Shown here: positions 1-61,365 of the stretch, piece by piece
How the letters are laid out: each line of letters begins with the position of its first letter
Numbering within the stretch: position 1 is the stretch's first letter
Assembly (NCBI RefSeq): GCF_014349155.1
Contig: NZ_JACSIT010000051.1
Location: 1 to 61,365 of the forward strand
Reading direction: 5' to 3'
Length of the DNA stretch: 61,365 nucleotides
DNA from: Neolewinella lacunae
Lineage (GTDB): Bacteria; Bacteroidota; Bacteroidia; Chitinophagales; Saprospiraceae
Notes under the pieces: generated by a model
Seen by the model: the letters and a program-made list of their open reading frames with translations, nothing else
Told to the model about the DNA's origin: nothing
Databases searched by the model: none
Made by a program: the position numbers and the translations under genes

Positions 1-5
1 GTTTA

Positions 6-660
6 GTCGGGTTTACAGCCGCGACAGTACAGGCCCCGTTGCTCTTAGGAGTGGCGGGGCTTGTGCGTTGGTGGGGGAGAGGAGAAGGTATTGTCTTGGC
101 TTTAGCCCGACCAGTATTGTCGGGCTAAAGCCCGAGATGGGGAAGTCGGGCTGAAGCTGCGACAATACTTTGGGGGTCGGGCTAAAGCCGCGACAATACC
201 TTGGGGGTTGGGCTGAAGCCGCGACAATACCTCTAGCGACCTTCGGTCTTGAGAGAGTCGGGCTAAAGCCGCGACAATACCTTGGGGGTCGGGCTGAAGC
301 CGCGACAATACCTCTAGCGACCTTCGGTCTTGAGAGAGTCGGGCTAAAGCCGCGACAATACCTTGGGGGTCGGGCTGAAGCCGCGACAATACCTTGGGGG
401 TCGGGCTAAAGCCGCGACAATACCTTGGGGGTCGGGCTGAAGCCGCGACAATACTTTGGGGGTCGGGCTGAAGCCGCGACAATACTTTGGGGGTCGGGCT
501 AAAGCCGCGACAATACCTTGGGGGTCGGGCTGAAGCCGCGACAATACTTTGGGGGTCGGGCTAAAGCCGCGACAATACCTTGGGGGTCGGGCTGAAGCCG
601 CGACAGTACCTTGGGGGTCGGGCTAAAGCCGCGACAGTACCTTGGGGGTCGGGCTGAAGT
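6..660. repeat. 31-bp tandem hairpin (REP-like) array
   Basis: About 15 near-identical units plus partial ones. Each carries GTCGGGCTRAAGCCGCGAC followed by AATACCTTGGGG or AATACTTTGGGG. The core folds on itself: GTCG pairs with CGAC and GGCT with AGCC, leaving one bulged base, so each unit is a potential hairpin. Many neighbouring units alternate A and G at the R position, suggesting expansion of a 62-bp dimer. Twice a spacer containing the small palindrome GACCTTCGGTC replaces the GGGG linker (about 238 and 319). There are no unique spacers, so this is not CRISPR. Short open frames run through it but are repeat artefacts. Five related units occur at 56238-56419. Confidence 0.9.
33..60. terminator. 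possible hairpin at left edge
   Basis: GCCCCG and CGGGGC are separated by about 16 nt. No strong T-run follows, and the gene it would serve lies outside the window. It may equally belong to the repeat array. Confidence 0.25.
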
Positions 661-1062
661 TGCTCTCCACTACCTAATATGCAGGAGTGTATTGTTGGCT
701 GGCTTTGATTTTCAGGCAATTAGGTGGAAGTCGTTTTGTCCTAGTGTTTGTCCTAGTGCCGAAAAGCGAAATTCGGGGTGTAATAGGGTTCTTTGCAGGG
801 TACAAAGTTGCTGTCAATAGTCGTCTTTCGATTTTCTTTTTCGCCTTCTTGTAAAAGCCCTGTCAAGTTGAGTTTAGATATTTTTTCGAGATTATAGGAT
901 TTCCTCAGGTGATTAGCATTCTGCCGTGATGGGGCTTGATAAACACTATGAACAACAGATCTACTCTCTTTCAGGTCACACCTTTTGAAGGCTGTGGCCT
1001 TTTTTATTTTGGGCGGGTGATCTACGTTTTGATTGGTAGGAGTGCATTGTCTTACCCATTAA
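661..1062. other. gene-free stretch
   Basis: No open frame here has convincing coding character. The only structure noted is a small hairpin AAGGC-TGT-GGCCTT followed by a T-rich run at 988-1010, which would stop transcription entering from the left on the + strand. The regulator gene on the minus strand ends at the right edge of this stretch. Confidence 0.5.
988..1010 (+). terminator. small hairpin with T-run
   Basis: A short stem AAGG/CCTT with inner GC pairs is followed by TTTTTTATTTT. It looks like a weak intrinsic terminator on the + strand, but no + strand gene is visible upstream. Confidence 0.35.
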
Positions 1063-2955
1063 TCACAGCGACTGCCGAATATAGTGGTCGAGGTTTTTGG
1101 CAGAATCTAGGTTTAGGCTTTTAACGAGGCGGTTTCGGCTGCGCCATACACTACTGTCCGCTATCCCCAGCATTCCGGCTATTTGGGGAGTGTCAAACCC
1201 GATTTTGATGAGGATGATCAGGCGTTTTTCTGCGGGGGTAAGTGCGGGATGGCAAGATTGCAGGTGTTGCAAAAAATTGGGGAATTGTGCTGAGAATTTC
1301 TCCTGAAAGTAGCGCCACTCCTCCTTAGTGAGTATCCGCATTTCACTGAAGGGCGCTTCTTGAGCCTCTGGGAATGGCGCTTTGACGGGGTGTGCTGGTA
1401 TGGGAGAGGCATCTTTGGACTTGTCGTAGCGCAGCAAGCGGAGTTCTAGGGTGTTGATCAGTTGATTTTTAAAGTTGAGAAGGCTTTCAGCTTCCAGCAA
1501 TTCGTCCTTAGTTTGCAGGAGCGCTTCTTGCGATTGTGCCAGTTCTTCTTCTTTAAGCTGCGCGCGTAGCTCGACGAGCTGTTTTTCTTGTTTGAGTAAT
1601 TCATTATGTTGGGCGAGCATTCTACGGTGCTGTTTATGTCGTAGATAGAATGAGATGCCGGTGCCAATGAGCAGGAAAATACAAAGCATTAGGGCAATCA
1701 GCCGCAGCCGATGAATGTGGTGTTGATTTTCCAATTCAGTTACTCGCTTGGATTGTACCAGGGCCTCGTAGCGAGCATCGGTTTCAGCGGCGGCATTGAT
1801 TCGGTCGCTAGTAAATTTGGCCTTGAGCAGTTCGTCGCAGGTTTTTTGGTGTTCCCAAGCCTTTTTATAATTACCTTGTTGTTGGGCTATTTCGCCGAGC
1901 ATCTGGTGGCTTGCGGCCAGGTTGCCAGTATCTGGGCTGGCCAATGACTCGTTAAGCAGGAGTACGGCGGAATCGAGACGTCCAACGCAAAGGTAGGCTT
2001 GCCCCAGGGCCATTGCATACTGGTAGTGCCCAAATGCCGTTTGCGCGCCAGGCCTCTGCTGGTAAGCGGCCAGTAGGTAGGGAAGGGCCGCATCGCATTG
2101 TTCCAGCTCCGAATACGCGCGTCCGAATAGGTAGGAGAGCCTGGCAGGTGGTGGCAATTGCAGGTCTTCCCGGATGATCCGTTCGGCCTGGTTTGCCCAC
2201 TGAAGGCTAGAATCGGGCCGGACACCAAGCTGGCCTATTCCAGCCAGCAGCGCAGTTTGTGCTTTCAGCCGAGGCACCCAGTAGTCATCGTGGAGCTGAA
2301 GGGCCGTCCAGAGCCTGTTGATCCATGCCAGCATACTTTCGTACTGGCGGGCGCGCTCATAAGATACCGCGATAGAATGATAGGCTAGCGCGTGGGCCTG
2401 GGAGAAGGCAGGGTCCAGGCCATCCAAAAGTTCGATGTATTTGAAAAGCGCCTGGCGAGATTGGGAAAAATCGTTGCGATACATAGCGATCCGCCCCCGC
2501 AAAAAGTATACGTCACTTAGGTCCAGCGTTCGATTAAGGCGTAAGCTGATTTGCTCCACCTCGCGCAGGCAAGTGTCCGCTTGCGCGAATTGAGCGGCAT
2601 CCACATAGAACTCGGCACGTTTTAGCTGTGCAAAGGCTCGTACGGTGTCGTGCGGGTAGTAGCGTTCGTAGAGTTCCAGTAGCCGGAACGAGGAGTCTCT
2701 ATTGGTGTGGGGCATCCGGTACCACAAGCCCATGCATCCCCAGGGCTGATAGGGTGAAAGCACCTCCGCCCGTAAGCGAATGATGCTCGAATCCGGGCTG
2801 TGTAGTGGGTACGTAGCCAGATAGTCGCCGTCGTGCAGCTTGTTTCTTTCCTCAAAGTAGTGTTCCCGTGCTTCGTCCGAACGCTTGGAGGTGCAACTGC
2901 ACAAAACCGCCAACAGTGCCAGGAGTAGGTGAGTGAAGCTAAGGTTGATCTGCAT
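1063..2955 (-). CDS. TPR-repeat membrane regulator with C-terminal LuxR-like HTH
   Basis: A 630-residue protein of a design common in Bacteroidota. The N-terminus is a lipoprotein-type signal (hydrophobic LLLALLAVLCSC, Cys21 as possible lipidation site). Residues of about 60-390 are helical TPR-like repeats, and a single membrane segment lies near residue 410-428. A charged coiled coil follows (about 435-495), and a C-terminal helix-turn-helix (about 570-630) begins LTPAEKRLIILI, resembling the LuxR/GerE fold. The layout suggests an extracytoplasmic TPR sensor joined through the membrane to a cytoplasmic DNA-binding domain. This is inference from architecture; ligand and targets are unknown. 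The ATG start places the signal sequence at residue 1. It has no operon partner, and about 1 kb of gene-free DNA lies upstream. Confidence 0.85.
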   Translation of the reverse strand: MQINLSFTHLLLALLAVLCSCTSKRSDEAREHYFEERNKLHDGDYLATYPLHSPDSSIIRLRAEVLSPYQPWGCMGLWYRMPHTNRDSSFRLLELYERYYPHDTVRAFAQLKRAEFYVDAAQFAQADTCLREVEQISLRLNRTLDLSDVYFLRGRIAMYRNDFSQSRQALFKYIELLDGLDPAFSQAHALAYHSIAVSYERARQYESMLAWINRLWTALQLHDDYWVPRLKAQTALLAGIGQLGVRPDSSLQWANQAERIIREDLQLPPPARLSYLFGRAYSELEQCDAALPYLLAAYQQRPGAQTAFGHYQYAMALGQAYLCVGRLDSAVLLLNESLASPDTGNLAASHQMLGEIAQQQGNYKKAWEHQKTCDELLKAKFTSDRINAAAETDARYEALVQSKRVTELENQHHIHRLRLIALMLCIFLLIGTGISFYLRHKQHRRMLAQHNELLKQEKQLVELRAQLKEEELAQSQEALLQTKDELLEAESLLNFKNQLINTLELRLLRYDKSKDASPIPAHPVKAPFPEAQEAPFSEMRILTKEEWRYFQEKFSAQFPNFLQHLQSCHPALTPAEKRLIILIKIGFDTPQIAGMLGIADSSVWRSRNRLVKSLNLDSAKNLDHYIRQSL

Positions 2956-3980
2956 GGTGATGTGGTAAAACTATTTATCCAGATGGGGGCGTATTGGACT
3001 GGTTTAGCCAGTTCTCAAGAGGCTGTAAGAGGCACCACGGAGGAGTAGCCGCAAAGCGAAAGGTAATCCTGCACTGCGTTAAAAAGCCTCGCTGAACCTA
3101 AGGTCTTGCCTACGTTTTGCTTCACAGTACCCAGCGCTTTTGTCTTGTTCAGTGTAAAATTCTGCACGTTTTGGCTACGCCGCTCCTGCGTGGCCGACCC
3201 GCTAAACCAGTCTGCTGACTTCGCGGTCAGGTCCTCCGCCTCCCCTTATCGTCCGGCCAGGTCAAGGCAGGTGCTCTACAGGTCCCCACTGCTGCTGTAC
3301 AGGCCGCCCAGCTGCCCGTATTTGAAGGGGAGCGGGCTTAAGATGAGGCCAGCAATGGCCCGGCAAAATAAGCCTTTTTCGCTTGGTCCAAGTCCCAATA
3401 AAGCGGTTGGTCTCCACTTTGTCCAGGTGGAAGCCCGATGCTGTCCGGTTGCTCCTCGCGTTGGTCCAGGTTTAGAGGGGCACCCTAGCCGGCAACCCAA
3501 CCCAGTCAGTTCCGTGCTTGGTTTTGGGGAACGCGGGCTTGGGCCAAGAAGGGGCTTAGGCTTGGACGGGTTGGGCGAAGGCTGTGACTTCCCCGGTTCC
3601 GGCCTTTCCTTGCTCAGTGGTCCGATTCTGCGCACCTGCGGCCGCGCCCAACGGAGGCGATTACGCATAAAAGTCTGTAAAACAAGGAGATGCAAAAGTT
3701 GCTGGGAAGGAGAAGAAGGAGCTTGAAGGAGTGTTATGGAAATGATAAAGAACTGTTAAAGATCGGGGGCAAAATGGTAACAATTGGATTTTCTATATAT
3801 TCGCATCCAACAAAACGTTAAGCACCTGCGTTTGTCGGCCAGCGATGCATGATTCGCCCCTAGTTAGCCAAATTTTAATCCCAGTTACATTCTTGTCTTC
3901 GCATTTACTTTTCACACCATCTGGTCTACCTTTTCCCAAAATTCATCATCACACCAGTAGCTCCGGATTCAAAATGACTT
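2956..3980. other. 1-kb gene-free spacer
   Basis: Two overlapping open frames occur on opposite strands (3106-3726 + and 3276-3695 -). Both have Pro/Gly/Arg/Ser-rich, low-complexity translations with no recognisable domain, so I do not call either a gene. The stretch contains a dispersed-repeat copy at 3632-3649. It also has a short segment at 3047-3062 (AGCCGCAAAGCGAAAG) resembling an insert found in the broken tRNA-Trp copies near 36.06 kb. Repeated GGTCCA/CTTGG words at 3380-3600 suggest decayed or simple-sequence DNA. The last 150 bp should hold the promoter of the serine hydrolase gene, but no clear TAnnTTTG box was found. Confidence 0.5.
3632..3649 (-). repeat. 18-bp dispersed repeat, solo copy
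   Basis: Perfect GCACCTGCGGCCGCGCCC, the reverse orientation of the family motif GGGCGCGGNCGCAGGTGC. No full partner was found; a weak partial match (AGGCAGGTGC) lies near 3266. Confidence 0.8.
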
Positions 3981-4970
3981 ATGGCTAAGCGCTTTTTCCT
4001 TCTGCTCTTCGTGTCGTTATCGACAATTATGATGAGCTTCGAAAGTTTTTCTTTCGACGAAAACCTCAACCGACGCATTTCTGCGGCGGGCATGTTTTTC
4101 CTCCCCGAATTTTCCACGGCCCCTGCGGAGCCGGAAGTGGAGGCTCCGAGTGAGCCTGCGGTGCTTCCCCAGTTGCGCAGTTTGGAAAACACTGATCTCG
4201 CTTCGCGGCTCCGCGAGCGCATCAACGCCAACCCAGTGTGGCGTGAACTGGTGCGGAGCAAAAAGATGGCCATCGGCGTTGTTGACATGGCCAACACGGC
4301 GGCGGTTTCTTATGCTTCCATCAATGGACGGCACATGATGTACGCAGCAAGTTTGCCCAAAATTGCCGTTCTGGCTGCCGCCCACGACGCCATTGAGCGT
4401 GGTGAGCTCAAAGAGACGGCTACGGTGCGCCAGGATATGCGCCTGATGATCGCCAAGTCAAACAACGCCGCTACTACGCGGATGATCGACCTGGTTGGTT
4501 TCAAGAACATTGAGCGGACGATGACCTCTCCCGCGCTGAAGCTCTACGATCCTGAATTCGGCGGTGGCCTCTGGGTTGGAAAACGTTACGCTGCGGGGGG
4601 CAACCGCCATCCGGACCCCATGCTGGGCATCAGCCATGCGGCGACTACGGAGCAAATCTGCCGTTTCTTCTACTTGCTGGCCAATGACCAATTGCTCAGC
4701 CCCGAAAGCTCCGCCAAAATGCGCAGCTACCTGGTAGATCCCGAGTTGCACCACAAGTTTGTCAATACCCTGGACCAGGTAGCGCCCGATGCCAAAGTTT
4801 ACCGGAAGTCTGGCTCCTGGAGCACTTTCCACGCCGACGTAGCCCTCGTACAGGGCCCCGCCCGCAATTACGTCATGACTGCCCTCATCGATGATGCCAA
4901 TGGGGAGCAAATTTGCCGCGACCTGGCTAAAGTGCTCGACGATTTGCTGAAGCACCCGGTAGCAAAATAA
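3981..4970 (+). CDS. secreted serine hydrolase, class A beta-lactamase fold
   Basis: A 329-residue protein with an N-terminal signal/anchor (about residues 4-20) and a Pro/Glu-rich linker (about 45-62). The domain resembles the beta-lactamase2 family. The three signature elements are visible: SLPK with Ser124 and Lys127 (SxxK), SNN at 160-162 (equivalent to SDN) and KSG at 276-278 (equivalent to KTG). I could not identify the omega-loop glutamate needed for efficient beta-lactam hydrolysis, so a peptidase/esterase-like or penicillin-binding role is at least as likely as resistance. It acts outside the cytoplasm. An intrinsic terminator follows, so it is probably monocistronic. A second, different member of the fold lies at 8170-9477. 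Confidence 0.85.
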   Translation: MAKRFFLLLFVSLSTIMMSFESFSFDENLNRRISAAGMFFLPEFSTAPAEPEVEAPSEPAVLPQLRSLENTDLASRLRERINANPVWRELVRSKKMAIGVVDMANTAAVSYASINGRHMMYAASLPKIAVLAAAHDAIERGELKETATVRQDMRLMIAKSNNAATTRMIDLVGFKNIERTMTSPALKLYDPEFGGGLWVGKRYAAGGNRHPDPMLGISHAATTEQICRFFYLLANDQLLSPESSAKMRSYLVDPELHHKFVNTLDQVAPDAKVYRKSGSWSTFHADVALVQGPARNYVMTALIDDANGEQICRDLAKVLDDLLKHPVAK

Positions 4971-5030
4971 TGCTGGCAGGGGAGGGCAGGACCTTGTTTC
5001 CTGTGATCCATCCTTACCTTAACCAAGGAA

Positions 5031-5065
5031 AAAAGGCCTTCGGACGCTGTGTCCGAGGGCCTTTT
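5031..5065 (+). terminator. intrinsic terminator after serine hydrolase
   Basis: AAAAGGCC-TTCGGAC pairs with GTCCGAG-GGCCTTTTT: a strong GC-rich stem with a short loop ending in five Ts, about 60 bp after the stop codon. Confidence 0.9.
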
Positions 5066-5263
5066 TGCGTTGGAGAAAGGGATGCTGGCATGGTCTTTGC
5101 CCCGCTGGCCGGACAATCTACTGGCGGGCTGCTCAAATCCTGCCGGGAAATTCTTATGTTTGTCTTGGGCTATCGTGCAGGCCCCTAGTTTGCTGCATCG
5201 ATCGGAAAGCAACCCTTAATTTCCCTGGACATCCTTGTACTGAAACGCTTCCTCGGCCGGATT

Positions 5264-8074
5264 TTGAACGTGCGCCCCGGCGAGTGGCGGGCCATGCTAT
5301 TGCTCCAACTGCAAATTTTTCTGATCATTGCCGTGCTGCTCATCACCAAGCCGGTGGGGAGTGCGTTTTTTCTTTCCCGCTTTGGCCCGGAGGCTTTGCC
5401 CTACGCGTACATTCTGACGGCTATAGTTGCGGCGATCATCTCCACGGTGTACGCTGCGGCGGTTAAGTACTTCTCCATCCTCCGCGTTAATCTGTGGAGC
5501 CTCGGGGTGTGCATATTTACCCTTCTCCTGTTTGGTTTGGTACTGCCGTTGGGGGCTTCCAAAGACATTGTCGCGGTGGGTTTGTACCTGTGGGTGGCCC
5601 TTTTTGGGGTGCTCGCGGCCTCCCAGTTTTGGATGCTGGCCAGCATGGTTTTTGACATCCGGCAGTCCAAGCGGCTCTTCGGGCCAATTGGCGCCGGGGC
5701 CATTGCGGGCGGCATTCTGGGCGGCTACCTGGCCAATTTACTGGCCTCGGTGGTGGGGATGCGGATGCTGCTCTTCCTGGCTACGGCCATGCTTTTGCCC
5801 TGCATTTTCATCAGCCTGTACATCTGGCGCCATTACGTGCAGCCGCAAAGAACCAAAGCCAAACGGGAGTTTACCGAAGAACTGGCGGCGGCACAGCCTT
5901 ACCGCATCATTCTGGCCTCTAACCATTTGTTATTGCTTTGTGGCATCATCGCGCTCAGTGTCATTACGGCTAAGTTGGTGGATTACCAGTTCAGTGCCCT
6001 GGCCTCGGCGCGCTTTGCCGACCCCGACCGGCTGACTGCCTTCTTCGGCTTTTGGTTTTCTACTTTCAACGTTATTGGCCTGCTCATCCAACTGCTGTTC
6101 ACCCAACGGATTGTCCAGCGCATCGGGGTGAGCGGGGCTCTGCTGTTTTTGCCAGCGGGGCTCTCCTTGGGGGCCTTTTTCATGTTTTTGGTGCCAGGAT
6201 TGGGCGCGGCTACCTTTAGCAGATTGGTGGACGGTAGTTTGAAACAAAGCCTGCACCGCGCTGGGGTGGAAATGCTCTTCTTGCCCGTAGATCCCCAGGT
6301 AAAGGGAAAGGTAAAAACCTACATTGACGTCTTGGTTGACTCTGCCGCTGGCGGAATCGGGGGCTTGCTGCTGCTTTTGTTGGTCGACGGATTTGGCATT
6401 ACCTCCTTCGGCATCAGCCCGGTCGTGCTGTTCTTTGCCCTCATCTGGCTGGTGTGCGTCCTGCTGATCCGGGAGGAGTACCTGGATGCCTTCCGCGATC
6501 AACTGCGCCACCTGCGGCCCAAAGACAAGCGTAAGGGCCTCGACTCCCGCCACAAGGAAGTCCTGGCTGGTTTTCTGCGGGTGCTCAACGAAGCTGAGCT
6601 GGGCTCCGATGGCCGGCAGGTGCTTTACGTCTTGGAAAGAACGGCCGACTTACGCGACGAGCAGTTCACTGAACCCATTCAGCGCTTGCTTCACCACGAG
6701 TCTCCGGCCGTCCGGGCCCGCGCCCTCAATAGCCTGAGTTTGCGGCAGGGACCCGACCTGCTGATGGAAGTGATGCCCATGTTGGCCGACCCCGACATCC
6801 GCGTCAAAAATGCCGCACTGGAATACCTCGTCACTCACCACCTGGAAGATGCCGAGCCACTGATCCAGGACCAGCTCAACGACCCCCGGGCGGAAATTGC
6901 CGGGGCCGCCCTCGTTGAGCTCGTGCAGGAGACCCGCAGCAACCCCGTATTGCGCAAACGCTGGAAACTGCAGGAACACTTTGACCAGCGGGTGGAGGCC
7001 TTGCAGCGCCTGCCCGAAGAGGAAGCGGTCGCCTGGAGACGCAAACTTCTGGTGGCCGCAGGACGCGCCGGAACACCTCTCGGGCACGAGTTTCTCGCCA
7101 CTGAGCTCGGGGGGCAGGATCCCAAAATGGTCCAGGCCGCTATCCTGGCGGCGGGGGAAAGCCTGGACGAAAGGTGGATTTTCCCTCTGGTCAATTTGCT
7201 GTCTGAAGCCCCCTACCGTCCCTACGCCATTTCCGTTTTGGTGCAGTACGACCTCAGTCTGGTGCGCGCCTTGCCCACTTACCTGCAGGAGGGCAAAATC
7301 CAGTTGGAAGACCTCCGCCGGCTACCTACGGTGCTGGAAAAAATCAACCACCAGCAAACCGTTGTTCTCCTTTTTGCCCTCATCGAGAAATACTTTCCGG
7401 CCGATCTCGAATTGCGGCTGGAAGTATTGCGTGCCCTCAACGCCATGCGGCGGGATTTTCCCGAACTTCAAATGCCCGCCACCCAGATTTTCCGCCATAT
7501 TCTGGCCGAAGCCAAAACCTACCGCACGGCCATCAAAAACCTGGAAGCACAGGCGAAACTGCTGCCCTTGGGCAACGAACAACTCCGCGAAGCCCGCAGC
7601 GGGCTCTACCGGCTGCTCCTCCAGCGCCAGGATGGAAACCTTGATCGACTGTTCCGCCTGATGGGACTTCGGTACCCGCCCGCTGACATCATCCCCGTCT
7701 ACCGCGGACTGCGCGCCGCCGGCCAGCAGGAAAAAATCAATGCGCTGGAATTTCTGGATGTGTTGCTCGATCAGCCCCTCAAGCGCCTCGTGATTCCCCT
7801 GATGGAGTACGGCATCCAGGCCGCCGACGCCCACCACGCCCGGCAGCGGGAAACAGATGTGGCGCAACTGGAAGAGATCCAGTTCAGAAATTTCCGCCGG
7901 ATTCTCGGTGGCCGCGACGTCAGGCTCAAGTTGGCCGTCATCCACGTGCTCGGCTTGCAGGGCGACGTTCGCTACCGGCCCATCTTGGAAAAATGCCTTT
8001 CCGCACCCGATAAAAGGGTGCGCGACTTTGCCGAAAAGGCACTCCGCCGCCTGCGGGGAGAACAATTGCAGTAG
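5264..8074 (+). CDS. MFS-like (nucleotide-transporter-type) membrane protein fused to HEAT repeats
   Basis: 936 residues in two halves. Residues 1 to about 405 form roughly 10-12 hydrophobic helices in the style of MFS or ADP/ATP-type carriers, with Gly-rich stretches such as GPIGAGAIAGGILGGY. From about 425 to the end the protein is soluble, with repeated helical pairs of HEAT/armadillo type (for example LLHHESPAVRARALNSL and KNAALEYLVTHH). The substrate cannot be read from sequence. The HEAT half probably faces the cytoplasm as a binding platform (inference). The start is uncertain: this frame begins with TTG and the reading frame stays open upstream, where an in-frame CTG at 5240 would add eight residues (KRFLGRIL). 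A dispersed repeat lies 34 bp after the stop. Confidence 0.8.
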   Translation: MNVRPGEWRAMLLLQLQIFLIIAVLLITKPVGSAFFLSRFGPEALPYAYILTAIVAAIISTVYAAAVKYFSILRVNLWSLGVCIFTLLLFGLVLPLGASKDIVAVGLYLWVALFGVLAASQFWMLASMVFDIRQSKRLFGPIGAGAIAGGILGGYLANLLASVVGMRMLLFLATAMLLPCIFISLYIWRHYVQPQRTKAKREFTEELAAAQPYRIILASNHLLLLCGIIALSVITAKLVDYQFSALASARFADPDRLTAFFGFWFSTFNVIGLLIQLLFTQRIVQRIGVSGALLFLPAGLSLGAFFMFLVPGLGAATFSRLVDGSLKQSLHRAGVEMLFLPVDPQVKGKVKTYIDVLVDSAAGGIGGLLLLLLVDGFGITSFGISPVVLFFALIWLVCVLLIREEYLDAFRDQLRHLRPKDKRKGLDSRHKEVLAGFLRVLNEAELGSDGRQVLYVLERTADLRDEQFTEPIQRLLHHESPAVRARALNSLSLRQGPDLLMEVMPMLADPDIRVKNAALEYLVTHHLEDAEPLIQDQLNDPRAEIAGAALVELVQETRSNPVLRKRWKLQEHFDQRVEALQRLPEEEAVAWRRKLLVAAGRAGTPLGHEFLATELGGQDPKMVQAAILAAGESLDERWIFPLVNLLSEAPYRPYAISVLVQYDLSLVRALPTYLQEGKIQLEDLRRLPTVLEKINHQQTVVLLFALIEKYFPADLELRLEVLRALNAMRRDFPELQMPATQIFRHILAEAKTYRTAIKNLEAQAKLLPLGNEQLREARSGLYRLLLQRQDGNLDRLFRLMGLRYPPADIIPVYRGLRAAGQQEKINALEFLDVLLDQPLKRLVIPLMEYGIQAADAHHARQRETDVAQLEEIQFRNFRRILGGRDVRLKLAVIHVLGLQGDVRYRPILEKCLSAPDKRVRDFAEKALRRLRGEQLQ

Positions 8075-8108
8075 GAGCGGGTCCTGAACCGCCCGCAGCG
8101 TTGGAGTA

Positions 8109-8126
8109 GGGCGCGGTCGCAGGTGC
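8109..8126 (+). repeat. 18-bp dispersed repeat, solo copy
   Basis: GGGCGCGGTCGCAGGTGC, 34 bp after the stop of the MFS-HEAT gene, in the orientation typical of copies that follow + strand genes. Confidence 0.8.
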
Positions 8127-8169
8127 CAGGGAAAGGTAACGGAGCAAGGGGAGGAAAGGAGTAAAGGGA

Positions 8170-9477
8170 CTATTCTTCTCCAGTACCAATGCTTTCGGGC
8201 GGGTCATTGGTGGCCTGAGCACTGTTGCGCAGCAGTTTATCGATCCGCGTGGCCAGCAACTGGTGGTCGTAGGCGGAGTTGCGCGAAAGCACGTTGGTCA
8301 TCAGGGCCACCAGGTAGTTCGTCCCATCGGGTTGCTCTACGATGGCGACGGAGTTCATGTAATTCATCCGGTTGCCGCGGTATTTGCCGCAGCTGGTGCC
8401 TGGCTTACAGCCGTACAGAGATCCTGATTTAAAGTAGACGGCCGCGCTATCCAGGGCGGGGGCGTGGGCGTAGCGGATACGGCGGTCGGTCATGTACATC
8501 AAACGCTTGATTTCCAGGCTGGTGGGGGCGTCGATCACCCGGCCACTTTCCAGGGCGGCCAGCCACTTCATCAGGCCGCGGGGCGAGCCGGTACTGCCGC
8601 CCTGGGGTGGCACGATGGCGCTGGCCCCACGGGTAAACATGGTGCCCAGCCGCCACTCGTCGTGGCCAATGCCGAGGTGGCGCAGTGGTTCATTGACGAC
8701 GTTCTCCGCAATGTCGCTCAGGGCTTTGCGGTTGGCGGTCCGGAAGTATTCATCAGCTTCTTCCTGCGTCAGGGTAGGGTAGCGCTGGCCGAAAACGCGC
8801 ATCAACATGGCCTCCCGCCATACTACACTGGCCGCACCGTTGTTGCTGACCGAAAGCATGTGGTCAATCCATTCGTAAAGGCTAAACTCATGTTTCGTAT
8901 TCACCTGGGGGCGGGTATAGCGTTCCGTCTCCGGGTCGTAATCGGGGATGGTGTGGTGATCATAGACGGCAAAATCTCCACCGCGGACCACCTTATTCTG
9001 CAACAAAGCCCAGCGGGCCTCAATGCTGTCCTGGTACAGGTTTTCCAGTTCACACATCAGGGCCGTGATGACGGCCAGCTTGCCTACGCTTCCGGGTTGG
9101 TAGCCCAGGTTGGCGTTCCGTTCGAGGTAACGGGGCGCGCGGCCGGCCGTAATGTCCATGATTGCCAGCGAGTAGGCCCGCCCGCCGTTGGGGATGTATT
9201 TTTCGAGTTCCGCCTCCAGGGTGGAATCCCGCGCCAGCAGGTTGGAGTCAACGGGTTGGTCGATGAGGTTGAGGCGGATATAGGGCAGGCTGTAACGGCT
9301 CCCGTAAGGCAACGTCTTGACGAAGCGGCTGGAGTCCATCCGCTCTAAGCGCACCAGCCGGCGAATGCCCGTGTGGTCAATCCCCCCGCCCACGGGGTAG
9401 CTCTCTCCCCGCTGCCAGGGGATGAACAACAGGGCGGCAATAGCCACCAGCAAGAGGGCAGAATAACGAAGTTTCAT
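8170..9477 (-). CDS. exported serine hydrolase, beta-lactamase fold (second copy type)
   Basis: 435 residues with an N-terminal hydrophobic signal or anchor (about 6-20). The fold signatures are Ser130-x-x-Lys133 (PGSVGK), SNN at 211-213 and KSG at 350-352, so the catalytic serine machinery is present. It is about 100 residues longer than the hydrolase at 3981-4970 and dissimilar outside the motifs. It carries large inserts between SxxK and SNN and after SNN. The gene follows the PPDK-like gene on the same strand with a 6-bp gap, so the two are almost certainly co-transcribed and both products are exported. The substrate is not evident; a cell-wall or peptide substrate is inference. No motif proves beta-lactamase activity. 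Confidence 0.82.
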   Translation of the reverse strand: MKLRYSALLLVAIAALLFIPWQRGESYPVGGGIDHTGIRRLVRLERMDSSRFVKTLPYGSRYSLPYIRLNLIDQPVDSNLLARDSTLEAELEKYIPNGGRAYSLAIMDITAGRAPRYLERNANLGYQPGSVGKLAVITALMCELENLYQDSIEARWALLQNKVVRGGDFAVYDHHTIPDYDPETERYTRPQVNTKHEFSLYEWIDHMLSVSNNGAASVVWREAMLMRVFGQRYPTLTQEEADEYFRTANRKALSDIAENVVNEPLRHLGIGHDEWRLGTMFTRGASAIVPPQGGSTGSPRGLMKWLAALESGRVIDAPTSLEIKRLMYMTDRRIRYAHAPALDSAAVYFKSGSLYGCKPGTSCGKYRGNRMNYMNSVAIVEQPDGTNYLVALMTNVLSRNSAYDHQLLATRIDKLLRNSAQATNDPPESIGTGEE

Positions 9478-9483
9478 TCGGAC

Positions 9484-12402
9484 TTAAATTTCCAGGGGGA
9501 CAGTAAGGTCGTAATAAATGCCTTCGGGCTGCCGGGGGCTGATGCTTTCCAGGTAGTCGGAAGACTGGGCTTGTTTGTTTTCTACGAAGGGGCGGATCTG
9601 AAAAAGCCAGATTCTGTTGTTCTGGAAGCCTAACTCAACGTCCCACGGGCCACTACCCGTCACCCCGGGCGCTTCCGGCATCACGCGTTCCACCTCGGCG
9701 GCGAGCTTACGGAGTTCCAGCAGGTTGGCTTCCGAAAGGATGCGCTGGTGGAAGGGGGCGGACAGCATCACCGAACCTCCCGTGGCGGGCAGGCGACGGT
9801 GAAACCGTTCGCGGGCGGGACTGAGCAAAACGGTGCGGCCGGTATAATCCAGCAGGTAAGCTTCGGCGGCCTGCCCATCCACCGCTCCGCCAGCGCCACG
9901 GCTGAAGGCCACCGTCACGTCGTCTTCCCGCCCCGAAGCAACGCCTTTGGTGATCATCACCCCGGAGTAGTCTACGTCCACACTCGGAATGATCAGGATG
10001 CTGGGATAGACGTTCTCGGGGTTGAGGAGGTAACGCTGCCGCCAACGGTAGCTCCGCTCGGTGTAAGGACTGGCCCATACCTTCTTGATGCCGTCGATGA
10101 TGGCCGCAGGATCCACGGCATTGAACACCGTCAGGTTGAGGCCCGCGCCCGTAAAATCGGGCAGGTCTTCCATGTTGGTGTCGGAACGAAGAAAAACGGG
10201 GACTTTCCCGAGCGCATCGCCCAGTACCGTCCGGAAGCTGTCCTGGAGCGCCTGGATGAGACCGGGGTCCAGCTGAATTTCCAGGATGGCTTCGCGCAGG
10301 ATATCCAACTGGGCCAGGGTGTAGGCTTCCACTTCCGTGGCGGAGCGTCCACTTTCTTCCATCTTGCGGGCTTCGGCAAAGCGCTCGTTCAGGAAGGCCC
10401 AGTAGGACTTGCCTCCCTGGCCGGGCATGGGCTGGTCCAGGTGAGCCCGGAAAATGCCAAAGGGAATGACGAGTCCTTCCACTACTTTTTCGGGGAAGAG
10501 GGCCTTGAGCTGGCCCAGGTTGGCGGCTTTGGGGCCACAGAGTTTGCCACTGTCCTTGCTCCGCACTTCCCGCATGTTGAGGACCCGGCGGACGTCGAGG
10601 CGGATGTTTTCAACGGGGACGGTGATGCGGTCGGTTTTTCTTTCGGTTTGGGTGAAGAGGGCCTTTTCGGTGTCGGTCAGGTCAGCGGCTTTTTTCATGA
10701 CGATGGTTCCTCCGTTGGACACGGCGTAGAAGACCTCCTGGCCGTCGTACTTGCGCAGTGCCCGGAACTGCTCGTCGGTGAGCACTGCGTTGGGGATGCC
10801 CAGGTTGCGGGCCAGCAGTTGGACGTGGCTGACCATATTGCCTTCATTGACGGTGGCAATGCCGCCTACGGGCTTGAGGTCGGCCGGCGGCGTGGCGAAG
10901 ACGTAGATGTCGGTAGCGTTCACTTCCAATTCTTCCGGGGTGCCTTCGATTACGTGGAGGGTACCTTTTGCGTAGCCGGGGTTGAGCCCGCGAAGCTGGC
11001 CCTGGTTGGGCACGTCCAGCATGGCGTTGTTGAGGTTGCCGGCAATGGCTACCCAGTCGCCCAATTTACCCACTGCATTGCCGAGTGGGAGGAGCACGGA
11101 ACTCCGGATACGGTCGTCAAGGAAACCCTGGGCTTTGGGTTCGAAGGCGGTGTAGCGTTCCACTACCTCACCGTACACCGCCCGGTTGGTAGCGGTGCCC
11201 CATTCGACGACCCGGCGGGCGTTATCGAGGTAATTCTCCAGCATGTAGGGGAAGACGTAGCGATAGTTCATATCGGCCAGCTGGAGGGCGGCGGCTTCAA
11301 ATTCCCACTGCTCGACCAGGCCAGCCCCTGCGGCGGCTTCGGCCAGGTAGCAGATTTTTTCGGTCAGGGCCCGGGCGTCGTTTGCTTTCCAGTCGTTAGC
11401 GGAAGTGAAGATGATGGTTTCCAGGATCAGGCTGGCGTCGAGCAAAGGCAGGCGATCCTGGTCCCGTTCGTCCAGCAGGCCCAGACGAATTTCCCAGAGT
11501 AAGTCGGCCGCAGCCGTTACCCGGCCCATGGTGTTGGGCACGGAGGGGTTGGTAGCGTGGTATTCGGTAAAGGCGGTGAGTTTGGGCTTCAGGGCGCTTT
11601 CGCCACCGAGTTGTTCGATGTGGGGGAGAAGATCGGCGACCAGGTCGTGGCTCAGGTAAGCGGTACGGATATCGTCGGCCAGGGTTTGGGTGGCTTCGAC
11701 CAGTTGCAGGGTGGCAAGTTCATCCTGGTGTTCCCGCAGGAAGCTTTCCACGGCGGCGGCATCTTTGCCTTCCGGCTGCCCGTGAATTTTGGTGCGCAGG
11801 GCCATGAACTTCGGGTAAGTATCGGCGATGTACTTCGAGTCGGCCCGGATTTTCTGGGTCAGGTTCGTATCGTTGTTGTGGGGAATGTCCTTTACCGCCT
11901 GGCGGATGAGGTAAAAGTTGGCGGCAACTTCTTCGTCTTTGGCCAGCAGCCAGGCAAAAAACTTGCGTCCCCAGGCCATTTCGTCTTCCACCTGAAAAGC
12001 GCCGCGGTAGTACTGGGCCTGGCGCAGGATCCAGCCGTCGTCAATAGCCGCCAGGTAGTTGCCGAGCTGGTACTGGATGAGGCGGGAGTGGTTGTTGGCT
12101 TCGTCCCAAAACTTGGCCCGATCGGTAGGTGCCAGAATTTGCCCCAGAAAGAGGTGTTCGTCGCGCCCCAGGTTGATGACTTCCGTTTTATAGCGGGCGT
12201 GCTGGCGGTTTTCTTTGCTGGGCTCGGGGCAGGGGTCCTTGGGTTCGCGGACGTCCCCGGAGGCACAAAACCAGCGGATGTCGCGGTAAGGACCACGGGG
12301 ATCTTCCTTGTATTTGGCCACCAAGGCACTTACGTCAGTCTGGGCGGCAAGAGCCGCTAAGCAGGAGAAAGCCAGGGAGGTAAAGAGCAGTCTAAGCGAC
12401 AT
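9484..12402 (-). CDS. exported PEP-synthase/PPDK-like protein (ATP-grasp kinase domain)
   Basis: 972 residues with a clear N-terminal signal peptide (LLFTSLAFSCLAALAAQ). Residues of about 25-460 are a helical region I do not recognise. About 470-560 resembles the swivelling phosphohistidine domain of PEP-utilising enzymes (GNMVSHVQLLARNLGIPN; His526 would be the phosphorylated residue). About 620-940 resembles the PPDK/PEP-synthase ATP-binding domain (GPKAANLGQLK, FLRSDTNMEDLPDFTGAG, DVELGFQNNRIWLFQIRPF). The C-terminal PEP/pyruvate-binding barrel is missing. The domain order (His domain before ATP domain) recalls starch/glucan water dikinases more than PEP synthase. An ATP-dependent enzyme behind a signal peptide is odd. 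It is first in a two-gene operon with the serine hydrolase. Confidence 0.75.
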   Translation of the reverse strand: MSLRLLFTSLAFSCLAALAAQTDVSALVAKYKEDPRGPYRDIRWFCASGDVREPKDPCPEPSKENRQHARYKTEVINLGRDEHLFLGQILAPTDRAKFWDEANNHSRLIQYQLGNYLAAIDDGWILRQAQYYRGAFQVEDEMAWGRKFFAWLLAKDEEVAANFYLIRQAVKDIPHNNDTNLTQKIRADSKYIADTYPKFMALRTKIHGQPEGKDAAAVESFLREHQDELATLQLVEATQTLADDIRTAYLSHDLVADLLPHIEQLGGESALKPKLTAFTEYHATNPSVPNTMGRVTAAADLLWEIRLGLLDERDQDRLPLLDASLILETIIFTSANDWKANDARALTEKICYLAEAAAGAGLVEQWEFEAAALQLADMNYRYVFPYMLENYLDNARRVVEWGTATNRAVYGEVVERYTAFEPKAQGFLDDRIRSSVLLPLGNAVGKLGDWVAIAGNLNNAMLDVPNQGQLRGLNPGYAKGTLHVIEGTPEELEVNATDIYVFATPPADLKPVGGIATVNEGNMVSHVQLLARNLGIPNAVLTDEQFRALRKYDGQEVFYAVSNGGTIVMKKAADLTDTEKALFTQTERKTDRITVPVENIRLDVRRVLNMREVRSKDSGKLCGPKAANLGQLKALFPEKVVEGLVIPFGIFRAHLDQPMPGQGGKSYWAFLNERFAEARKMEESGRSATEVEAYTLAQLDILREAILEIQLDPGLIQALQDSFRTVLGDALGKVPVFLRSDTNMEDLPDFTGAGLNLTVFNAVDPAAIIDGIKKVWASPYTERSYRWRQRYLLNPENVYPSILIIPSVDVDYSGVMITKGVASGREDDVTVAFSRGAGGAVDGQAAEAYLLDYTGRTVLLSPARERFHRRLPATGGSVMLSAPFHQRILSEANLLELRKLAAEVERVMPEAPGVTGSGPWDVELGFQNNRIWLFQIRPFVENKQAQSSDYLESISPRQPEGIYYDLTVPLEI

Positions 12403-12744
12403 CGGCGAGGGGGGAGGCTAATGGAATAGGGAAACAAAAAAACAAGGACCTGCCTACTTTACTGGAAAATGGCCGCACTTGTTTGCCCGGGAGCATAATT
12501 TATGCGTAAAGTTCGGTCATTGCACCCGCTTTTTACGGTTCACCGCCGGAAAATTAAGCGGGTTTGCGGCTTTGTTGCGGGCGATGTCAGGGCTGGCAGG
12601 GTAGGGGGGCGTCTTTTTGGTCGTGGGGGAACTTTGCTCCCCGTGGCGTTTGTCCGCGCTGTGTCGATTATCTTAACCCCGCTTAAAGTCACTTCATTGC
12701 CAGCACATCCTTCCCCCGCTCCTTTACCGTTCCCGGCACCTGCG
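12403..12744. other. spacer between divergent transcription units
   Basis: Gene-free as I read it. The open frame running upstream of dctP from 12502 has no coding character, and its translation would put about 100 residues ahead of a lipoprotein signal. A degenerate relative of the dispersed repeat (GCACCTGCG, then GCGCCCC) lies near 12736-12756. No confident promoter box was found. Confidence 0.5.
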
Positions 12745-13743
12745 TTGAGCGCCCCCGTGCTGCTGACCTCCTCCGTGCGCTTGCTGTTGCTGGCGTGCGC
12801 GCTGGGCTGTCTTTTTTCCTGTGGGGAGATCAGCGAGGGGAAAACGCTGCGCCTGGCCCACGGCCTGGACGTGAGCCACCCCGTACACGGCGGCATGGTG
12901 CGGATGGGCGAGGTGCTCGACTCGATCAGCGACGGGCAATTGCGGCTCAAAATTTACTCCGGCGGCCAGCTCGGCACCGAGAGCCAGAACCTGGAACTGC
13001 TCCAGCTCGGGTCTTTGGCCATGACGAAAGTCTCCGCCGCGGTGATGGAACGCTTCGCCCCTGCCTACAGCGTGTTGAGCCTGCCTTATCTGTTTGAGGA
13101 CCGCGAAACCAGCTTCCGGGTGCTCGATGGCCCGGTCGGGCAGGAATTGCTCGCCCAGGGCGCCGCAGCCCGCTTGCGGGGACTCACCTTTTTCGATGCC
13201 GGCACCCGCAGTTTTTACACGAAATCTGCGCCGGTGCGGACGCCCGCCGACGTGGTGGGCAAGAAAGTGAGGGTCCAGAACTCGCCCATGGCCGTTGACC
13301 TGATCAAAAGCCTCGGCGGCAGCCCCACGCCCATCAGCTACGGCGAACTCTACACTGCCCTGCAACAGGGCGTAGTGGATGCGGCGGAGAACAACCTGCC
13401 TAGTTACTACACCAGCCGCCACTACGAAGTCACTCCTTACTACAGTTACGACCGGCATACGGCGGTCCCCGACGTCCTAGTCATCGGCACGGCCACCTGG
13501 GAAAAACTCAGTGGGCAGGAGCGGGACTGGCTGGCCGTAGCCGCCCGGAGCGCCACCACCTTCCAGCGCGAGAGCTGGCAGGCGGCCGAGGAAGAGGCGG
13601 TGCGGGAGCTGACCAAAGCGGGCGTGACCTTCACCGAAGTGGATGCCGCTGCCTTCCGCGCGGCCGTTGAGCAGATGTACACCGCCGCCCGGCAGGATCC
13701 TGACCTGGCCCCTATTCTGGAACGAATCCTCACTGCCCAATGA
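12745..13743 (+). CDS. dctP: TRAP transporter substrate-binding lipoprotein DctP
   Basis: Periplasmic solute receptor of a tripartite ATP-independent transporter for a carboxylate-type substrate. The open frame extends back to 12502. I choose the TTG at 12745 (GTG at 12757 is the alternative) because it places a lipoprotein signal (LLLLACALGCLFSC) at the N-terminus. The mature part shows DctP features: TLRLAHGL at the start, GGQLGTESQNLELLQLG, RTPADVVGKKVRVQNSPM (the Arg of this segment binds the substrate carboxylate in the family) and GVVDAAENNLPSYYTSRHYEV. Its last four bases overlap the dctQ start (ATGA), so the three genes form one operon. C4-dicarboxylates or sugar acids are likely substrates, but the ligand is not determined by sequence alone. 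Confidence 0.9.
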   Translation: MSAPVLLTSSVRLLLLACALGCLFSCGEISEGKTLRLAHGLDVSHPVHGGMVRMGEVLDSISDGQLRLKIYSGGQLGTESQNLELLQLGSLAMTKVSAAVMERFAPAYSVLSLPYLFEDRETSFRVLDGPVGQELLAQGAAARLRGLTFFDAGTRSFYTKSAPVRTPADVVGKKVRVQNSPMAVDLIKSLGGSPTPISYGELYTALQQGVVDAAENNLPSYYTSRHYEVTPYYSYDRHTAVPDVLVIGTATWEKLSGQERDWLAVAARSATTFQRESWQAAEEEAVRELTKAGVTFTEVDAAAFRAAVEQMYTAARQDPDLAPILERILTAQ

Positions 13744-14192
13744 AGCCCCTGAAATTCCTCGGTTACCTCTGTGCGCTGCTCCTGGCCGTGCAGGTCGTCG
13801 TCGTCCTCTGGGGCGTCATTACCCGCTACGCTCTGGGCAACCAGGCGGGCTGGACGGAAGAGCTGGCCGGATACCTGCTCATCTGGATCAGTCTGATGGG
13901 CGCCGCTTACGCCGTGGGCACCCGCAGCCACATTGCCATTTCGCTTTTTCCCGATGGATTGCCGCCGGCGCGCCGGCGGCGCGTCAACCGCATCATCGAT
14001 GGACTCATCCTTTGCTTTGCCGTAGCCGTAATGATGGTGGGGGGCAGCTACTACGTGTGGCTCACCCTCAGTCTGGGGCAGCGGGCCCCTTCCCTCCAGC
14101 TGCCCGTAGGCCTGGTGTACCTGGCGGTGCCGGTGGCGGGGCTCTTCGTCAGTTTCTTTCAGCTTAAAGACCTTATATATGGACGGGATTGA
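13740..14192 (+). CDS. dctQ: TRAP transporter small permease DctQ
   Basis: 150 residues with four hydrophobic helices, the standard size and topology of the small TRAP membrane subunit. Recognisable features are RYALGNQAGWTEELAGYLLIWISLMGAAYAVGTRSHI, given here only as a family-type block at about residues 27-63, and a loop rich in Arg (PPARRRRVNR) before the third helix. The start overlaps the dctP stop by four bases, and the end overlaps the dctM start by 14 bases, implying translational coupling. It bridges DctP delivery to the DctM transport channel in the inner membrane. Confidence 0.92.
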   Translation: MKPLKFLGYLCALLLAVQVVVVLWGVITRYALGNQAGWTEELAGYLLIWISLMGAAYAVGTRSHIAISLFPDGLPPARRRRVNRIIDGLILCFAVAVMMVGGSYYVWLTLSLGQRAPSLQLPVGLVYLAVPVAGLFVSFFQLKDLIYGRD

Positions 14193-15474
14193 AGTGGCCG
14201 TGATGGTGATCAGCTTTTTGGCCCTGCTTAGCCTGGGGGTTCCGGTGGCCTGGACGCTGGGCCTCACTGCCATGCTCACCCTGCTGACGACGATGGATGG
14301 CCTCGTGGCGGTCGGGACGGTGGCCCAACGGATGGCTACGGGCCTGGACAGCTTCAGCCTGCTGGCCATCCCCTTCTTCATCCTGGCGGGGCAACTGATG
14401 AACCGGGGAGGGCTGGCGCGGCGCCTGATCGACTTTGCCAAGGCCCTCGTTGGTCCCCTGCCCGGGGGCCTGGCGGCCGTCAACGTCGTAGCGGCCATGC
14501 TTTTCGGGGCCATTGCCGGGTCGGCGGCGGCGGCGGCCAGCGCCATTGGCAGCATCATGACCAAGCGGATGGAAGACGAAGGCTACCCCCGCCCTTTTTC
14601 CGCCGCCGTCAACATCACCTCTGCCACTACCGGCCTGATCATTCCGCCCAGCAACATCCTCATCGTTTACAGCCTGGCTTCCGGCGGCGTATCCATCGCT
14701 GCCCTCTTTGTGGCGGGCTACGTGCCGGGCATCCTCACCGGCCTGCTGCTCATCGTGGCGGCAGCCATTTACGCCCGGCGGAAGGGCTACCCCAACGGCG
14801 AGGGCTGGAGTGCCGGGCTGATTTTGCGCACCTTCGGCGGGGCAATGCCGAGTTTGTTGCTGCTGGTGGTCGTCATCGGCGGCATCGTGGCGGGCGTATT
14901 CACCGCCACCGAAGCCAGTGCCGTGGCCGTGGCCTACTGCCTTTTGCTGGCCTTCCTCTACGGCGAAATCAAGTTGAAAGACCTGCCGGAGGTATTCACC
15001 GAAAGCGTCAATACCACCGCCATTGTGCTGCTATTGGTCTCCACCTCGCTGGCCCTGAGTTGGGTGATGAGCTACGAAAATTTACCCCAGGCCATCACCG
15101 AAGGCCTGCTGGGCATTAGCGACAACCCCATCGTCATTCTCCTGCTCATCAACCTCATCTTGTTGGTGGTGGGCATTTTTATGGACATGACCCCGGCGGT
15201 ACTCATCTTCACGCCCATCTTTTTGCCCGTGGCCATCAAGCTGGGCATGGACCCCGTACACTTCGGCATCATGATGGTGCTCAACCTCTGCATCGGGCTC
15301 TGCACCCCGCCGGTGGGAACGGTCCTCTTCGTCGGCGTTGGCGTCGCCCAGGTCAAAATCACCCAGGTACTGCGCCCCCTCATGCCCCTGTTTTTGGTGA
15401 TGTTGCTGGCCCTGCTGCTCGTGACTTTCTTCCCGCCCCTCACCCTTTGGTTGCCGGATTGGTTGCTGGAATAG
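14179..15474 (+). CDS. dctM: TRAP transporter large permease DctM
   Basis: 431 residues, entirely membrane-embedded with about 12 helices, the sodium-coupled transport subunit of the TRAP system. Family hallmarks include FSLLAIPFFILAGQLMNRGG, GSAAAAASAIGSIM followed by PSNILIVYSLASGG, ATEASAVAVAY, and MDMTPAVLIFTPIFLPVA near the C-terminus, with GLCTPPVGTVLFVG as the second re-entrant hairpin. Length and motifs are normal, so this operon should encode a working importer. A dispersed-repeat copy begins within the stop codon, so the 3' end of this mRNA probably includes that element. Confidence 0.95.
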   Translation: MDGIEVAVMVISFLALLSLGVPVAWTLGLTAMLTLLTTMDGLVAVGTVAQRMATGLDSFSLLAIPFFILAGQLMNRGGLARRLIDFAKALVGPLPGGLAAVNVVAAMLFGAIAGSAAAAASAIGSIMTKRMEDEGYPRPFSAAVNITSATTGLIIPPSNILIVYSLASGGVSIAALFVAGYVPGILTGLLLIVAAAIYARRKGYPNGEGWSAGLILRTFGGAMPSLLLLVVVIGGIVAGVFTATEASAVAVAYCLLLAFLYGEIKLKDLPEVFTESVNTTAIVLLLVSTSLALSWVMSYENLPQAITEGLLGISDNPIVILLLINLILLVVGIFMDMTPAVLIFTPIFLPVAIKLGMDPVHFGIMMVLNLCIGLCTPPVGTVLFVGVGVAQVKITQVLRPLMPLFLVMLLALLLVTFFPPLTLWLPDWLLE

Positions 15475-15491
15475 GGCGCGGCCGCAGGTGC
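15474..15491 (+). repeat. 18-bp dispersed repeat overlapping a stop codon
   Basis: Perfect GGGCGCGGCCGCAGGTGC; its first base is the last base of the dctM stop codon. Confidence 0.85.
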
Positions 15492-15638
15492 AAGGTATGG
15501 ACGCCCCCCCAACCCCCCGGGGGGCGCAGCAAGGGAAGTCCGAACGCCGGCTCAGGGTAAGAAGCCGGCTGGAATACCCCTTCCCGGGCCGGTTCCGGGC
15601 AAAATTTTGCGCTTTACCGCAATTCTGGCAGATAAATG

Positions 15639-15670
15639 TTGGTGGTACATCACATAAATGTTTATGTTTG
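15639..15670 (+). promoter_or_regulatory. Bacteroidota-type promoter for the giant gene
   Basis: TTG at 15639-15641 and TATGTTTG at 15663-15670 with a 21-bp spacer fit the -33 TTG / -7 TAnnTTTG consensus of this phylum. It lies about 265 bp before the ATG of the 3580-residue gene, leaving a long leader. Confidence 0.55.
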
Positions 15671-15850
15671 CCGTGAGAAATTGCTGAAACTCTTCCGTGC
15701 GGCAATTTCCTGGACTAGTTTTGAAAGCTTTTATCTACACCTGAGTAAAACAAGTAAGACTAAAGATAACCGCGTTCACGGGTCCGCCCGGGTGCGCTAT
15801 TGTTGTGTTCGGATTGACTAGAAAACGCCAGATCAGAAACCAAAAGAGCT

Positions 15851-15865
15851 CCGACCCCGCGTCGG
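15851..15865 (+). promoter_or_regulatory. leader hairpin
   Basis: CCGAC-CCCGC-GTCGG followed by TTTATTT, between the putative promoter and the giant gene. It could be an attenuator or the terminator of an upstream unit; no uORF was recognised. Confidence 0.35.
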
Positions 15866-15935
15866 TTTATTTGCATAACCACTTCAACCCACATCGTCCC
15901 TTTAAGGCGTACATCCCAAACAAATCGTTTTCCCT

Positions 15936-18900
15936 ATGAAGAATGTTACCTTTTTCACCAGACTACTGTCACTGGTGGTCTTACTCGTCGGATTGGTCTC
16001 CGGCTCCGCCTCCGGGCAATTTTGCAACCTCAATAGTAGTAACATTTCCGTCTCGGTAATGAACACTTGCGACGGTGAGCGCCCTACGGTATTCGTCAAC
16101 TTCAACTCCTTCAACATTGAAGGGGACGTCGTTATTGAATACCAGCCCGTTTTCGCCGGTTTTATCACCACCAACATCAACTACCAGGCCAACGTGGAGG
16201 CCGTCAATGGTTTTACGAGCTTCCAGATCGAGGAGCCCATTTTGGTGTTGAACAACCAGGTCACCAACTTCGTCCGCATCCTCAGCGTCAGTGTGACCGG
16301 GGGCTGTACGCAAATGTTTACGGGAAATGAAGTGGTCAGTAACAACTACAGTTTGCAGACGCCTTCGGACATCACGATCAGCAACCTGACGGTGACTTCG
16401 CCCCCGTGCCCCAACGTGCCGACGGGCCAGATTGCGTTCTCCTTCCTGCCCAATACGCCGAATGCGGGTCCTTTTACGAACTTTAACCGCTTTCAGGTGC
16501 GGGGGACGCCGTTCAGCCCCAACTTCTTCATCACCCTCAACCCGCCCAACAACCCACCCAACAACACCAACCGTTACCGGGTGACGACCAACCAGGGCCT
16601 CGTTTCGGGTACTTACACCTTCCTGATCAATGACTTGCAGACGGGCTGTGAGGTTCCCTACACGGTTTCCATCGGCGGGATGTTTGACGTAGCCGCTGCG
16701 GCTACCGATGCTACCTGCTTCGGAGTTTCTGACGGAACGATCACCATTACGCCCCAAGGGGCCAACCCTCAGGTAAACGGCCCCCTGACCTGGGCCATCG
16801 CCGGCCCCAACTACAACGCCACGGGCGTCATCCAGGCCAACGGCCCCAATACGTACCCCAGCTTTACCCAGTCGGGCCTGGCATCGGGTTCCTACACCGT
16901 ATTCCTGACCGCATCAAGCGGTGGCTGCACAGCCAGCGAAACGGTATTCATCGGCCAGCCTGCGGAAATTGTGGCTACGGTTTCTGCTCCCACCATTTGT
17001 GCGGATGCTGACCTTTTCACCGTCAACATCAGCGGTGTCAGTGGTCTGGACCCCAACGCCCGCTTCCGCTTCATCGACGGCAGCCAATTGGACAACATCC
17101 CCGGCAACAACAACAATTGCTGGACGCGCCCCAACAGTGGTACCACTCTGCTGGCTACCATTGCCAACGGCGACGGCACTTACACCTTCACTTCCGGTAC
17201 CGCCTCCGCTATGCTGGGCTGCCGCGACCTGAACCGGGATACGACCGTCACCATCGCGCTCGAACTGCGTAATGCCCTGACCAATTGCCGCAACACCTTC
17301 TTCTTTGACCTTCAGATTGATGCCCAGCCCGTCGCCCCTGCAGTGGATGCCATCGCAGTGCTTTCTCCCGGTGATACGGTGACTGGCCCATTCTGCTCCG
17401 GCCAGGATATTGAGGTGTTCGTAGCCGACTACGACCCCGCCTTTGTCTACACCGTAGATTTTGCCGATGCTCTCGCGGGAGCCAACATCGATACCCTGGG
17501 CGACTTTGCTGCTCTGCCCATGACCTACACGGGTGCGGGCACCGTCGTGGGCAACTTCGTCAACAACAACAATAGCCAGCGGACCATCGCGTTCAGCATC
17601 ACCAAAACCAATCCCACCACGGGTTGCGTTTCTCTGGACTCCGTTTTTACGGCCGTCATCCGCCCCCTGCCCGTAGTTGATCCTAACCTCTCTCTTACGC
17701 CCTTCGTCTGTTCCGATGAGGAATACAGCATCAGCGTAAGCCTGAACGATGGTGGTTCCAACGCCAATGTGCGCTTTAACTACCAGTGGTCGTTCAACGG
17801 CAACCTGCAGCAGTCCGGAAGCTTTAGCGGCTTCGGTTTAGAAGATGGCGACAACATTACCTCTACCTTCCGCAACGTCTCAGGAGTGGCCCAGACGGTT
17901 ACCCTGACGATCACGCCCACCTTCCCCCAGAACAATCCGCTGGCGGGGGGTGGAAACACCGACAACTCCTGTGAAGGCACCCCGGTGGTCATCACCCTGA
18001 CGGTAGCGCCCGAGCCCGTATTGACCTACAGCCTGGCCATTGGCGGCTCCGCTCCCGTTACGCTGGAGAGTGGCGACGTACAGGCCTACGAAATTTGCTC
18101 CGGCGATGATTTCCTGCTCAGCAACCTGATGATTGCTGAGGATGGCGGCAACTTCCGGGCGAAATTCGTAGAGTTCCGGGTCAACGGTGACGCAGGCTTC
18201 CTGAACATCCCCGTTCAAAGCATGGATCCGCAGCTGGTGCAAACGGTGGCCATCGAAAACTTCACCCTGGGGGTAGAGGATGTGATGAACAACAACCCCG
18301 ACAACAATGCCCAGGTTGCGGAGATCATCCTGACCCCTTACTTTGAATCCTTCGCGACCAACTTCCCAACCTGTGCGGGCGAGCCCATTCGCCTCTTCCT
18401 GACGGTCAATCCCGAGGTGCCCACCCTCGCTTCTCCGCAGGCCGTAACGGTTTGCAGCGACGAGCGGATTGAGTACCGCATCGGCGGTGCCAGCGGCATG
18501 GGTGATCTGGAGACGCGCATTACGCGGGTGCAGGTGCTGAGCGAATCTGGCGACTTCATCGTCCCCCCGGGTGCCGCTAGCATTGATTCCTTTGCCTTCA
18601 CCATTGCGGGTGCCGACGGCGGCAACGCTTTGGGTACTGGTGCGGGGAATAGCTTTGGTGGTCGCGGCGCATTGGTGCGGGGCTCCCTCAGCGACCTTGA
18701 ACTGCTGCCTGGCGATACCGTACGCGTTCGCCTGGGCGTAGCCGGGGCTTCCAAACCCACGAACGGCGACGGTGGTGACGCCACTACGCTGGTCGTCATC
18801 CGGCCCGGTACCGGAATTGTCCATACCGTAGTTGCTGGCGGCGGCGGTGGCGCGGGCAATGCCTTTGGTGGCGGCTCTGGATCTTCTTTCAACGTCGGTG

Positions 18901-21900
18901 GAATGCCCGGTAACGGTACCCCCGGCGTAGGCCCTGGCGGCTTCGGTGGCACGGGCTTCCCGTCTGCCCTGGGCGGCGATGGCCGCAGCACCGGCGGCGG
19001 TGGCGGCGGTGGCTGGCGTGGCGGTAACGGCGGCACCAGCATTACTGGCGCAGGTGGTGAAGGTGGTTTCTCCTACCACAGCGGACTCAGCGTTTCTCCC
19101 ACCTTTGGCTTCAAAAGCTCTTCCGCTACCGACGGCGAGGCGCGGCTCTTTTACACGGTGGTGTACGACGACATTCGCTTCAACCTCCTTTCCCGTACGG
19201 TGGACCCCAGCCTGATCGACAACAGCGAGCCCCTGACCAACGGTGAGGTAGACAGCATCCTGTTCGGCCAGCGCTTCTTCAATCCCACGAATGGTCCGCT
19301 CGACGTAACCTACGTCTTCAGTACCAACACCGAGGCCAACTGTGGCGACGCCGGTTCTGTAGAAGTGGTCGTAACGGTAGAACCCAACCCCACGGGCTTC
19401 CTGACCAGCGGCGCCACCGAAATCCTTGGCAATGCCACCAATGGCTACACCGCTACGATCTGTAGCGACGACCCGCTGGAAGCATTCCTGAATACGGTGA
19501 TTAACCCTACCACTTCCGTAAACAGCGTTTACTTCCTGGTCAGCACCACCACTTCGCCCGGCATCACCTTCGCCCCCGGCAACGGAGAACAAGCTAATGC
19601 CAGCAGCAATTTTGGCGGCGATAACAGTGGTGCCTTCTTCCCCCTGCGCCTCTTCGAAAACGGCATCATCAACAATACCGGGGCTACGGGCACCGTAACC
19701 TACACCATCACGCCCTACATTTTCCGGGGCAGTATGCTCGACGCCTGCGCAGGTGATCCTTTCACTTTCACCGTTACCGTAGAACCAGGTTTTGATCCCG
19801 GCAACATCGCCACGCCCAGCCTGGTGACGCTGTGCTCTCGCGAGGCGCTCTCCGACGTCGGATTCGACTTCGCCGCTACGCAGACGGGACTCAACAATCC
19901 TTTCAATACGATCCGCATCGTCGACTTCCGCGCCAGCACCAATAGCCCTGACTTCACGGCCATCCAACTGGATACCGTAGGTCTTGCTAATGGTGGTACA
20001 TTGGTTTTTGCCAACGAAGGCTACTTCAACGACAACAGCTTCAGCAACCGCACGGGTGCCGCAGTAACGGTAGAATATGACGTCCGCCTCGTGTCTTCCG
20101 AAGGCTGTGAGAGTGAGATCATCACCTATCCTTTCCGGATTCGTGCCGAACCCATCATCAGTGAGAGCAACGCTGCGCTTACCGTTTGTTCCGACGACGA
20201 CCTCGGTATTGCGGTACTCCCCGCTCCCAACTCGGCCTTCTTCGCTACGTGGAACAACACGGCTGACGTGACCTTTTCGTATGAACTCACGGCTCCCAAC
20301 CTGACCTACACGGGTTCAAACAACTACCCCGCCAGCGGAGCCAACGCTTCCCTGTTCAGCAATGATTCTTTCGAGAACCTGACCAACCAGCCCCAAACGG
20401 CAACCTACACCGTAGTAGCTACCACCCGCTTTGGTTGTACCAGCCTGCCGGCCACCTACACGATTACGGTGCTGCCCCGCCCCGATATTTCTGTAGTCGC
20501 CAGCCAGGGCAACGCCAGTGTGACGGGTACCGTCCCGGTATCGAATGCCGATACCCTGACGATCTGCAGCGGCTCTTCCGTTAACTTCGATCTGTCTCAA
20601 ACCGTAACCGGAACGCCCGTCCGCTACCGCGTCGCCCGCGACCTCAGCAACGCGCCCGGCGTAACCGATGGCAGCGGTAATCCCCTCGACAACTTTGAGG
20701 GCGGCCTGGAGGTCGCTGACTTCTCCGAAGCCATCGTTAACCCCGGAACGGCTTCTGCCTTCGTACGCTACACCTTCGTAGCTTACACCTTCGGTACGAA
20801 CGGAGAAGACAACAATGGTGGTACGGACGACTGCCGGGGTACCGCCTCCATTCTTTTCGTTGAGATTACTCCCTCCAACGTCGATGAGAATGCCCTGGAT
20901 AATGTACTGCGCGTAGATAACGGCACCGGCCTGAACACGGAGCCCAACGGCACCCAGGTATGTGATAATTCCGAGATCCGGGTACGCCCCCGCACTACGC
21001 TCGACCCCCGCAGTGGCCTCGGCTTTACCTGGGTTCGGGAAAATGATGGTACGCCCCTCGCCGGGGATACCGAAGGCACTGGTGTTTTCGATACAACGCT
21101 GAACGGCAGCTTCTACGACGCCGTTGGCCCGAACCGGATTCGTCAGATCCTTACCGCAACCGATGAAACGACCCAGGAGGTTCGCTACATCATTCGCCTC
21201 TACTCCTTCGGTAACGACGGCATCAACGATTTCCTCACCGAAGGCAGCGACGATTGCCTGGGTGACGTAGACACCGTTACGGTGCTGCTCGATCCTACGC
21301 CTGTCCTGACCCTTGATCTGGAAGTAGGCAGCCAAAGCGCTACCCTCAACGCAGCAGGTGGGCCTTACTTCTACGAAATCTGCAGCGGTGATGACTTCCT
21401 GATTGACAACCTGATGATTCCCGAATCAGCTACGGGTAAAACCAAGTACATTTCCATCGAAGCGTTGGGCCAACTCGGATTCCTTGGTCTGCCGGGTGCC
21501 GTTTTTGCCGATGTAGCTCCCGCCGCTGGCTTCTCGCTGGGTGCACAGAACGTGCAGAACACCACGATGAACAACGCTGCCCAAACGGCCATCATCAGGA
21601 TTACCCCCTACTTCGAGGATGGAGGAGACCCCAATAATTTCTCAACCGACGAGTGTGCGGGAGAACCCATCGTGATTACCGTCACGCTCAATCCTACGCC
21701 AACCCCCATTGGTCCATTCAGTGAGGTTGTGTGTAGTGACGAACGTGTAGCTTACACTATTCCTGACGCCATGAACGTCGGCCAGTCGCGGGTAGCGGGT
21801 GGCACCGACTTCAGCGAAAGCAATGACTTTGTGGTGCCCGTTGGTGCCCAGGCCATTCGCCAGGTAAACATCTCCCTAAGTGGAGCCAACGGTGGCGCTA

Positions 21901-24900
21901 CCATCGGCAACACCCGCGGTGGCCTGGGTGGAACGGTAGACGCCGATCAACTCAATTCCTTCTTCGGACCGCAGACGCTCTTCCCTGGAGATACGGTACG
22001 GGTCCGCAAAGGAACTCCCGGTAATGTGGGCATTTCCAACGGCGACGGCGGTAACGCAACCCTGGTATACTTCATTGCTGGCCCCAATAACCCCGGTACG
22101 GAAGGTGAGATCTTCCAGACCTACGTCGCTGGCGGTGGTGGTGGAGCTGGCTTTGCCTCTTCTGGTGGTGATACGAGCGGTGGTTCCTTAAATCCTAACA
22201 CTCCCGCTCCCGGTACCGGCACCACTGGCCTTGGTCTTGGCGGCTTCGGTGGCACGGGCTGGCTCATGGGCAACCCCACTGCGGGTAGCCTCGGCGGCGC
22301 GGGCCGTAGCAACGGCGGCGGCGGCGGTGGCGGCTGGCGCGGTGGTAATGGCGGCAGCAATCTCGACGGTGCTGGCGGCGCTGCGGGTACCTCCTTCGCA
22401 GGAGTCTCCGCTGGCGCCACTTTTGGCACGAAGAGCTTCGGCGACCCAGCCGATGGTGAAGTCCAGATGACCTACACGCTGGTGTACAACGACATCCGCT
22501 TCGTGCTCAATAACCGCAATATTGCGCCCGGTCTGGTAGACAACAGCGACAACCCCATCGTCGACGGCGAAACCGATACCATCCTCTTCGGTGAGCGCTT
22601 CTTCAACCCTACGGATGGCCCGCTGGACGTAGTGTACAATTTCTCCACCAGCTCCGAGGCCAACTGCCCCGGTAGTGAGGTCATCGTTACCCTGACGGTA
22701 GAGCCCAACCCGACCGTAACGCTGAGCAGCGGTGGAACCACCATTGTGGACAACAATGATGGTACTTACTCCGCAGAAATTTGCAGCGGTGATAGCCTGA
22801 GCGCCATCCTGAGTTCACTCACCATCCCCACGGCTGGAGCGAACGCAGTACGGGCGCAGGTCGTTAGCGTAGAGCGTGGACCTAACATCACTTTCGGATC
22901 TTCAACGGGTCAGCAAGCAAGTGGCAACGCTGGTATGGGCGGCAACTTCGGTGGCAACAACCGCCCGAGTGTAGCGCCAATCCCCTTCTTTGAATCGTCC
23001 ATTACCAACATCGGGACCGGTCCTGAGGAAGTAACCTACACCGTAGTTCCCTTCATCGCGAACCCGGGTGCACCCAACTGCTTCGGAGATACCATCCAAC
23101 TGACGGTAACGGTGAACCCCGAATTCGTGGGCGTTAACCAAAACCCCGCCACGCTGAACCTGTGCTCCAACAGCACCCTGGCCGACGGTGGATTCGACCT
23201 CGAAGGAACCCAGACCATCAGCAACATGATCGCCTACGACCGGATCATCATTGATACCGTCGTCATTTCGCCTGCGAATAACCCCAACTTCGAAATCCTC
23301 GCATCGATCTACAACGGTTCACCCGTGATCGTCAACGAAGCCCTGGATTACTTCGGCGATGACCTGTACCGCAACCGCACGGGATCGCCAGTCTTCGTTA
23401 CCTACACCGTACGCCTGATTTCTGGCACCGACTGCTTCAGCGAACCCATCAGCTACGTATTCCGCATCACGGCGGAGCCCGTTATCCTGGCCACGGAAAC
23501 GCCGACCAACAGCATCGATACGGTCATCTGTAACAACCTCACGACTGGCTTGGTGGTCAACCCCGCCAGCAACAGTGCATTCAACACCATCGGTGCCTTC
23601 GAGGCCAATGTCGACCTGAGCTACGAAATCGACCTGCCCAGTGGCGTTACCCTGACGAAAGTCAACGGGGTCTACCCCAACCCCGATGGAGGCCGCTCCT
23701 ACATGGAGGATGATGAACTGGAAAACACCACCGACGGCCCGCTGGACGTGGTCTACACCGTTACGCCATTCAACAATGGTTGTGTTGGTGATCCAGTTGT
23801 ATACACCGTAACGGTGGAGCCCAACCCCTCCGTAGAACTCACCCTTACCTCCCTCGATGCCGTGGGTATTTTCAACCCGGGCAACAGTGCTCAACCCGTC
23901 AACCCGAACCCAGTATTCAATCTGTGCTCCGGTCAGGCGCTAGAGACAACGGTATCGGCGGCTTCCGTAGCTTCGGAAGGCATGCTGATGGCCCGCGTGG
24001 TCATTACCGATCCAGGTATGCTGACGGGCCTGACGAGTCCCGTGATCTTACCCGCCAGCCAACTCGGTGATCTGCTGAGCTTCGCAGCGGGAGAACTGGT
24101 CAATACCACGGCTGCTGCCCAGACCATTACCGTGAACTACTTCACCTGGTTCGAAAAGAACGGTACGACTGGATTCCAGAGTGCCACCGACTGCCGCTCC
24201 TCTGGCAACGTGGAATTTAACGTGGTCGTCAGCCCCGTAAATACTGCGCGGGTAGACGTACGGGTGACGGATGATGCGGTAATCACCCCCATCCCTTCGG
24301 GCCAGGATACCCTGTGCAGCGGAGCTTTGTTTGACCTCGCGGTCCGCACCAGTTCTGCGGTAGCTTCCGATCCCAATCGTCCGGCCATCGATAGCTTCCT
24401 CGTGCAAGTGGATGCCCCAGGATTGATTGCTGGCCCCGGCACCCAAGCCAGCGACTTCATCGTAGGCCCGCCTTTTGAAAACCCCGCCTTCTTCTTCACG
24501 CGCCTGGACGATTTGTCTTTCACTAACACAACCGCAGGGATCAAAACGGTGACCTACATCGTCACCCCGTTCTCCAACGGTTGTGCCGGCATCGCCGATA
24601 CGACCACGATCAGCTTCCGCCCCACCACGGAGCTTGAGCTGAACGAACCCGTTATCTGCGCCCTGCCAGGTACGGCAACGGCCATCTTCGCAGTGGATGT
24701 AAATCAGCAGACGCTGACGACGGCAAACGCTGATTACCGCTGGCGCTACATCGGAGGCACGGCCAGTGGCTTCTCTCTGACCAGAGCGAACGGTAACAAC
24801 TTTGTTTTCGTTGGTGATCCGGCTAACCAGGCGAACACGATCACGTTCAACAATGAACGTACCCTTATCGTGACCCCATCACAGACGGTGATGCCTGGCA

Positions 24901-26678
24901 TTGCCCGCTTCGAGATTCTCTACGATAACCTGACCAACGGTGCTTGTGGCATGGTACTGGATACCGTAACCCTCACCCTGAGTGCCGAGGCGGATTCCGG
25001 TACGCCCGATCCTACCTTCCCCGTCCAGTGTGACGGTGTAAACATCGTCTTGACGGACGCCCTGCTTGGCGAGTCTGCCGGTGGCGTGTTTACCCTGGCG
25101 GGCGGCGGTGCCATCCCCGGCAGCCCCAACTTCACCCCGATGGTGGGCGGCAACAGTACGACGCCCGTTGAAATTCAACTCGTCTACACTGTGGGTGGTG
25201 GCAACTCCGGTTGCTCCATCGAGTCTACGCCCTTCAGCATCTTCGTAGAGCCTGCGCCCAACGCCGGAAGCTACGTTGGCACGCCTGGCGAAGCTTGCCA
25301 GGGAGCCTTCGCGGTCAATCTCTACGACCTGCTCACTGGCGCTACCCCCGGTGGCACCTTTACGCAGACGGCGGGCATCGACTTCGTGGCCGTAGGCAGT
25401 GACGGGGTGTTTGACCAAAACGGAGTAACCCCGGGAACCTACGTGTACAGCTACACCGTAGCCAGCTCCTTCGGTTGCGGCAGCGACGTTACCACGGGCC
25501 TTACCCTGGTGGTACGTTCACAGCAAGATTGTTCCGAGCCCGTACCGTGTGACACGATTGTCCTCAACGCCGGCTTCAACGTGATCTCCTTCGACGTGAT
25601 CCCGATGGACACCCGGATCGAGAGCATCTTCGCCGACGAAATCGCTACAAACAACCTGCTCTCCGTCTTCTCGGTAAACCCGGTAACGCGCAGCTCTGAG
25701 ACCTATACCTACAACCCGGTATTCGGAACGACCAGCAACAGCATCGCTGGCATCGTGGACGGACTGGGCTACATCGTACAGGTCGAGAATGCCACTACCA
25801 TCGTCACTTGTGGCATGGCGGCAGACACGAGCATCCGTGCCGAGCTGATCAGTGGCCTCAACATCGTGGGCTACACGAAGCCAGGCTCTGAGTCTTCACT
25901 GGATTACTTCAGCACCCTGATTGCCGCTGGCGACCTGAACCAGATCCGCACCGTTGAAAATGGACAGTTACTGCGCCTGCGATTTAACCCGCTGAACGGA
26001 GACTTCATTTTCGTGCAGAATAGCTTCGGCTATCTCTTGGATGTAGCGAGCGATTACGCGCCCGGCAGCTGGCGGACCGGCGAACAAATGCCGACTTCCA
26101 GCTTCGATAAACTGTTCGGATACACCAACCTTGGTGCCGAGTACGCTGGCCAATCCATCAAATTCCTTGATGCGGTGGGCAATGTGTTGACCAGAGCAAC
26201 GGTGGCCGAAAATGGCACCTTCGAAAACGTGATCCTCTACGGCGACCTCAGCCAGACCCGCCTCCTGGAGGGCCTGATGGTTGGCGAAGAGATTTTCGCC
26301 GAATTCCAAGGGGAGGTCATCTCAACTGGCCTGCAGTTCGACGGCGGCTGGTACCTGCGTCAGGCGGACCTCAACTTCAGTTTGGTCAAAGAAGCGGTGG
26401 AAGAAACCATTTCCGACGAGTTTAGCGTAAGTTTGTACCCGAACCCCACCGCAGGCCTTACGAAGGTAGACCTGAACCTCGACCAGGATTACGATTACGT
26501 CCGCCTGGAAGTAGTCAGCATGCTGGGCCAGGTAGTAGCTACGTACGAGTACGACCAACAGGCGAAAGGACAGCAGACGAAGGAAATTGACCTTCAGTTG
26601 TTACCATCCGGTACCTACCAGGTACTGGTGCTCACTGAACAAGGTGTCAAAGCCACGCGTCAGGTCATCCGCCGCTAA
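15936..26678 (+). CDS. giant T9SS-secreted surface protein with duplicated glycine-rich modules
   Basis: 3580 residues. The signal peptide (LLSLVVLLVGLVSGSASG) is followed by many PKD/Ig-like beta-sandwich units with recurring ICSGD/VCSDE and VTYTVTP-style edges. Two glycine-rich ALK-receptor-like modules occur at about residues 890-1045 and 1980-2155 (GGGGGAG and GGGGGGGWRGGNGG). Each sits at the same place inside a roughly 720-residue block that occurs twice (about 692-1405 and 1788-2515), showing an ancient segmental duplication. The C-terminus (about 3496-3580, SLYPNPTAG ... LPSGTYQVLVL) is a type A T9SS sorting domain, so the product should cross the outer membrane and be attached to the surface or released. 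An adhesive or matrix role is inference. A smaller T9SS protein follows 82 bp downstream. Confidence 0.9.
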   Translation: MKNVTFFTRLLSLVVLLVGLVSGSASGQFCNLNSSNISVSVMNTCDGERPTVFVNFNSFNIEGDVVIEYQPVFAGFITTNINYQANVEAVNGFTSFQIEEPILVLNNQVTNFVRILSVSVTGGCTQMFTGNEVVSNNYSLQTPSDITISNLTVTSPPCPNVPTGQIAFSFLPNTPNAGPFTNFNRFQVRGTPFSPNFFITLNPPNNPPNNTNRYRVTTNQGLVSGTYTFLINDLQTGCEVPYTVSIGGMFDVAAAATDATCFGVSDGTITITPQGANPQVNGPLTWAIAGPNYNATGVIQANGPNTYPSFTQSGLASGSYTVFLTASSGGCTASETVFIGQPAEIVATVSAPTICADADLFTVNISGVSGLDPNARFRFIDGSQLDNIPGNNNNCWTRPNSGTTLLATIANGDGTYTFTSGTASAMLGCRDLNRDTTVTIALELRNALTNCRNTFFFDLQIDAQPVAPAVDAIAVLSPGDTVTGPFCSGQDIEVFVADYDPAFVYTVDFADALAGANIDTLGDFAALPMTYTGAGTVVGNFVNNNNSQRTIAFSITKTNPTTGCVSLDSVFTAVIRPLPVVDPNLSLTPFVCSDEEYSISVSLNDGGSNANVRFNYQWSFNGNLQQSGSFSGFGLEDGDNITSTFRNVSGVAQTVTLTITPTFPQNNPLAGGGNTDNSCEGTPVVITLTVAPEPVLTYSLAIGGSAPVTLESGDVQAYEICSGDDFLLSNLMIAEDGGNFRAKFVEFRVNGDAGFLNIPVQSMDPQLVQTVAIENFTLGVEDVMNNNPDNNAQVAEIILTPYFESFATNFPTCAGEPIRLFLTVNPEVPTLASPQAVTVCSDERIEYRIGGASGMGDLETRITRVQVLSESGDFIVPPGAASIDSFAFTIAGADGGNALGTGAGNSFGGRGALVRGSLSDLELLPGDTVRVRLGVAGASKPTNGDGGDATTLVVIRPGTGIVHTVVAGGGGGAGNAFGGGSGSSFNVGGMPGNGTPGVGPGGFGGTGFPSALGGDGRSTGGGGGGGWRGGNGGTSITGAGGEGGFSYHSGLSVSPTFGFKSSSATDGEARLFYTVVYDDIRFNLLSRTVDPSLIDNSEPLTNGEVDSILFGQRFFNPTNGPLDVTYVFSTNTEANCGDAGSVEVVVTVEPNPTGFLTSGATEILGNATNGYTATICSDDPLEAFLNTVINPTTSVNSVYFLVSTTTSPGITFAPGNGEQANASSNFGGDNSGAFFPLRLFENGIINNTGATGTVTYTITPYIFRGSMLDACAGDPFTFTVTVEPGFDPGNIATPSLVTLCSREALSDVGFDFAATQTGLNNPFNTIRIVDFRASTNSPDFTAIQLDTVGLANGGTLVFANEGYFNDNSFSNRTGAAVTVEYDVRLVSSEGCESEIITYPFRIRAEPIISESNAALTVCSDDDLGIAVLPAPNSAFFATWNNTADVTFSYELTAPNLTYTGSNNYPASGANASLFSNDSFENLTNQPQTATYTVVATTRFGCTSLPATYTITVLPRPDISVVASQGNASVTGTVPVSNADTLTICSGSSVNFDLSQTVTGTPVRYRVARDLSNAPGVTDGSGNPLDNFEGGLEVADFSEAIVNPGTASAFVRYTFVAYTFGTNGEDNNGGTDDCRGTASILFVEITPSNVDENALDNVLRVDNGTGLNTEPNGTQVCDNSEIRVRPRTTLDPRSGLGFTWVRENDGTPLAGDTEGTGVFDTTLNGSFYDAVGPNRIRQILTATDETTQEVRYIIRLYSFGNDGINDFLTEGSDDCLGDVDTVTVLLDPTPVLTLDLEVGSQSATLNAAGGPYFYEICSGDDFLIDNLMIPESATGKTKYISIEALGQLGFLGLPGAVFADVAPAAGFSLGAQNVQNTTMNNAAQTAIIRITPYFEDGGDPNNFSTDECAGEPIVITVTLNPTPTPIGPFSEVVCSDERVAYTIPDAMNVGQSRVAGGTDFSESNDFVVPVGAQAIRQVNISLSGANGGATIGNTRGGLGGTVDADQLNSFFGPQTLFPGDTVRVRKGTPGNVGISNGDGGNATLVYFIAGPNNPGTEGEIFQTYVAGGGGGAGFASSGGDTSGGSLNPNTPAPGTGTTGLGLGGFGGTGWLMGNPTAGSLGGAGRSNGGGGGGGWRGGNGGSNLDGAGGAAGTSFAGVSAGATFGTKSFGDPADGEVQMTYTLVYNDIRFVLNNRNIAPGLVDNSDNPIVDGETDTILFGERFFNPTDGPLDVVYNFSTSSEANCPGSEVIVTLTVEPNPTVTLSSGGTTIVDNNDGTYSAEICSGDSLSAILSSLTIPTAGANAVRAQVVSVERGPNITFGSSTGQQASGNAGMGGNFGGNNRPSVAPIPFFESSITNIGTGPEEVTYTVVPFIANPGAPNCFGDTIQLTVTVNPEFVGVNQNPATLNLCSNSTLADGGFDLEGTQTISNMIAYDRIIIDTVVISPANNPNFEILASIYNGSPVIVNEALDYFGDDLYRNRTGSPVFVTYTVRLISGTDCFSEPISYVFRITAEPVILATETPTNSIDTVICNNLTTGLVVNPASNSAFNTIGAFEANVDLSYEIDLPSGVTLTKVNGVYPNPDGGRSYMEDDELENTTDGPLDVVYTVTPFNNGCVGDPVVYTVTVEPNPSVELTLTSLDAVGIFNPGNSAQPVNPNPVFNLCSGQALETTVSAASVASEGMLMARVVITDPGMLTGLTSPVILPASQLGDLLSFAAGELVNTTAAAQTITVNYFTWFEKNGTTGFQSATDCRSSGNVEFNVVVSPVNTARVDVRVTDDAVITPIPSGQDTLCSGALFDLAVRTSSAVASDPNRPAIDSFLVQVDAPGLIAGPGTQASDFIVGPPFENPAFFFTRLDDLSFTNTTAGIKTVTYIVTPFSNGCAGIADTTTISFRPTTELELNEPVICALPGTATAIFAVDVNQQTLTTANADYRWRYIGGTASGFSLTRANGNNFVFVGDPANQANTITFNNERTLIVTPSQTVMPGIARFEILYDNLTNGACGMVLDTVTLTLSAEADSGTPDPTFPVQCDGVNIVLTDALLGESAGGVFTLAGGGAIPGSPNFTPMVGGNSTTPVEIQLVYTVGGGNSGCSIESTPFSIFVEPAPNAGSYVGTPGEACQGAFAVNLYDLLTGATPGGTFTQTAGIDFVAVGSDGVFDQNGVTPGTYVYSYTVASSFGCGSDVTTGLTLVVRSQQDCSEPVPCDTIVLNAGFNVISFDVIPMDTRIESIFADEIATNNLLSVFSVNPVTRSSETYTYNPVFGTTSNSIAGIVDGLGYIVQVENATTIVTCGMAADTSIRAELISGLNIVGYTKPGSESSLDYFSTLIAAGDLNQIRTVENGQLLRLRFNPLNGDFIFVQNSFGYLLDVASDYAPGSWRTGEQMPTSSFDKLFGYTNLGAEYAGQSIKFLDAVGNVLTRATVAENGTFENVILYGDLSQTRLLEGLMVGEEIFAEFQGEVISTGLQFDGGWYLRQADLNFSLVKEAVEETISDEFSVSLYPNPTAGLTKVDLNLDQDYDYVRLEVVSMLGQVVATYEYDQQAKGQQTKEIDLQLLPSGTYQVLVLTEQGVKATRQVIRR
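18009..20160 (+). repeat. segmental duplication inside the giant gene, copy A
   Basis: Encodes, in order: a unit starting LTYSLAIGGSAP, a linker with VCSDER, the glycine-rich module, a YDDIRFNLLSRTVDPSLIDNS unit, a unit with TICSDDPLEAFLNT, one with TLCSREALSDVGFD, and FRIRAEPI. The same order recurs in copy B; boundaries are approximate. Confidence 0.75.
21297..23490 (+). repeat. segmental duplication inside the giant gene, copy B
   Basis: Counterpart of copy A: LTLDLEVGSQSA, VCSDERVAYTIPD, glycine-rich module, YNDIRFVLNNRNIAPGLVD, EICSGDSLSAILSS, NLCSNSTLADGGFD and FRITAEPV in the same order and spacing. The protein-level match is strong in motif positions but well diverged, so the duplication is old. 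Confidence 0.75.
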
Positions 26679-26705
26679 GCGCAGTTCACCCGAATCATCA
26701 CAACA

Positions 26706-26743
26706 GTGGGGGAGGGGAGTCTCCAAGGGCTCTTTTCCCCCAC
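26706..26743 (+). terminator. hairpin between the two T9SS genes
   Basis: GTGGGGG pairs with CCCCCAC around an inner GAGGGGAG/CTCTTTTC region. There is no long T-run, so it may moderate read-through or mRNA stability rather than fully terminate. Confidence 0.4.
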
Positions 26744-26760
26744 CCTTAATCTTCCCCCAA

Positions 26761-27801
26761 ATGCTAAAGTATCTTTACAATCTTACGCTTATCGTTGCCG
26801 TGCTTGCTACGGGTCCCCTAGTCGCTCAACCCACTCAATTTACATTCCCGGCGGGGTGCGTTGCCCCCGATCCCATAGGCGCAGAAGGCGTCCCCTTTGC
26901 AGTGACCGCACAGGTAGACGGTGTAGATGCTTCTGCATCAGGAGACTGGATAGGTGTTTTTAATGGCAACGGCGATCTGGTTGGCCGGGGTAATGTCAAA
27001 AATTTCTTCCGCAACGGTATTCAAGTAGTGGGGGCCACTCTGACATTGCGCGCCCAGGCTGGAAGCAACAACTGTCCAACCTTTGTGGAAGCGCCAGAGC
27101 TGACCGTTCAACTATTTGACGCTAGTTCTGGGAACTACCTCCTAGCAGGTAATTCTGTTTTCATCGCCGTGAACGACAACGGAGAAATCAACGGCCCCGA
27201 CGGCACTGGCGCTACAGCGGACAACTTCAACTTCCTGACCGCCTCCCTCCCCGTAACCCTCCAAAACTTCAACGCCAACACCGTCGACCGCACGGTAGCG
27301 CTGAGCTGGGCTACCAGTCAGGAAACGGACAACAGCCACTTTGAAGTTGAGCGCTCTGCCAACCCCGCCGAAGGTTTTACCTACGTCGGCAAGGTACTTG
27401 GCAACGAAACGACCGACCGGGCCAACAACTACGCTTTCGTCGACAACAACCCCGCCGAAGGTATGAACTACTACCGCCTCAAGCAAGTAGACTTCAGCGG
27501 TAGCTTTGAGTACAGTTCCATCGTGGTGGCCGAACTCGAGCAAGCCGCCGAGACCAGCGTTTCCGTCTTCCCCAACCCCACCGCTTCCAACGGCCGGATC
27601 ACCATCCGCCTCAACGGTGGCTGGGCCAAAGGCGCAACGACCCTGAACCTCTACGACGCCAGCGGCCGCCAGGTCGCCCAGTGGCAGCAGCAGAGCAACG
27701 GCAGCCTCAATACCGAACTGCCCGCCCTCCCCGCTGGCCTCTACCAGCTGGTTGCTTCCGACGGCCAGGCCCGCGAGACCGCCCGCGTTCTCGTCCGCTA
27801 A
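26761..27801 (+). CDS. T9SS type A sorting-domain protein
   Basis: 346 residues from the ATG at 26761. The frame is open further upstream, but this start puts the signal peptide (MLKYLYNLTLIVAVLATGPL) at the N-terminus. About residues 22-140 form a domain rich in FNGNGDLVGRG-type turns that I do not name. About 160-265 is a fibronectin-like module common before Bacteroidota sorting domains (LSWATSQETDNSHFEVERS and FVDNNPAEGMNYYRLKQVD). The last 80 residues (SVSVFPNPTASNG ... LPAGLYQLVASDG) are a type A T9SS C-terminal sorting domain. It is expected on the cell surface or released. It lies 82 bp after the giant gene, possibly co-transcribed, with a strong terminator after it. Confidence 0.88.
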   Translation: MLKYLYNLTLIVAVLATGPLVAQPTQFTFPAGCVAPDPIGAEGVPFAVTAQVDGVDASASGDWIGVFNGNGDLVGRGNVKNFFRNGIQVVGATLTLRAQAGSNNCPTFVEAPELTVQLFDASSGNYLLAGNSVFIAVNDNGEINGPDGTGATADNFNFLTASLPVTLQNFNANTVDRTVALSWATSQETDNSHFEVERSANPAEGFTYVGKVLGNETTDRANNYAFVDNNPAEGMNYYRLKQVDFSGSFEYSSIVVAELEQAAETSVSVFPNPTASNGRITIRLNGGWAKGATTLNLYDASGRQVAQWQQQSNGSLNTELPALPAGLYQLVASDGQARETARVLVR

Positions 27802-27827
27802 GCCCCCTACGCCTTTTTGGCAACGGC

Positions 27828-27862
27828 AAAGCCGCGCCCAGACCCTGTTCTGGCGCGGCTTT
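27828..27862 (+). terminator. intrinsic terminator
   Basis: A perfect 12-bp stem AAAGCCGCGCCA/TGGCGCGGCTTT closes an 11-nt loop just after the T9SS gene. The symmetric A/T ends would work in both directions, though the T-run is short. Confidence 0.85.
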
Positions 27863-27898
27863 GTTCGTTTCCTCCCCAGCCCCAAGAGAGATTTGTGC

Positions 27899-27916
27899 GG
27901 GCGCGACCGCAGGTGC
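27899..27916 (+). repeat. 18-bp dispersed repeat, solo copy
   Basis: GGGCGCGACCGCAGGTGC, one mismatch to the family consensus, 97 bp after the T9SS gene and just beyond its terminator. Confidence 0.75.
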
Positions 27917-28033
27917 AAGGAAAAAACCAAAAGCGGGGATGGACAAAAAGCCAATCCACCATCCTTTTCTGCCCATGCCCACCTCTTCTTCCCTGATTTG
28001 CTACAGGTTTTTTTGTTAAAATTCAGTACTTAG

Positions 28034-28065
28034 TTTGTTTTTTAAGTAAAGAAGGACTAAATTTA
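28034..28065 (+). promoter_or_regulatory. promoter of the vWA gene
   Basis: TTTG (28034-28037) and TAAATTTA (28058-28065; consensus TAnnTTTG, last base differing) with a 20-bp spacer, in an AT-rich stretch unlike the surrounding DNA, about 46 bp before the ATG. Confidence 0.5.
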
Positions 28066-28111
28066 CATTCTCAAGATAGCTTAATAATAAAACTAACTAA
28101 ATTCATTCGTT

Positions 28112-28984
28112 ATGGGTTACGGAAAATGGTCTTCCGCTGAGTACAGTTCCTTCCGCTCCAGCTACGCAGGAAAGAGCCGCGACGACATCTTCACCGCCAA
28201 CAAGCACCGCCGCATTGACCCCAAGCTGGATCCCTTCCGCGTAGGTATGCGCGAGAGCCGGGACTCCGTGGAGCACCCCAACAGCCTGGCCATCGCGGTC
28301 TTTCTCGACGTAACGGGTTCCATGGGCCACATTCCCCACGATCTGGTGGCCAACCAACTTGGGGCGCTCATGGATACGCTTACCGACCACGGCGTCCAGG
28401 ACCCCCAGTTGATGTTCTCTGCCGTGGGCGACCACCGCTGCGACAAAGCGCCACTTCAGTTTGGCCAATTCGAGTCGAGCACCCAGCTGGTCAACGACGG
28501 CCTGAGCCGTCTTTTCCTGGAGGGTGGGGGAGGAGACGCTCCCGAAAGCTACCTCCTGGCCTGGCACGCCGCCGCCCGGCATACCAGCATCGACTGCTGG
28601 GAAAAGCGGCAGCAGAAAGGATTTCTCTTCACCGTGGGGGACGACACCAGCCACACCACTTTTGAAGGGCAGTTGCAGGCCCAACTCTTCGGCTACTCCG
28701 GGGCACAGACGCTTACCGACCAGCAGTTGCTGGCCGAGGCCCAACAACGCTACCACGTCTTCCACGTTCACGTCGGGAAGAACAATGAGCAAAGCAACCC
28801 CAGGGTCACCAATTACTGGCAGCCGCTGCTGGGCAAGCGTTTCATTACCCTGGCCGACTACCGGCAGCTCGGTTTGCTGGTAGCGATGGTGGTTGCCATT
28901 CTCACCGGCAGCCCCGCCGAAACGGTGATCAGCAAGCAAGCCCCCGGTTTACAAAGGTCAGTTGGAGACGCCCTGCTGGCCTAA
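28112..28984 (+). CDS. von Willebrand factor A-domain protein
   Basis: 290 residues without signal peptide or membrane segment, so cytoplasmic. A vWA-type metal-binding (MIDAS) motif is visible as DVTGS at Asp66-Thr68-Ser70, a variant of DxSxS. Further typical elements are GDHRCDKAP (about 106-114), GGGGDAPES (about 138-146, the region that usually supplies the third MIDAS loop) and a C-terminal helix-rich tail. The first 50 residues (YGKWSSAEYSSFRSS...) are not a domain I recognise. The gene has its own promoter and lies 126 bp ahead of the purA-like gene on the same strand, the only obvious partner. The function is unknown; vWA proteins usually bind partner proteins through a divalent metal. 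Confidence 0.75.
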   Translation: MGYGKWSSAEYSSFRSSYAGKSRDDIFTANKHRRIDPKLDPFRVGMRESRDSVEHPNSLAIAVFLDVTGSMGHIPHDLVANQLGALMDTLTDHGVQDPQLMFSAVGDHRCDKAPLQFGQFESSTQLVNDGLSRLFLEGGGGDAPESYLLAWHAAARHTSIDCWEKRQQKGFLFTVGDDTSHTTFEGQLQAQLFGYSGAQTLTDQQLLAEAQQRYHVFHVHVGKNNEQSNPRVTNYWQPLLGKRFITLADYRQLGLLVAMVVAILTGSPAETVISKQAPGLQRSVGDALLA

Positions 28985-29110
28985 GCATCCTGGCCGTGCC
29001 AAATAACGGGGGATCCTCCGGTATAGCCCGCTGGTCCAGAAATAATCCCCTACCTCCCTTTTTTTACCGGCCCCGGACCTCTCGTCCGGGAGTCCCTTAC
29101 TTCCTTTCCA

Positions 29111-30256
29111 ATGAAAAGCAGCATCGTTCTTGGCCTGGGCTTCGGAGACGAAGGAAAAGGCGTAGTTACCGACTGGCTCTGCCGCCAGGCGCAACGGCCC
29201 CTCGTGGTTCGTTTCAGCGGGGGGCACCAGGCGGGCCACACGGTGGTTGACGGTGCCGGCAGGTCGCACGTATTCAGCAACTTCGGAGCAGGAACGCTGG
29301 CGGGGGCGGCGACTTTCTGGAGCAGCTACTGTACTTTTCATCCCGTAGGCGTTGCCAATGAGCACCGGGCCCTGGTCGATCTGGGTCTGGCTCCGGTGCT
29401 GTACGTGGCAGGGTTGGCGGCGGTGACCACTCCGTACGACCTGCTCTACAACCGGGTGCTGGAGGCTAACCAACGCCACGGCAGTTGTGGGCTTGGCTTT
29501 GGAGCCACCGTTGCCCGCCACGCAGGGCCGCATAAACTCCACGTGATGGATTTATTCGACGACTTCGTGCTGGAGCAAAAGCTGGGCAGCGTAGCGGCTT
29601 ACTACCGGCAGTTGGGAGTTTCCTTCGCAGAGGAGGTATTGGAGCAGCAGCTGGAGGATTTTTACCGGGCCGTCGATTATTGCCGTACCGCCATTCATTG
29701 CACCTGCGGCCGCGCCCACTTTAAAAACGCCGCTGACCACTACGACTCGCTGATCTTTGAGGGAAGCCAGGGCTTGTTGCTGGACCAGGAATTCGGCTAT
29801 TTTCCCCACGTTACGCGCGCTCACGTGAGCAGCCGAAACGCCCTGGAAATGATCCGGGAATATGGTCTGCCCGAGCCCCAGGTGTTTTACGTAACCCGGG
29901 CCTACCAAACCCGCCACGGCAACGGACCGCTCACGCTTGAACATCTGGCACCACAACTGCACCCGACGCCCTACGAAACCAATGTGCATAACCCCTGGCA
30001 GGGCGAGCAACGCCGTAGTTTGCTGGACCTTAACCAACTCCGTTACGCCCTATCGGCCGATGCCCAGTACGCGGCTGGCCTGGCCCGTCAGCTGGTGGTT
30101 ACCTGCCTGGACCAACTCGACGGCCCCTGGTGGGTCAGCGACGACGACCGCCGGACGACCCTGGATACGGTCTCCGAACTGGCCCACCGTCTGGGAGGCC
30201 ACTGGCAAAACTGCTACGGCAACTACGGCCAGGCGGGGAACTTAGTGGCTGGCTAG
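29111..30256 (+). CDS. divergent short adenylosuccinate synthetase-like enzyme
   Basis: 381 residues against about 430 for standard PurA. The P-loop GFGDEGKG keeps the catalytic Asp13, and GGHQAGHT supplies His43 (family GGNNAGHT). FEGSQGLLLD and VTRAYQTRHGNGPL match the middle of the family. Two substrate loops differ: TTGRGIGP is replaced by SCGLGFGAT, and the TTGRPRR loop by NPWQGEQRRSLLD. It is therefore probably not the housekeeping PurA. A specialised nucleotide ligase, related to the phage/archaeal PurZ-like branch, is possible but unproven. A copy of the 18-bp dispersed repeat lies in frame (encoding CTCGRA, just before the FEGSQG region) as a small insertion. It is preceded by the vWA gene and its end overlaps ftcD tail-to-tail by 15 bp. 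Confidence 0.75.
   Translation: MKSSIVLGLGFGDEGKGVVTDWLCRQAQRPLVVRFSGGHQAGHTVVDGAGRSHVFSNFGAGTLAGAATFWSSYCTFHPVGVANEHRALVDLGLAPVLYVAGLAAVTTPYDLLYNRVLEANQRHGSCGLGFGATVARHAGPHKLHVMDLFDDFVLEQKLGSVAAYYRQLGVSFAEEVLEQQLEDFYRAVDYCRTAIHCTCGRAHFKNAADHYDSLIFEGSQGLLLDQEFGYFPHVTRAHVSSRNALEMIREYGLPEPQVFYVTRAYQTRHGNGPLTLEHLAPQLHPTPYETNVHNPWQGEQRRSLLDLNQLRYALSADAQYAAGLARQLVVTCLDQLDGPWWVSDDDRRTTLDTVSELAHRLGGHWQNCYGNYGQAGNLVAG
29700..29717 (-). repeat. dispersed repeat inside the purA-like gene
   Basis: Perfect GCACCTGCGGCCGCGCCC within the coding region, read in frame as CTCGRA (with flanking H and H). It sits between the helix ending CRTAI and the conserved FEGSQG segment. Confidence 0.85.
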
Positions 30257-31222
30257 GAGGGCCTCCAGTACCCGCTCCCGCCAGTTGAAGGGGGTCAGAT
30301 CTCCCAGCCCCAAGACTTCCACGGCTGCGTCCAGCTCTTCCTCCCGATCGCCGCTGAAACTAAAGGCCTTCCCCGCCCGGCGCAGGTAGCGCTCGGGGAT
30401 GAGGCCAATTAATTCGGATCCGGTGACGTCGGCTCCCATTTCTTTGGCCAGGCTGACGGCGGTGAGGTAGACTTTGGCGAGGTCCGTTTTCTCGGCGTCC
30501 ACCACGTTGCAGCTGATCTGGCAGCGGCCGTACTCGGGCAGGTGCCAGCCAATGGCCCGCAGGCCGGGGAAAAGCCCGGGTTTGCCCTGGCTGCCGCTGC
30601 CGCGCAGTTTGGCCGCCAGGGCCTTGGCCGTAGCCAGGGGGACGTTGGGCGCGAGGTTGATGTTCCACGCGATGAGAAAAGGGCGGGCCCCCAAAACGGT
30701 GGCTCCGAAGGTGGGGTTGTAGCGCGGACCGAAGTCGGGCAGCCACGCCGGATCTTTTACCTTTTCGGCGAGCCCTTCGTACCCGCCCCGGCGGATATCG
30801 GCCAGGTTGGCACGGTGGGCAGCGGTGGCGGAGGCAGCGTAGAGAAAGACCGGGATGCCCAAACTTTCTCCCAGTTCCTGGCCCAGCACCTGCGTCAGCG
30901 CCACTACTTCGGGCAGGCTGATGCCGGAGATGGGAACGAACGGGCAGACATCCACCGCCCCAATGCGGGGATGCTCGCCGTGGTGGGTGCGCATGTCGAT
31001 GCGCTCAGCGGCCACCGAGTAAACCAAGCGGGCGGCGTCAACCACGGCCTGCGGACGGCCGGCGAAGGTGAAGACCGTACGGTGGGCCCCCGCACCTACG
31101 TCCTGGTGCAGGAGCATACACCCGGGAACCGACTCAATGGCCGCCGCAAACGCCGCCAGCGTAGTGGCGTTGCGCCCTTCGGAGACGTTGACGATGCATT
31201 CTAAAAGGGGAGACTTCGGCAT
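30242..31222 (-). CDS. ftcD: glutamate formimidoyltransferase
   Basis: 326 residues from the ATG that begins MPKSPLLECIVNVSEGRN; an upstream in-frame ATG adds 17 unlikely residues. This is the formiminotransferase half of FTCD, which moves the formimino group of N-formiminoglutamate to tetrahydrofolate in histidine breakdown. Motifs: NVSEGRN, DVGAGAHRTVFTFAG, THHGEHPRIGAVDVCPFVP (active-site region with the catalytic His), and GLRAIGWHLPEYGRCQISCNVVD. The cyclodeaminase half is absent, as is usual in bacteria with a separate gene. No other histidine-utilisation gene is adjacent. It is convergent with, and overlaps by 15 bp, the purA-like gene. Confidence 0.92.
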   Translation of the reverse strand: MPKSPLLECIVNVSEGRNATTLAAFAAAIESVPGCMLLHQDVGAGAHRTVFTFAGRPQAVVDAARLVYSVAAERIDMRTHHGEHPRIGAVDVCPFVPISGISLPEVVALTQVLGQELGESLGIPVFLYAASATAAHRANLADIRRGGYEGLAEKVKDPAWLPDFGPRYNPTFGATVLGARPFLIAWNINLAPNVPLATAKALAAKLRGSGSQGKPGLFPGLRAIGWHLPEYGRCQISCNVVDAEKTDLAKVYLTAVSLAKEMGADVTGSELIGLIPERYLRRAGKAFSFSGDREEELDAAVEVLGLGDLTPFNWRERVLEALLASH

Positions 31223-31295
31223 GCGGGAAGCGCGTAAGAGGGCAATGAATTGGGGTAATCCTGCGCAGTCCATCCCGGGGCTGCCCGCGCTGCAC

Positions 31296-31303
31296 TACCT
31301 TTG
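31296..31303 (+). promoter_or_regulatory. -7 element of the TPR lipoprotein gene
   Basis: Perfect TAnnTTTG (TACCTTTG) 22 bp before the ATG at 31326, implying a very short leader. No clear -33 TTG was seen. Confidence 0.5.
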
Positions 31304-31325
31304 CGGGCCAAAATACCCCAATTGC

Positions 31326-32348
31326 ATGAATCCGACCCTGCTGCGTTCCCTGGCCTTCCTTCTGCTGGCACTGGCTTACTTGGGGTGTACCTCCAACGAT
31401 AAACCCGCCGCAGAGGTTTCAACGGGCACCGGTGACCCGGGGATTGACCGCATCTCGGCGGCTCTCCTGACCGATTCGCTCAACGCTGACCTCTACGCCC
31501 AGCGCGCCACCATGTGGTACGACAAAGAAAACTACGATGCCGCGATAATGGACATGCAGCGTGCCCTCCAGCTGGACAGTACCAACATCGACTACCACTA
31601 CAACCTGAGCGACGTTTACCTCGATTATTACCGCAGCCGCCTGGCGTTGCGCACGCTTGAGCGGGCCGCGCTCCTCGACCCCAACCGGGTGGAAACCCAG
31701 TTGCGCCTGGCCGAAACCCAACTCGTCCTGAAGCAGTACGACGATGCCCTGCGCTCCCTCAACGAAGTCACCCGCCTCGACCCCCGCAACCCCGATGCCT
31801 ACCTTTTACTCAGCCAGACCTTTCTGGAAACGGGAGATACCGCGCGGGCCATCAAATCGGCGGAAGAAGCAACCGAAATAGACCCGGATATGGCCGATGC
31901 CTTCATCATTTTGGGGCAGCTTTTATTTGCGAAAGGCCTGCCGCGGGCGGGGGATTACTTTGACGCGGCCGTGGCCATCGACCCCACCAACGTGTACGCT
32001 CTCCACGCCAAGGCCGACTTTCTGCGGGATTCGGAGCGTTTGCCGGAGGCTATTGCCACCTACCGCTCGGCGAGTTTGGCCGATCGGCAGTACGTGGCGG
32101 GCTACTTCAACGCGGGCCTCTTGCTGATGGAGATGGACAGCCTGGAAGCGGCGCTGCGGGAGTTCGACCTGGTGGTGAAAAACGATCCCCTGCACATTCG
32201 CGGCTTCTTTTTCCGCGGCTACGCCTACGAAAAACTCGGGCAACTGGCCCAGGCCAAGGAAAACTACGAGGTGGCCCTGCGCTTTGCCCCCGATTATGAA
32301 CTGGCGCTGGAAGGCCTGGAGCGTATCACCAGCGTGACCCCTCAGTAA
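31326..32348 (+). CDS. TPR-repeat lipoprotein
   Basis: 340 residues from the ATG at 31326. The frame is open further upstream, but only this start gives a lipoprotein signal (LAFLLLALAYLGC, Cys21). The mature protein is a series of about eight TPR units, each with the A-x-x-x-x-x-x-A-L-x-L-x-P/D pattern (YDAAIMDMQRALQLDS, YDDALRSLNEVTRLDPRN, LAQAKENYEVALRFAPD). It is a probable membrane-anchored scaffold in the periplasm. No catalytic domain is present and a specific partner cannot be inferred. It is divergent from ftcD (start to start about 100 bp), and a dispersed repeat lies 16 bp after the stop. Confidence 0.88.
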   Translation: MNPTLLRSLAFLLLALAYLGCTSNDKPAAEVSTGTGDPGIDRISAALLTDSLNADLYAQRATMWYDKENYDAAIMDMQRALQLDSTNIDYHYNLSDVYLDYYRSRLALRTLERAALLDPNRVETQLRLAETQLVLKQYDDALRSLNEVTRLDPRNPDAYLLLSQTFLETGDTARAIKSAEEATEIDPDMADAFIILGQLLFAKGLPRAGDYFDAAVAIDPTNVYALHAKADFLRDSERLPEAIATYRSASLADRQYVAGYFNAGLLLMEMDSLEAALREFDLVVKNDPLHIRGFFFRGYAYEKLGQLAQAKENYEVALRFAPDYELALEGLERITSVTPQ

Positions 32349-32364
32349 CACCCAGAGGGTACTA

Positions 32365-32382
32365 TGGCGCGGTCGCAGGTGC
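32365..32382 (+). repeat. 18-bp dispersed repeat, solo copy
   Basis: TGGCGCGGTCGCAGGTGC, first base differing from the consensus, 16 bp after the TPR lipoprotein stop. Confidence 0.75.
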
Positions 32383-32508
32383 CCCCCAACCCCCAAAGGG
32401 GGAGAGCGGACAAGGAGCAGTGGAAGGTTCCCAACCCCATCCCTCCCCGGAACCTTCGATACCCTTACCATATATAAGGTGTAACTTAGCCAAAGAAAAG
32501 CCTGCCCA

Positions 32509-33471
32509 GTGAACTTCCACGAATTCCTAGCTCACCTTACGCACCAACGGCGGGTCAGTCCGCACACCCTGGCGGCCTACCGGACGGATCTGGGCCAGTT
32601 TGCGGCTTACTGCGCCCAGGAGTTTGGGGTGGTGGCTGCGGCGGCGGTCAGTCGCGATATGCTCAAGGCCTGGCTGGCCAGCCTGATGCAGGAGCAATTG
32701 GCCCCGGCATCGATCCGTCGTAAACTTTCGGCCATCAAAGCCTTTTACGCCTACCGCCACCAGCGGGGCCACCAGGCGGAGAACCCCACCTTGCGCATTC
32801 CCACCCCTAAGCTGGGCCGGCGTTTACCATCTACCGTTGCGGAGGGTGACCTGCGCCGTCTTTTTGCGGCTTTCCCCGACCCGGCGGTCAATCAAGACTT
32901 TGGTTTGCTCCGCGACCACCTTATCCTGGCTTTGCTCTACCAGACGGGGGTGCGACGGGCGGAACTCATTGGCCTGCGCTGGGAGGACGTGGACTTGTAC
33001 CAGCGCCGCATTTCCGTAGTAGGCAAGGGCAATAAGCAGCGCCTGATTCCCTTCGGTCCCGGCCTGGCGGAACTGCTGGAAGCCTACGGGGCACTGCGGG
33101 TTGCGGCTTTCCCCGATGCCGGGGTAGCAGAACTGTTGCTGACCGACCGGGGGAAGAGCCTGTACCCCAAGCTGGTGTACAACCTGGTGACCAGCTACCT
33201 GGGGGGTGTTACCACGGAGGAAAAGAAGAGCCCCCACGTCCTGCGCCACTCCTTTGCCACTCAATTGCTGGAGGGTGGTGCGGACCTCAACGCGGTCAAA
33301 GAGTTGCTGGGGCACGCCAATCTGGCCGCTACCCAGCTTTACACCCACAACAACATCGAACGTTTGCGGGACATTTACCGGCAGGCGCACCCCGAAGGCG
33401 GAGGCAAAGGAGTGGAAAAGGGCCCGGAAACACCCAATGCGGCAGAAAGAAAAGCTGCAACTAAAAAATAA
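32509..33471 (+). CDS. xerC: tyrosine recombinase XerC/XerD-type
   Basis: 320 residues from a GTG start. The N-terminal SAM-like core-binding domain (about 1-90) is followed by the catalytic domain with the full set of residues: Arg149 (TGVR), Lys173 (GKGNKQR), His243-x-x-Arg246 (HVLRH), His269 (LLGHANL) and nucleophile Tyr278 (LYTH). This position immediately before the tRNA-Thr/Tyr/Gly/Thr-tuf cluster is the conserved location of the chromosomal-dimer recombinase xerC in Bacteroidota, so a housekeeping role is favoured over a phage integrase. The C-terminus carries a 25-residue Lys/Glu-rich tail. The ribosome hibernation factor gene usually found between xerC and the tRNAs is missing. Confidence 0.92.
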   Translation: MNFHEFLAHLTHQRRVSPHTLAAYRTDLGQFAAYCAQEFGVVAAAAVSRDMLKAWLASLMQEQLAPASIRRKLSAIKAFYAYRHQRGHQAENPTLRIPTPKLGRRLPSTVAEGDLRRLFAAFPDPAVNQDFGLLRDHLILALLYQTGVRRAELIGLRWEDVDLYQRRISVVGKGNKQRLIPFGPGLAELLEAYGALRVAAFPDAGVAELLLTDRGKSLYPKLVYNLVTSYLGGVTTEEKKSPHVLRHSFATQLLEGGADLNAVKELLGHANLAATQLYTHNNIERLRDIYRQAHPEGGGKGVEKGPETPNAAERKAATKK

Positions 33472-33482
33472 ATTCGGAGTGT

Positions 33483-33513
33483 TTTGTGAATTGTGAGAAA
33501 CAACTTACCTTTG
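33483..33513 (+). promoter_or_regulatory. promoter of the tRNA-tuf operon
   Basis: TTTG at 33483-33486 and a perfect TACCTTTG (TAnnTTTG) at 33506-33513 with a 19-bp spacer, 63 bp before tRNA-Thr. The clearest phylum-type promoter in the window. Confidence 0.7.
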
Positions 33514-33576
33514 CAATCGCTTTTGGAAAACGTCCTAAAGTTGACTTGAAAAACAGGTATTGATCACCGGCAAAAC

Positions 33577-33649
33577 GCCGATATAGCTCAGTTGGTAGAG
33601 CAGCTGATTTGTAATCAGCTGGTCGGCGGTTCGAGTCCGTCTATCGGCT
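33577..33649 (+). tRNA. tRNA-Thr (UGU)
   Basis: 73 nt with a full cloverleaf: acceptor GCCGATA/TATCGGC, D-arm GCTCAGTTGGTAGAGC, anticodon arm CTGAT-TTGTAAT-CAG with anticodon TGT, and T-loop GGTTCGAGTCC. Encoded CCA follows at 33650-33652. First of four tRNAs ahead of tuf. Confidence 0.95.
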
Positions 33650-33702
33650 CCAGAGCGGTCAGGCTTCGGCCTGGTCTTGCGGGTGATCAGTTAAAAATAC
33701 CG

Positions 33703-33784
33703 GGGGGTGCGCTACAGTTGGAGAGGTAGGACGGACTGTAAATCCGTTGTTTCGGCTGAGTAGGTTCGAATCCTACCACCCCCA
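33703..33784 (+). tRNA. tRNA-Tyr (GUA)
   Basis: 82 nt with a long variable arm as expected for tRNA-Tyr. Acceptor GGGGGTG/CACCCCC, anticodon loop CTGTAAA with anticodon GTA, T-arm GTAGGTTCGAATCCTAC. Encoded CCA follows at 33785-33787. Confidence 0.95.
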
Positions 33785-33892
33785 CCATTGTTTAATACGG
33801 TTGATTTGAATTTGACACTAAGCATGGGGCCCGCCTGGAAACGTGGTACCTTTTGCTTGCTTCAGGTGTTGAGTTCTGCCGGTTAAACGCTT

Positions 33893-33965
33893 GCGGAAGT
33901 AGCTCAGTTGGTAGAGCATCAGCCTTCCAAGCTGAGGGTCGCGGGTTCGAGCCTCGTCTTCCGCT
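33893..33965 (+). tRNA. tRNA-Gly (UCC)
   Basis: 73 nt; acceptor GCGGAAG/CTTCCGC, anticodon stem TCAGC/GCTGA with loop CTTCCAA (anticodon TCC), T-arm CGGGTTCGAGCCTCG. No encoded CCA. Confidence 0.95.
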
Positions 33966-34011
33966 CTAATTTCAAGGGCCGTAATGTCGGCCCTTAGTTT
34001 TTTGACAGTTT

Positions 34012-34083
<72 letters not shown>

Positions 34084-34241
34084 CATCACGTTAGTGGTGG
34101 CGCAATGCATGCTTTCGGGCGGCAAAGTATCTGCTTAACTGACAAGATAAGCTTTGGGGAATTCCCCGGGGCTGGGGCGGCCGGGGTGCGGTTCGCACCC
34201 TGATCAAACTAGTTTTTTAATCCCCTAAATACTTACCAGTA

Positions 34242-35438
34242 ATGGCTAAGGAACAATTTAACAGAAGCAAGCCGCACGTAAACATTGGTACCATCGGTCA
34301 CGTCGACCACGGTAAGACCACCCTGACTGCTGCCATCACCACCGTTCTTGCTGCCGCTAACGGTGGCGGTAAGATCATGTCTTACGACAGCATCGACTCT
34401 GCTCCTGAGGAGAAAGAGCGCGGTATCACGATCAACACGGCCCACGTCGAGTACGAAACGGCCAATCGTCACTACGCTCACGTTGACTGCCCCGGCCACG
34501 CTGACTACGTAAAGAACATGGTTACGGGTGCTGCCCAGATGGACGGAGCTATCCTCGTGGTTGCTGCTACCGACGGCCCCATGCCCCAAACCCGCGAGCA
34601 CATCCTTCTCGCCCGCCAGGTAGGAGTTCCCAACATCGTGGTCTTCATGAACAAGGCTGACCTTGTTGATGACCCCGAGATGCTCGAGCTCGTGGAGATG
34701 GAAGTTCGTGACTTGCTCTCTACCTACGAGTACGACGGCGACAACGCCAGCGTAATCATCGGTTCTGCCCTCAAAGCACTCGAAGGCGACGCCGAGGGAG
34801 TAAAGCAGGTTCAGGATCTGATGGCTGCCGTAGACAAAGACATCGCCGAGCCCGAGCGCCTGGTTGACCTTCCCTTCCTGATGCCCGTTGAGGACGTGTT
34901 CTCAATCACGGGCCGTGGTACCGTTGCTACCGGCCGTATCGAGCGCGGTGTGATCAACGTAGGTGACCCGGTAGAAATCATCGGTATGATGGAGAAAGGC
35001 AAAGTCCTCACCTCTACCATCACCGGTGTGGAAATGTTCCGCAAGCTCCTCGATCGTGGTGAAGCTGGTGACAACGCCGGTCTCCTCCTCCGCGGTATCG
35101 ACAAAACTGCCATCAAGCGCGGAATGGTTATCTGTAAGCCCAAGTCCGTAAAGCCCCACACCAACTTCAAGTGTGAGGTTTACGTCCTCTCCAAAGAGGA
35201 AGGTGGCCGCCACACGCCATTCTTCAACGGCTACCGCCCCCAGTTCTACTTCCGTACCACGGACGTAACCGGGGACGTGAAGCTCCCCGATGGCGTAGAA
35301 ATGGTAATGCCAGGTGACAACGTAACCCTGACGGTTACGCTCCTCGCTGAGATCGCCATGGAAAAAGGCCTTCGTTTCGCTATCCGCGAAGGTGGCCGCA
35401 CCGTAGGTGCCGGTCAGGTTACTGAAATTCTCGACTAG
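34242..35438 (+). CDS. tuf: elongation factor Tu
   Basis: 398 residues, the GTPase that delivers aminoacyl-tRNA to the ribosome. G-domain motifs are intact: GHVDHGKTT (P-loop), RGITI (switch I), [12 protein letters not shown] (G3), NKADL (G4) and GSALKAL (G5). Domains II and III follow with [17 protein letters not shown] and the C-terminal [17 protein letters not shown]. The tRNA-Thr/Tyr/Gly/Thr genes immediately upstream on the same strand are the conserved partner set in this phylum, so one transcript probably yields four tRNAs plus the tuf mRNA. Transcription ends at a perfect 15-bp hairpin 48 bp after the stop. Confidence 0.98.
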
Positions 35439-35485
35439 GATGTGTCTTGGGCTTCGGCTCAAATCATTACCAAGTCAATAATCTT

Positions 35486-35521
35486 GAAAGTTAAGTGCTC
35501 AATTTCGAGCACTTAACTTTC
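35486..35521 (+). terminator. tuf terminator
   Basis: A perfect 15-bp stem GAAAGTTAAGTGCTC/GAGCACTTAACTTTC with a 6-nt loop, followed by ATTTTCTT. Confidence 0.85.
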
Positions 35522-35539
35522 ATTTTCTTAGGAAAGTCG

Positions 35540-35547
35540 TACTTTTG
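35540..35547 (+). promoter_or_regulatory. -7 element before the tRNA-Trp array
   Basis: Perfect TAnnTTTG (TACTTTTG), 24 bp before the first 145-bp unit. Transcription from here would read both 5'-half tRNA-Trp copies, the intact tRNA, both 3'-half copies and then secE-nusG. No clear -33 TTG. Confidence 0.5.
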
Positions 35548-35603
35548 CGGCCGATTAGGAAGGACTCCACCCTGAACGCAGGGCTGGAAAAACAAAATCA
35601 CCC

Positions 35604-35704
35604 ACGGGCGTAGCTCAATTTGCCTACGGCAGCTACTTCGTGGTGGTAGAGCACTGGTCTCCACCGCCGCTAAGACAGCCACGCAGTGCAAACCAGGGGC
35701 TGGG
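35604..35704 (+). pseudogene. broken tRNA-Trp 5'-half copy 1
   Basis: Begins with the intact 5' acceptor ACGGGCGTAGCTCAAT. It has about 24 extra bases in the D-loop (TGCCTACGGCAGCTACTTCG...), then GGTAGAGCACTGGTCTCCA, then a 26-nt insert in the anticodon loop right after the CCA anticodon, then AAACCAGGGGCTGGG. T-arm and 3' acceptor are missing, so it cannot fold as a whole tRNA alone. Confidence 0.8.
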
Positions 35705-35748
35705 CTCCTCGCTCCCCTGAACGCAGGGCTGGAAAAACAAAATCACCC

Positions 35749-35849
35749 ACGGGCGTAGCTCAATTTGCCTACGGCAGCTACTTCGTGGTGGTAGAGCACT
35801 GGTCTCCACCGCCGCTAAGGCAGCCACGCAGTGCAAACCAGGGGCTGGG
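35749..35849 (+). pseudogene. broken tRNA-Trp 5'-half copy 2
   Basis: Same structure as copy 1, with the D-loop and anticodon-loop inserts at identical positions and one or two base changes (AGGCAGCC instead of AGACAGCC). Confidence 0.8.
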
Positions 35850-35893
35850 CTCCTCCCTCCCCTGAACGCAGGGCTGGAAAAACAAAATCACAC

Positions 35894-35966
35894 ACGGGCG
35901 TAGCTCAATCGGTAGAGCACTGGTCTCCAAAACCAGGGGCTGGGAGTTCGAGTCTCTCCGCCCGTG
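35894..35966 (+). tRNA. tRNA-Trp (CCA), intact
   Basis: 73 nt; acceptor ACGGGCG/CGCCCGT with discriminator G, D-arm GCTCAATCGGTAGAGC, anticodon stem CTGGT/ACCAG with loop CTCCAAA (anticodon CCA), T-arm GGGAGTTCGAGTCTCTC. This is the conserved tRNA-Trp located between tuf and secE in Bacteroidota. It is flanked by interrupted half copies on both sides, which is not usual. Confidence 0.95.
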
Positions 35967-36325
35967 CAAGTTAAAAGGCTGTTGAACGAAACGGTCTTAC
36001 TCATTCACGAACGGAAAGATGTACTCTCCAGGCACCAGGTCTCCAACCGCCGCAGGCAGCCGCGTAGCGAAACCAGGGGCTGGGAGTTCGAACTTAGCGA
36101 AGCGGTCTCACGGCCGTACGCAGTAGGACGTAGTCTCTCCGCCCGTGCAAGTTAAAAGGCTGTTGAACGAAACAGTCTTCCTTATTCACGAACGGAAAGA
36201 TGTACTCTCCAAGCACCAGGTCTCCAACCGCCGCAGGCAGCCGCGTAGCGAAACCAGAGGCTGGGAGTTCGAACTTAGCGAAGCGGTCTCACGGCCGTAC
36301 GCAGTAGGACGTAGTCTCTCCGCCC
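35964..36325 (+). repeat. two tandem 181-bp units carrying the 3' half of tRNA-Trp
   Basis: Units 35964-36144 and 36145-36325 each start within the 3' end of a tRNA-Trp (GTGCAAGTTAAAAGGCTG). They contain a spacer (AACGGAAAGATGTACTCTCC), a broken 3' half and again end at CGCCC. They are almost identical to each other. Confidence 0.9.
36034..36147 (+). pseudogene. broken tRNA-Trp 3'-half copy 1
   Basis: Starts at ACCAGGTCTCCAA (3' strand of the anticodon stem region), has a 24-nt insert after loop position 37, then AACCAGGGGCTGGGAGTTCGA. A second insert of about 40 nt in the T-loop (ACTTAGCGAAGCGGTCTC...) follows, then TCTCTCCGCCCGTG. The 5' acceptor and D-arm are missing. Confidence 0.8.
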
Positions 36326-36328
36326 GTG
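36215..36328 (+). pseudogene. broken tRNA-Trp 3'-half copy 2
   Basis: Same layout and same insert positions as the preceding copy, with a few substitutions (ACCAGAGGCTGGG). Confidence 0.8.
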
Positions 36329-36346
36329 CAAGTTCTCGGAAAGAAA

Positions 36347-36362
36347 GGCTCCGCAAGGAGCC
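36347..36362 (+). promoter_or_regulatory. hairpin before secE
   Basis: GGCTCC-GCAA-GGAGCC, a stable tetraloop hairpin 18 bp before the secE start. It could mark a processing site separating the tRNA from the secE mRNA. Confidence 0.4.
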
Positions 36363-36380
36363 CTTCCAAACCTTTATAAC

Positions 36381-36572
36381 ATGGACAAATTCGGACTTTA
36401 TCTGCGGGAAAGCTACAACGAACTGGTACACAACGTGACCTGGCCGAGCTATAAAACCTTGCAGACCAACACCATCCTGGTCCTTGCTGGCTCCGCGATT
36501 TTTGCCCTCGTCATCTTCTTCATGGATGTGATTTGGGACAACCTCGTCACCTTCATCTACGACTTGGTTTAA
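36381..36572 (+). CDS. secE: preprotein translocase subunit SecE
   Basis: 63 residues, the single-helix bacterial SecE that clamps SecY in the translocon. The amphipathic segment (FGLYLRESYNELVHNVTWPSYKTLQ) contains the conserved WPS/TW-type turn (VTWPSYKTL). It is followed by one membrane helix (ILVLAGSAIFALVIFFMDVIW). Its position between tRNA-Trp and nusG is the standard one, 12 bp ahead of nusG. Confidence 0.96.
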   Translation: MDKFGLYLRESYNELVHNVTWPSYKTLQTNTILVLAGSAIFALVIFFMDVIWDNLVTFIYDLV

Positions 36573-36584
36573 TCGACGGAAGTA

Positions 36585-37130
36585 ATGGCAGTAACTAAAT
36601 GGTACTCGCTGCGGGTAATCAGCGGCAAGGAAAAAAAGATCAAGGAGCGCATCGAAAAAGAGATCGCCCGGAATCAGTGGGAAGACCACGTGATGAAGGT
36701 CGTGGTGCCCACCGAGAAGGTCTACAAGATCCGCGCTGGTAAGAAGGTGATCTCCGACCGGAACATCCTTCCCGGGTACATTTTGGTCGAGGCCGATCCT
36801 TACGCGCTGAACGCAGAATTGGTGGATGCCATCACCAGCCTGCCCAATGTCATTCACTTCCTGGGCAAGAGCGAGCCCATCCCCATGCGGGAGGCAGAGG
36901 CCAACCGCCTGCTTGGCAAGGTGGACGAAAGTCTTGAAGCGGGTGACACCATGATTGAGCCGTTCATCGAAGGGGAAACGGTAAAAATCATCGATGGCCC
37001 ATTCAACGAATTCGTCGGAGATATTCAGGAGGTCAACGAAGAAAAGAAAAAACTGAAAGTGATTGTAAAAATCTTTGGCCGTGGTACGGAAGTTGAACTG
37101 AACTTCATGCAGGTCGAAAAGCAATCCTAA
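36585..37130 (+). CDS. nusG: transcription termination/antitermination factor NusG
   Basis: 181 residues. The NGN domain (WYSLRVISGKEKKIKERIE ... PGYILVEADPY) binds RNA polymerase. The C-terminal KOW domain (EGETVKIIDGPFNEFVGDIQEVNEEKKKLKVIVKIFGRGTEVEL region, about residues 128-175) contacts Rho or ribosomal S10. Length is normal for a housekeeping NusG. Located 12 bp after secE and 74 bp before rplK. Confidence 0.97.
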   Translation: MAVTKWYSLRVISGKEKKIKERIEKEIARNQWEDHVMKVVVPTEKVYKIRAGKKVISDRNILPGYILVEADPYALNAELVDAITSLPNVIHFLGKSEPIPMREAEANRLLGKVDESLEAGDTMIEPFIEGETVKIIDGPFNEFVGDIQEVNEEKKKLKVIVKIFGRGTEVELNFMQVEKQS

Positions 37131-37204
37131 CCTAATTATTCATCCAAAAGTCGGAGAGTGATGGATTCCTCCCTCATTCGTCGGTACGACACAAATCAGC
37201 TACA

Positions 37205-37648
37205 ATGGCTAAGGAAGTAGACGTTAAAATTAAACTTCAGGTCAAAGGCGGTGCCGCCAACCCTGCTCCCCCCGTCGGTCCTGCACTGGGCTCTAAGGGC
37301 GTGAACATTATGGAATTCTGCAAGCGCTTCAACGCTGCTACGCAGGATAAGCAAGGCAAAATCCTGCCCGTAATTATTTCAGTGTACAAAGACAAGTCTT
37401 TTGACTTCGTCGTAAAAACCCCGCCAGCCCCCATCCAATTGCTGGAAGCTGCCAAGGTCAAGAGCGGTTCTAAAGAGCCTAACCGGATCAAGGTGGCCAA
37501 GGTCACTTGGGCGCAAGTCCAGGCCATCGCCGAAGACAAAATGGCGGACCTGAACTGTTTCCAGCTCGACAGTGCCATGAAAATGGTAGCGGGCACGGCA
37601 CGCTCCATGGGCATTACCGTAACGGGCACGCCCCCCTGGAACGCCTAA
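37205..37648 (+). CDS. rplK: 50S ribosomal protein L11
   Basis: 147 residues. The N-terminal domain has the proline-rich [24 protein letters not shown] signature (about 21-44). The C-terminal RNA-binding domain ends [12 protein letters not shown]11 forms the base of the stalk and the GTPase-associated centre. First gene of the rplKAJL set. Confidence 0.98.
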
Positions 37649-37772
37649 GCAGCAGTTGCTCCGTACCGCAGCAGTGGTGCGGAACCCAGGCTTCCACTCA
37701 TCAATCGCATTTTATCATTCACAGTAGGGAGCATGCCTCCGGGCGTGCGCTTCACCTCAAATTTTTATCATA

Positions 37773-38465
37773 ATGGCTAAACTTAGCAAAGCGCGGAAAG
37801 CCGCCGCCGAAAAGGTCGACGCCGCGAAGCAGTACACCCTCTCCGAGGCCATGGCTCTCGTTAAAGAGATCAACACTGCCAAGTTCGACGCTTCGGTTGA
37901 CGTTCACGTCCGCCTGGGAATTGACCCCCGCAAACCCGACCAAGCCCTCCGGGGTACCGTAACCCTGCCCCACGGCACGGGTAAGGTAAAGCGGGTAATC
38001 GCCTTCGTCACCGCCGACAAAGAAAAGGAAGCACTCGACGCGGGTGCGGACTACGTCGGGCTGGACGATCTGGTCAACAAAGTAGCCGACGGTTGGACGG
38101 ACTTCGACGTTGTTGTGGCCATGCCACAGACGATGGCGAAAGTAGGTCGCCTCGGTCGCGTACTCGGCCCCCGTGGCCTCATGCCTAACCCTAAAACGGG
38201 TACGGTAACGATGGACGTAGGCCAGGCCATCACCGACGTTAAAGGCGGCAAGATCGCCTTCCGCGTAGATAAATTCGGGATCATCCACAGCAGCGTTGGC
38301 CGCGTTGGCTTTACCCCTGAACAACTGAAGGACAACGCCGACGAGCTCCTCACCACGCTCGTACGCATGAAGCCCTCCAGTTCCAAAGGGACCTACGTCA
38401 AATCCGTAACGGTAGCTTCAACCATGAGCCCCGGCATCAAGGTGGACCCCAAAACCGTTGTTTAA
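37773..38465 (+). CDS. rplA: 50S ribosomal protein L1
   Basis: 230 residues. The L1 signature region is visible ([20 protein letters not shown]), as are [19 protein letters not shown] and the C-terminal [15 protein letters not shown]1 builds the mobile stalk at the ribosomal E-site and in many bacteria represses its own operon; the latter is not tested here. 124 bp after rplK and 26 bp before rplJ. Confidence 0.98.
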
Positions 38466-38491
38466 CCGTCCCCCCCTCAAACTAACTTACC

Positions 38492-39022
38492 ATGACTAAG
38501 ACAGATAAAGGAGCGGCAATCGAGCAGCTCAAGGAGCGATTCGAGAACAACGAGTTCTTCTACATCGCCGATGCATCTACGCTGGACGCGGAGCGCACGA
38601 CCGAACTCCGGAGAATGCTTTTCGCAAAAGGCATCTCCATGCAGGTGGTGAAAAACACCCTGGCCCGCAAGGCCCTGGAGCAATTGCCCGTAGAAAACAA
38701 CTACAGCGCCGTTTTTGACACCCTCAAAGGCCCCACCGCGCTGCTGTTCACTGAGGTAGCCAATGCGCCGGCGAAGGTCCTCAAAGAGTTCCGTGGCAAA
38801 GACGGTGAGCGCCCCATCCTCAAGGCCGCCTACATCGCCAGCGCCGTCTACAAAGGCGACGATCAACTGGATAACCTGGCCAAGCTGAAATCGCGCGAAG
38901 AAATGCTTTCCGACCTGGTCACGCTGCTGCAAAGCCCGATGCAAAACCTGCTCGGTGCCCTCAACAGCGGTGGCAGCAAGGTGGCTGGCCTGCTCAAGAC
39001 GCTCGAAGAACGCGGCGCCTAG
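38492..39022 (+). CDS. rplJ: 50S ribosomal protein L10
   Basis: 176 residues. The N-terminal rRNA-binding domain (FYIADASTLDAERTTELRR, MQVVKNTLARKAL) and a C-terminal helix carry the L7/L12 dimers. Located 26 bp after rplA and 113 bp before rplL; the L10-L7/L12 pair is the usual translationally linked unit. Confidence 0.97.
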   Translation: MTKTDKGAAIEQLKERFENNEFFYIADASTLDAERTTELRRMLFAKGISMQVVKNTLARKALEQLPVENNYSAVFDTLKGPTALLFTEVANAPAKVLKEFRGKDGERPILKAAYIASAVYKGDDQLDNLAKLKSREEMLSDLVTLLQSPMQNLLGALNSGGSKVAGLLKTLEERGA

Positions 39023-39135
39023 GCTTCCCTTACTCCCGGTGCTGCCCAACGCAGCATCGAACACTCACAATTCTCTGGCTTCCAAGCTGATATTACGCGA
39101 TCTACTCGTAAATCACTTTTAAATACTTTTTTATT

Positions 39136-39516
39136 ATGGCAGACGTAAAAGCAATTGCCGAATCCCTCGTAAACCTCACCATCAAAGAGGTAACTGAGTT
39201 GGTAACCATCATGAAGGACGAGTACGGCATTGAGCCTGCTGCCGCCGCGGTAGCGGTTGCTGCAGGTCCTGCTGGCGGTGGAGGCGACGATGCCCCCGCC
39301 GAAAAGACCGAATTCGACGTAGTGATGACCTCCGCCGGTGGCGAGAAACTCAAGGTTGTCAAAGAAGTCAAGACCCTCCTCGGTCTGGGCCTCAAAGAAG
39401 CTAAGGAACTCGTAGACAGCGCCCCTTGCAACATCAAGGAAGGTGCTTCTAAGAGCGAGGCCGAAAGCATGAAGGCAACCCTCGAGGGTGTAGGTGCTTC
39501 CATCGAGCTGAAGTAA
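39136..39516 (+). CDS. rplL: 50S ribosomal protein L7/L12
   Basis: 126 residues. An N-terminal dimerisation helix ([21 protein letters not shown]) leads to an Ala/Gly-rich hinge ([15 protein letters not shown]). The C-terminal factor-binding domain follows ([38 protein letters not shown]). It forms the multicopy stalk. A hairpin and terminator-like structure follow before rpoB. Confidence 0.98.
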
Positions 39517-39538
39517 TTCGGCTCACTGCTCAAGAAAT

Positions 39539-39580
39539 AGTAGGGGGCGTCAGGCCGATTCGGTTTGCGCCCCCGCTACT
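39539..39580 (+). terminator. attenuator-like hairpin after rplL
   Basis: AGTAGGGGGCG pairs with CGCCCCCGCTACT (one bulge), loop about 18 nt. Typical of the partial terminator between ribosomal protein and polymerase genes. Confidence 0.6.
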
Positions 39581-39588
39581 TCTTCTCT

Positions 39589-39611
39589 AAAAGGAACGAA
39601 GGGTTCCTTTT
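39589..39611 (+). terminator. second hairpin after rplL
   Basis: Perfect 9-bp stem AAAAGGAAC/GTTCCTTTT with a 5-nt loop and T-rich 3' arm. Confidence 0.65.
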
Positions 39612-39899
39612 ACGGCTTAGCGGATGGTTTATCCAGCTAGGCCATTTGCGTATAACGCCCCGCAGGCATCCAGCCTCCGAATGCCCAACTTTCGGAACGG
39701 TACTTACGGGTTTCGGGCTACGCGTACCATCCAAGAATTTCCCCCAGGGTAAAACTTTTTGGGAGTAAAAGTTGTCTTATCAATTCGCACTCCCTATTCC
39801 CGCCCGGGCTAATGTGCCCGGTCCCCCCCCCTTAAATCCCTCGAAAGCTGGCCACCGCGGAAGGTCAGTGCTCGAGCATAATACAAAGGAAAACTGCTA

Positions 39900-42800
39900 A
39901 TGACGTCAAACGGCCAGATCCTTAATGCTGAAGAACAACGGGTTAGCTTCGGTAAAATTAAGTTAACCGATCATTCTCCCGATCTACTAGAAATCCAATT
40001 AAAGTCATTCCAGGAATTTTTCCAGCTCGAAACTACGCCCGAAAACCGGGCGCTCGAGGGTCTGTACCGGGTGTTTCAGGAAAATTTCCCGATCTCCGAT
40101 ACCCGGAACATCTTCAACCTGGAATTTCTCGACTACTTCGTCGACCCCCCCCGCTACACCATTCCTGAGTGTATGCAGCGCGGCCTCACCTACAGCGTTC
40201 CGCTGAAGGCGAAACTGCGTCTATCGTGTAACGATGAGGAGCACGTCGACTTCCAAACCATCGAGCAGGATGTGTTTCTGGGGAATATCCCCTACATGAC
40301 CCCCAAGGGCACCTTCGTAATCAACGGTGCAGAACGGGTCATCGTATCCCAGCTGCACCGCAGCCCCGGGGTATTCTTTGGGCAGAACTTCCACCCCAAC
40401 GGTTCGGCCATCTACTCCGCACGCGTAATCCCCTTCAAGGGAGCGTGGATGGAGTTCGCTACCGACATCAACACGGTGATGTACGCCTACATCGACCGGA
40501 AGAAGAAGTTCCCCGTTACTACGCTGCTGCGCGCCATCGGCTTCGATAGCGATAAGTCGATCCTCGACTTGTTTGGCCTGGCCGACGAAGTTCCCAACAC
40601 CCGCGAAGCACTCACTGCTGCCGTCGGACGCAAACTTGCCGCCCGGGTCCTCAAGGCCTGGACGGAAGACTTCGTTGACGAAGACACCGGTGAGCTCGTC
40701 ATCCTGGAGCGGAACGAAATCATCCTTGAGCGCGATACCATCCTGACGGAGGAAAACATCGAGGAAATCATCGGCGCGGAAGGCATTGAAACCATCATCC
40801 TCCAGAAGGAAGATGTGGGGATGGACTTCGGCATCATCTACAACACCCTCCAGAAAGATCCCTCCAGCTCGGAAATCGAGGCGGTACAGTACATCTACCG
40901 CCAGTTGCGCGGCAGTGATCCACCGGACGAAGAGACTGCCCGGGGCATCATCGATAAGTTGTTCTTCAGTGACAAGCGCTACAACCTCGGGGAAGTAGGC
41001 CGCTACAAGATCAACCGGAAACTCCAGGCAGGAACCGATGATGAGATCCTGGTACTGACCAAGGAAGACATCATCGCCATCGTTAAGTACCTCGTTGCGC
41101 TGATGAACCAGCGGGCCGAGATTGATGACATCGACCACCTGAGCAACCGCCGTGTCCGCACGGTAGGGGAGCAGCTCTACGCTCAGTTTGGCGTAGGTCT
41201 GGCCCGGATGGCCCGTACGATCCGCGAACGGATGAACGTACGCGACAACGAGGTCTTCACGCCCATCGACCTGATCAACGCCCGGACCCTCTCCAGCGTC
41301 ATCAACAGCTTCTTTGGCACCAGCCAGTTGAGCCAGTTCCTCGACCAGACGAACCCCCTTTCCGAAATCACCCACAAGCGGCGGATTTCCGCCCTCGGAC
41401 CCGGCGGTCTGAGCCGTGAACGCGCTGGCTTTGAGGTGCGCGACGTACACTACAGCCACTACGGCCGCCTGTGTACGATCGAGACGCCGGAAGGACCCAA
41501 CATCGGTCTGATTTCCACCCTCTGTGTCCACGCGAAGGTGAACAAGATGGGCTTCCTCGAAACGCCCTACCGCGCCGTTGCCGACAGCAAAGTGGTAATG
41601 GACGGAGACCCCATCTACCTGAGTGCCGAAGGCGAAGACTTCAAGAAAATTGCCCAGGCCAACTCGCCCATCAACGAACAAGGTGCTTTCCTGAGCGACC
41701 GCGTCAAGGCACGGGACCACGGTGACTTCCCCGTACTTGAGCCCAGCGACCTGGAGTTTATGGACGTGGCCCCGAACCAAATCGTGGGTGTTTCGGCGTC
41801 CATGATTCCCTTCCTGGAGAACGACGACGCCAACCGGGCCCTGATGGGATCCAACATGCAACGGCAGGCCGTGCCGCTGCTGCGCCCCGCCAGCCCCATT
41901 GTGGGTACCGGCCTCGAAGGCAAAGTAGCCCGCGACAGCCGCATGCTCATCAACGCGGAAGGCGACGGGGAAATCGAATACGTAGACGCCAACGAGATCA
42001 TCGTCCGCTACGAGCGTACCGAAGAAGACCGCCTGGTTTCCTTCGAAGATGACCGCGTAACTTATACCCTGACCAAGTTCCTGCGTACCAACCAGGGTAC
42101 CTGCGTTAACCTCAAGCCCATCGTACGCCGGGGGCAGAAAGTGCGCAAGGGTCAGATTCTCTGCGACGGTTACGCCACTGAAAAAGGGGAACTTGCCCTT
42201 GGACAGAACATGAAGGTGGCCTTCATGCCCTGGAAAGGTTACAACTTCGAAGATGCCATCGTGCTCAGCGAGCGGGTAGTCCGCGAAGACATCTTCACCT
42301 CCCTGCACATCGAACACTTCGAAATGGACGTGCGCGATACGAAGCTGGGCGAAGAAGAACTGACCAACGACATCCCGAACGTATCCGAAGAAGCTACCAA
42401 AGACCTCGACGAGAACGGCATCATTCGCGTAGGAGCCTGGATCAAGGAAGGCGACATCCTCATCGGTAAAATCACGCCCAAGGGCGAGAGCGACCCGACG
42501 CCGGAAGAGAAACTCCTGCGGGCCATCTTCGGTGACAAGGCGGGCGACGTAAAAGACGCCTCTCTCAAAGCCAACCCTTCGCTGAAGGGGGTAGTCATCG
42601 GCAAAGACCTTTTCTCCAAGACCAAGAAGGAGCAAACCCAGAAGGACGCGGAGAAAATCAAACTCCAGAAGCTGGAGGATGAGCACAAGATCAACCTCAA
42701 CAAGCTCAAGACCCGCCTGGTCGACAAAATGGACCAGCTCGTCCGCGGACGCGCCAGCCAGGGTGTCAATACCATCTACGGCGAGTCGGTAGTCCCCAAG

Positions 42801-43724
42801 GGAGAGAAGTTCACCCAGTCGCTGCTGCGCGACCTCGACTACACGTCGATTGACTACAGCAACTGGACGACGAGCGAAGACCTCAACGCCCTCATTGCCC
42901 GCCTGCTGCACAACTACAGCATCAAGGTCAACGAGGAAGTGGGCCGCTACAAGCGGGAGACCTTCAACATCAGCGTTGGTGATGAACTCCCCGCCGGCGT
43001 ACTCAAGTTGGCCAAAGTATACCTCGCCAAGAAGCGCAAGCTGAAGGTAGGGGATAAACTGGCCGGTCGTCACGGCAACAAAGGAATCGTTTCCCGCATC
43101 GTGCGCGATGAGGACATGCCCTTCCTGGAAGACGGAACGCCGGTTGACATCATCCTCAACCCCCTGGGCGTACCCTCGCGGATGAACCTGGGCCAGATTT
43201 TCGAGACGGTTCTTGGTTGGGCCGGCGAAAAGCTGGGCATGAAGTTTGGCACGCCGATCTTCGACGGTGCCAGCCAGGCGGAAATCGAGGAGTACATCCA
43301 GCAGGCTAAGCTGCCGAGCCTGGGACAGACCTACCTGTACGACGGGGAAACGGGCGACCGCTTCCACCAGCAAGCTACGGTAGGGGTGATCTACATGCTC
43401 AAGCTCAGCCACATGGTGGACGACAAGATGCACGCCCGCTCCATTGGCCCCTACAGCCTCATTACCCAGCAGCCGCTCGGTGGTAAGGCCCAGTTCGGTG
43501 GCCAGCGCTTCGGCGAGATGGAGGTGTGGGCCCTGGAGGCCTTCGGTGCTTCGCACATCCTGCAGGAGTTGCTGACCATCAAGTCGGACGACATCCAGGG
43601 ACGCGCCAAGGCCTACGAGGCCATCGTCAAGGGCGACAACCTCCCGGAACCCAACATTCCGGAGTCGTTCAACGTACTGGTCCACGAACTGCGCGGCCTG
43701 GCGCTGGACGTGAAGTTCGACTAG
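39900..43724 (+). CDS. rpoB: DNA-directed RNA polymerase subunit beta
   Basis: 1274 residues, normal for Bacteroidota. Seen in order: the N-terminal RNAP_Rpb2 domains; the rifampicin-binding region around [47 protein letters not shown] (about residues 465-515); [35 protein letters not shown]; and the C-terminal [25 protein letters not shown]. Asp, His and Ser of the rifampicin pocket appear wild-type ([20 protein letters not shown]). Start ATG at residue MTSNGQ. The 210-bp gap to rpoC contains a 97-bp inverted-repeat element. A long antisense frame across this gene is an artefact of its codon use. Confidence 0.98.
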
Positions 43725-43811
43725 CCAGGCGGCAGCCCTTACTGCCCACCGGGGCAGGGCAAAAACGGACCCTTGAACGAGAGGGGACGATTATTTAAAA
43801 GTCAGTTTTTT

Positions 43812-43908
43812 GGGCGCGGACGCAGGTGCCCGGTACTGGATGAGGAGCAATGAACGGTCTGACCTTCCCCCGCTTCGCATCCCTTCCACCGCACCTGCGG
43901 CCGCGCCC
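43812..43908. repeat. 97-bp inverted-repeat element between rpoB and rpoC
   Basis: Starts GGGCGCGGACGCAGGTGC (43812-43829) and ends GCACCTGCGGCCGCGCCC (43891-43908): 18-bp arms with one mismatch, enclosing about 61 bp. It lies inside the rpoBC transcript, where the arms can form a very stable stem. The interior does not resemble that of the 334/340-bp elements. Confidence 0.85.
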
Positions 43909-43934
43909 CAAAAGGCTTTACTATAAAACCAAAT

Positions 43935-46900
43935 ATGGCATTCAAGAAGACTAACAGCATCCAGAAGCAGGACTTCGACGCGATCACCATCAGCCTGAGC
44001 AGCCCAGACGATATTCTGGAGCGCAGCTTTGGGGAGGTGTTGAAGCCTGAGACCATCAATTACCGCAGCTACAAGCCGGAGCGGGATGGCCTCTTCTGCG
44101 AACGGATCTTCGGCCCCGTTAAAGATTACGAATGTTACTGTGGCAAGTACAAGCGCATCCGCTACAAGGGGATCGTTTGTGACCGCTGTGGGGTGGAGGT
44201 GACGGAGAAGAAAGTCCGGCGCGAGCGCATGGGCCACATCCGCCTGGTGGTACCCGTGGTACACATCTGGTTCTTCAAGAGCCTCCCCAACAAGATTGCC
44301 TACCTGCTGGGCTTCAGCTCCAAGAACCTGGAGAGCATCATTTACTACGAGCGTTACGTGGTGATCAACGCCGGCATCCGCGCCAGCGACGAGATTGAGC
44401 ACAAGACCTTGCTGACCGAAGAGCAGTACCTCGACATCCTCGAGACCCTGCCCATCGAAAACCAGCAGCTCGAAGATGGCCACCCCGATAAGTTCGTGGC
44501 CAAAATGGGTGCGGAAGCCATCCGCGACCTTCTGGAAGGCCTGCAACTGGACATCCTCTCCGACGAACTGCGCCACCAGGCCAGCACCGAAACGAGCCAG
44601 CAGCGCAAGAGCGAAGCCCTTAAGCGCCTGCGCGTGGTGGAAGCTTTCCGCGACGCCCAGGCCCACATCATCAACAAGCCGGAATGGACGATCATCCAGT
44701 ACCTGCCCGTGGTTCCGCCGGAACTGCGTCCGCTGGTGCCCCTGGACGGTGGTCGCTTTGCTTCTTCCGACCTCAACGACCTCTACCGTCGGGTCATCAT
44801 CCGCAACAACCGCCTGAAGCGTTTGCTGGAGATCAAGGCCCCCGAGGTCATCCTCCGCAACGAAAAGCGGATGCTCCAGGAGGCGGTGGACAGCCTTTTC
44901 GACAACAGCCGCAAATCCAACGCCGTAAAAGCGGAGGGTGGCCGTGCGCTCAAGTCGCTGTCCGATATCCTTAAGGGCAAGCAAGGCCGTTTCCGGCAGA
45001 ACCTGTTGGGTAAGCGGGTAGACTACTCCGGCCGTTCGGTCATCGTAGTAGGCCCTACCCTGAAACTGCACGAGTGTGGTATTCCGAAGGGCATGGCGGC
45101 CGAGCTGTTCAAGCCGTTCATCATCCGTAAGCTCATCGAGCGCGGCATCGTCAAGACGGTGAAATCGGCCAAGAAATTGGTGGACCGCAAAGAGCCCGTC
45201 ATCTGGGAAATCCTGGAGAACATCCTCAAGGGCCACCCCGTACTGCTCAACCGGGCACCTACGCTGCACCGTCTTTCCATCCAGAGCTTCCAGCCGAAGC
45301 TCATCGAGGGTAAGGCCATCCAACTGCACCCTCTCGTTTGTTCGGCCTTCAACGCCGACTTCGACGGTGACCAGATGGCGGTGCACGTACCCCTGAGCCA
45401 GGCTGCCATCCTCGAGGCCCAGGTGTTGATGCTTTCCAGCCACAACATGCTCAACCCGCAGAACGGTACGCCCGTGACGCTGCCTTCGCAGGACATGGTA
45501 CTGGGCCTTTACTACATCACCAAGGAGCGGAAAAGCACGCCGGAACGCCCCGTAAAGGGCGAAGGAAAGCGGTTCTATAGCCCCGAGGAGGTAATGATTG
45601 CCTACAACGAGGGCCAGCTCGACCTGCACGCCGCCATTAAGGTGCGCGTACCGGTAGAGGATGAAAAGGGCAACCTGGTACTGAAGCTGACCGATACCAC
45701 CTGCGGGCGGGTCATCTTCAACAGTGCCGTGCCGGATACGGTACCTTACCAAAACGTTCTGCTGACCAAGAAGAACCTGAAAAACGTAATCGGGGACATC
45801 ATTGAGCGGACCAACTTTGCGGTAACGGCCACCTTCCTGGATAAGATCAAGGACATGGGCTTCCGGTGGGCCTTCAAGGGTGGACTGTCGTTCAACCTCG
45901 GTGACCTGATCACGCCCTCCGTTAAGGCCGAGCAGCTGGCCAAAGCCCGCGCCGAAGTGGACGAGGTGATGGACAACTACAACATGGGTCTCATCACCAA
46001 CAACGAGCGCTACAACCAGATCATCGACAAGTGGACGTACGCGGATAACCAGATCACCAGCACCCTGATGGAGGAGCTTGCCGAGCACAAGCAAGGCTTC
46101 AACTCCGTGTACATGATGCTGCACTCCGGTGCCCGCGGTTCCACCCAGCAGATCAAGCAGTTGTGCGGCTTGCGCGGTTTGATGGCTAAGCCTAAAAAGA
46201 GCAATGACGCTGGCCCGGCGGTAATCGAAAACCCGATCCTCTCCAACTTCGTAGACGGACTTTCGGTTCTCGAATACTTCATCTCTACGCACGGTGCCCG
46301 GAAGGGTCTGGCGGATACGGCCCTTAAGACGGCCGACGCCGGTTACCTCACCCGCCGTTTGGTGGACGTGGCCCAGGACGTAGTTATCGTCACCGACGAC
46401 TGTGGCACCCTGCGGGGCATCGACACCTCGGCGTTGAAGGAAAACGACAAGGTCATTGAGAGCCTGGAAAGCCGGATTGCCGGCCGCTACGCGCTTGAAG
46501 ACATTCTGCACCCCGTTACCGACGAGGTGATCGTCAAGGCCGATGAATACATCGACCATAAGACGGCTGCCTACATCGAAGAAGAGGGCGTAGAGGAAGT
46601 AACCATCCGCTCCGTTCTTACCTGCGAAACCGAGCGCGGCGTGTGTGCCAAGTGCTACGGCATGAACCTGGCCACCGGCCGCAAGGCGGAGATGGGCGAC
46701 GCGGTGGGCATCATTGCCGCCCAGTCCATCGGTGAACCCGGAACCCAGCTGACGCTGCGTACCTTCCACGTTGGGGGTACTGCATCGGTGACCCGCCAGG
46801 AAAGCGAACTCGTCTCCAAGTTCAACGGACGCATTCAATTCGAAGACATCCGGACGGTAACGGCCAAGAACGACATGGACGAAGAGCAGGAAATCATCCT

Positions 46901-48296
46901 CTCCCGTTCCGGTGAATTCCGGATCGTCGACCCCGAAACCGGCAAGGTCTTCACCACGCAGCACGTTCCCTACGGTGGCCTGCTGTTCGTGAAAGATGGG
47001 CAGGACATCAAGAAAGGCGACGTCATCGTTGAGTGGGACCCCTACAATGCCGTGATCGTTTCTGAATTCAACGGTGTGGCCCGCTTCTCCGATATCGAAG
47101 AGGGCATCACCTTCCGTACCGAGCGGGACGAACTGACGGGCTTTGAGGAAAAGGTAGTGATTGAGAGCCGCGACCGGCGCAAAATCCCCACCATCACCAT
47201 CATGAGCAAAGACGGTGAGGAACTGCGGCAGTACAACCTTCCCGTGGGAGCTTACATCAGCATCAAAGACGGTGCGGGCGTAAAAACGGGTGATAAGATC
47301 GTGAAAATCCCCCGTAAGGGTGGTAAGATTGCGGACATCACCGGTGGTCTGCCCCGGGTAACGGAGCTTTTCGAAGCCCGTAACCCCAGCAACCCCGCCG
47401 TGGTATCCGAGATCGACGGTATCGTCACCTTCAGCAAAAAGATCAAGCGCGGCAACCGCGAGTTGATCGTGGAAGCCAAAGACGGGCAGGTGCGCAAGTA
47501 TCTGATCAACCTGAGCAAGCACATCCTGGTCCAGGACCAAGACTTTGTGCGCGCCGGGATGCCGCTCTCCGACGGCGCGATTGCTCCGAAGGACATTCTG
47601 GACATCAAAGGCCCCTTCGCCGTGCAGACCTACCTGGTCAACGGCGTACAGGAAGTGTACCGCTCACAGGGCATCACGATCAACAACAAGCACATCGAAG
47701 CCATCGTCCGGCAGATGATGCGCCGGGTGCAGATCATGGACCAGGGCGACACCACCTTCCTGGAAGGTGAGGCGGTGGAGCGCTACGAGTTCTTCACGCA
47801 GAACGACTGGATCTTCGACAAGAAAGTCATCACCGATCCGGGCGACAGTGAAGTGCTCCGGGCTGGTAAGATCGTGACGATGCGCCAGGTCCGCGAGGAG
47901 AACAGCCGTCTGAAGCGCGAAGACCGCAAGATTGCTACCTACCGGGATGCGCAAGCGGCGACGTCGTTCCCCCTCCTGCAGGGCATCACGAAATCGAGCC
48001 TCGGTACGCCGAGCTGGATCAGTGCGGCGTCCTTCCAGGAGACCACCAAGGTACTTTCTACGGCGGCCATTGCGGCCAAGCAGGATTACCTCGTTGGCCT
48101 GAAGGAGAACGTAATCGTTGGCAAGCGGATTCCTGCGGGAACGGGTATGCGCAAGTACGATCGCCTGTTCGTTACCACCCGCGAAGCCCAGGACCAGTGG
48201 GAGGCCCGCCAAGCGGCCTTCGCCGAGGAGGAAGCTTCCATGCGGGAGGCCGAAAACGAGGTACGTACCGTGCGCAGCAATGATATGATGGGGTAA
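43935..48296 (+). CDS. rpoC: DNA-directed RNA polymerase subunit beta'
   Basis: 1453 residues. The N-terminal zinc site ([22 protein letters not shown], about residues 67-90), the clamp, and the catalytic loop [12 protein letters not shown] (three Asp binding the active-site magnesium, about residue 473-484) are intact. The second zinc site is [16 protein letters not shown] (about 896-911), and the trigger-loop/bridge region [23 protein letters not shown] (about 922-944) is present. Long lineage-specific C-terminal inserts follow and the protein ends in an acidic tail. Expressed with rpoB; a strong terminator follows 28 bp after the stop. Confidence 0.98.
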
Positions 48297-48324
48297 TTCT
48301 CCCCTTTGAATGCTACTGAAACCT

Positions 48325-48368
48325 ACGCCCCGTCTAGCTGCTTGCTGGCGGGGCGTTGTTGTTTTTTG
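48325..48368 (+). terminator. rpoC terminator
   Basis: ACGCCCCG/CGGGGCGT stem with a 16-nt loop followed by TGTTGTTTTTT. Confidence 0.88.
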
Positions 48369-48387
48369 CTTCGCAGTATTTCATGCT

Positions 48388-48721
48388 GGGCGCGGGCGCA
48401 GGTGCTCCCCCCCGGCCCCCCGAAGGGGGGAGTATGAACGGAGGAGCGGGGGAGGGGGGAGATAACCCTCAGGCGGTTAGGTCGTAGTGTTTTAGTTCTG
48501 TACTTCTATAGTTCTGTAGTAGGGTGTTGTCCACTACAGAACTACAATACTACAGAACTACAGAACTATAAAACTGCCTTCTAAAAACCGTTGAAGACCC
48601 ATTAATGGTGATTATTGCAAGGGCTTAACCTCGCGTTAGGCTGGGGGACGTGCTTAGCCGGGTGATTATCCGGCCCGGGCATGGCTCGTTTGTTCTTTAC
48701 CTTGCACCTGCGGCCGCGCCC
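48388..48721. mobile_element. 334-bp MITE-like element, copy 1
   Basis: Bounded by GGGCGCGGGCGCAGGTGC (48388-48405) and GCACCTGCGGCCGCGCCC (48704-48721), an 18-bp terminal inverted repeat with one mismatch. The interior has GGGGGGAGTATGAACGGAGG, an inner inverted repeat built from ACTACAGAACTA-type words (about 48490-48575), CCGTTGAAGACCCATTA and GGTTAAGGCTGGG-like segments. It is clearly homologous along its whole length to the element at 54689-55028. No open frame or transposase is present and no flanking target duplication is obvious. Confidence 0.8.
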
Positions 48722-48872
48722 GATGCGAAAAGCAGAGCGGGGACGCGGAAGGAGGGGCCTCCGCCCGGGTTAGGGAATGGGTTACCTAGCCAACGGATAC
48801 TATAGCGGCTGTGAGGATCGCCCAAAGGGCACTTTACCGACGCATTAGTGCTTCCTGACGTACGGAAAAACC

Positions 48873-49526
48873 TCAGGGAGCAGTGCTGTCTTCCTTTCCG
48901 GAAGATGAAATGTTGAGGAAAGTTTTTACGGCGGCAGACTTGGATTTGACCCCCATTTTTTGGTAAATGCTTTTGACATAGTAGCGTACGCCGTCAACGG
49001 TTAAGCCCATGGCGGTAGCGGCCTTTGCGTAGGAATAACCTTCGCTGAACAAGCGCAGGAGTTGGATCTCTTTTGGGGATAGTTCCCAGTGGGGGCTTGT
49101 TACGGGTGCGGGGGTGAAGTGAAGAATCAGCTTTTTGGCCATGCGGGGGGAAAGGAGTGCTCCGCCTTGGCGGTATACCATGAGGAGTTCCTGAAAGTTG
49201 GCGATGGATAAATCCTTGTTGAGCCATCCGCTCGCGCCACCGTGGAGGGCCTTTAAGAGGTGATCGTCGGCGTCGGAGATGGTCAGGATGATGATGTCGG
49301 CTTTAGGAAGGCGTTTTTTGAGCTGGGGTAAGGCATCCAGGCCAGACTGCCCGGGCAAGTCAACATCCAGAAACAGGAGGTCGATCCAGGTGTGGGGTTC
49401 GAGTTGTTCCCAAAAACTTTCAACGCTACTGGCTTGCAGGGCCATCCGGGCATTGGGTAGTAGTTGAACCTGCCGGGCAATGCTTTGTCGCATTTGTTCA
49501 TCGTCATCGATAATTGCGATTTCCAC
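48873..49526 (-). CDS. NarL/FixJ-type response regulator
   Basis: 217 residues from the GTG at 49526. The frame is open further upstream, but residues ahead of VEIAIIDDDEQ are not part of the fold. The receiver domain has acidic DDD at 7-9, phospho-acceptor Asp54 (LLFLDVDLPGQSG), Thr in IIILTISD and Lys in GWLNKD. A linker leads to a LuxR-type helix-turn-helix (LSPKEIQLLRLFSEGYSYAKAATAMGL, KMGVKSKSAAVKTFL). No histidine kinase is adjacent, so the cognate sensor must be elsewhere. It is transcribed divergently from the 1521-residue surface protein (start to start about 210 bp), which makes that gene a natural candidate target (inference). Confidence 0.9.
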   Translation of the reverse strand: MEIAIIDDDEQMRQSIARQVQLLPNARMALQASSVESFWEQLEPHTWIDLLFLDVDLPGQSGLDALPQLKKRLPKADIIILTISDADDHLLKALHGGASGWLNKDLSIANFQELLMVYRQGGALLSPRMAKKLILHFTPAPVTSPHWELSPKEIQLLRLFSEGYSYAKAATAMGLTVDGVRYYVKSIYQKMGVKSKSAAVKTFLNISSSGKEDSTAP

Positions 49527-49659
49527 TGACAGAGGTTTTGTACGTAAGATAGGGGAATTGTGGGGCCTGAACCTGGGAGCTTGGGGTAAACGGGGTTGAA
49601 CTACATAAATATGTGGTCTAAAAAACCAAGCAAGTGTTTTAACATTTTTGGGTGGGGCG

Positions 49660-49667
49660 TAACTTTG
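49660..49667 (+). promoter_or_regulatory. -7 element of the 1521-residue gene
   Basis: Perfect TAnnTTTG (TAACTTTG) 68 bp before the ATG, in the divergent region shared with the response regulator. The -33 box is unclear. Confidence 0.5.
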
Positions 49668-49734
49668 CGTTGTCATAATCGTCCGCTGACTTGAGGTAGC
49701 GGGTAGCACAAACGACATAACACAGTCGAGTAAC

Positions 49735-52700
49735 ATGAAAAATGAAAACCGATCTTCCCACGACCTGGGTGGAAACTCCTTTGCACTTAAGATCCGATTT
49801 TCTGCCCGCCTCCCTTGGCGAACGCTGAAATTGGCGATAATCCTGATGGGGGCTATGCTGGGAGGCCCGGAGTCTTTCGTACAGGCTTCCGGCTGGCCCT
49901 GCCCCGCCCAGCAACACGATGTTTGTTGGGGTTGGCCGTTCTTTGGTAACACCCCGAGCGGAATGGATGCAGGGCCGAAGATCTATGTACCCGGTGAGCA
50001 TAGTTTTGACGGTGATGGAGGGCTGAGTTGGACGGGGTCAACGTCGTCCAGTAGTATTGCGACGATGCCAACCGAGGCCATTCCCTACACTCCGTTTGAT
50101 GCAGCCCACGCGACGTACCCAATTGATCCGTTAACACGGCAGCTATTTATGTATGGGGTGACATTCAGCACTGATGATGCCATGGCCATTGATTTGGGAG
50201 GGGCCTTAGTAGATGAAATCGTTTGCGCGGCAGAAAATATTAACGGAACGGGCAGTAAAGGTGCGCCGATCACTTGGGGATACGGAGCCGCGGCCTTCTC
50301 TGAGTGGATTAAGGGTTTTCGTTATGCACCGGTTTTTGCCCCTTTCGAAGCCCAGATCAGTCAGCTTTGTGATGGCGACAGCCCAAATGAAGCGACCATC
50401 ATTTTTGCTACTGCTAATGACGCCCCAAGCGGCACCTGGGTGCTTCGTACCCTGAATAACCCCTCTGAAGTTTGGGCAATGGGTGCTAACGGCAGTCTGC
50501 AGGAGGCGGTAATGGTCCCGGTAGGTACGGTTCTGGAAATTGTGGACGGGAACAACATTGTCGGCAGTGATGTAGCGACCATCACTAATCTTTTCGGAGG
50601 TTCAACTTTCTACATCACCCCGGATGACGATACTGCGATAGAAGGGGACAATGAACTCGGCTGCCAGAACGAAGAAGCCTGTCCTGCGGGAAGTCTGTTT
50701 GACCTGATCGCGGAGGGATTCGTCGGATCATACGCTGCCGGAAATGCTAATGGCATCCTTGGCGGGAGCACTCTGGGTGGTCCCCATAATGGCAACTTCA
50801 ACGCCGTCATTTTTGGTAACCTCACTAATGACGGAACCGGTGATACGGAAGGCCGCCTGGCGGTGCAAGGCAATTTTACATCGGTCAATCCCGACCCGGT
50901 ACAACTGTCAACCTATTCGATCGGTGCCAGTAATCCGTTGGCTACCGGTGCATTGCACGCCCCGCAGGGGTGGGATAATCTGGTCGTTGGCGGTGACGTC
51001 AACCATGAAAACCCAAATGTGGGTATGCGTGGCAATATATTGTACAATACAGCTACGGGTCTACCTGGTTTTAGCGGTGGCTTCAGCCAGGTTCCGGGCA
51101 TCTATCGCAACTTTACACCGGATGTGAACTGGGCTGGTGCGCTGGCGTATTTCCAGGGCTTCTCCGCCAATTACAACCCTGCCAATATCAATTCCAGTTG
51201 TGGTTCCATTACCCTCGGAACAATTGATGATTCCGGAGATCCCATTTTACTGGATGCGCAAAATAGCGGTGGCGTGGTGGTATTCAACCTGTCCGGTATT
51301 GGAGCCGGTTCGAGTTACGACTTCCGGAACACGGATAATGCCGAGGTGATTCTGGTGAATGCAGGGGGAACGACGCTCACCAAAACAGGTGGTTCAATCT
51401 TTATTGACGGTATCACTGCGACGAAGCCTTATGCGGGCGCCGAAGTAACTTTCATCGAGAAAACATGCTGGAATTTCTACGAAACCACCACCATCAACCA
51501 CGGTGGTTTCGCCTGGCTGGGAAGTTTCCTGGCCCCCCTTGCTGCCAGTACTTCACTCAGCGGTGGTGATATCAACGGACAAGCGGTAATCAGTGGTGAG
51601 GTCGTCCAGGAGGGGGGCTTTGAATTCCATAATTTCTGCTTCAATGGAAATCTGTCGTCTTGTAATGCTTGCGCCCTGAATACTCCCACCATCCAGGCAA
51701 CCTGCAATGATGCGGGTACACCTAATGATCCAAGTGATGATACCTTTACCTTCACGATCGTGGTGACCGGACAAAACACAGGCCAGGATTTCAGCATAGA
51801 CTTCCAAGGTTTGTATCCTAATATCAGCGACCTGGCCTACAACACGGTGAGCGTCCCCCTCGGCCCCTTTCCCATCAGCGGTGGCGACCTGACGATCACG
51901 ATCACGGACGAAGCTACGGGCAGTTGCCAGTTGGTGGATGTGGTAATCAGTGCGCCGACAACTTGTTCGGCATGCAATCAACCCACCGCCACCCTCACCC
52001 CCACCGCCGCCACCTGCACGGCCGGTACGGCGAATAACAACGGCAGCATTTCCCTCACCACCGCCAGCAACGCCACCCACTACGGCATCAGCAGCGCTGG
52101 TGCGGCGACCTATGACGGACCACTGACGATCGGCATGGCCACTGCCGTGCCGGGCACGCTACCCGCTACCATTCTGAGCAATGCACCCAATGCGGGGGCA
52201 AGCTACATTGTGCGCATCTTCAACGGAGCGGATGATTGTTTTGTGGACGAGGTGGTGACGGTGGCGGCGAATGTCTGCGTACCCTCCAACGTTTGTGAGT
52301 GTGGAGATTATATTTATCTCAATGAACCAAGGGGAGGCAACGGACTTGTCCACAAGTTTCGGATCAATTCCGACGGCAGCTTTACGGAAATCCCTAATGG
52401 TATAACGAATACCCTTCCGTGGTTTCCGCAGGGTGGGGGACTACCATCTCCCCACGGACTGGGGCAAGACTTGAATGGCAATCTCTACATTGGTGAAACC
52501 GAAACCGGCCCAATACGTAAATTGACCTGTGAGGGGGAACTGTTGCCCGTTTCCGAATTTGCTCCTACGCCTACCCTGTCGCCAATGCTTAGTGGTATCG
52601 GGGGCTTTAACGTTGTTTCCTACAATGGCGTCCTTTACGTCAATAATATTGGAAGCGACCGGATATCCGCTTACGATATCTGTACCGGGATGGAACTGGG

Positions 52701-54300
52701 CTACGTAAGATTGGCTGGCATCCCTGACAATAATGGATCTTACTTTTTCCCAAGTTTGCAGGATTGGGGTTTCCATATTGATGAGAACGGAGTTTTTTAC
52801 GCAACCGTAGGATTCTTCGATAGTCCAATAGGCTTGCGGGGTATTTATCGGTTCGTTCCCACCGAAGCTGATTTTACGGCGCACACTACTTATTCGGTTA
52901 CGGTGCCCTCTTCTACTTTTCCTGCCATCATCACTAACTATAATGTTTGGGGCATTACCTCGGATGAAAGTGGGAACATGTTCGTTATCATTGAAGATGG
53001 AGGGAATAATAGAACATGGATCCTTAAATACGATGCTGCTGGTAATTTCTTGGCCAGCACTTTTGAAGTGGTGAGCGGAGATAATGTAGGATTTGAAGGG
53101 GCCCGTGGCTTAACCTACTTAAGCCGCACCAACAAAATTTACGTGGCGGCCGGCATTTTTGGAGATTGTGTTGCCATTATAGATCCGATTACCCTGGCGT
53201 ACGAGGGGTCTGCGGTAGGGAATGTTCCCGGTCAGGATCCTAAAGGAATCAGTATAGTTAAGGAGTGTTGCCCGCCTAGCGGTATCTCTACGATTGAAGA
53301 ATCCATCTGCTACGACGGAACGACCGGGCGTTATTTCTTACAGGACCTGATCAATTGTGATGGGCCAGTGTGCCAGGGCGGATGGGAAGAACTGATGAGT
53401 AATCCGGCGATAACCTACAACGATTGCGATGCTTCTGTAACCATAACAGGAACAGGCTGTGCGGTATTCAGGCTCCAGCAAACCTCGGGTAATTCGGTTT
53501 GTCCCACCTTTACAATACTCATCAACCTTTGCTCCGTTACCCCGGATGTTACCCTTTCCGACCCCGCTGACGTCTGCATCGACGGTGCCGATATGAACTT
53601 CACGGCGGCACCAGCGGGCGGCGTATTTACCACTACTGCCACAATGGGCTTCACACCCAATAACGCGGCGGGTACGGCCACTTTGGACGTCAGCGCGGCG
53701 GGTGCGGGTACGTACGACGTTACCTATATCTACACCGATGCCGACGGCTGCGAAGCAAGCCAGACGGTAAGCGTGGAAGTCTTTGGTGTGCCCACAGTGA
53801 CCTTGGACGACCCCGCTGACGTCTGCATCGACGGTGCCGATATGAACTTCACGGCTACGCCAACGGGCGGGGTGTTCACGACTACGGCCACTGCGGGCTT
53901 TACGCCCAATAACGCAGCGGGTACGGCCACTTTGGACGTCAGCGCGGCGGGGGCGGGTACGTACGACGTTACCTATACCTACACCGATGCCAACGGCTGC
54001 GACGCTTTCCAAACGGTGAGCGTGACGGTGAATCCGCTGCCTATACTGACTTGCCCCGCTGACCGTACGGTTTGCCTGACTGCCGCGCCAGTGGTACTGG
54101 ATGCACTGCCCGCCGGGGGAACTTATGCCGGGGCCGGCGTAGCAGGGAATACGTTCACGGCCGCCACTGCTGGCGTTGGCACCTCTACCATTACCTATAC
54201 TTTCACGGATGGAAATGGCTGCGAAAATGCCTGCACGTTCAATATTAATGTTCTTAAAGTCGATTGTGGGACCTTCCCCTGGACCGGGACCGGAAACTAA
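49735..54300 (+). CDS. large secreted protein with choice-of-anchor A, beta-propeller and PKD-like repeats
   Basis: 1521 residues with a late hydrophobic signal segment (about 31-50). About 322-642 resembles the choice-of-anchor A domain (LIAEGFVGSYAAGNANGILGGS, RLAVQGNF, NLVVGGDV, GSFLAPLA, ISGEVVQEGGFEFHNFCF). About 645-850 are two Cys-containing Ig-like units. About 856-1180 looks like an NHL/SMP-type beta-propeller (SPHGLGQDLNGNLYIGET, WGFHIDENGVFYATVG, GLTYLSRTNKIYVAAG). Two nearly identical 83-residue repeats (about 1276-1441) and a third diverged unit finish the protein. Unlike other long secreted proteins here, it ends CGTFPWTGTGN without any T9SS sorting domain, so secretion route or completeness is uncertain. 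It is divergent from a response regulator. Confidence 0.82.
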   Translation: MKNENRSSHDLGGNSFALKIRFSARLPWRTLKLAIILMGAMLGGPESFVQASGWPCPAQQHDVCWGWPFFGNTPSGMDAGPKIYVPGEHSFDGDGGLSWTGSTSSSSIATMPTEAIPYTPFDAAHATYPIDPLTRQLFMYGVTFSTDDAMAIDLGGALVDEIVCAAENINGTGSKGAPITWGYGAAAFSEWIKGFRYAPVFAPFEAQISQLCDGDSPNEATIIFATANDAPSGTWVLRTLNNPSEVWAMGANGSLQEAVMVPVGTVLEIVDGNNIVGSDVATITNLFGGSTFYITPDDDTAIEGDNELGCQNEEACPAGSLFDLIAEGFVGSYAAGNANGILGGSTLGGPHNGNFNAVIFGNLTNDGTGDTEGRLAVQGNFTSVNPDPVQLSTYSIGASNPLATGALHAPQGWDNLVVGGDVNHENPNVGMRGNILYNTATGLPGFSGGFSQVPGIYRNFTPDVNWAGALAYFQGFSANYNPANINSSCGSITLGTIDDSGDPILLDAQNSGGVVVFNLSGIGAGSSYDFRNTDNAEVILVNAGGTTLTKTGGSIFIDGITATKPYAGAEVTFIEKTCWNFYETTTINHGGFAWLGSFLAPLAASTSLSGGDINGQAVISGEVVQEGGFEFHNFCFNGNLSSCNACALNTPTIQATCNDAGTPNDPSDDTFTFTIVVTGQNTGQDFSIDFQGLYPNISDLAYNTVSVPLGPFPISGGDLTITITDEATGSCQLVDVVISAPTTCSACNQPTATLTPTAATCTAGTANNNGSISLTTASNATHYGISSAGAATYDGPLTIGMATAVPGTLPATILSNAPNAGASYIVRIFNGADDCFVDEVVTVAANVCVPSNVCECGDYIYLNEPRGGNGLVHKFRINSDGSFTEIPNGITNTLPWFPQGGGLPSPHGLGQDLNGNLYIGETETGPIRKLTCEGELLPVSEFAPTPTLSPMLSGIGGFNVVSYNGVLYVNNIGSDRISAYDICTGMELGYVRLAGIPDNNGSYFFPSLQDWGFHIDENGVFYATVGFFDSPIGLRGIYRFVPTEADFTAHTTYSVTVPSSTFPAIITNYNVWGITSDESGNMFVIIEDGGNNRTWILKYDAAGNFLASTFEVVSGDNVGFEGARGLTYLSRTNKIYVAAGIFGDCVAIIDPITLAYEGSAVGNVPGQDPKGISIVKECCPPSGISTIEESICYDGTTGRYFLQDLINCDGPVCQGGWEELMSNPAITYNDCDASVTITGTGCAVFRLQQTSGNSVCPTFTILINLCSVTPDVTLSDPADVCIDGADMNFTAAPAGGVFTTTATMGFTPNNAAGTATLDVSAAGAGTYDVTYIYTDADGCEASQTVSVEVFGVPTVTLDDPADVCIDGADMNFTATPTGGVFTTTATAGFTPNNAAGTATLDVSAAGAGTYDVTYTYTDANGCDAFQTVSVTVNPLPILTCPADRTVCLTAAPVVLDALPAGGTYAGAGVAGNTFTAATAGVGTSTITYTFTDGNGCENACTFNINVLKVDCGTFPWTGTGN
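53560..54057 (+). repeat. two 249-bp in-frame tandem repeats
   Basis: Copies 53560-53808 and 53809-54057 are nearly identical at DNA level. Each begins GACCCCGCTGACGTCTGCAT and encodes DPADVCIDGADMNFT ... GTYDVTY.YTDA.GC. The high DNA identity shows recent expansion or homogenisation of one PKD-like unit. Confidence 0.88.
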
Positions 54301-54372
54301 GCATCTGGAGGATCCAGGGGCCCACCGGGCTATTCGTTTTTGGTGAATTTTGTATGTTGTTCATTGTGTCAT

Positions 54373-54390
54373 GAAAAGCCAGGGCTTTTC
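54373..54390 (+). terminator. hairpin after the 1521-residue gene
   Basis: GAAAAGCC-AG-GGCTTTTC, perfect 8-bp stem followed by TCTT. Confidence 0.5.
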
Positions 54391-54402
54391 TCTTAAATCA
54401 TC

Positions 54403-54437
54403 AGCCGGGGGCGACTATATGGGTCGCCCCGGCGGCT
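54403..54437 (+). terminator. second hairpin after the 1521-residue gene
   Basis: AGCCGGGGGCGAC pairs with GTCGCCCCGGCGGCT with a small bulge; GTTCTTACTT follows. Confidence 0.55.
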
Positions 54438-54655
54438 GTTCTTACTTAGCGGATTTTTCACTTTGGCTTACACTGAATGCAGAATAATTATTAAAGAAAT
54501 TAGCCATTTAGGCGCTTTAGATTTCCGGTCACTGCCGTGTAATGTTGGTCGGGGAATTAGGGTGAAAGCCCGTTTCGTTTTATTTTTTTAGCTTACACCT
54601 CTCTCGTGAAAAATTATTTAGGTTTTTATTTTTTATGTTATGATTTGACAGTTTT

Positions 54656-54686
54656 GGGCGGCCTCAGGGAGGTCGCCCTTTTTTAT
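54656..54686 (+). terminator. intrinsic terminator before MITE copy 2
   Basis: GGGCGGCCTC-AGG-GAGGTCGCCC followed by TTTTTT. An AT-rich 200 bp without a gene precedes it, so it may end a small untranslated transcript. Confidence 0.75.
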
Positions 54687-54688
54687 TC

Positions 54689-55028
54689 GGGCGCGGGCGC
54701 AGGTGCTCCCCCCCGGCCCCCCGAAGGGGGGAGTATGAACGGAGGAGCGGGGGAGGGGAGGGGGGAGATAACCCTCAGGCGGTTAGGTTGTAGTGTTTTA
54801 GTTCTGTAGTAGGGTAAAGTCTACTATAAGACTTCAAGACTACCGAACTATAAGACTACCGAACTGCATACTTCTAAAAGCCGTTGAAGACCCATTAGTG
54901 GTGATTATTGCAAGGGCTCAACCTCAGGTTAGGCTGGGAGGGGTTCGGGTTGGGACACCCTCAGCCGGGTCATTATCCGGCCCCGGCATTGCTCGTTTGT
55001 TCTTTACATTGCACCTGCGGCCGCGCCC
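54689..55028. mobile_element. 340-bp MITE-like element, copy 2
   Basis: Ends GGGCGCGGGCGCAGGTGC (54689-54706) and GCACCTGCGGCCGCGCCC (55011-55028). The interior matches copy 1 nearly throughout (same GGGGGGAGTATGAACGGAGG, AACCCTCAGGCGGTTAGGT, GACCCATTA and TTATCCGGCC words) with small indels, notably in the ACTACAGAACTA-type inner palindrome. No coding capacity. It ends 58 bp before the kynA start and may carry part of its promoter region. Confidence 0.8.
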
Positions 55029-55058
55029 GCTTTGAACAGCTGGATGGAGGGAAGGCCC

Positions 55059-55066
55059 TACCTTTG
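55059..55066 (+). promoter_or_regulatory. -7 element of kynA
   Basis: Perfect TAnnTTTG (TACCTTTG) 20 bp before the ATG. TTTG at 55031-55034 lies 24 bp upstream, slightly farther than optimal, and abuts the end of the MITE-like element. Confidence 0.5.
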
Positions 55067-55086
55067 CCGCACCAAAGCCACCTGCG

Positions 55087-56190
55087 ATGCAAAAAGAAGA
55101 GAAGTATTCGACCATCCACTACCACAATTATCTGGAGCTGGACCAGCTGCTGGCCCTGCAAAACAAGCGCAGCGCCGCGCTGGGCGAAAATGCCCACGAT
55201 GAGACGCTGTTCATCATCATGCACCAGGTGTACGAACTGTGGTTTAAGCAGATTTTGACCGAACTCGACTCCGTTTGCCACCTCTTTCGGGATGAGCGCG
55301 TCAACGAAGACAATATGAATACGGTGCTGCTGCGGCTGAAGCGGGTATCGGCCATCGTCAACCTCATGATCGAACAAATCCACGTGATGGAAACGCTGAC
55401 GCCACTGGATTTCCTGGATTTTCGCGATTACCTCTTCCCCGCCTCCGGCTTCCAGAGCATGCAGTTCCGAATGGTAGAATCTACGCTGGGGCTGCGCGAA
55501 GAAGATCGCCTGACCTACCACGGCAAGTCGTACAAAATTGTGTTTACGGATGCGCAACGGGCGCAATTGGACGCCATTGAGCAGGGCGGCAGCCTTTTCG
55601 AATTGGTGGAACGCTGGCTGGAGCGGACGCCTTTTCTACAGTTCGCGGGCTTCGATTTTCTGGCCGCCTACCGCGCGGCGGTGGACCGCATGATCGAAAA
55701 AGAGCAGGCCAACATTATGAACAGCGACTACCTGGCACCGGAGATGAAGGCCATGCGGCTACGGATGCTCGGCGATAGCAACAGTTATTTTAAGCACGTG
55801 CTTTCCCAGGCTGAACACGAACGGATGCTGGCCGCCGGTGAGTGCCGGCTTTCGTACCGCGCCACCGTGGCGGCCTTATTGATCAACCTGTACCGCGAAA
55901 AACCCATCCTCAACATCCCCTTCAACCTCCTGATGGAGCTGATGAACATCGATGAACTGCTGACCACCTGGCGCTACCGACACGCACAAATGGTGATGCG
56001 CATGATCGGCAATAAAATCGGTACTGGCGGTTCCTCGGGACACGATTATCTGGCCGCGACGGCCGCCAAGCACAAGATTTTCAAGGATTTGCACAACATC
56101 AGTTCGCTGCTCATTCCGCGGTCTGAACTGCCCGATTTGCCGGAGGATTTGAACCGGAATTTGGGCTTTTACCATTCGGCGCAGGTTTAA
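55087..56190 (+). CDS. kynA: tryptophan 2,3-dioxygenase
   Basis: 367 residues, heme enzyme opening the indole ring of tryptophan to N-formylkynurenine, first step of the kynurenine route. Family blocks: YHNYLELDQLLALQNKRS, DETLFIIMHQVYELWFKQIL (with the distal-site His), LDFLDFRDYLFPASGFQSMQFR (substrate-binding), and WRYRHAQMVMRMIGNKIGTGGSSGHDYL (proximal heme-ligand His and GTGGSSG loop). It is longer than the roughly 280-residue bacterial enzyme and closer to animal TDO length. No kynurenine-pathway partner gene is adjacent. The gene is bracketed by dispersed-repeat copies, a reverse copy upstream and a forward copy three bases after the stop. Confidence 0.93.
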   Translation: MQKEEKYSTIHYHNYLELDQLLALQNKRSAALGENAHDETLFIIMHQVYELWFKQILTELDSVCHLFRDERVNEDNMNTVLLRLKRVSAIVNLMIEQIHVMETLTPLDFLDFRDYLFPASGFQSMQFRMVESTLGLREEDRLTYHGKSYKIVFTDAQRAQLDAIEQGGSLFELVERWLERTPFLQFAGFDFLAAYRAAVDRMIEKEQANIMNSDYLAPEMKAMRLRMLGDSNSYFKHVLSQAEHERMLAAGECRLSYRATVAALLINLYREKPILNIPFNLLMELMNIDELLTTWRYRHAQMVMRMIGNKIGTGGSSGHDYLAATAAKHKIFKDLHNISSLLIPRSELPDLPEDLNRNLGFYHSAQV

Positions 56191-56193
56191 ATT

Positions 56194-56211
56194 GGGCGCG
56201 GACGCAGGTGC
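56194..56211 (+). repeat. 18-bp dispersed repeat after kynA
   Basis: GGGCGCGGACGCAGGTGC, beginning three bases after the kynA stop codon. Confidence 0.85.
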
Positions 56212-56237
56212 TGGGGAAGTCTTTAGGGAGATGGTTG

Positions 56238-56419
56238 GTCGGGCTGAAGTAGCGAACAATAACTTGCTGACCTTTGGTCTGAACAGTCGGGCTAAAGCCG
56301 CGACAATACCTTGGGGTCGGGCTGAAGCCGCGACAATAAATTGCTGACCTTTGGTCTGAACAGTCGGGCTAAAGCCGCGACAATACCTTGGGGTCGGGCT
56401 GAAGCCGCGACAATACCTT
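56238..56419. repeat. second array of the 31-bp hairpin repeat
   Basis: Five units of GTCGGGCTRAAGCCGCGAC-type sequence at about 56238, 56286, 56316, 56362 and 56392. Pairs are separated by a spacer containing GACCTTTGGTCTGAACA, a relative of the GACCTTCGGTC palindrome in the left-end array. It lies between kynA and the convergent small membrane protein gene. Confidence 0.88.
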
Positions 56420-56422
56420 GGA

Positions 56423-56908
56423 TTAGCCCAGTTTGAGTTTATCGAGGGAATTGGCGAGGCGGTCGACGTTTTTGCAGCCGATGAGGTAGCTTTCCCCGTC
56501 TTTGGTGGTGACGGAAAGTCCGTTGCGGCCGGAGAGGGAAAAGAAATGCTCGTTGGCGTAGCTCAGGTTGGCCCCTTGCCAGCGGGAGAGGAGAGGGGAG
56601 CGCACTACTACGCAGGAATCGACGTCTTCCCACTCAATTTTGCGGGCCTTGACGTGGATGGGGTGAAGCTTGTACTTGATGCACTTCTGGTCGATGGACA
56701 CCTTCATGCGCAAGCTACGCAGGTACCACATGATGCCGCCCAGGCCAGCGGCAATTGCCAGGCAGCCGAGGACATAGGTGAGCTCGGCGTTGCCTTGCCA
56801 GACGGCCTTGCCCGCAGCGAAGAGCGCACCTAAGCCACCCAGTGCAATGAGGGCCTGGATGCCGAGGTCGTTGAAGGATTGTTTTTCTTTATAGATCTTG
56901 TTAGCCAT
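56423..56908 (-). CDS. small PH-like membrane protein
   Basis: 161 residues from the ATG beginning MANKIYKEKQ; a longer frame adds 15 unlikely residues. There are two adjacent hydrophobic helices (about 16-34 and 42-60, ALIALGGLGALFAAG and VLGCLAIAAGLGGIMWY). A C-terminal soluble beta-rich domain of about 95 residues (IEWEDVDSCVVV, FFSLSGRNGLSVTTKDGESYLIGCKN) resembles bacterial PH-type domains. Function is unknown. It is divergent from the SLC12-type transporter, and its stop codon abuts the hairpin repeat array. Confidence 0.72.
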   Translation of the reverse strand: MANKIYKEKQSFNDLGIQALIALGGLGALFAAGKAVWQGNAELTYVLGCLAIAAGLGGIMWYLRSLRMKVSIDQKCIKYKLHPIHVKARKIEWEDVDSCVVVRSPLLSRWQGANLSYANEHFFSLSGRNGLSVTTKDGESYLIGCKNVDRLANSLDKLKLG

Positions 56909-56960
56909 GTTGGTTGGGGATGTTGTATTGCTAGAACGCTTAACGTACAGCAAATGTAGT

Positions 56961-56968
56961 TAACTTTG
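56961..56968 (+). promoter_or_regulatory. -7 element within a palindrome
   Basis: TAACTTTG matches TAnnTTTG and lies inside GTTAAC-TTTGA-GTTAAC, a 6-bp inverted repeat that could be an operator, 126 bp before the transporter ATG. A repressor site overlapping a promoter is inference. Confidence 0.4.
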
Positions 56969-57093
56969 AGTTAACATTGGGTTTACCTGTAAAAAACATT
57001 GCGAATTTAACATTGGTTCGCCCGGGCTGGACGGTGGCCCTTATCTTCGTCCCCGGCAGCCGGCGCCTTGTTCCTGCCCAGCTTTTTGATGCG

Positions 57094-59268
57094 ATGACCA
57101 CCCGCGCGAAAAAATTTGGCACCTTCGGGGGTGTATTTACTCCCACGATCCTGACCGTCCTGGGGGTGATCGTGTTCCTGCGCCTGGGATGGGTGGTGGG
57201 GAATGCGGGCCTGCTGGGGGCTTGGCTCATCATCCTGATTGCTTTTTCCATTTCCCTGTGTACGGCGCTGTCGATGTCGTCCATCACCACCAATACCCGC
57301 ATCGGGGCGGGTGGGGCCTACGCCATTGTCTCGCGGTCGTTGGGGCTGGAGGTGGGGGGAAGTCTGGGGATCCCGCGCTACATCTCCCAGGGTTTGGCGG
57401 TAACGATGTACATCTTCGGTTTTCGGGAAGGCTGGCTGGTGCTGTTCCCGGAGCATCCGGCCTTTTTGGTGGATCTGGGGGTATTTACGCTGGTGTACCT
57501 GATTGCCTACCTGAGTGCGCGCCTGGCGGTGAGCATCCAATTTGTGGTGCTGGGGGTGATTGTGCTGGCGCTGCTTTCGGTGGTGCTGGCGGCGTACTTC
57601 GGGTCGATGCGGTTTGCTACGGCGGAGGTGGCGCGCTTCGGGAATTACGCGGGCATGGCCAGGGAGGGGGCAGACAATTTCTGGGTCGTCTTCGCGGTCT
57701 TTTTCCCCGCCGCGACGGGGGTGATGGCGGGGGCAAATATGTCGGGCGATCTGCAAAACCCGGGCCGGAGCATCCCCCGGGGTACGCTCTGGGCCATCGG
57801 GGTGAGCCTGGTGACTTATCTGGCCTTGGCGTACTGGATTGCCCGTTCGGCAACGGAGCAGGAGATGATTAGCAATTACACGGTGATGATAGAAAAGGCC
57901 TTCGTGCCCGAGCTGGTGATTGCCGGCGTGCTGGGCGCTACTTTTTCATCGGCGCTGGCGGCCATGATTGGCTCTTCGCGCATTCTTTTTGCCATGGGGG
58001 AACACCGCGTCATGCCCGAAGGGGAGTGGCTGGAGCGGGTAGATAAATCCGGGCAGCCCCGCAACGCCATGTTGGTCACCGGCGTCCTGGTTTTTCTGGC
58101 CATGTTGCTGCGCGACCTCAACGCGGTGGCGCCGCTGGTGACGATGTTTTTTCTGATCAGTTACTCGATGATCAACATCGTCGTCATTATTGAGCAACAG
58201 CTGAACCTGATCAGTTTTCGCCCGCAGTTTACCGTTCACCGCGTCATTCCCTGGTTAGGACTGGGGGGCAGTTTGCTCACGATGTTTATCATCAACCCCG
58301 TCATCAGTCTGGTTTCCTGGACGCTGATCATCTTCGTGTACAGCATCCTGAGCCGGCGGAAATTGGAGACGAAATTTGAGGACGTCCGTAGTGGCCTCTT
58401 CACGTCCTTTGCGGAGTGGGCGGCCAAGAAAACGGCCACCAATGCCTACCAGCAAGAGCGCTCGTGGAAGCCCAACCTGCTCATCCCCACGGCCGACGTA
58501 GCGGCGGTGCAGGGGGCCTTTACGATCATCAAAGATTTGGCCTATCCCAAGGGCGGTGCGGTGTTGATGGGGGTGGGCGCCGGAGCAAAAGGTAATCTCG
58601 ACGCCAGCTTGCACCTGATGGCGGATACTTTCCGGAACGATGAAGTCCACTCTTCCGTCGCTTTGATGCGCAACGAAAAATTTGGCGAAGCGGTCAATGC
58701 TGGTAACCAGGCGCTGATGGCCTCGTTTTTTCGTCCCAACATCGTCTTTCTCAACCTGCTGGAGGCTGCGCCGGTGGTGGCGGATTTTCCGTCCATCGTC
58801 AGTGAGGCTTGTCGGCTGGAGCTGGGCTGCATCATTTACGCACCGCATCCGCTCGCGGGACTGGGGCAGCGGCAGCGGGTAAACGTGTGGATGCGTTCCC
58901 AGGCACCGCACTGGACGGTTTCGGCCGCTCACCAGACCCAGGACCTGGCCCTGCTGCTGGCCTACAAGTTGAAGCTCAACTGGAAAGCCCGGGTGCGCAT
59001 CATCACCGTCATTGAGGCGGCTGAGGATGCGCCTAAGGCCCACCGCTTTTTGCAGGAGGTCATTGATCTGGCGCGATTGCCGATTGATGAGCGACTGGTG
59101 GTGCACGGGGCTTTTCACACCGAGATTGCCAATGCCCCTGCGGCCGACCTTAACTTCTTCGGCATCCACCCGGGGCAGTCCATGGATGGCTTGCAGGAGA
59201 TGGCCAGCCGCGTAGGCAGTAGTTGTCTTTTTGTGCTGGACTCGGGGCATGAGAATATTTTTGCTTAA
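57094..59268 (+). CDS. SLC12/APC-superfamily cation-chloride cotransporter-like permease
   Basis: 724 residues from the ATG beginning MTTRAKKFGTFGGVFTP; the frame is open to 56977 but the extra 39 residues have no family character. About 12 membrane helices lie in residues 15-425. APC-family elements are GTFGGVFTPTILTVLGVIVFLRLGWVVG (helix 1, with the unwound ion site), TNTRIGAGGAYAIVSRSLG and MAGANMSGDLQNPGRSIPRGT, the last typical of Na-K-Cl type cotransporters. The C-terminal cytosolic domain (about 440-724) has the Rossmann-like fold found in SLC12 relatives (PNLLIPTADVAAVQGAF, LVVHGAFHTEI). Ion or amino-acid substrate cannot be fixed from sequence. Confidence 0.88.
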   Translation: MTTRAKKFGTFGGVFTPTILTVLGVIVFLRLGWVVGNAGLLGAWLIILIAFSISLCTALSMSSITTNTRIGAGGAYAIVSRSLGLEVGGSLGIPRYISQGLAVTMYIFGFREGWLVLFPEHPAFLVDLGVFTLVYLIAYLSARLAVSIQFVVLGVIVLALLSVVLAAYFGSMRFATAEVARFGNYAGMAREGADNFWVVFAVFFPAATGVMAGANMSGDLQNPGRSIPRGTLWAIGVSLVTYLALAYWIARSATEQEMISNYTVMIEKAFVPELVIAGVLGATFSSALAAMIGSSRILFAMGEHRVMPEGEWLERVDKSGQPRNAMLVTGVLVFLAMLLRDLNAVAPLVTMFFLISYSMINIVVIIEQQLNLISFRPQFTVHRVIPWLGLGGSLLTMFIINPVISLVSWTLIIFVYSILSRRKLETKFEDVRSGLFTSFAEWAAKKTATNAYQQERSWKPNLLIPTADVAAVQGAFTIIKDLAYPKGGAVLMGVGAGAKGNLDASLHLMADTFRNDEVHSSVALMRNEKFGEAVNAGNQALMASFFRPNIVFLNLLEAAPVVADFPSIVSEACRLELGCIIYAPHPLAGLGQRQRVNVWMRSQAPHWTVSAAHQTQDLALLLAYKLKLNWKARVRIITVIEAAEDAPKAHRFLQEVIDLARLPIDERLVVHGAFHTEIANAPAADLNFFGIHPGQSMDGLQEMASRVGSSCLFVLDSGHENIFA

Positions 59269-59281
59269 CAGGAGTTTGGTT

Positions 59282-59299
59282 GACCTTCGGTCTTTTTTT
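59282..59299 (+). terminator. terminator after the transporter
   Basis: GACC-TTC-GGTC followed by seven Ts. The same GACCTTCGGTC palindrome occurs within the left-end repeat array. Confidence 0.6.
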
Positions 59300-59303
59300 G
59301 AAC

Positions 59304-59330
59304 CACTAAGAACACTAAGAGCACTAAGAA
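59304..59330. repeat. three 9-bp CACTAAGAA-type units
   Basis: CACTAAGAA, CACTAAGAG, CACTAAGAA in tandem between transporter and aceK, both of which end here. Confidence 0.8.
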
Positions 59331-59399
59331 ATTGGTTGAGCCGCTGCGCGGCGAATCCCAGGTTCATTCGCTGCAAAGCAAACAAGCTATAACTAGGCT

Positions 59400-61205
59400 T
59401 CAAATAAGCGGGGGCAGTTGCAAAAAGCGCTGCCCCGTCCGGTAGGGAAACACGTCCATGATTTCGCCGGCGAGGAGGCGCTGCTTGATGTCGTTCCAAA
59501 AGTTGGCGTCGAAGATTTCGCCGTGTACTTGCCGGAGGTAAGTCAGGTTGGGGCCGGCGCGCATCAGAAAACCGGGAAATTCCTCGGGGAAGATGTCTTT
59601 GGGGCCAACGTGGTACCAGGGTTTGCTGGCCATTTCTTCTTCGTAAGTGCGGGGCTCGGGGATGTGGCGGAAGTTGCAGTCGGTGACGAGCTCAATCTCA
59701 TCGTAGTCGTAAAAAACGACGCGGTTGACGCGGGTAACGCCAAAGTTTTTCAGCAGCAAATCGCCCGGGAAGATGTTGGCGGCGGCGAGCTGTTTAATGG
59801 CCCGTCCGTAATCACGCAGGGCCTTTTGGGCGAGTTCCTCCGGGGCGGTTTCCAGATAGAGATTGAGCGGCGTCATTTTTTTCTCGACGTAGACGTGCGA
59901 TAGCAGGACGCTATCGGTGGTAAGCTCCACTTTGGAAGGAGCCGTGGCCAGCAATTCCGCCAGGCATTCGGGCGCGAAACGGTCGCGGGGCAGCGCCAGT
60001 TTTTCGAAGAGGTAGCTATCGGCCATGCGGCCAACGCGGTCGTGGTGTTTTACCAGGTCGTACTTTTCTTTAACGATCTCGGCGGTTACCTGCTTGGGCG
60101 GCGCGAACTTATCGCGGATGATTTTGAAGACCATGTTCAGGGTGGGCATGGTAAAAACGTACATTACCATGCCCGCAATGCCGGGGGCGGTGCTGAAGTT
60201 TTCCTCCTCCGCTCCTGGTTCTTCGCCCTGCACCTGCGGCCGCGCCCCCGAAAAACTGTTCTGCGGAACGATTTGCGTCTGGCGGAAGTGTCGCCGGAGC
60301 TCACGGTAAAAGACCGTTTTGCCGTGTTTTTCGAAGCCGATGGCGTTGTAAAGTTCGCTCAGGGCCTTGGTGGGCAGGAAGGTGTGGAGGAAATCGACCA
60401 TGTCGCTGGGCACCGTGATGTCGGCCAAAAAATACGAACGGTGGTAGCTGAAAATGGAGGAAACCTGGTCGCTTTCCAGCAGGAGGGCATCGATGAGGAT
60501 GCCGCGGCCGTTGGGGTGCAGCAGGGGCAAAATGAAGGGGTAGGTGCGGTCGTTTTTGAGCAGCCGCCCGACGATGTAGGCCGATTTATTGCGGTAAAAA
60601 AGGGAGCTGAGGATTTCGAGGCGGTCGTGCGGACCCCGGCCGCCGCACGCCGCCAGGTGGGCCGAAAAACGCTCGGCCACCAGCTGGATGTCGCGCTCGC
60701 GGTCGTCCCACTCGGCGTCGAAAGGGAAACGGTCGAGGAGGTCGCGCAGCACTTCCGGCAGCGGAAGATCACCCAGGTTGTAGTCGATGCTGATGTGGGT
60801 GAGGCCCTGAAACTCGCGGTAGCTGCCAGTGCGGGAAACGAACATCAGGTCGCGGTCGGCCCCCACCTGGTGGAAATGGCGGTACACCGAATTGTAGAAG
60901 GTTTCGGCGATGTTGCGGGTGTTGAAATGGTAGATTTCTTCGGCGAAGGCGTCTTTGACCTTGCGCCAGAAGTCGGGTGGGGTAGGGGTGCCGGCTAAAA
61001 TCTCCGCCACGGCGCGCGTGGTATCGTCAACGTCATCGCGATAGAGCGAAATACGGCTCCGTGCATCAGCCTGGGTGCCGTGCCAATCGCGCTGCTCAAA
61101 GCGGATGCGGGCCCGCTTGGTGATGAGCTTGAAGCGGTAGAAGTAATCCATGTAGCCCATCAGGATCTGGTGGCTTACGTCGAAGTGTTTGAGGGCGTCG
61201 AACAT
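59400..61205 (-). CDS. aceK: isocitrate dehydrogenase kinase/phosphatase
   Basis: 601 residues (E. coli AceK has 578). Bifunctional enzyme that switches isocitrate dehydrogenase off by phosphorylation so carbon enters the glyoxylate shunt, and reverses it. Family blocks: FDVSHQILMGYMDYFYRFKLIT near the N-terminus; GMVMYVFTMPTLNMVFKIIRDKFAPPK and EHDRVGRMAD-like KHHDRVGRMADSYLFEKLAL; and AIKQLAAANIFPGDLLLKNFGVTR with VFYDYDEIELVTDCNFRHIPEPR, which carries the catalytic Asp residues. A copy of the 18-bp dispersed repeat lies in frame (encoding GARPQVQ) just before the nucleotide-binding block, as part of a Glu-rich insertion. Isocitrate lyase and malate synthase genes are not adjacent, unlike the enteric aceBAK operon. 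Confidence 0.93.
   Translation of the reverse strand: MFDALKHFDVSHQILMGYMDYFYRFKLITKRARIRFEQRDWHGTQADARSRISLYRDDVDDTTRAVAEILAGTPTPPDFWRKVKDAFAEEIYHFNTRNIAETFYNSVYRHFHQVGADRDLMFVSRTGSYREFQGLTHISIDYNLGDLPLPEVLRDLLDRFPFDAEWDDRERDIQLVAERFSAHLAACGGRGPHDRLEILSSLFYRNKSAYIVGRLLKNDRTYPFILPLLHPNGRGILIDALLLESDQVSSIFSYHRSYFLADITVPSDMVDFLHTFLPTKALSELYNAIGFEKHGKTVFYRELRRHFRQTQIVPQNSFSGARPQVQGEEPGAEEENFSTAPGIAGMVMYVFTMPTLNMVFKIIRDKFAPPKQVTAEIVKEKYDLVKHHDRVGRMADSYLFEKLALPRDRFAPECLAELLATAPSKVELTTDSVLLSHVYVEKKMTPLNLYLETAPEELAQKALRDYGRAIKQLAAANIFPGDLLLKNFGVTRVNRVVFYDYDEIELVTDCNFRHIPEPRTYEEEMASKPWYHVGPKDIFPEEFPGFLMRAGPNLTYLRQVHGEIFDANFWNDIKQRLLAGEIMDVFPYRTGQRFLQLPPLI
60230..60247 (-). repeat. dispersed repeat inside aceK
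   Basis: Perfect GCACCTGCGGCCGCGCCC on the + strand, so the aceK mRNA reads the forward motif and translates it in frame as GARPQVQ. Confidence 0.85.
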
Positions 61206-61211
61206 GGGGGG

Positions 61212-61251
61212 GAATGAGCGAATGCGTGAATGAGTGAATGCGTGAATGGGG
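61212..61251. repeat. five 8-bp GAATGnGT units
   Basis: GAATGAGC, GAATGCGT, GAATGAGT, GAATGCGT, GAATGGGG in tandem immediately upstream of the aceK start. Variation in copy number here could affect aceK expression. Confidence 0.85.
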
Positions 61252-61314
61252 CTACCGCGAGCGACACGCTAGGGATAGTTCAATTAAGTGTGTCTGGGTT
61301 AGTTATTACTCTAT

Positions 61315-61333
61315 CGCAAGGCGTAGCCTTGCG
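61315..61333. other. 19-nt palindrome at right edge
   Basis: CGCAAGGC-GTA-GCCTTGCG, perfect 8-bp arms. The gene or element it belongs to lies beyond the window. Confidence 0.6.
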
Positions 61334-61365
61334 ACGAGCGCGCGATCCGCGCCGCACAGTCGGAG

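Follow-up and report, generated by a model that had tools for sequence, protein, structure and literature searches.

The gap between tuf and secE in Neolewinella lacunae raises the question of why one intact tRNA-Trp gene should be bracketed by tandem partial copies of itself whose loops are interrupted by short hairpins. The gap lies in a 61,365-nucleotide stretch of the genome, here called the window. Our best explanation, which we judge to be about evenly poised between right and wrong, is that the array lacks an enzyme of its own but belongs to a class of tandem duplications, anchored at tRNA genes, that small free-standing GIY-YIG endonuclease elements of Bacteroidia produce.

The tRNA-Trp array between tuf and secE

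An earlier note on this DNA had described two 145-bp units with the 5' part of tRNA-Trp, one intact gene and two 181-bp units with the 3' part, and this layout of the tuf-secE gap is borne out by the sequence, ARAGORN and Rfam (Table 1). The upstream halves hold tRNA-Trp positions 1-51 and the downstream halves hold approximately position 30 onward. The D, anticodon and T loops are all interrupted by inserts, here called plugs, as the note had it, but not every half carries all of them: plugs occupy the D and anticodon loops of the 5' halves and the anticodon and T loops of the 3' halves, and no half has all three. The claim that the anticodon-loop insert falls after position 37, the site of archaeal and eukaryal tRNA introns, survives in part. 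Because of a repeated A, common to both placements, 36/37 and 37/38 are equivalent sites for the plug of the 3' halves, whereas the upstream plug is at 36/37; the agreement with the intron site is loose. An intron or split tRNA of the archaeal or eukaryal type is ruled out by the intact, uninterrupted tRNA-Trp. The notion of a tRNA assembled in trans from the halves is likewise unsupported, given the intact gene and the presence of partial copies at many different tRNAs.

Table 1. Coordinates of the features of the tuf-secE gap in the window
Feature	Position	Second copy	Strand	Remarks
Perfect 16-bp inverted repeat 3' of tuf	35485-35522		.	Counterparts in related genomes
Upstream unit 1, 145 bp	35570-35714		+	Hairpin CCCTG-AACG-CAGGG, spacer, 5'-partial tRNA-Trp (positions 1-51)
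5'-partial copy 1, tRNA-Trp positions 1-16	35604-35619	35749-35764	+	
D-loop plug, 25 nt	35620-35644	35765-35789	+	By reading, hairpins whose TNC loops are GNA in reverse complement
5'-half anticodon-loop plug, 26 nt	35664-35689	35809-35834	+	At 36/37
Upstream unit 2, 145 bp	35715-35859		+	2 differences from unit 1
Intact tRNA-Trp(CCA)	35894-35967		+	ARAGORN; Rfam 70.6 bits
Downstream unit 1, 181 bp	35951-36131		+	Begins within the T loop/acceptor portion of intact tRNA-Trp
3'-half anticodon-loop plug CCGCCGCAGGCAGCCGCGTAGCG	36047-36069	36228-36250	+	Two GNA mini-hairpins; 23 nt between matched segments
3'-partial copy 1, tRNA-Trp positions 37-58	36070-36091	36251-36272	+	
T-loop plug, 40 nt	36092-36131	36273-36312	+	At 58/58
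Downstream unit 2, 181 bp	36132-36312		+	5 differences from unit 1
3'-partial copy 1, tRNA-Trp positions 58-74	36132-36148	36313-36329	+	
secE, gene downstream of the array	36381-36572		+	By reading

Two further palindromes accompany the array. The inverted repeat GAAAGTTAAG...CTTAACTTTC is found 3' of tuf in most of the genus members examined and in an altered form in some other members of the family, and is probably the tuf terminator. The hairpin at 35570-35583 precedes tRNA-Trp copies in several genus members (CCTTG-AACG-CAAGG and other forms elsewhere) and seems to change between species by compensatory substitutions.

Distribution of the array in the genus

The comparison of this gap among relatives that the earlier note had called for covered 20 genus genomes, that of N. 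lacunae among them; G009, in which the contig is without tuf, was left out. By reading, partial copies of tRNA-Trp are present in 13 of the 20, in degenerate form in G014, and absent from seven. None were seen in nine genomes outside the genus, the 3' side being only partly covered at three of the loci (L023, L024 and L029). Six of the contigs that bear a plugged 5' partial copy have names: Lewinella sp. W8, JB7 and IMCC34191, Neolewinella persica DSM 23188, Lewinellaceae SD302 and a metagenome bin. No stand-alone GIY-YIG gene was seen by reading in any of the 20 gaps.

This distribution refutes the suggestion that the array is a misassembly. The N. lacunae genome is a draft of 154 contigs with runs of N at two other tRNA arrays, yet like arrays were assembled separately in other genomes, named isolates among them, and the units are not identical but differ at two sites upstream and five downstream; an assembly or sequencing artefact is accordingly the least probable of the explanations considered, and close to negligible.

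On a tuf tree the array needs six gains or losses, five of them forced by well-supported branches, and its presence is not significantly clustered (84 of 500 shuffles were as low), so that the tree is compatible with an array inherited from a common ancestor and then lost in places as well as with one gained several times. The upstream copy number varies across species from 0 to 6. In most species the acceptor bases of the half copies, by reading, match those of the species itself (GGGCG, GGGTG or GGGTA), which indicates recent duplication or gene conversion.

The anticodon-loop plug, a dispersed double hairpin

The anticodon-loop plug, of about 24 nt, consists of paired mini-hairpins with GNA loops, roughly xCC-GNA-GGx AGC yzC-GNA-Gzy. 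Among 11 aligned plugs, the rows of which were picked for simple anatomy, 98.5% of the cells are paired, and two-sided changes number 11, where shuffling gives a mean of 3.8. Such compensatory changes, and the occurrence of arrays in 13 of 20 species, would fit plugged half-tRNAs that are kept as functional small RNAs, either decoys or regulators. The covariation can also reflect a family of hairpin elements, however, and the patchy presence of the arrays, with at least five changes forced on the tuf tree, their variable copy number, the degenerate array of G014 and the involvement of different tRNAs in different species all count against such a function, which we think unlikely.

The earlier note had proposed a search for the inserts outside tRNA-Trp, and they were found. 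A strict form of the plug pattern, with at most one mismatch, gave 62 matches in the N. lacunae genome versus two in the reversed control, and a looser pattern, matched exactly, gave 52 versus none. The looser exact pattern gave 211 matches in the 20 other genomes of the genus versus seven in the control, with G012 lacking any, and nine versus eight, i.e. background, in 39 genomes outside the genus. The plug is therefore a dispersed family restricted to the genus. A generic scan for double hairpins over 454 kb, mostly around tRNAs, returned 11 pairs (eight with a 3-nt spacer) compared with five (two) in one Markov resample; this signal is small, and the whole-genome patterns are better evidence.

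Among 30 matches in the N. lacunae genome that were read in context, two of them those of the window, many lie among GAATGCGT-like repeats. At L064, L075 and L080, for example, arrays of GAATGCGT-like 8-bp repeats include the 24-nt double hairpin and other short GCTACCGCAC repeats. Two partial tRNA-Arg copies of the N. lacunae genome likewise carry the double-hairpin plug in their anticodon loop. What had been suggested in the earlier note, a palindromic mini-element that targets tRNA loops, thus stands for the most part, the plug family being dispersed and loops being favoured at several tRNA genes and in several genomes; the plug may insert there actively. A REP-associated Y1 transposase was considered as its mobilising agent and rejected, since the two PF01797 genes of N. 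lacunae adjoin other repeats and have no plug motif beside them. These genes (L110 at C123:378391 and L111 at C73:83499) are each flanked by a long REP-like repeat array of their own that is unrelated to the plug.

Dispersal of the plug favours an origin of the array without any GIY-YIG enzyme at tRNA-Trp, in which replication slippage at tRNA hairpins formed the partial copies and a mobile 24-nt double mini-hairpin later entered the loops of the redundant copies. We regard this as a real possibility, though not the probable course of events. Against it, copies of the dispersed family are infrequent, at some one per 100 kb, and yet tRNA-Trp and tRNA-Arg partial copies repeatedly have one in a loop.

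Partial copies at other tRNA genes

Partial copies were sought on the same strand within 1 kb on each side of tRNA genes. They were found in the genus at 10 of 38 tRNA genes in N. lacunae, seven of 42 in G013, seven of 47 in G015 and one of 15 in G005, and outside the genus at four of 39 in G021, three of 13 in G033 and one of 14 in G034; judged by Rfam counts, the tRNA genes of G005, G033 and G034 are partial samples and those of G015 and G021 are nearly the whole set. With swapped flanks the frequencies were 2/380 for N. lacunae, 4/420 for G013 and 9/470 for G015, and on the opposite strand 0/38, 0/42 and 0/47, respectively. The partial tRNA copies of N. lacunae exceed chance. One further array of this genome, at tRNA-Pro CGG (L094, on C123), has tandem 3' ends in units of about 88 bp with a T-loop plug, and six copies flank a run of N.

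In 20/22 cases in N. lacunae, 12/12 in G013 and 23/23 in G015, a segment that reaches the 5' end alone is located upstream and one that reaches the 3' end alone downstream; both deviating cases come from a single tRNA-Glu fragment that was counted for two genes. Since 5' parts upstream and 3' parts downstream follow from every tandem duplication that has one of its ends in a tRNA gene, the layout needs no special mechanism. To this extent it is also what slippage would produce.

Scored only in copies that match the tRNA on both sides of the plug, 12 of the 38 plugs in this census lie in the D loop, 12 in the anticodon loop, 12 in the T loop and two in a stem, which places 36/38 in the three loops, or 26/28 when distinct sequences are counted. 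Two of these sites, the anticodon and T loops, coincide with the usual crossover regions of tyrosine recombinases in tRNA genes, and the 3' tRNA fragments downstream look like remnants of attachment sites, so that the arrays might be scars of elements that integrated there and were later lost. Integration of this kind does not account for 5' partial copies upstream, plugs in the D loop, short tandem units or the GIY-YIG genes found in some units, and the inserts are hairpins without evident duplication of a core, the downstream anticodon-loop plug showing just one A. We consider recombinase scars improbable, a little more so than retained small RNAs.

Small GIY-YIG genes beside tRNA genes in Bacteroidia

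In other genomes, partial copies of tRNA-Asp, -Ala, -Glu, -Val and -Arg have small ORFs of about 80-95 aa near them that encode GIY-YIG proteins. Among solved structures, UPF0213 proteins (E 8e-11) and the structure-specific SLX1 (E 6e-4) come closest to these. An alignment of five such proteins matches 118 of 198 genomes of the order at E 1e-8 and 151 of 295 genomes of the class at E 1e-12. All five came from tRNA-adjacent genes, and the sets of best matches are therefore ascertained toward such genes, for which a set of low-scoring matches is a partial remedy. ARAGORN found a tRNA beside the small GIY-YIG gene at 25 of the best 30 loci in the order, at 25 of the best 29 in the class, and at 18 of 20 regions around the lowest-scoring order matches among the matches listed. 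Overall a tRNA is present at 68 of 79 loci and absent at 11; loci in the draft genomes are often interrupted by contig ends, as are four of the five tRNA-less loci in the best-30 order set. If chance is taken to place a tRNA at 4% of loci, the binomial probability of tRNAs at 50 of 59 is about 1e-60. Among shorter GIY-YIG matches in five genomes, four of six are beside tRNAs, and those on G021 C99 and G015 C8 are away from any tRNA. As controls, long GIY-YIG proteins (473-712 aa, assigned to the UvrC or DnaQ type from their length) had a tRNA at none of 10 loci, and loci of the double-hairpin pattern had one at a single locus of 30, namely tRNA-Trp.

The arrangement of gene and tRNA is also regular. 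At the 68 loci every tRNA is on the strand of the enzyme. In the two best sets the tRNA precedes the enzyme at 38 of 50 loci, 24 of these 38 at a distance of 30-60 bp, and follows it at 12; at six of the 50 the GIY-YIG match overlaps the 5' end of the following tRNA by 1-17 nt, one of the six (L266) having an abnormal tRNA copy that ARAGORN calls tRNA-Stop. Partial tRNA copies accompany 24 of the best 30 loci in the order and 21 of the best 29 in the class (45/59 together). Loci inspected in detail have hairpins within, or in place of, a tRNA arm or loop. The plugs at enzyme loci fall in the D, anticodon or T loop in 16 of 25 cases (14 of 21 distinct) and are scored as stem or variable loop in nine of 25, and a few of the inserts are not palindromic.

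Two of these loci have features of their own. At G332:C9:906043-910389 there are at least 10 GIY-YIG copies at an exact spacing of 457 bp, an extreme tandem amplification. At L251 (G021 C37) the anticodon arm of tRNA-Val copies beside a GIY-YIG gene is replaced by a hairpin with a TTC loop, and two of the copies are called tRNA-Glu by ARAGORN; such copies can mislead tRNA annotation.

We found no description of chromosomal tRNA-linked GIY-YIG elements in the open-access literature, and the passages on tRNA in a survey of the GIY-YIG family mention no such element (PMC1564403).

Relationship of the array to the GIY-YIG elements

The tRNA-Trp array has partial copies disposed 5' upstream and 3' downstream of an intact tRNA, and hairpin plugs in the tRNA loops of those copies. 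A protein search found no stand-alone small GIY-YIG gene in the N. lacunae genome, and no GIY-YIG ORF lies within the array. The runs of N in two other tRNA arrays of this genome could hide a GIY-YIG copy. Enzymes are uncommon in the arrays in general: one is nearby at two of the 25 tRNA genes with partial copies in the four genus genomes (G013 Asp and G015 Ala) and at two of the eight in the three genomes outside the genus (G021 Glu and G033 Arg), i.e. only four of the 33 surveyed arrays. That N. lacunae lacks the gene and few arrays hold one speaks for slippage followed by hairpin insertion; what slippage leaves unexplained is the tie, across the class, between like anatomy and GIY-YIG genes.

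The two types of array can be compared at tRNA-Asp. The enzyme-less tRNA-Asp partial copy of N. lacunae, CCCTGTCA-TCCCGCAAGCCTGCGGGA-CGGGTTCGAG, the middle part of which is a palindrome, is built like the tRNA-Asp arrays that carry the enzyme in the sister species G013 and G017, e.g. CCCTGTCACGG-TCCCGATTTGATCGGGA-CGGGTTCGAG. With the same anatomy in the presence and absence of the enzyme, both types of array look like one kind there. For tRNA-Trp a link to the enzyme is suggested by the anatomy held in common, that is, half copies and plugs at like loop sites. The types of plug differ, those of tRNA-Trp being mostly double GNA mini-hairpins and those of enzyme loci mostly single longer palindromes. 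Since no stand-alone small GIY-YIG gene was found in the N. lacunae genome, we file the tRNA-Trp array as a likely enzyme-less relative and not as a full element.

A hypothetical model for the arrays

If the arrays derive from GIY-YIG elements, a GIY-YIG enzyme acting in cis or in trans would have cut within, or close to, a loop of a tRNA gene. Recombination repair would then have duplicated the half-gene and its flank as a tandem unit, for which phage SegB provides a parallel. Selection would have retained an intact copy, the tRNA being needed, with the observed geometry of 5' halves upstream and 3' halves downstream as the outcome. A hairpin plug in the cut loop of the spare halves, where plugs are indeed observed, would make the site uncuttable, in the way that an insert protects the allele of a homing element from cutting. 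Thereafter units may expand, shrink and become homogenised with the intact gene, as suggested by copy numbers of 0 to 6 and by half copies that mostly have their own species' acceptor bases. In N. lacunae the enzyme gene may have been lost, or may never have arrived at the tRNA-Trp locus. That plugged half-tRNAs accompany GIY-YIG genes in many related bacteria suggests that they are traces left by a selfish element that targets tRNA genes.

A bolder form of this model, which we put forward tentatively as possible but doubtful, is a selfish element, widespread in Bacteroidia, of which our searches found no description. Its minimal GIY-YIG nuclease would recognise the hairpin shape of a tRNA gene in DNA, and the element would multiply as tandem half-tRNA units and shield these half copies of its own from cutting by palindromes that plug their loops; the tRNA-Trp array would be an enzyme-less satellite of it, and the dispersed 24-nt double hairpin would be the plug spreading beyond tRNAs. 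If this were true, the tRNA genes of a whole bacterial class would house a minimal homing-type nuclease with plugged half-tRNAs as its fingerprints, which would explain fragments and tandem copies of tRNAs in Bacteroidia that are otherwise puzzling. The phage SegB mechanism would be extended to chromosomes, and a testable case would be at hand of DNA hairpin loops that serve both as targets and as protection.

Comparison with known systems

Several known systems share part of this anatomy. At tyrT of E. coli there are reportedly 178-bp tandem repeats, each with the 3' end of tRNA-Tyr, and the downstream units of the present array, of about 180 bp and also with the 3' end of their tRNA, are alike in this respect. 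To our knowledge the tyrT repeats have no loop plugs, no 5' halves and no GIY-YIG gene. The plug resembles the palindromes of REP/RAYT systems, which are short and dispersed, but those of REP/RAYT flank their own Y1 transposase gene, and at both Y1 genes of N. lacunae the repeats are others. Mitochondrial DNA contains double-hairpin and repetitive hairpin-forming elements described as small, dispersed and of uncertain mobility (PMC2800124); unlike the double-hairpin elements as described there, the plug is bacterial, about 24 nt long, has GNA triloops and resides in the loops of partial tRNA copies.

The closest parallel is SegB, the free-standing homing endonuclease of the tRNA cluster of T-even phages. 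SegB of phage T6, a GIY-YIG enzyme, is described as cutting inside tRNA genes and as required for tandem amplification of tRNA-segB, which may be facilitated by microhomology that the 5' end of the tRNA has with the 3' end of segB; the motif RAWTSGAAC is common to 23 of 83 of its cut sites (PMC13096335). In our own comparison, the motif in that account becomes GTTCSAWTY on the complementary strand, which is similar to the sequence of the T loop, the site of many plugs. The Bacteroidia loci are like SegB as so described in that a GIY-YIG gene lies beside tRNA genes, in the tandem amplification of a tRNA-nuclease unit, and, at some loci, in the overlap or microhomology of the nuclease 3' end with the tRNA 5' end. 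The passages on SegB in that source mention no half-tRNA copies with hairpin plugs (PMC13096335), in contrast to the Bacteroidia loci. A GIY-YIG catalytic domain adjoins tRNA genes at the loci of relatives and not in the window. The Bacteroidia genes are chromosomal, and their proteins of about 80-95 aa have only the catalytic domain, whereas SegB has 221 aa; by Pfam this domain alone is common to both, and no full-length likeness to SegB is seen, the similarity of the profiles being weak (hhalign probability 0.5 over 20 columns). With only the catalytic domain in common, the Bacteroidia protein is not filed as SegB, and what it may share with SegB is at most a similar manner of working.
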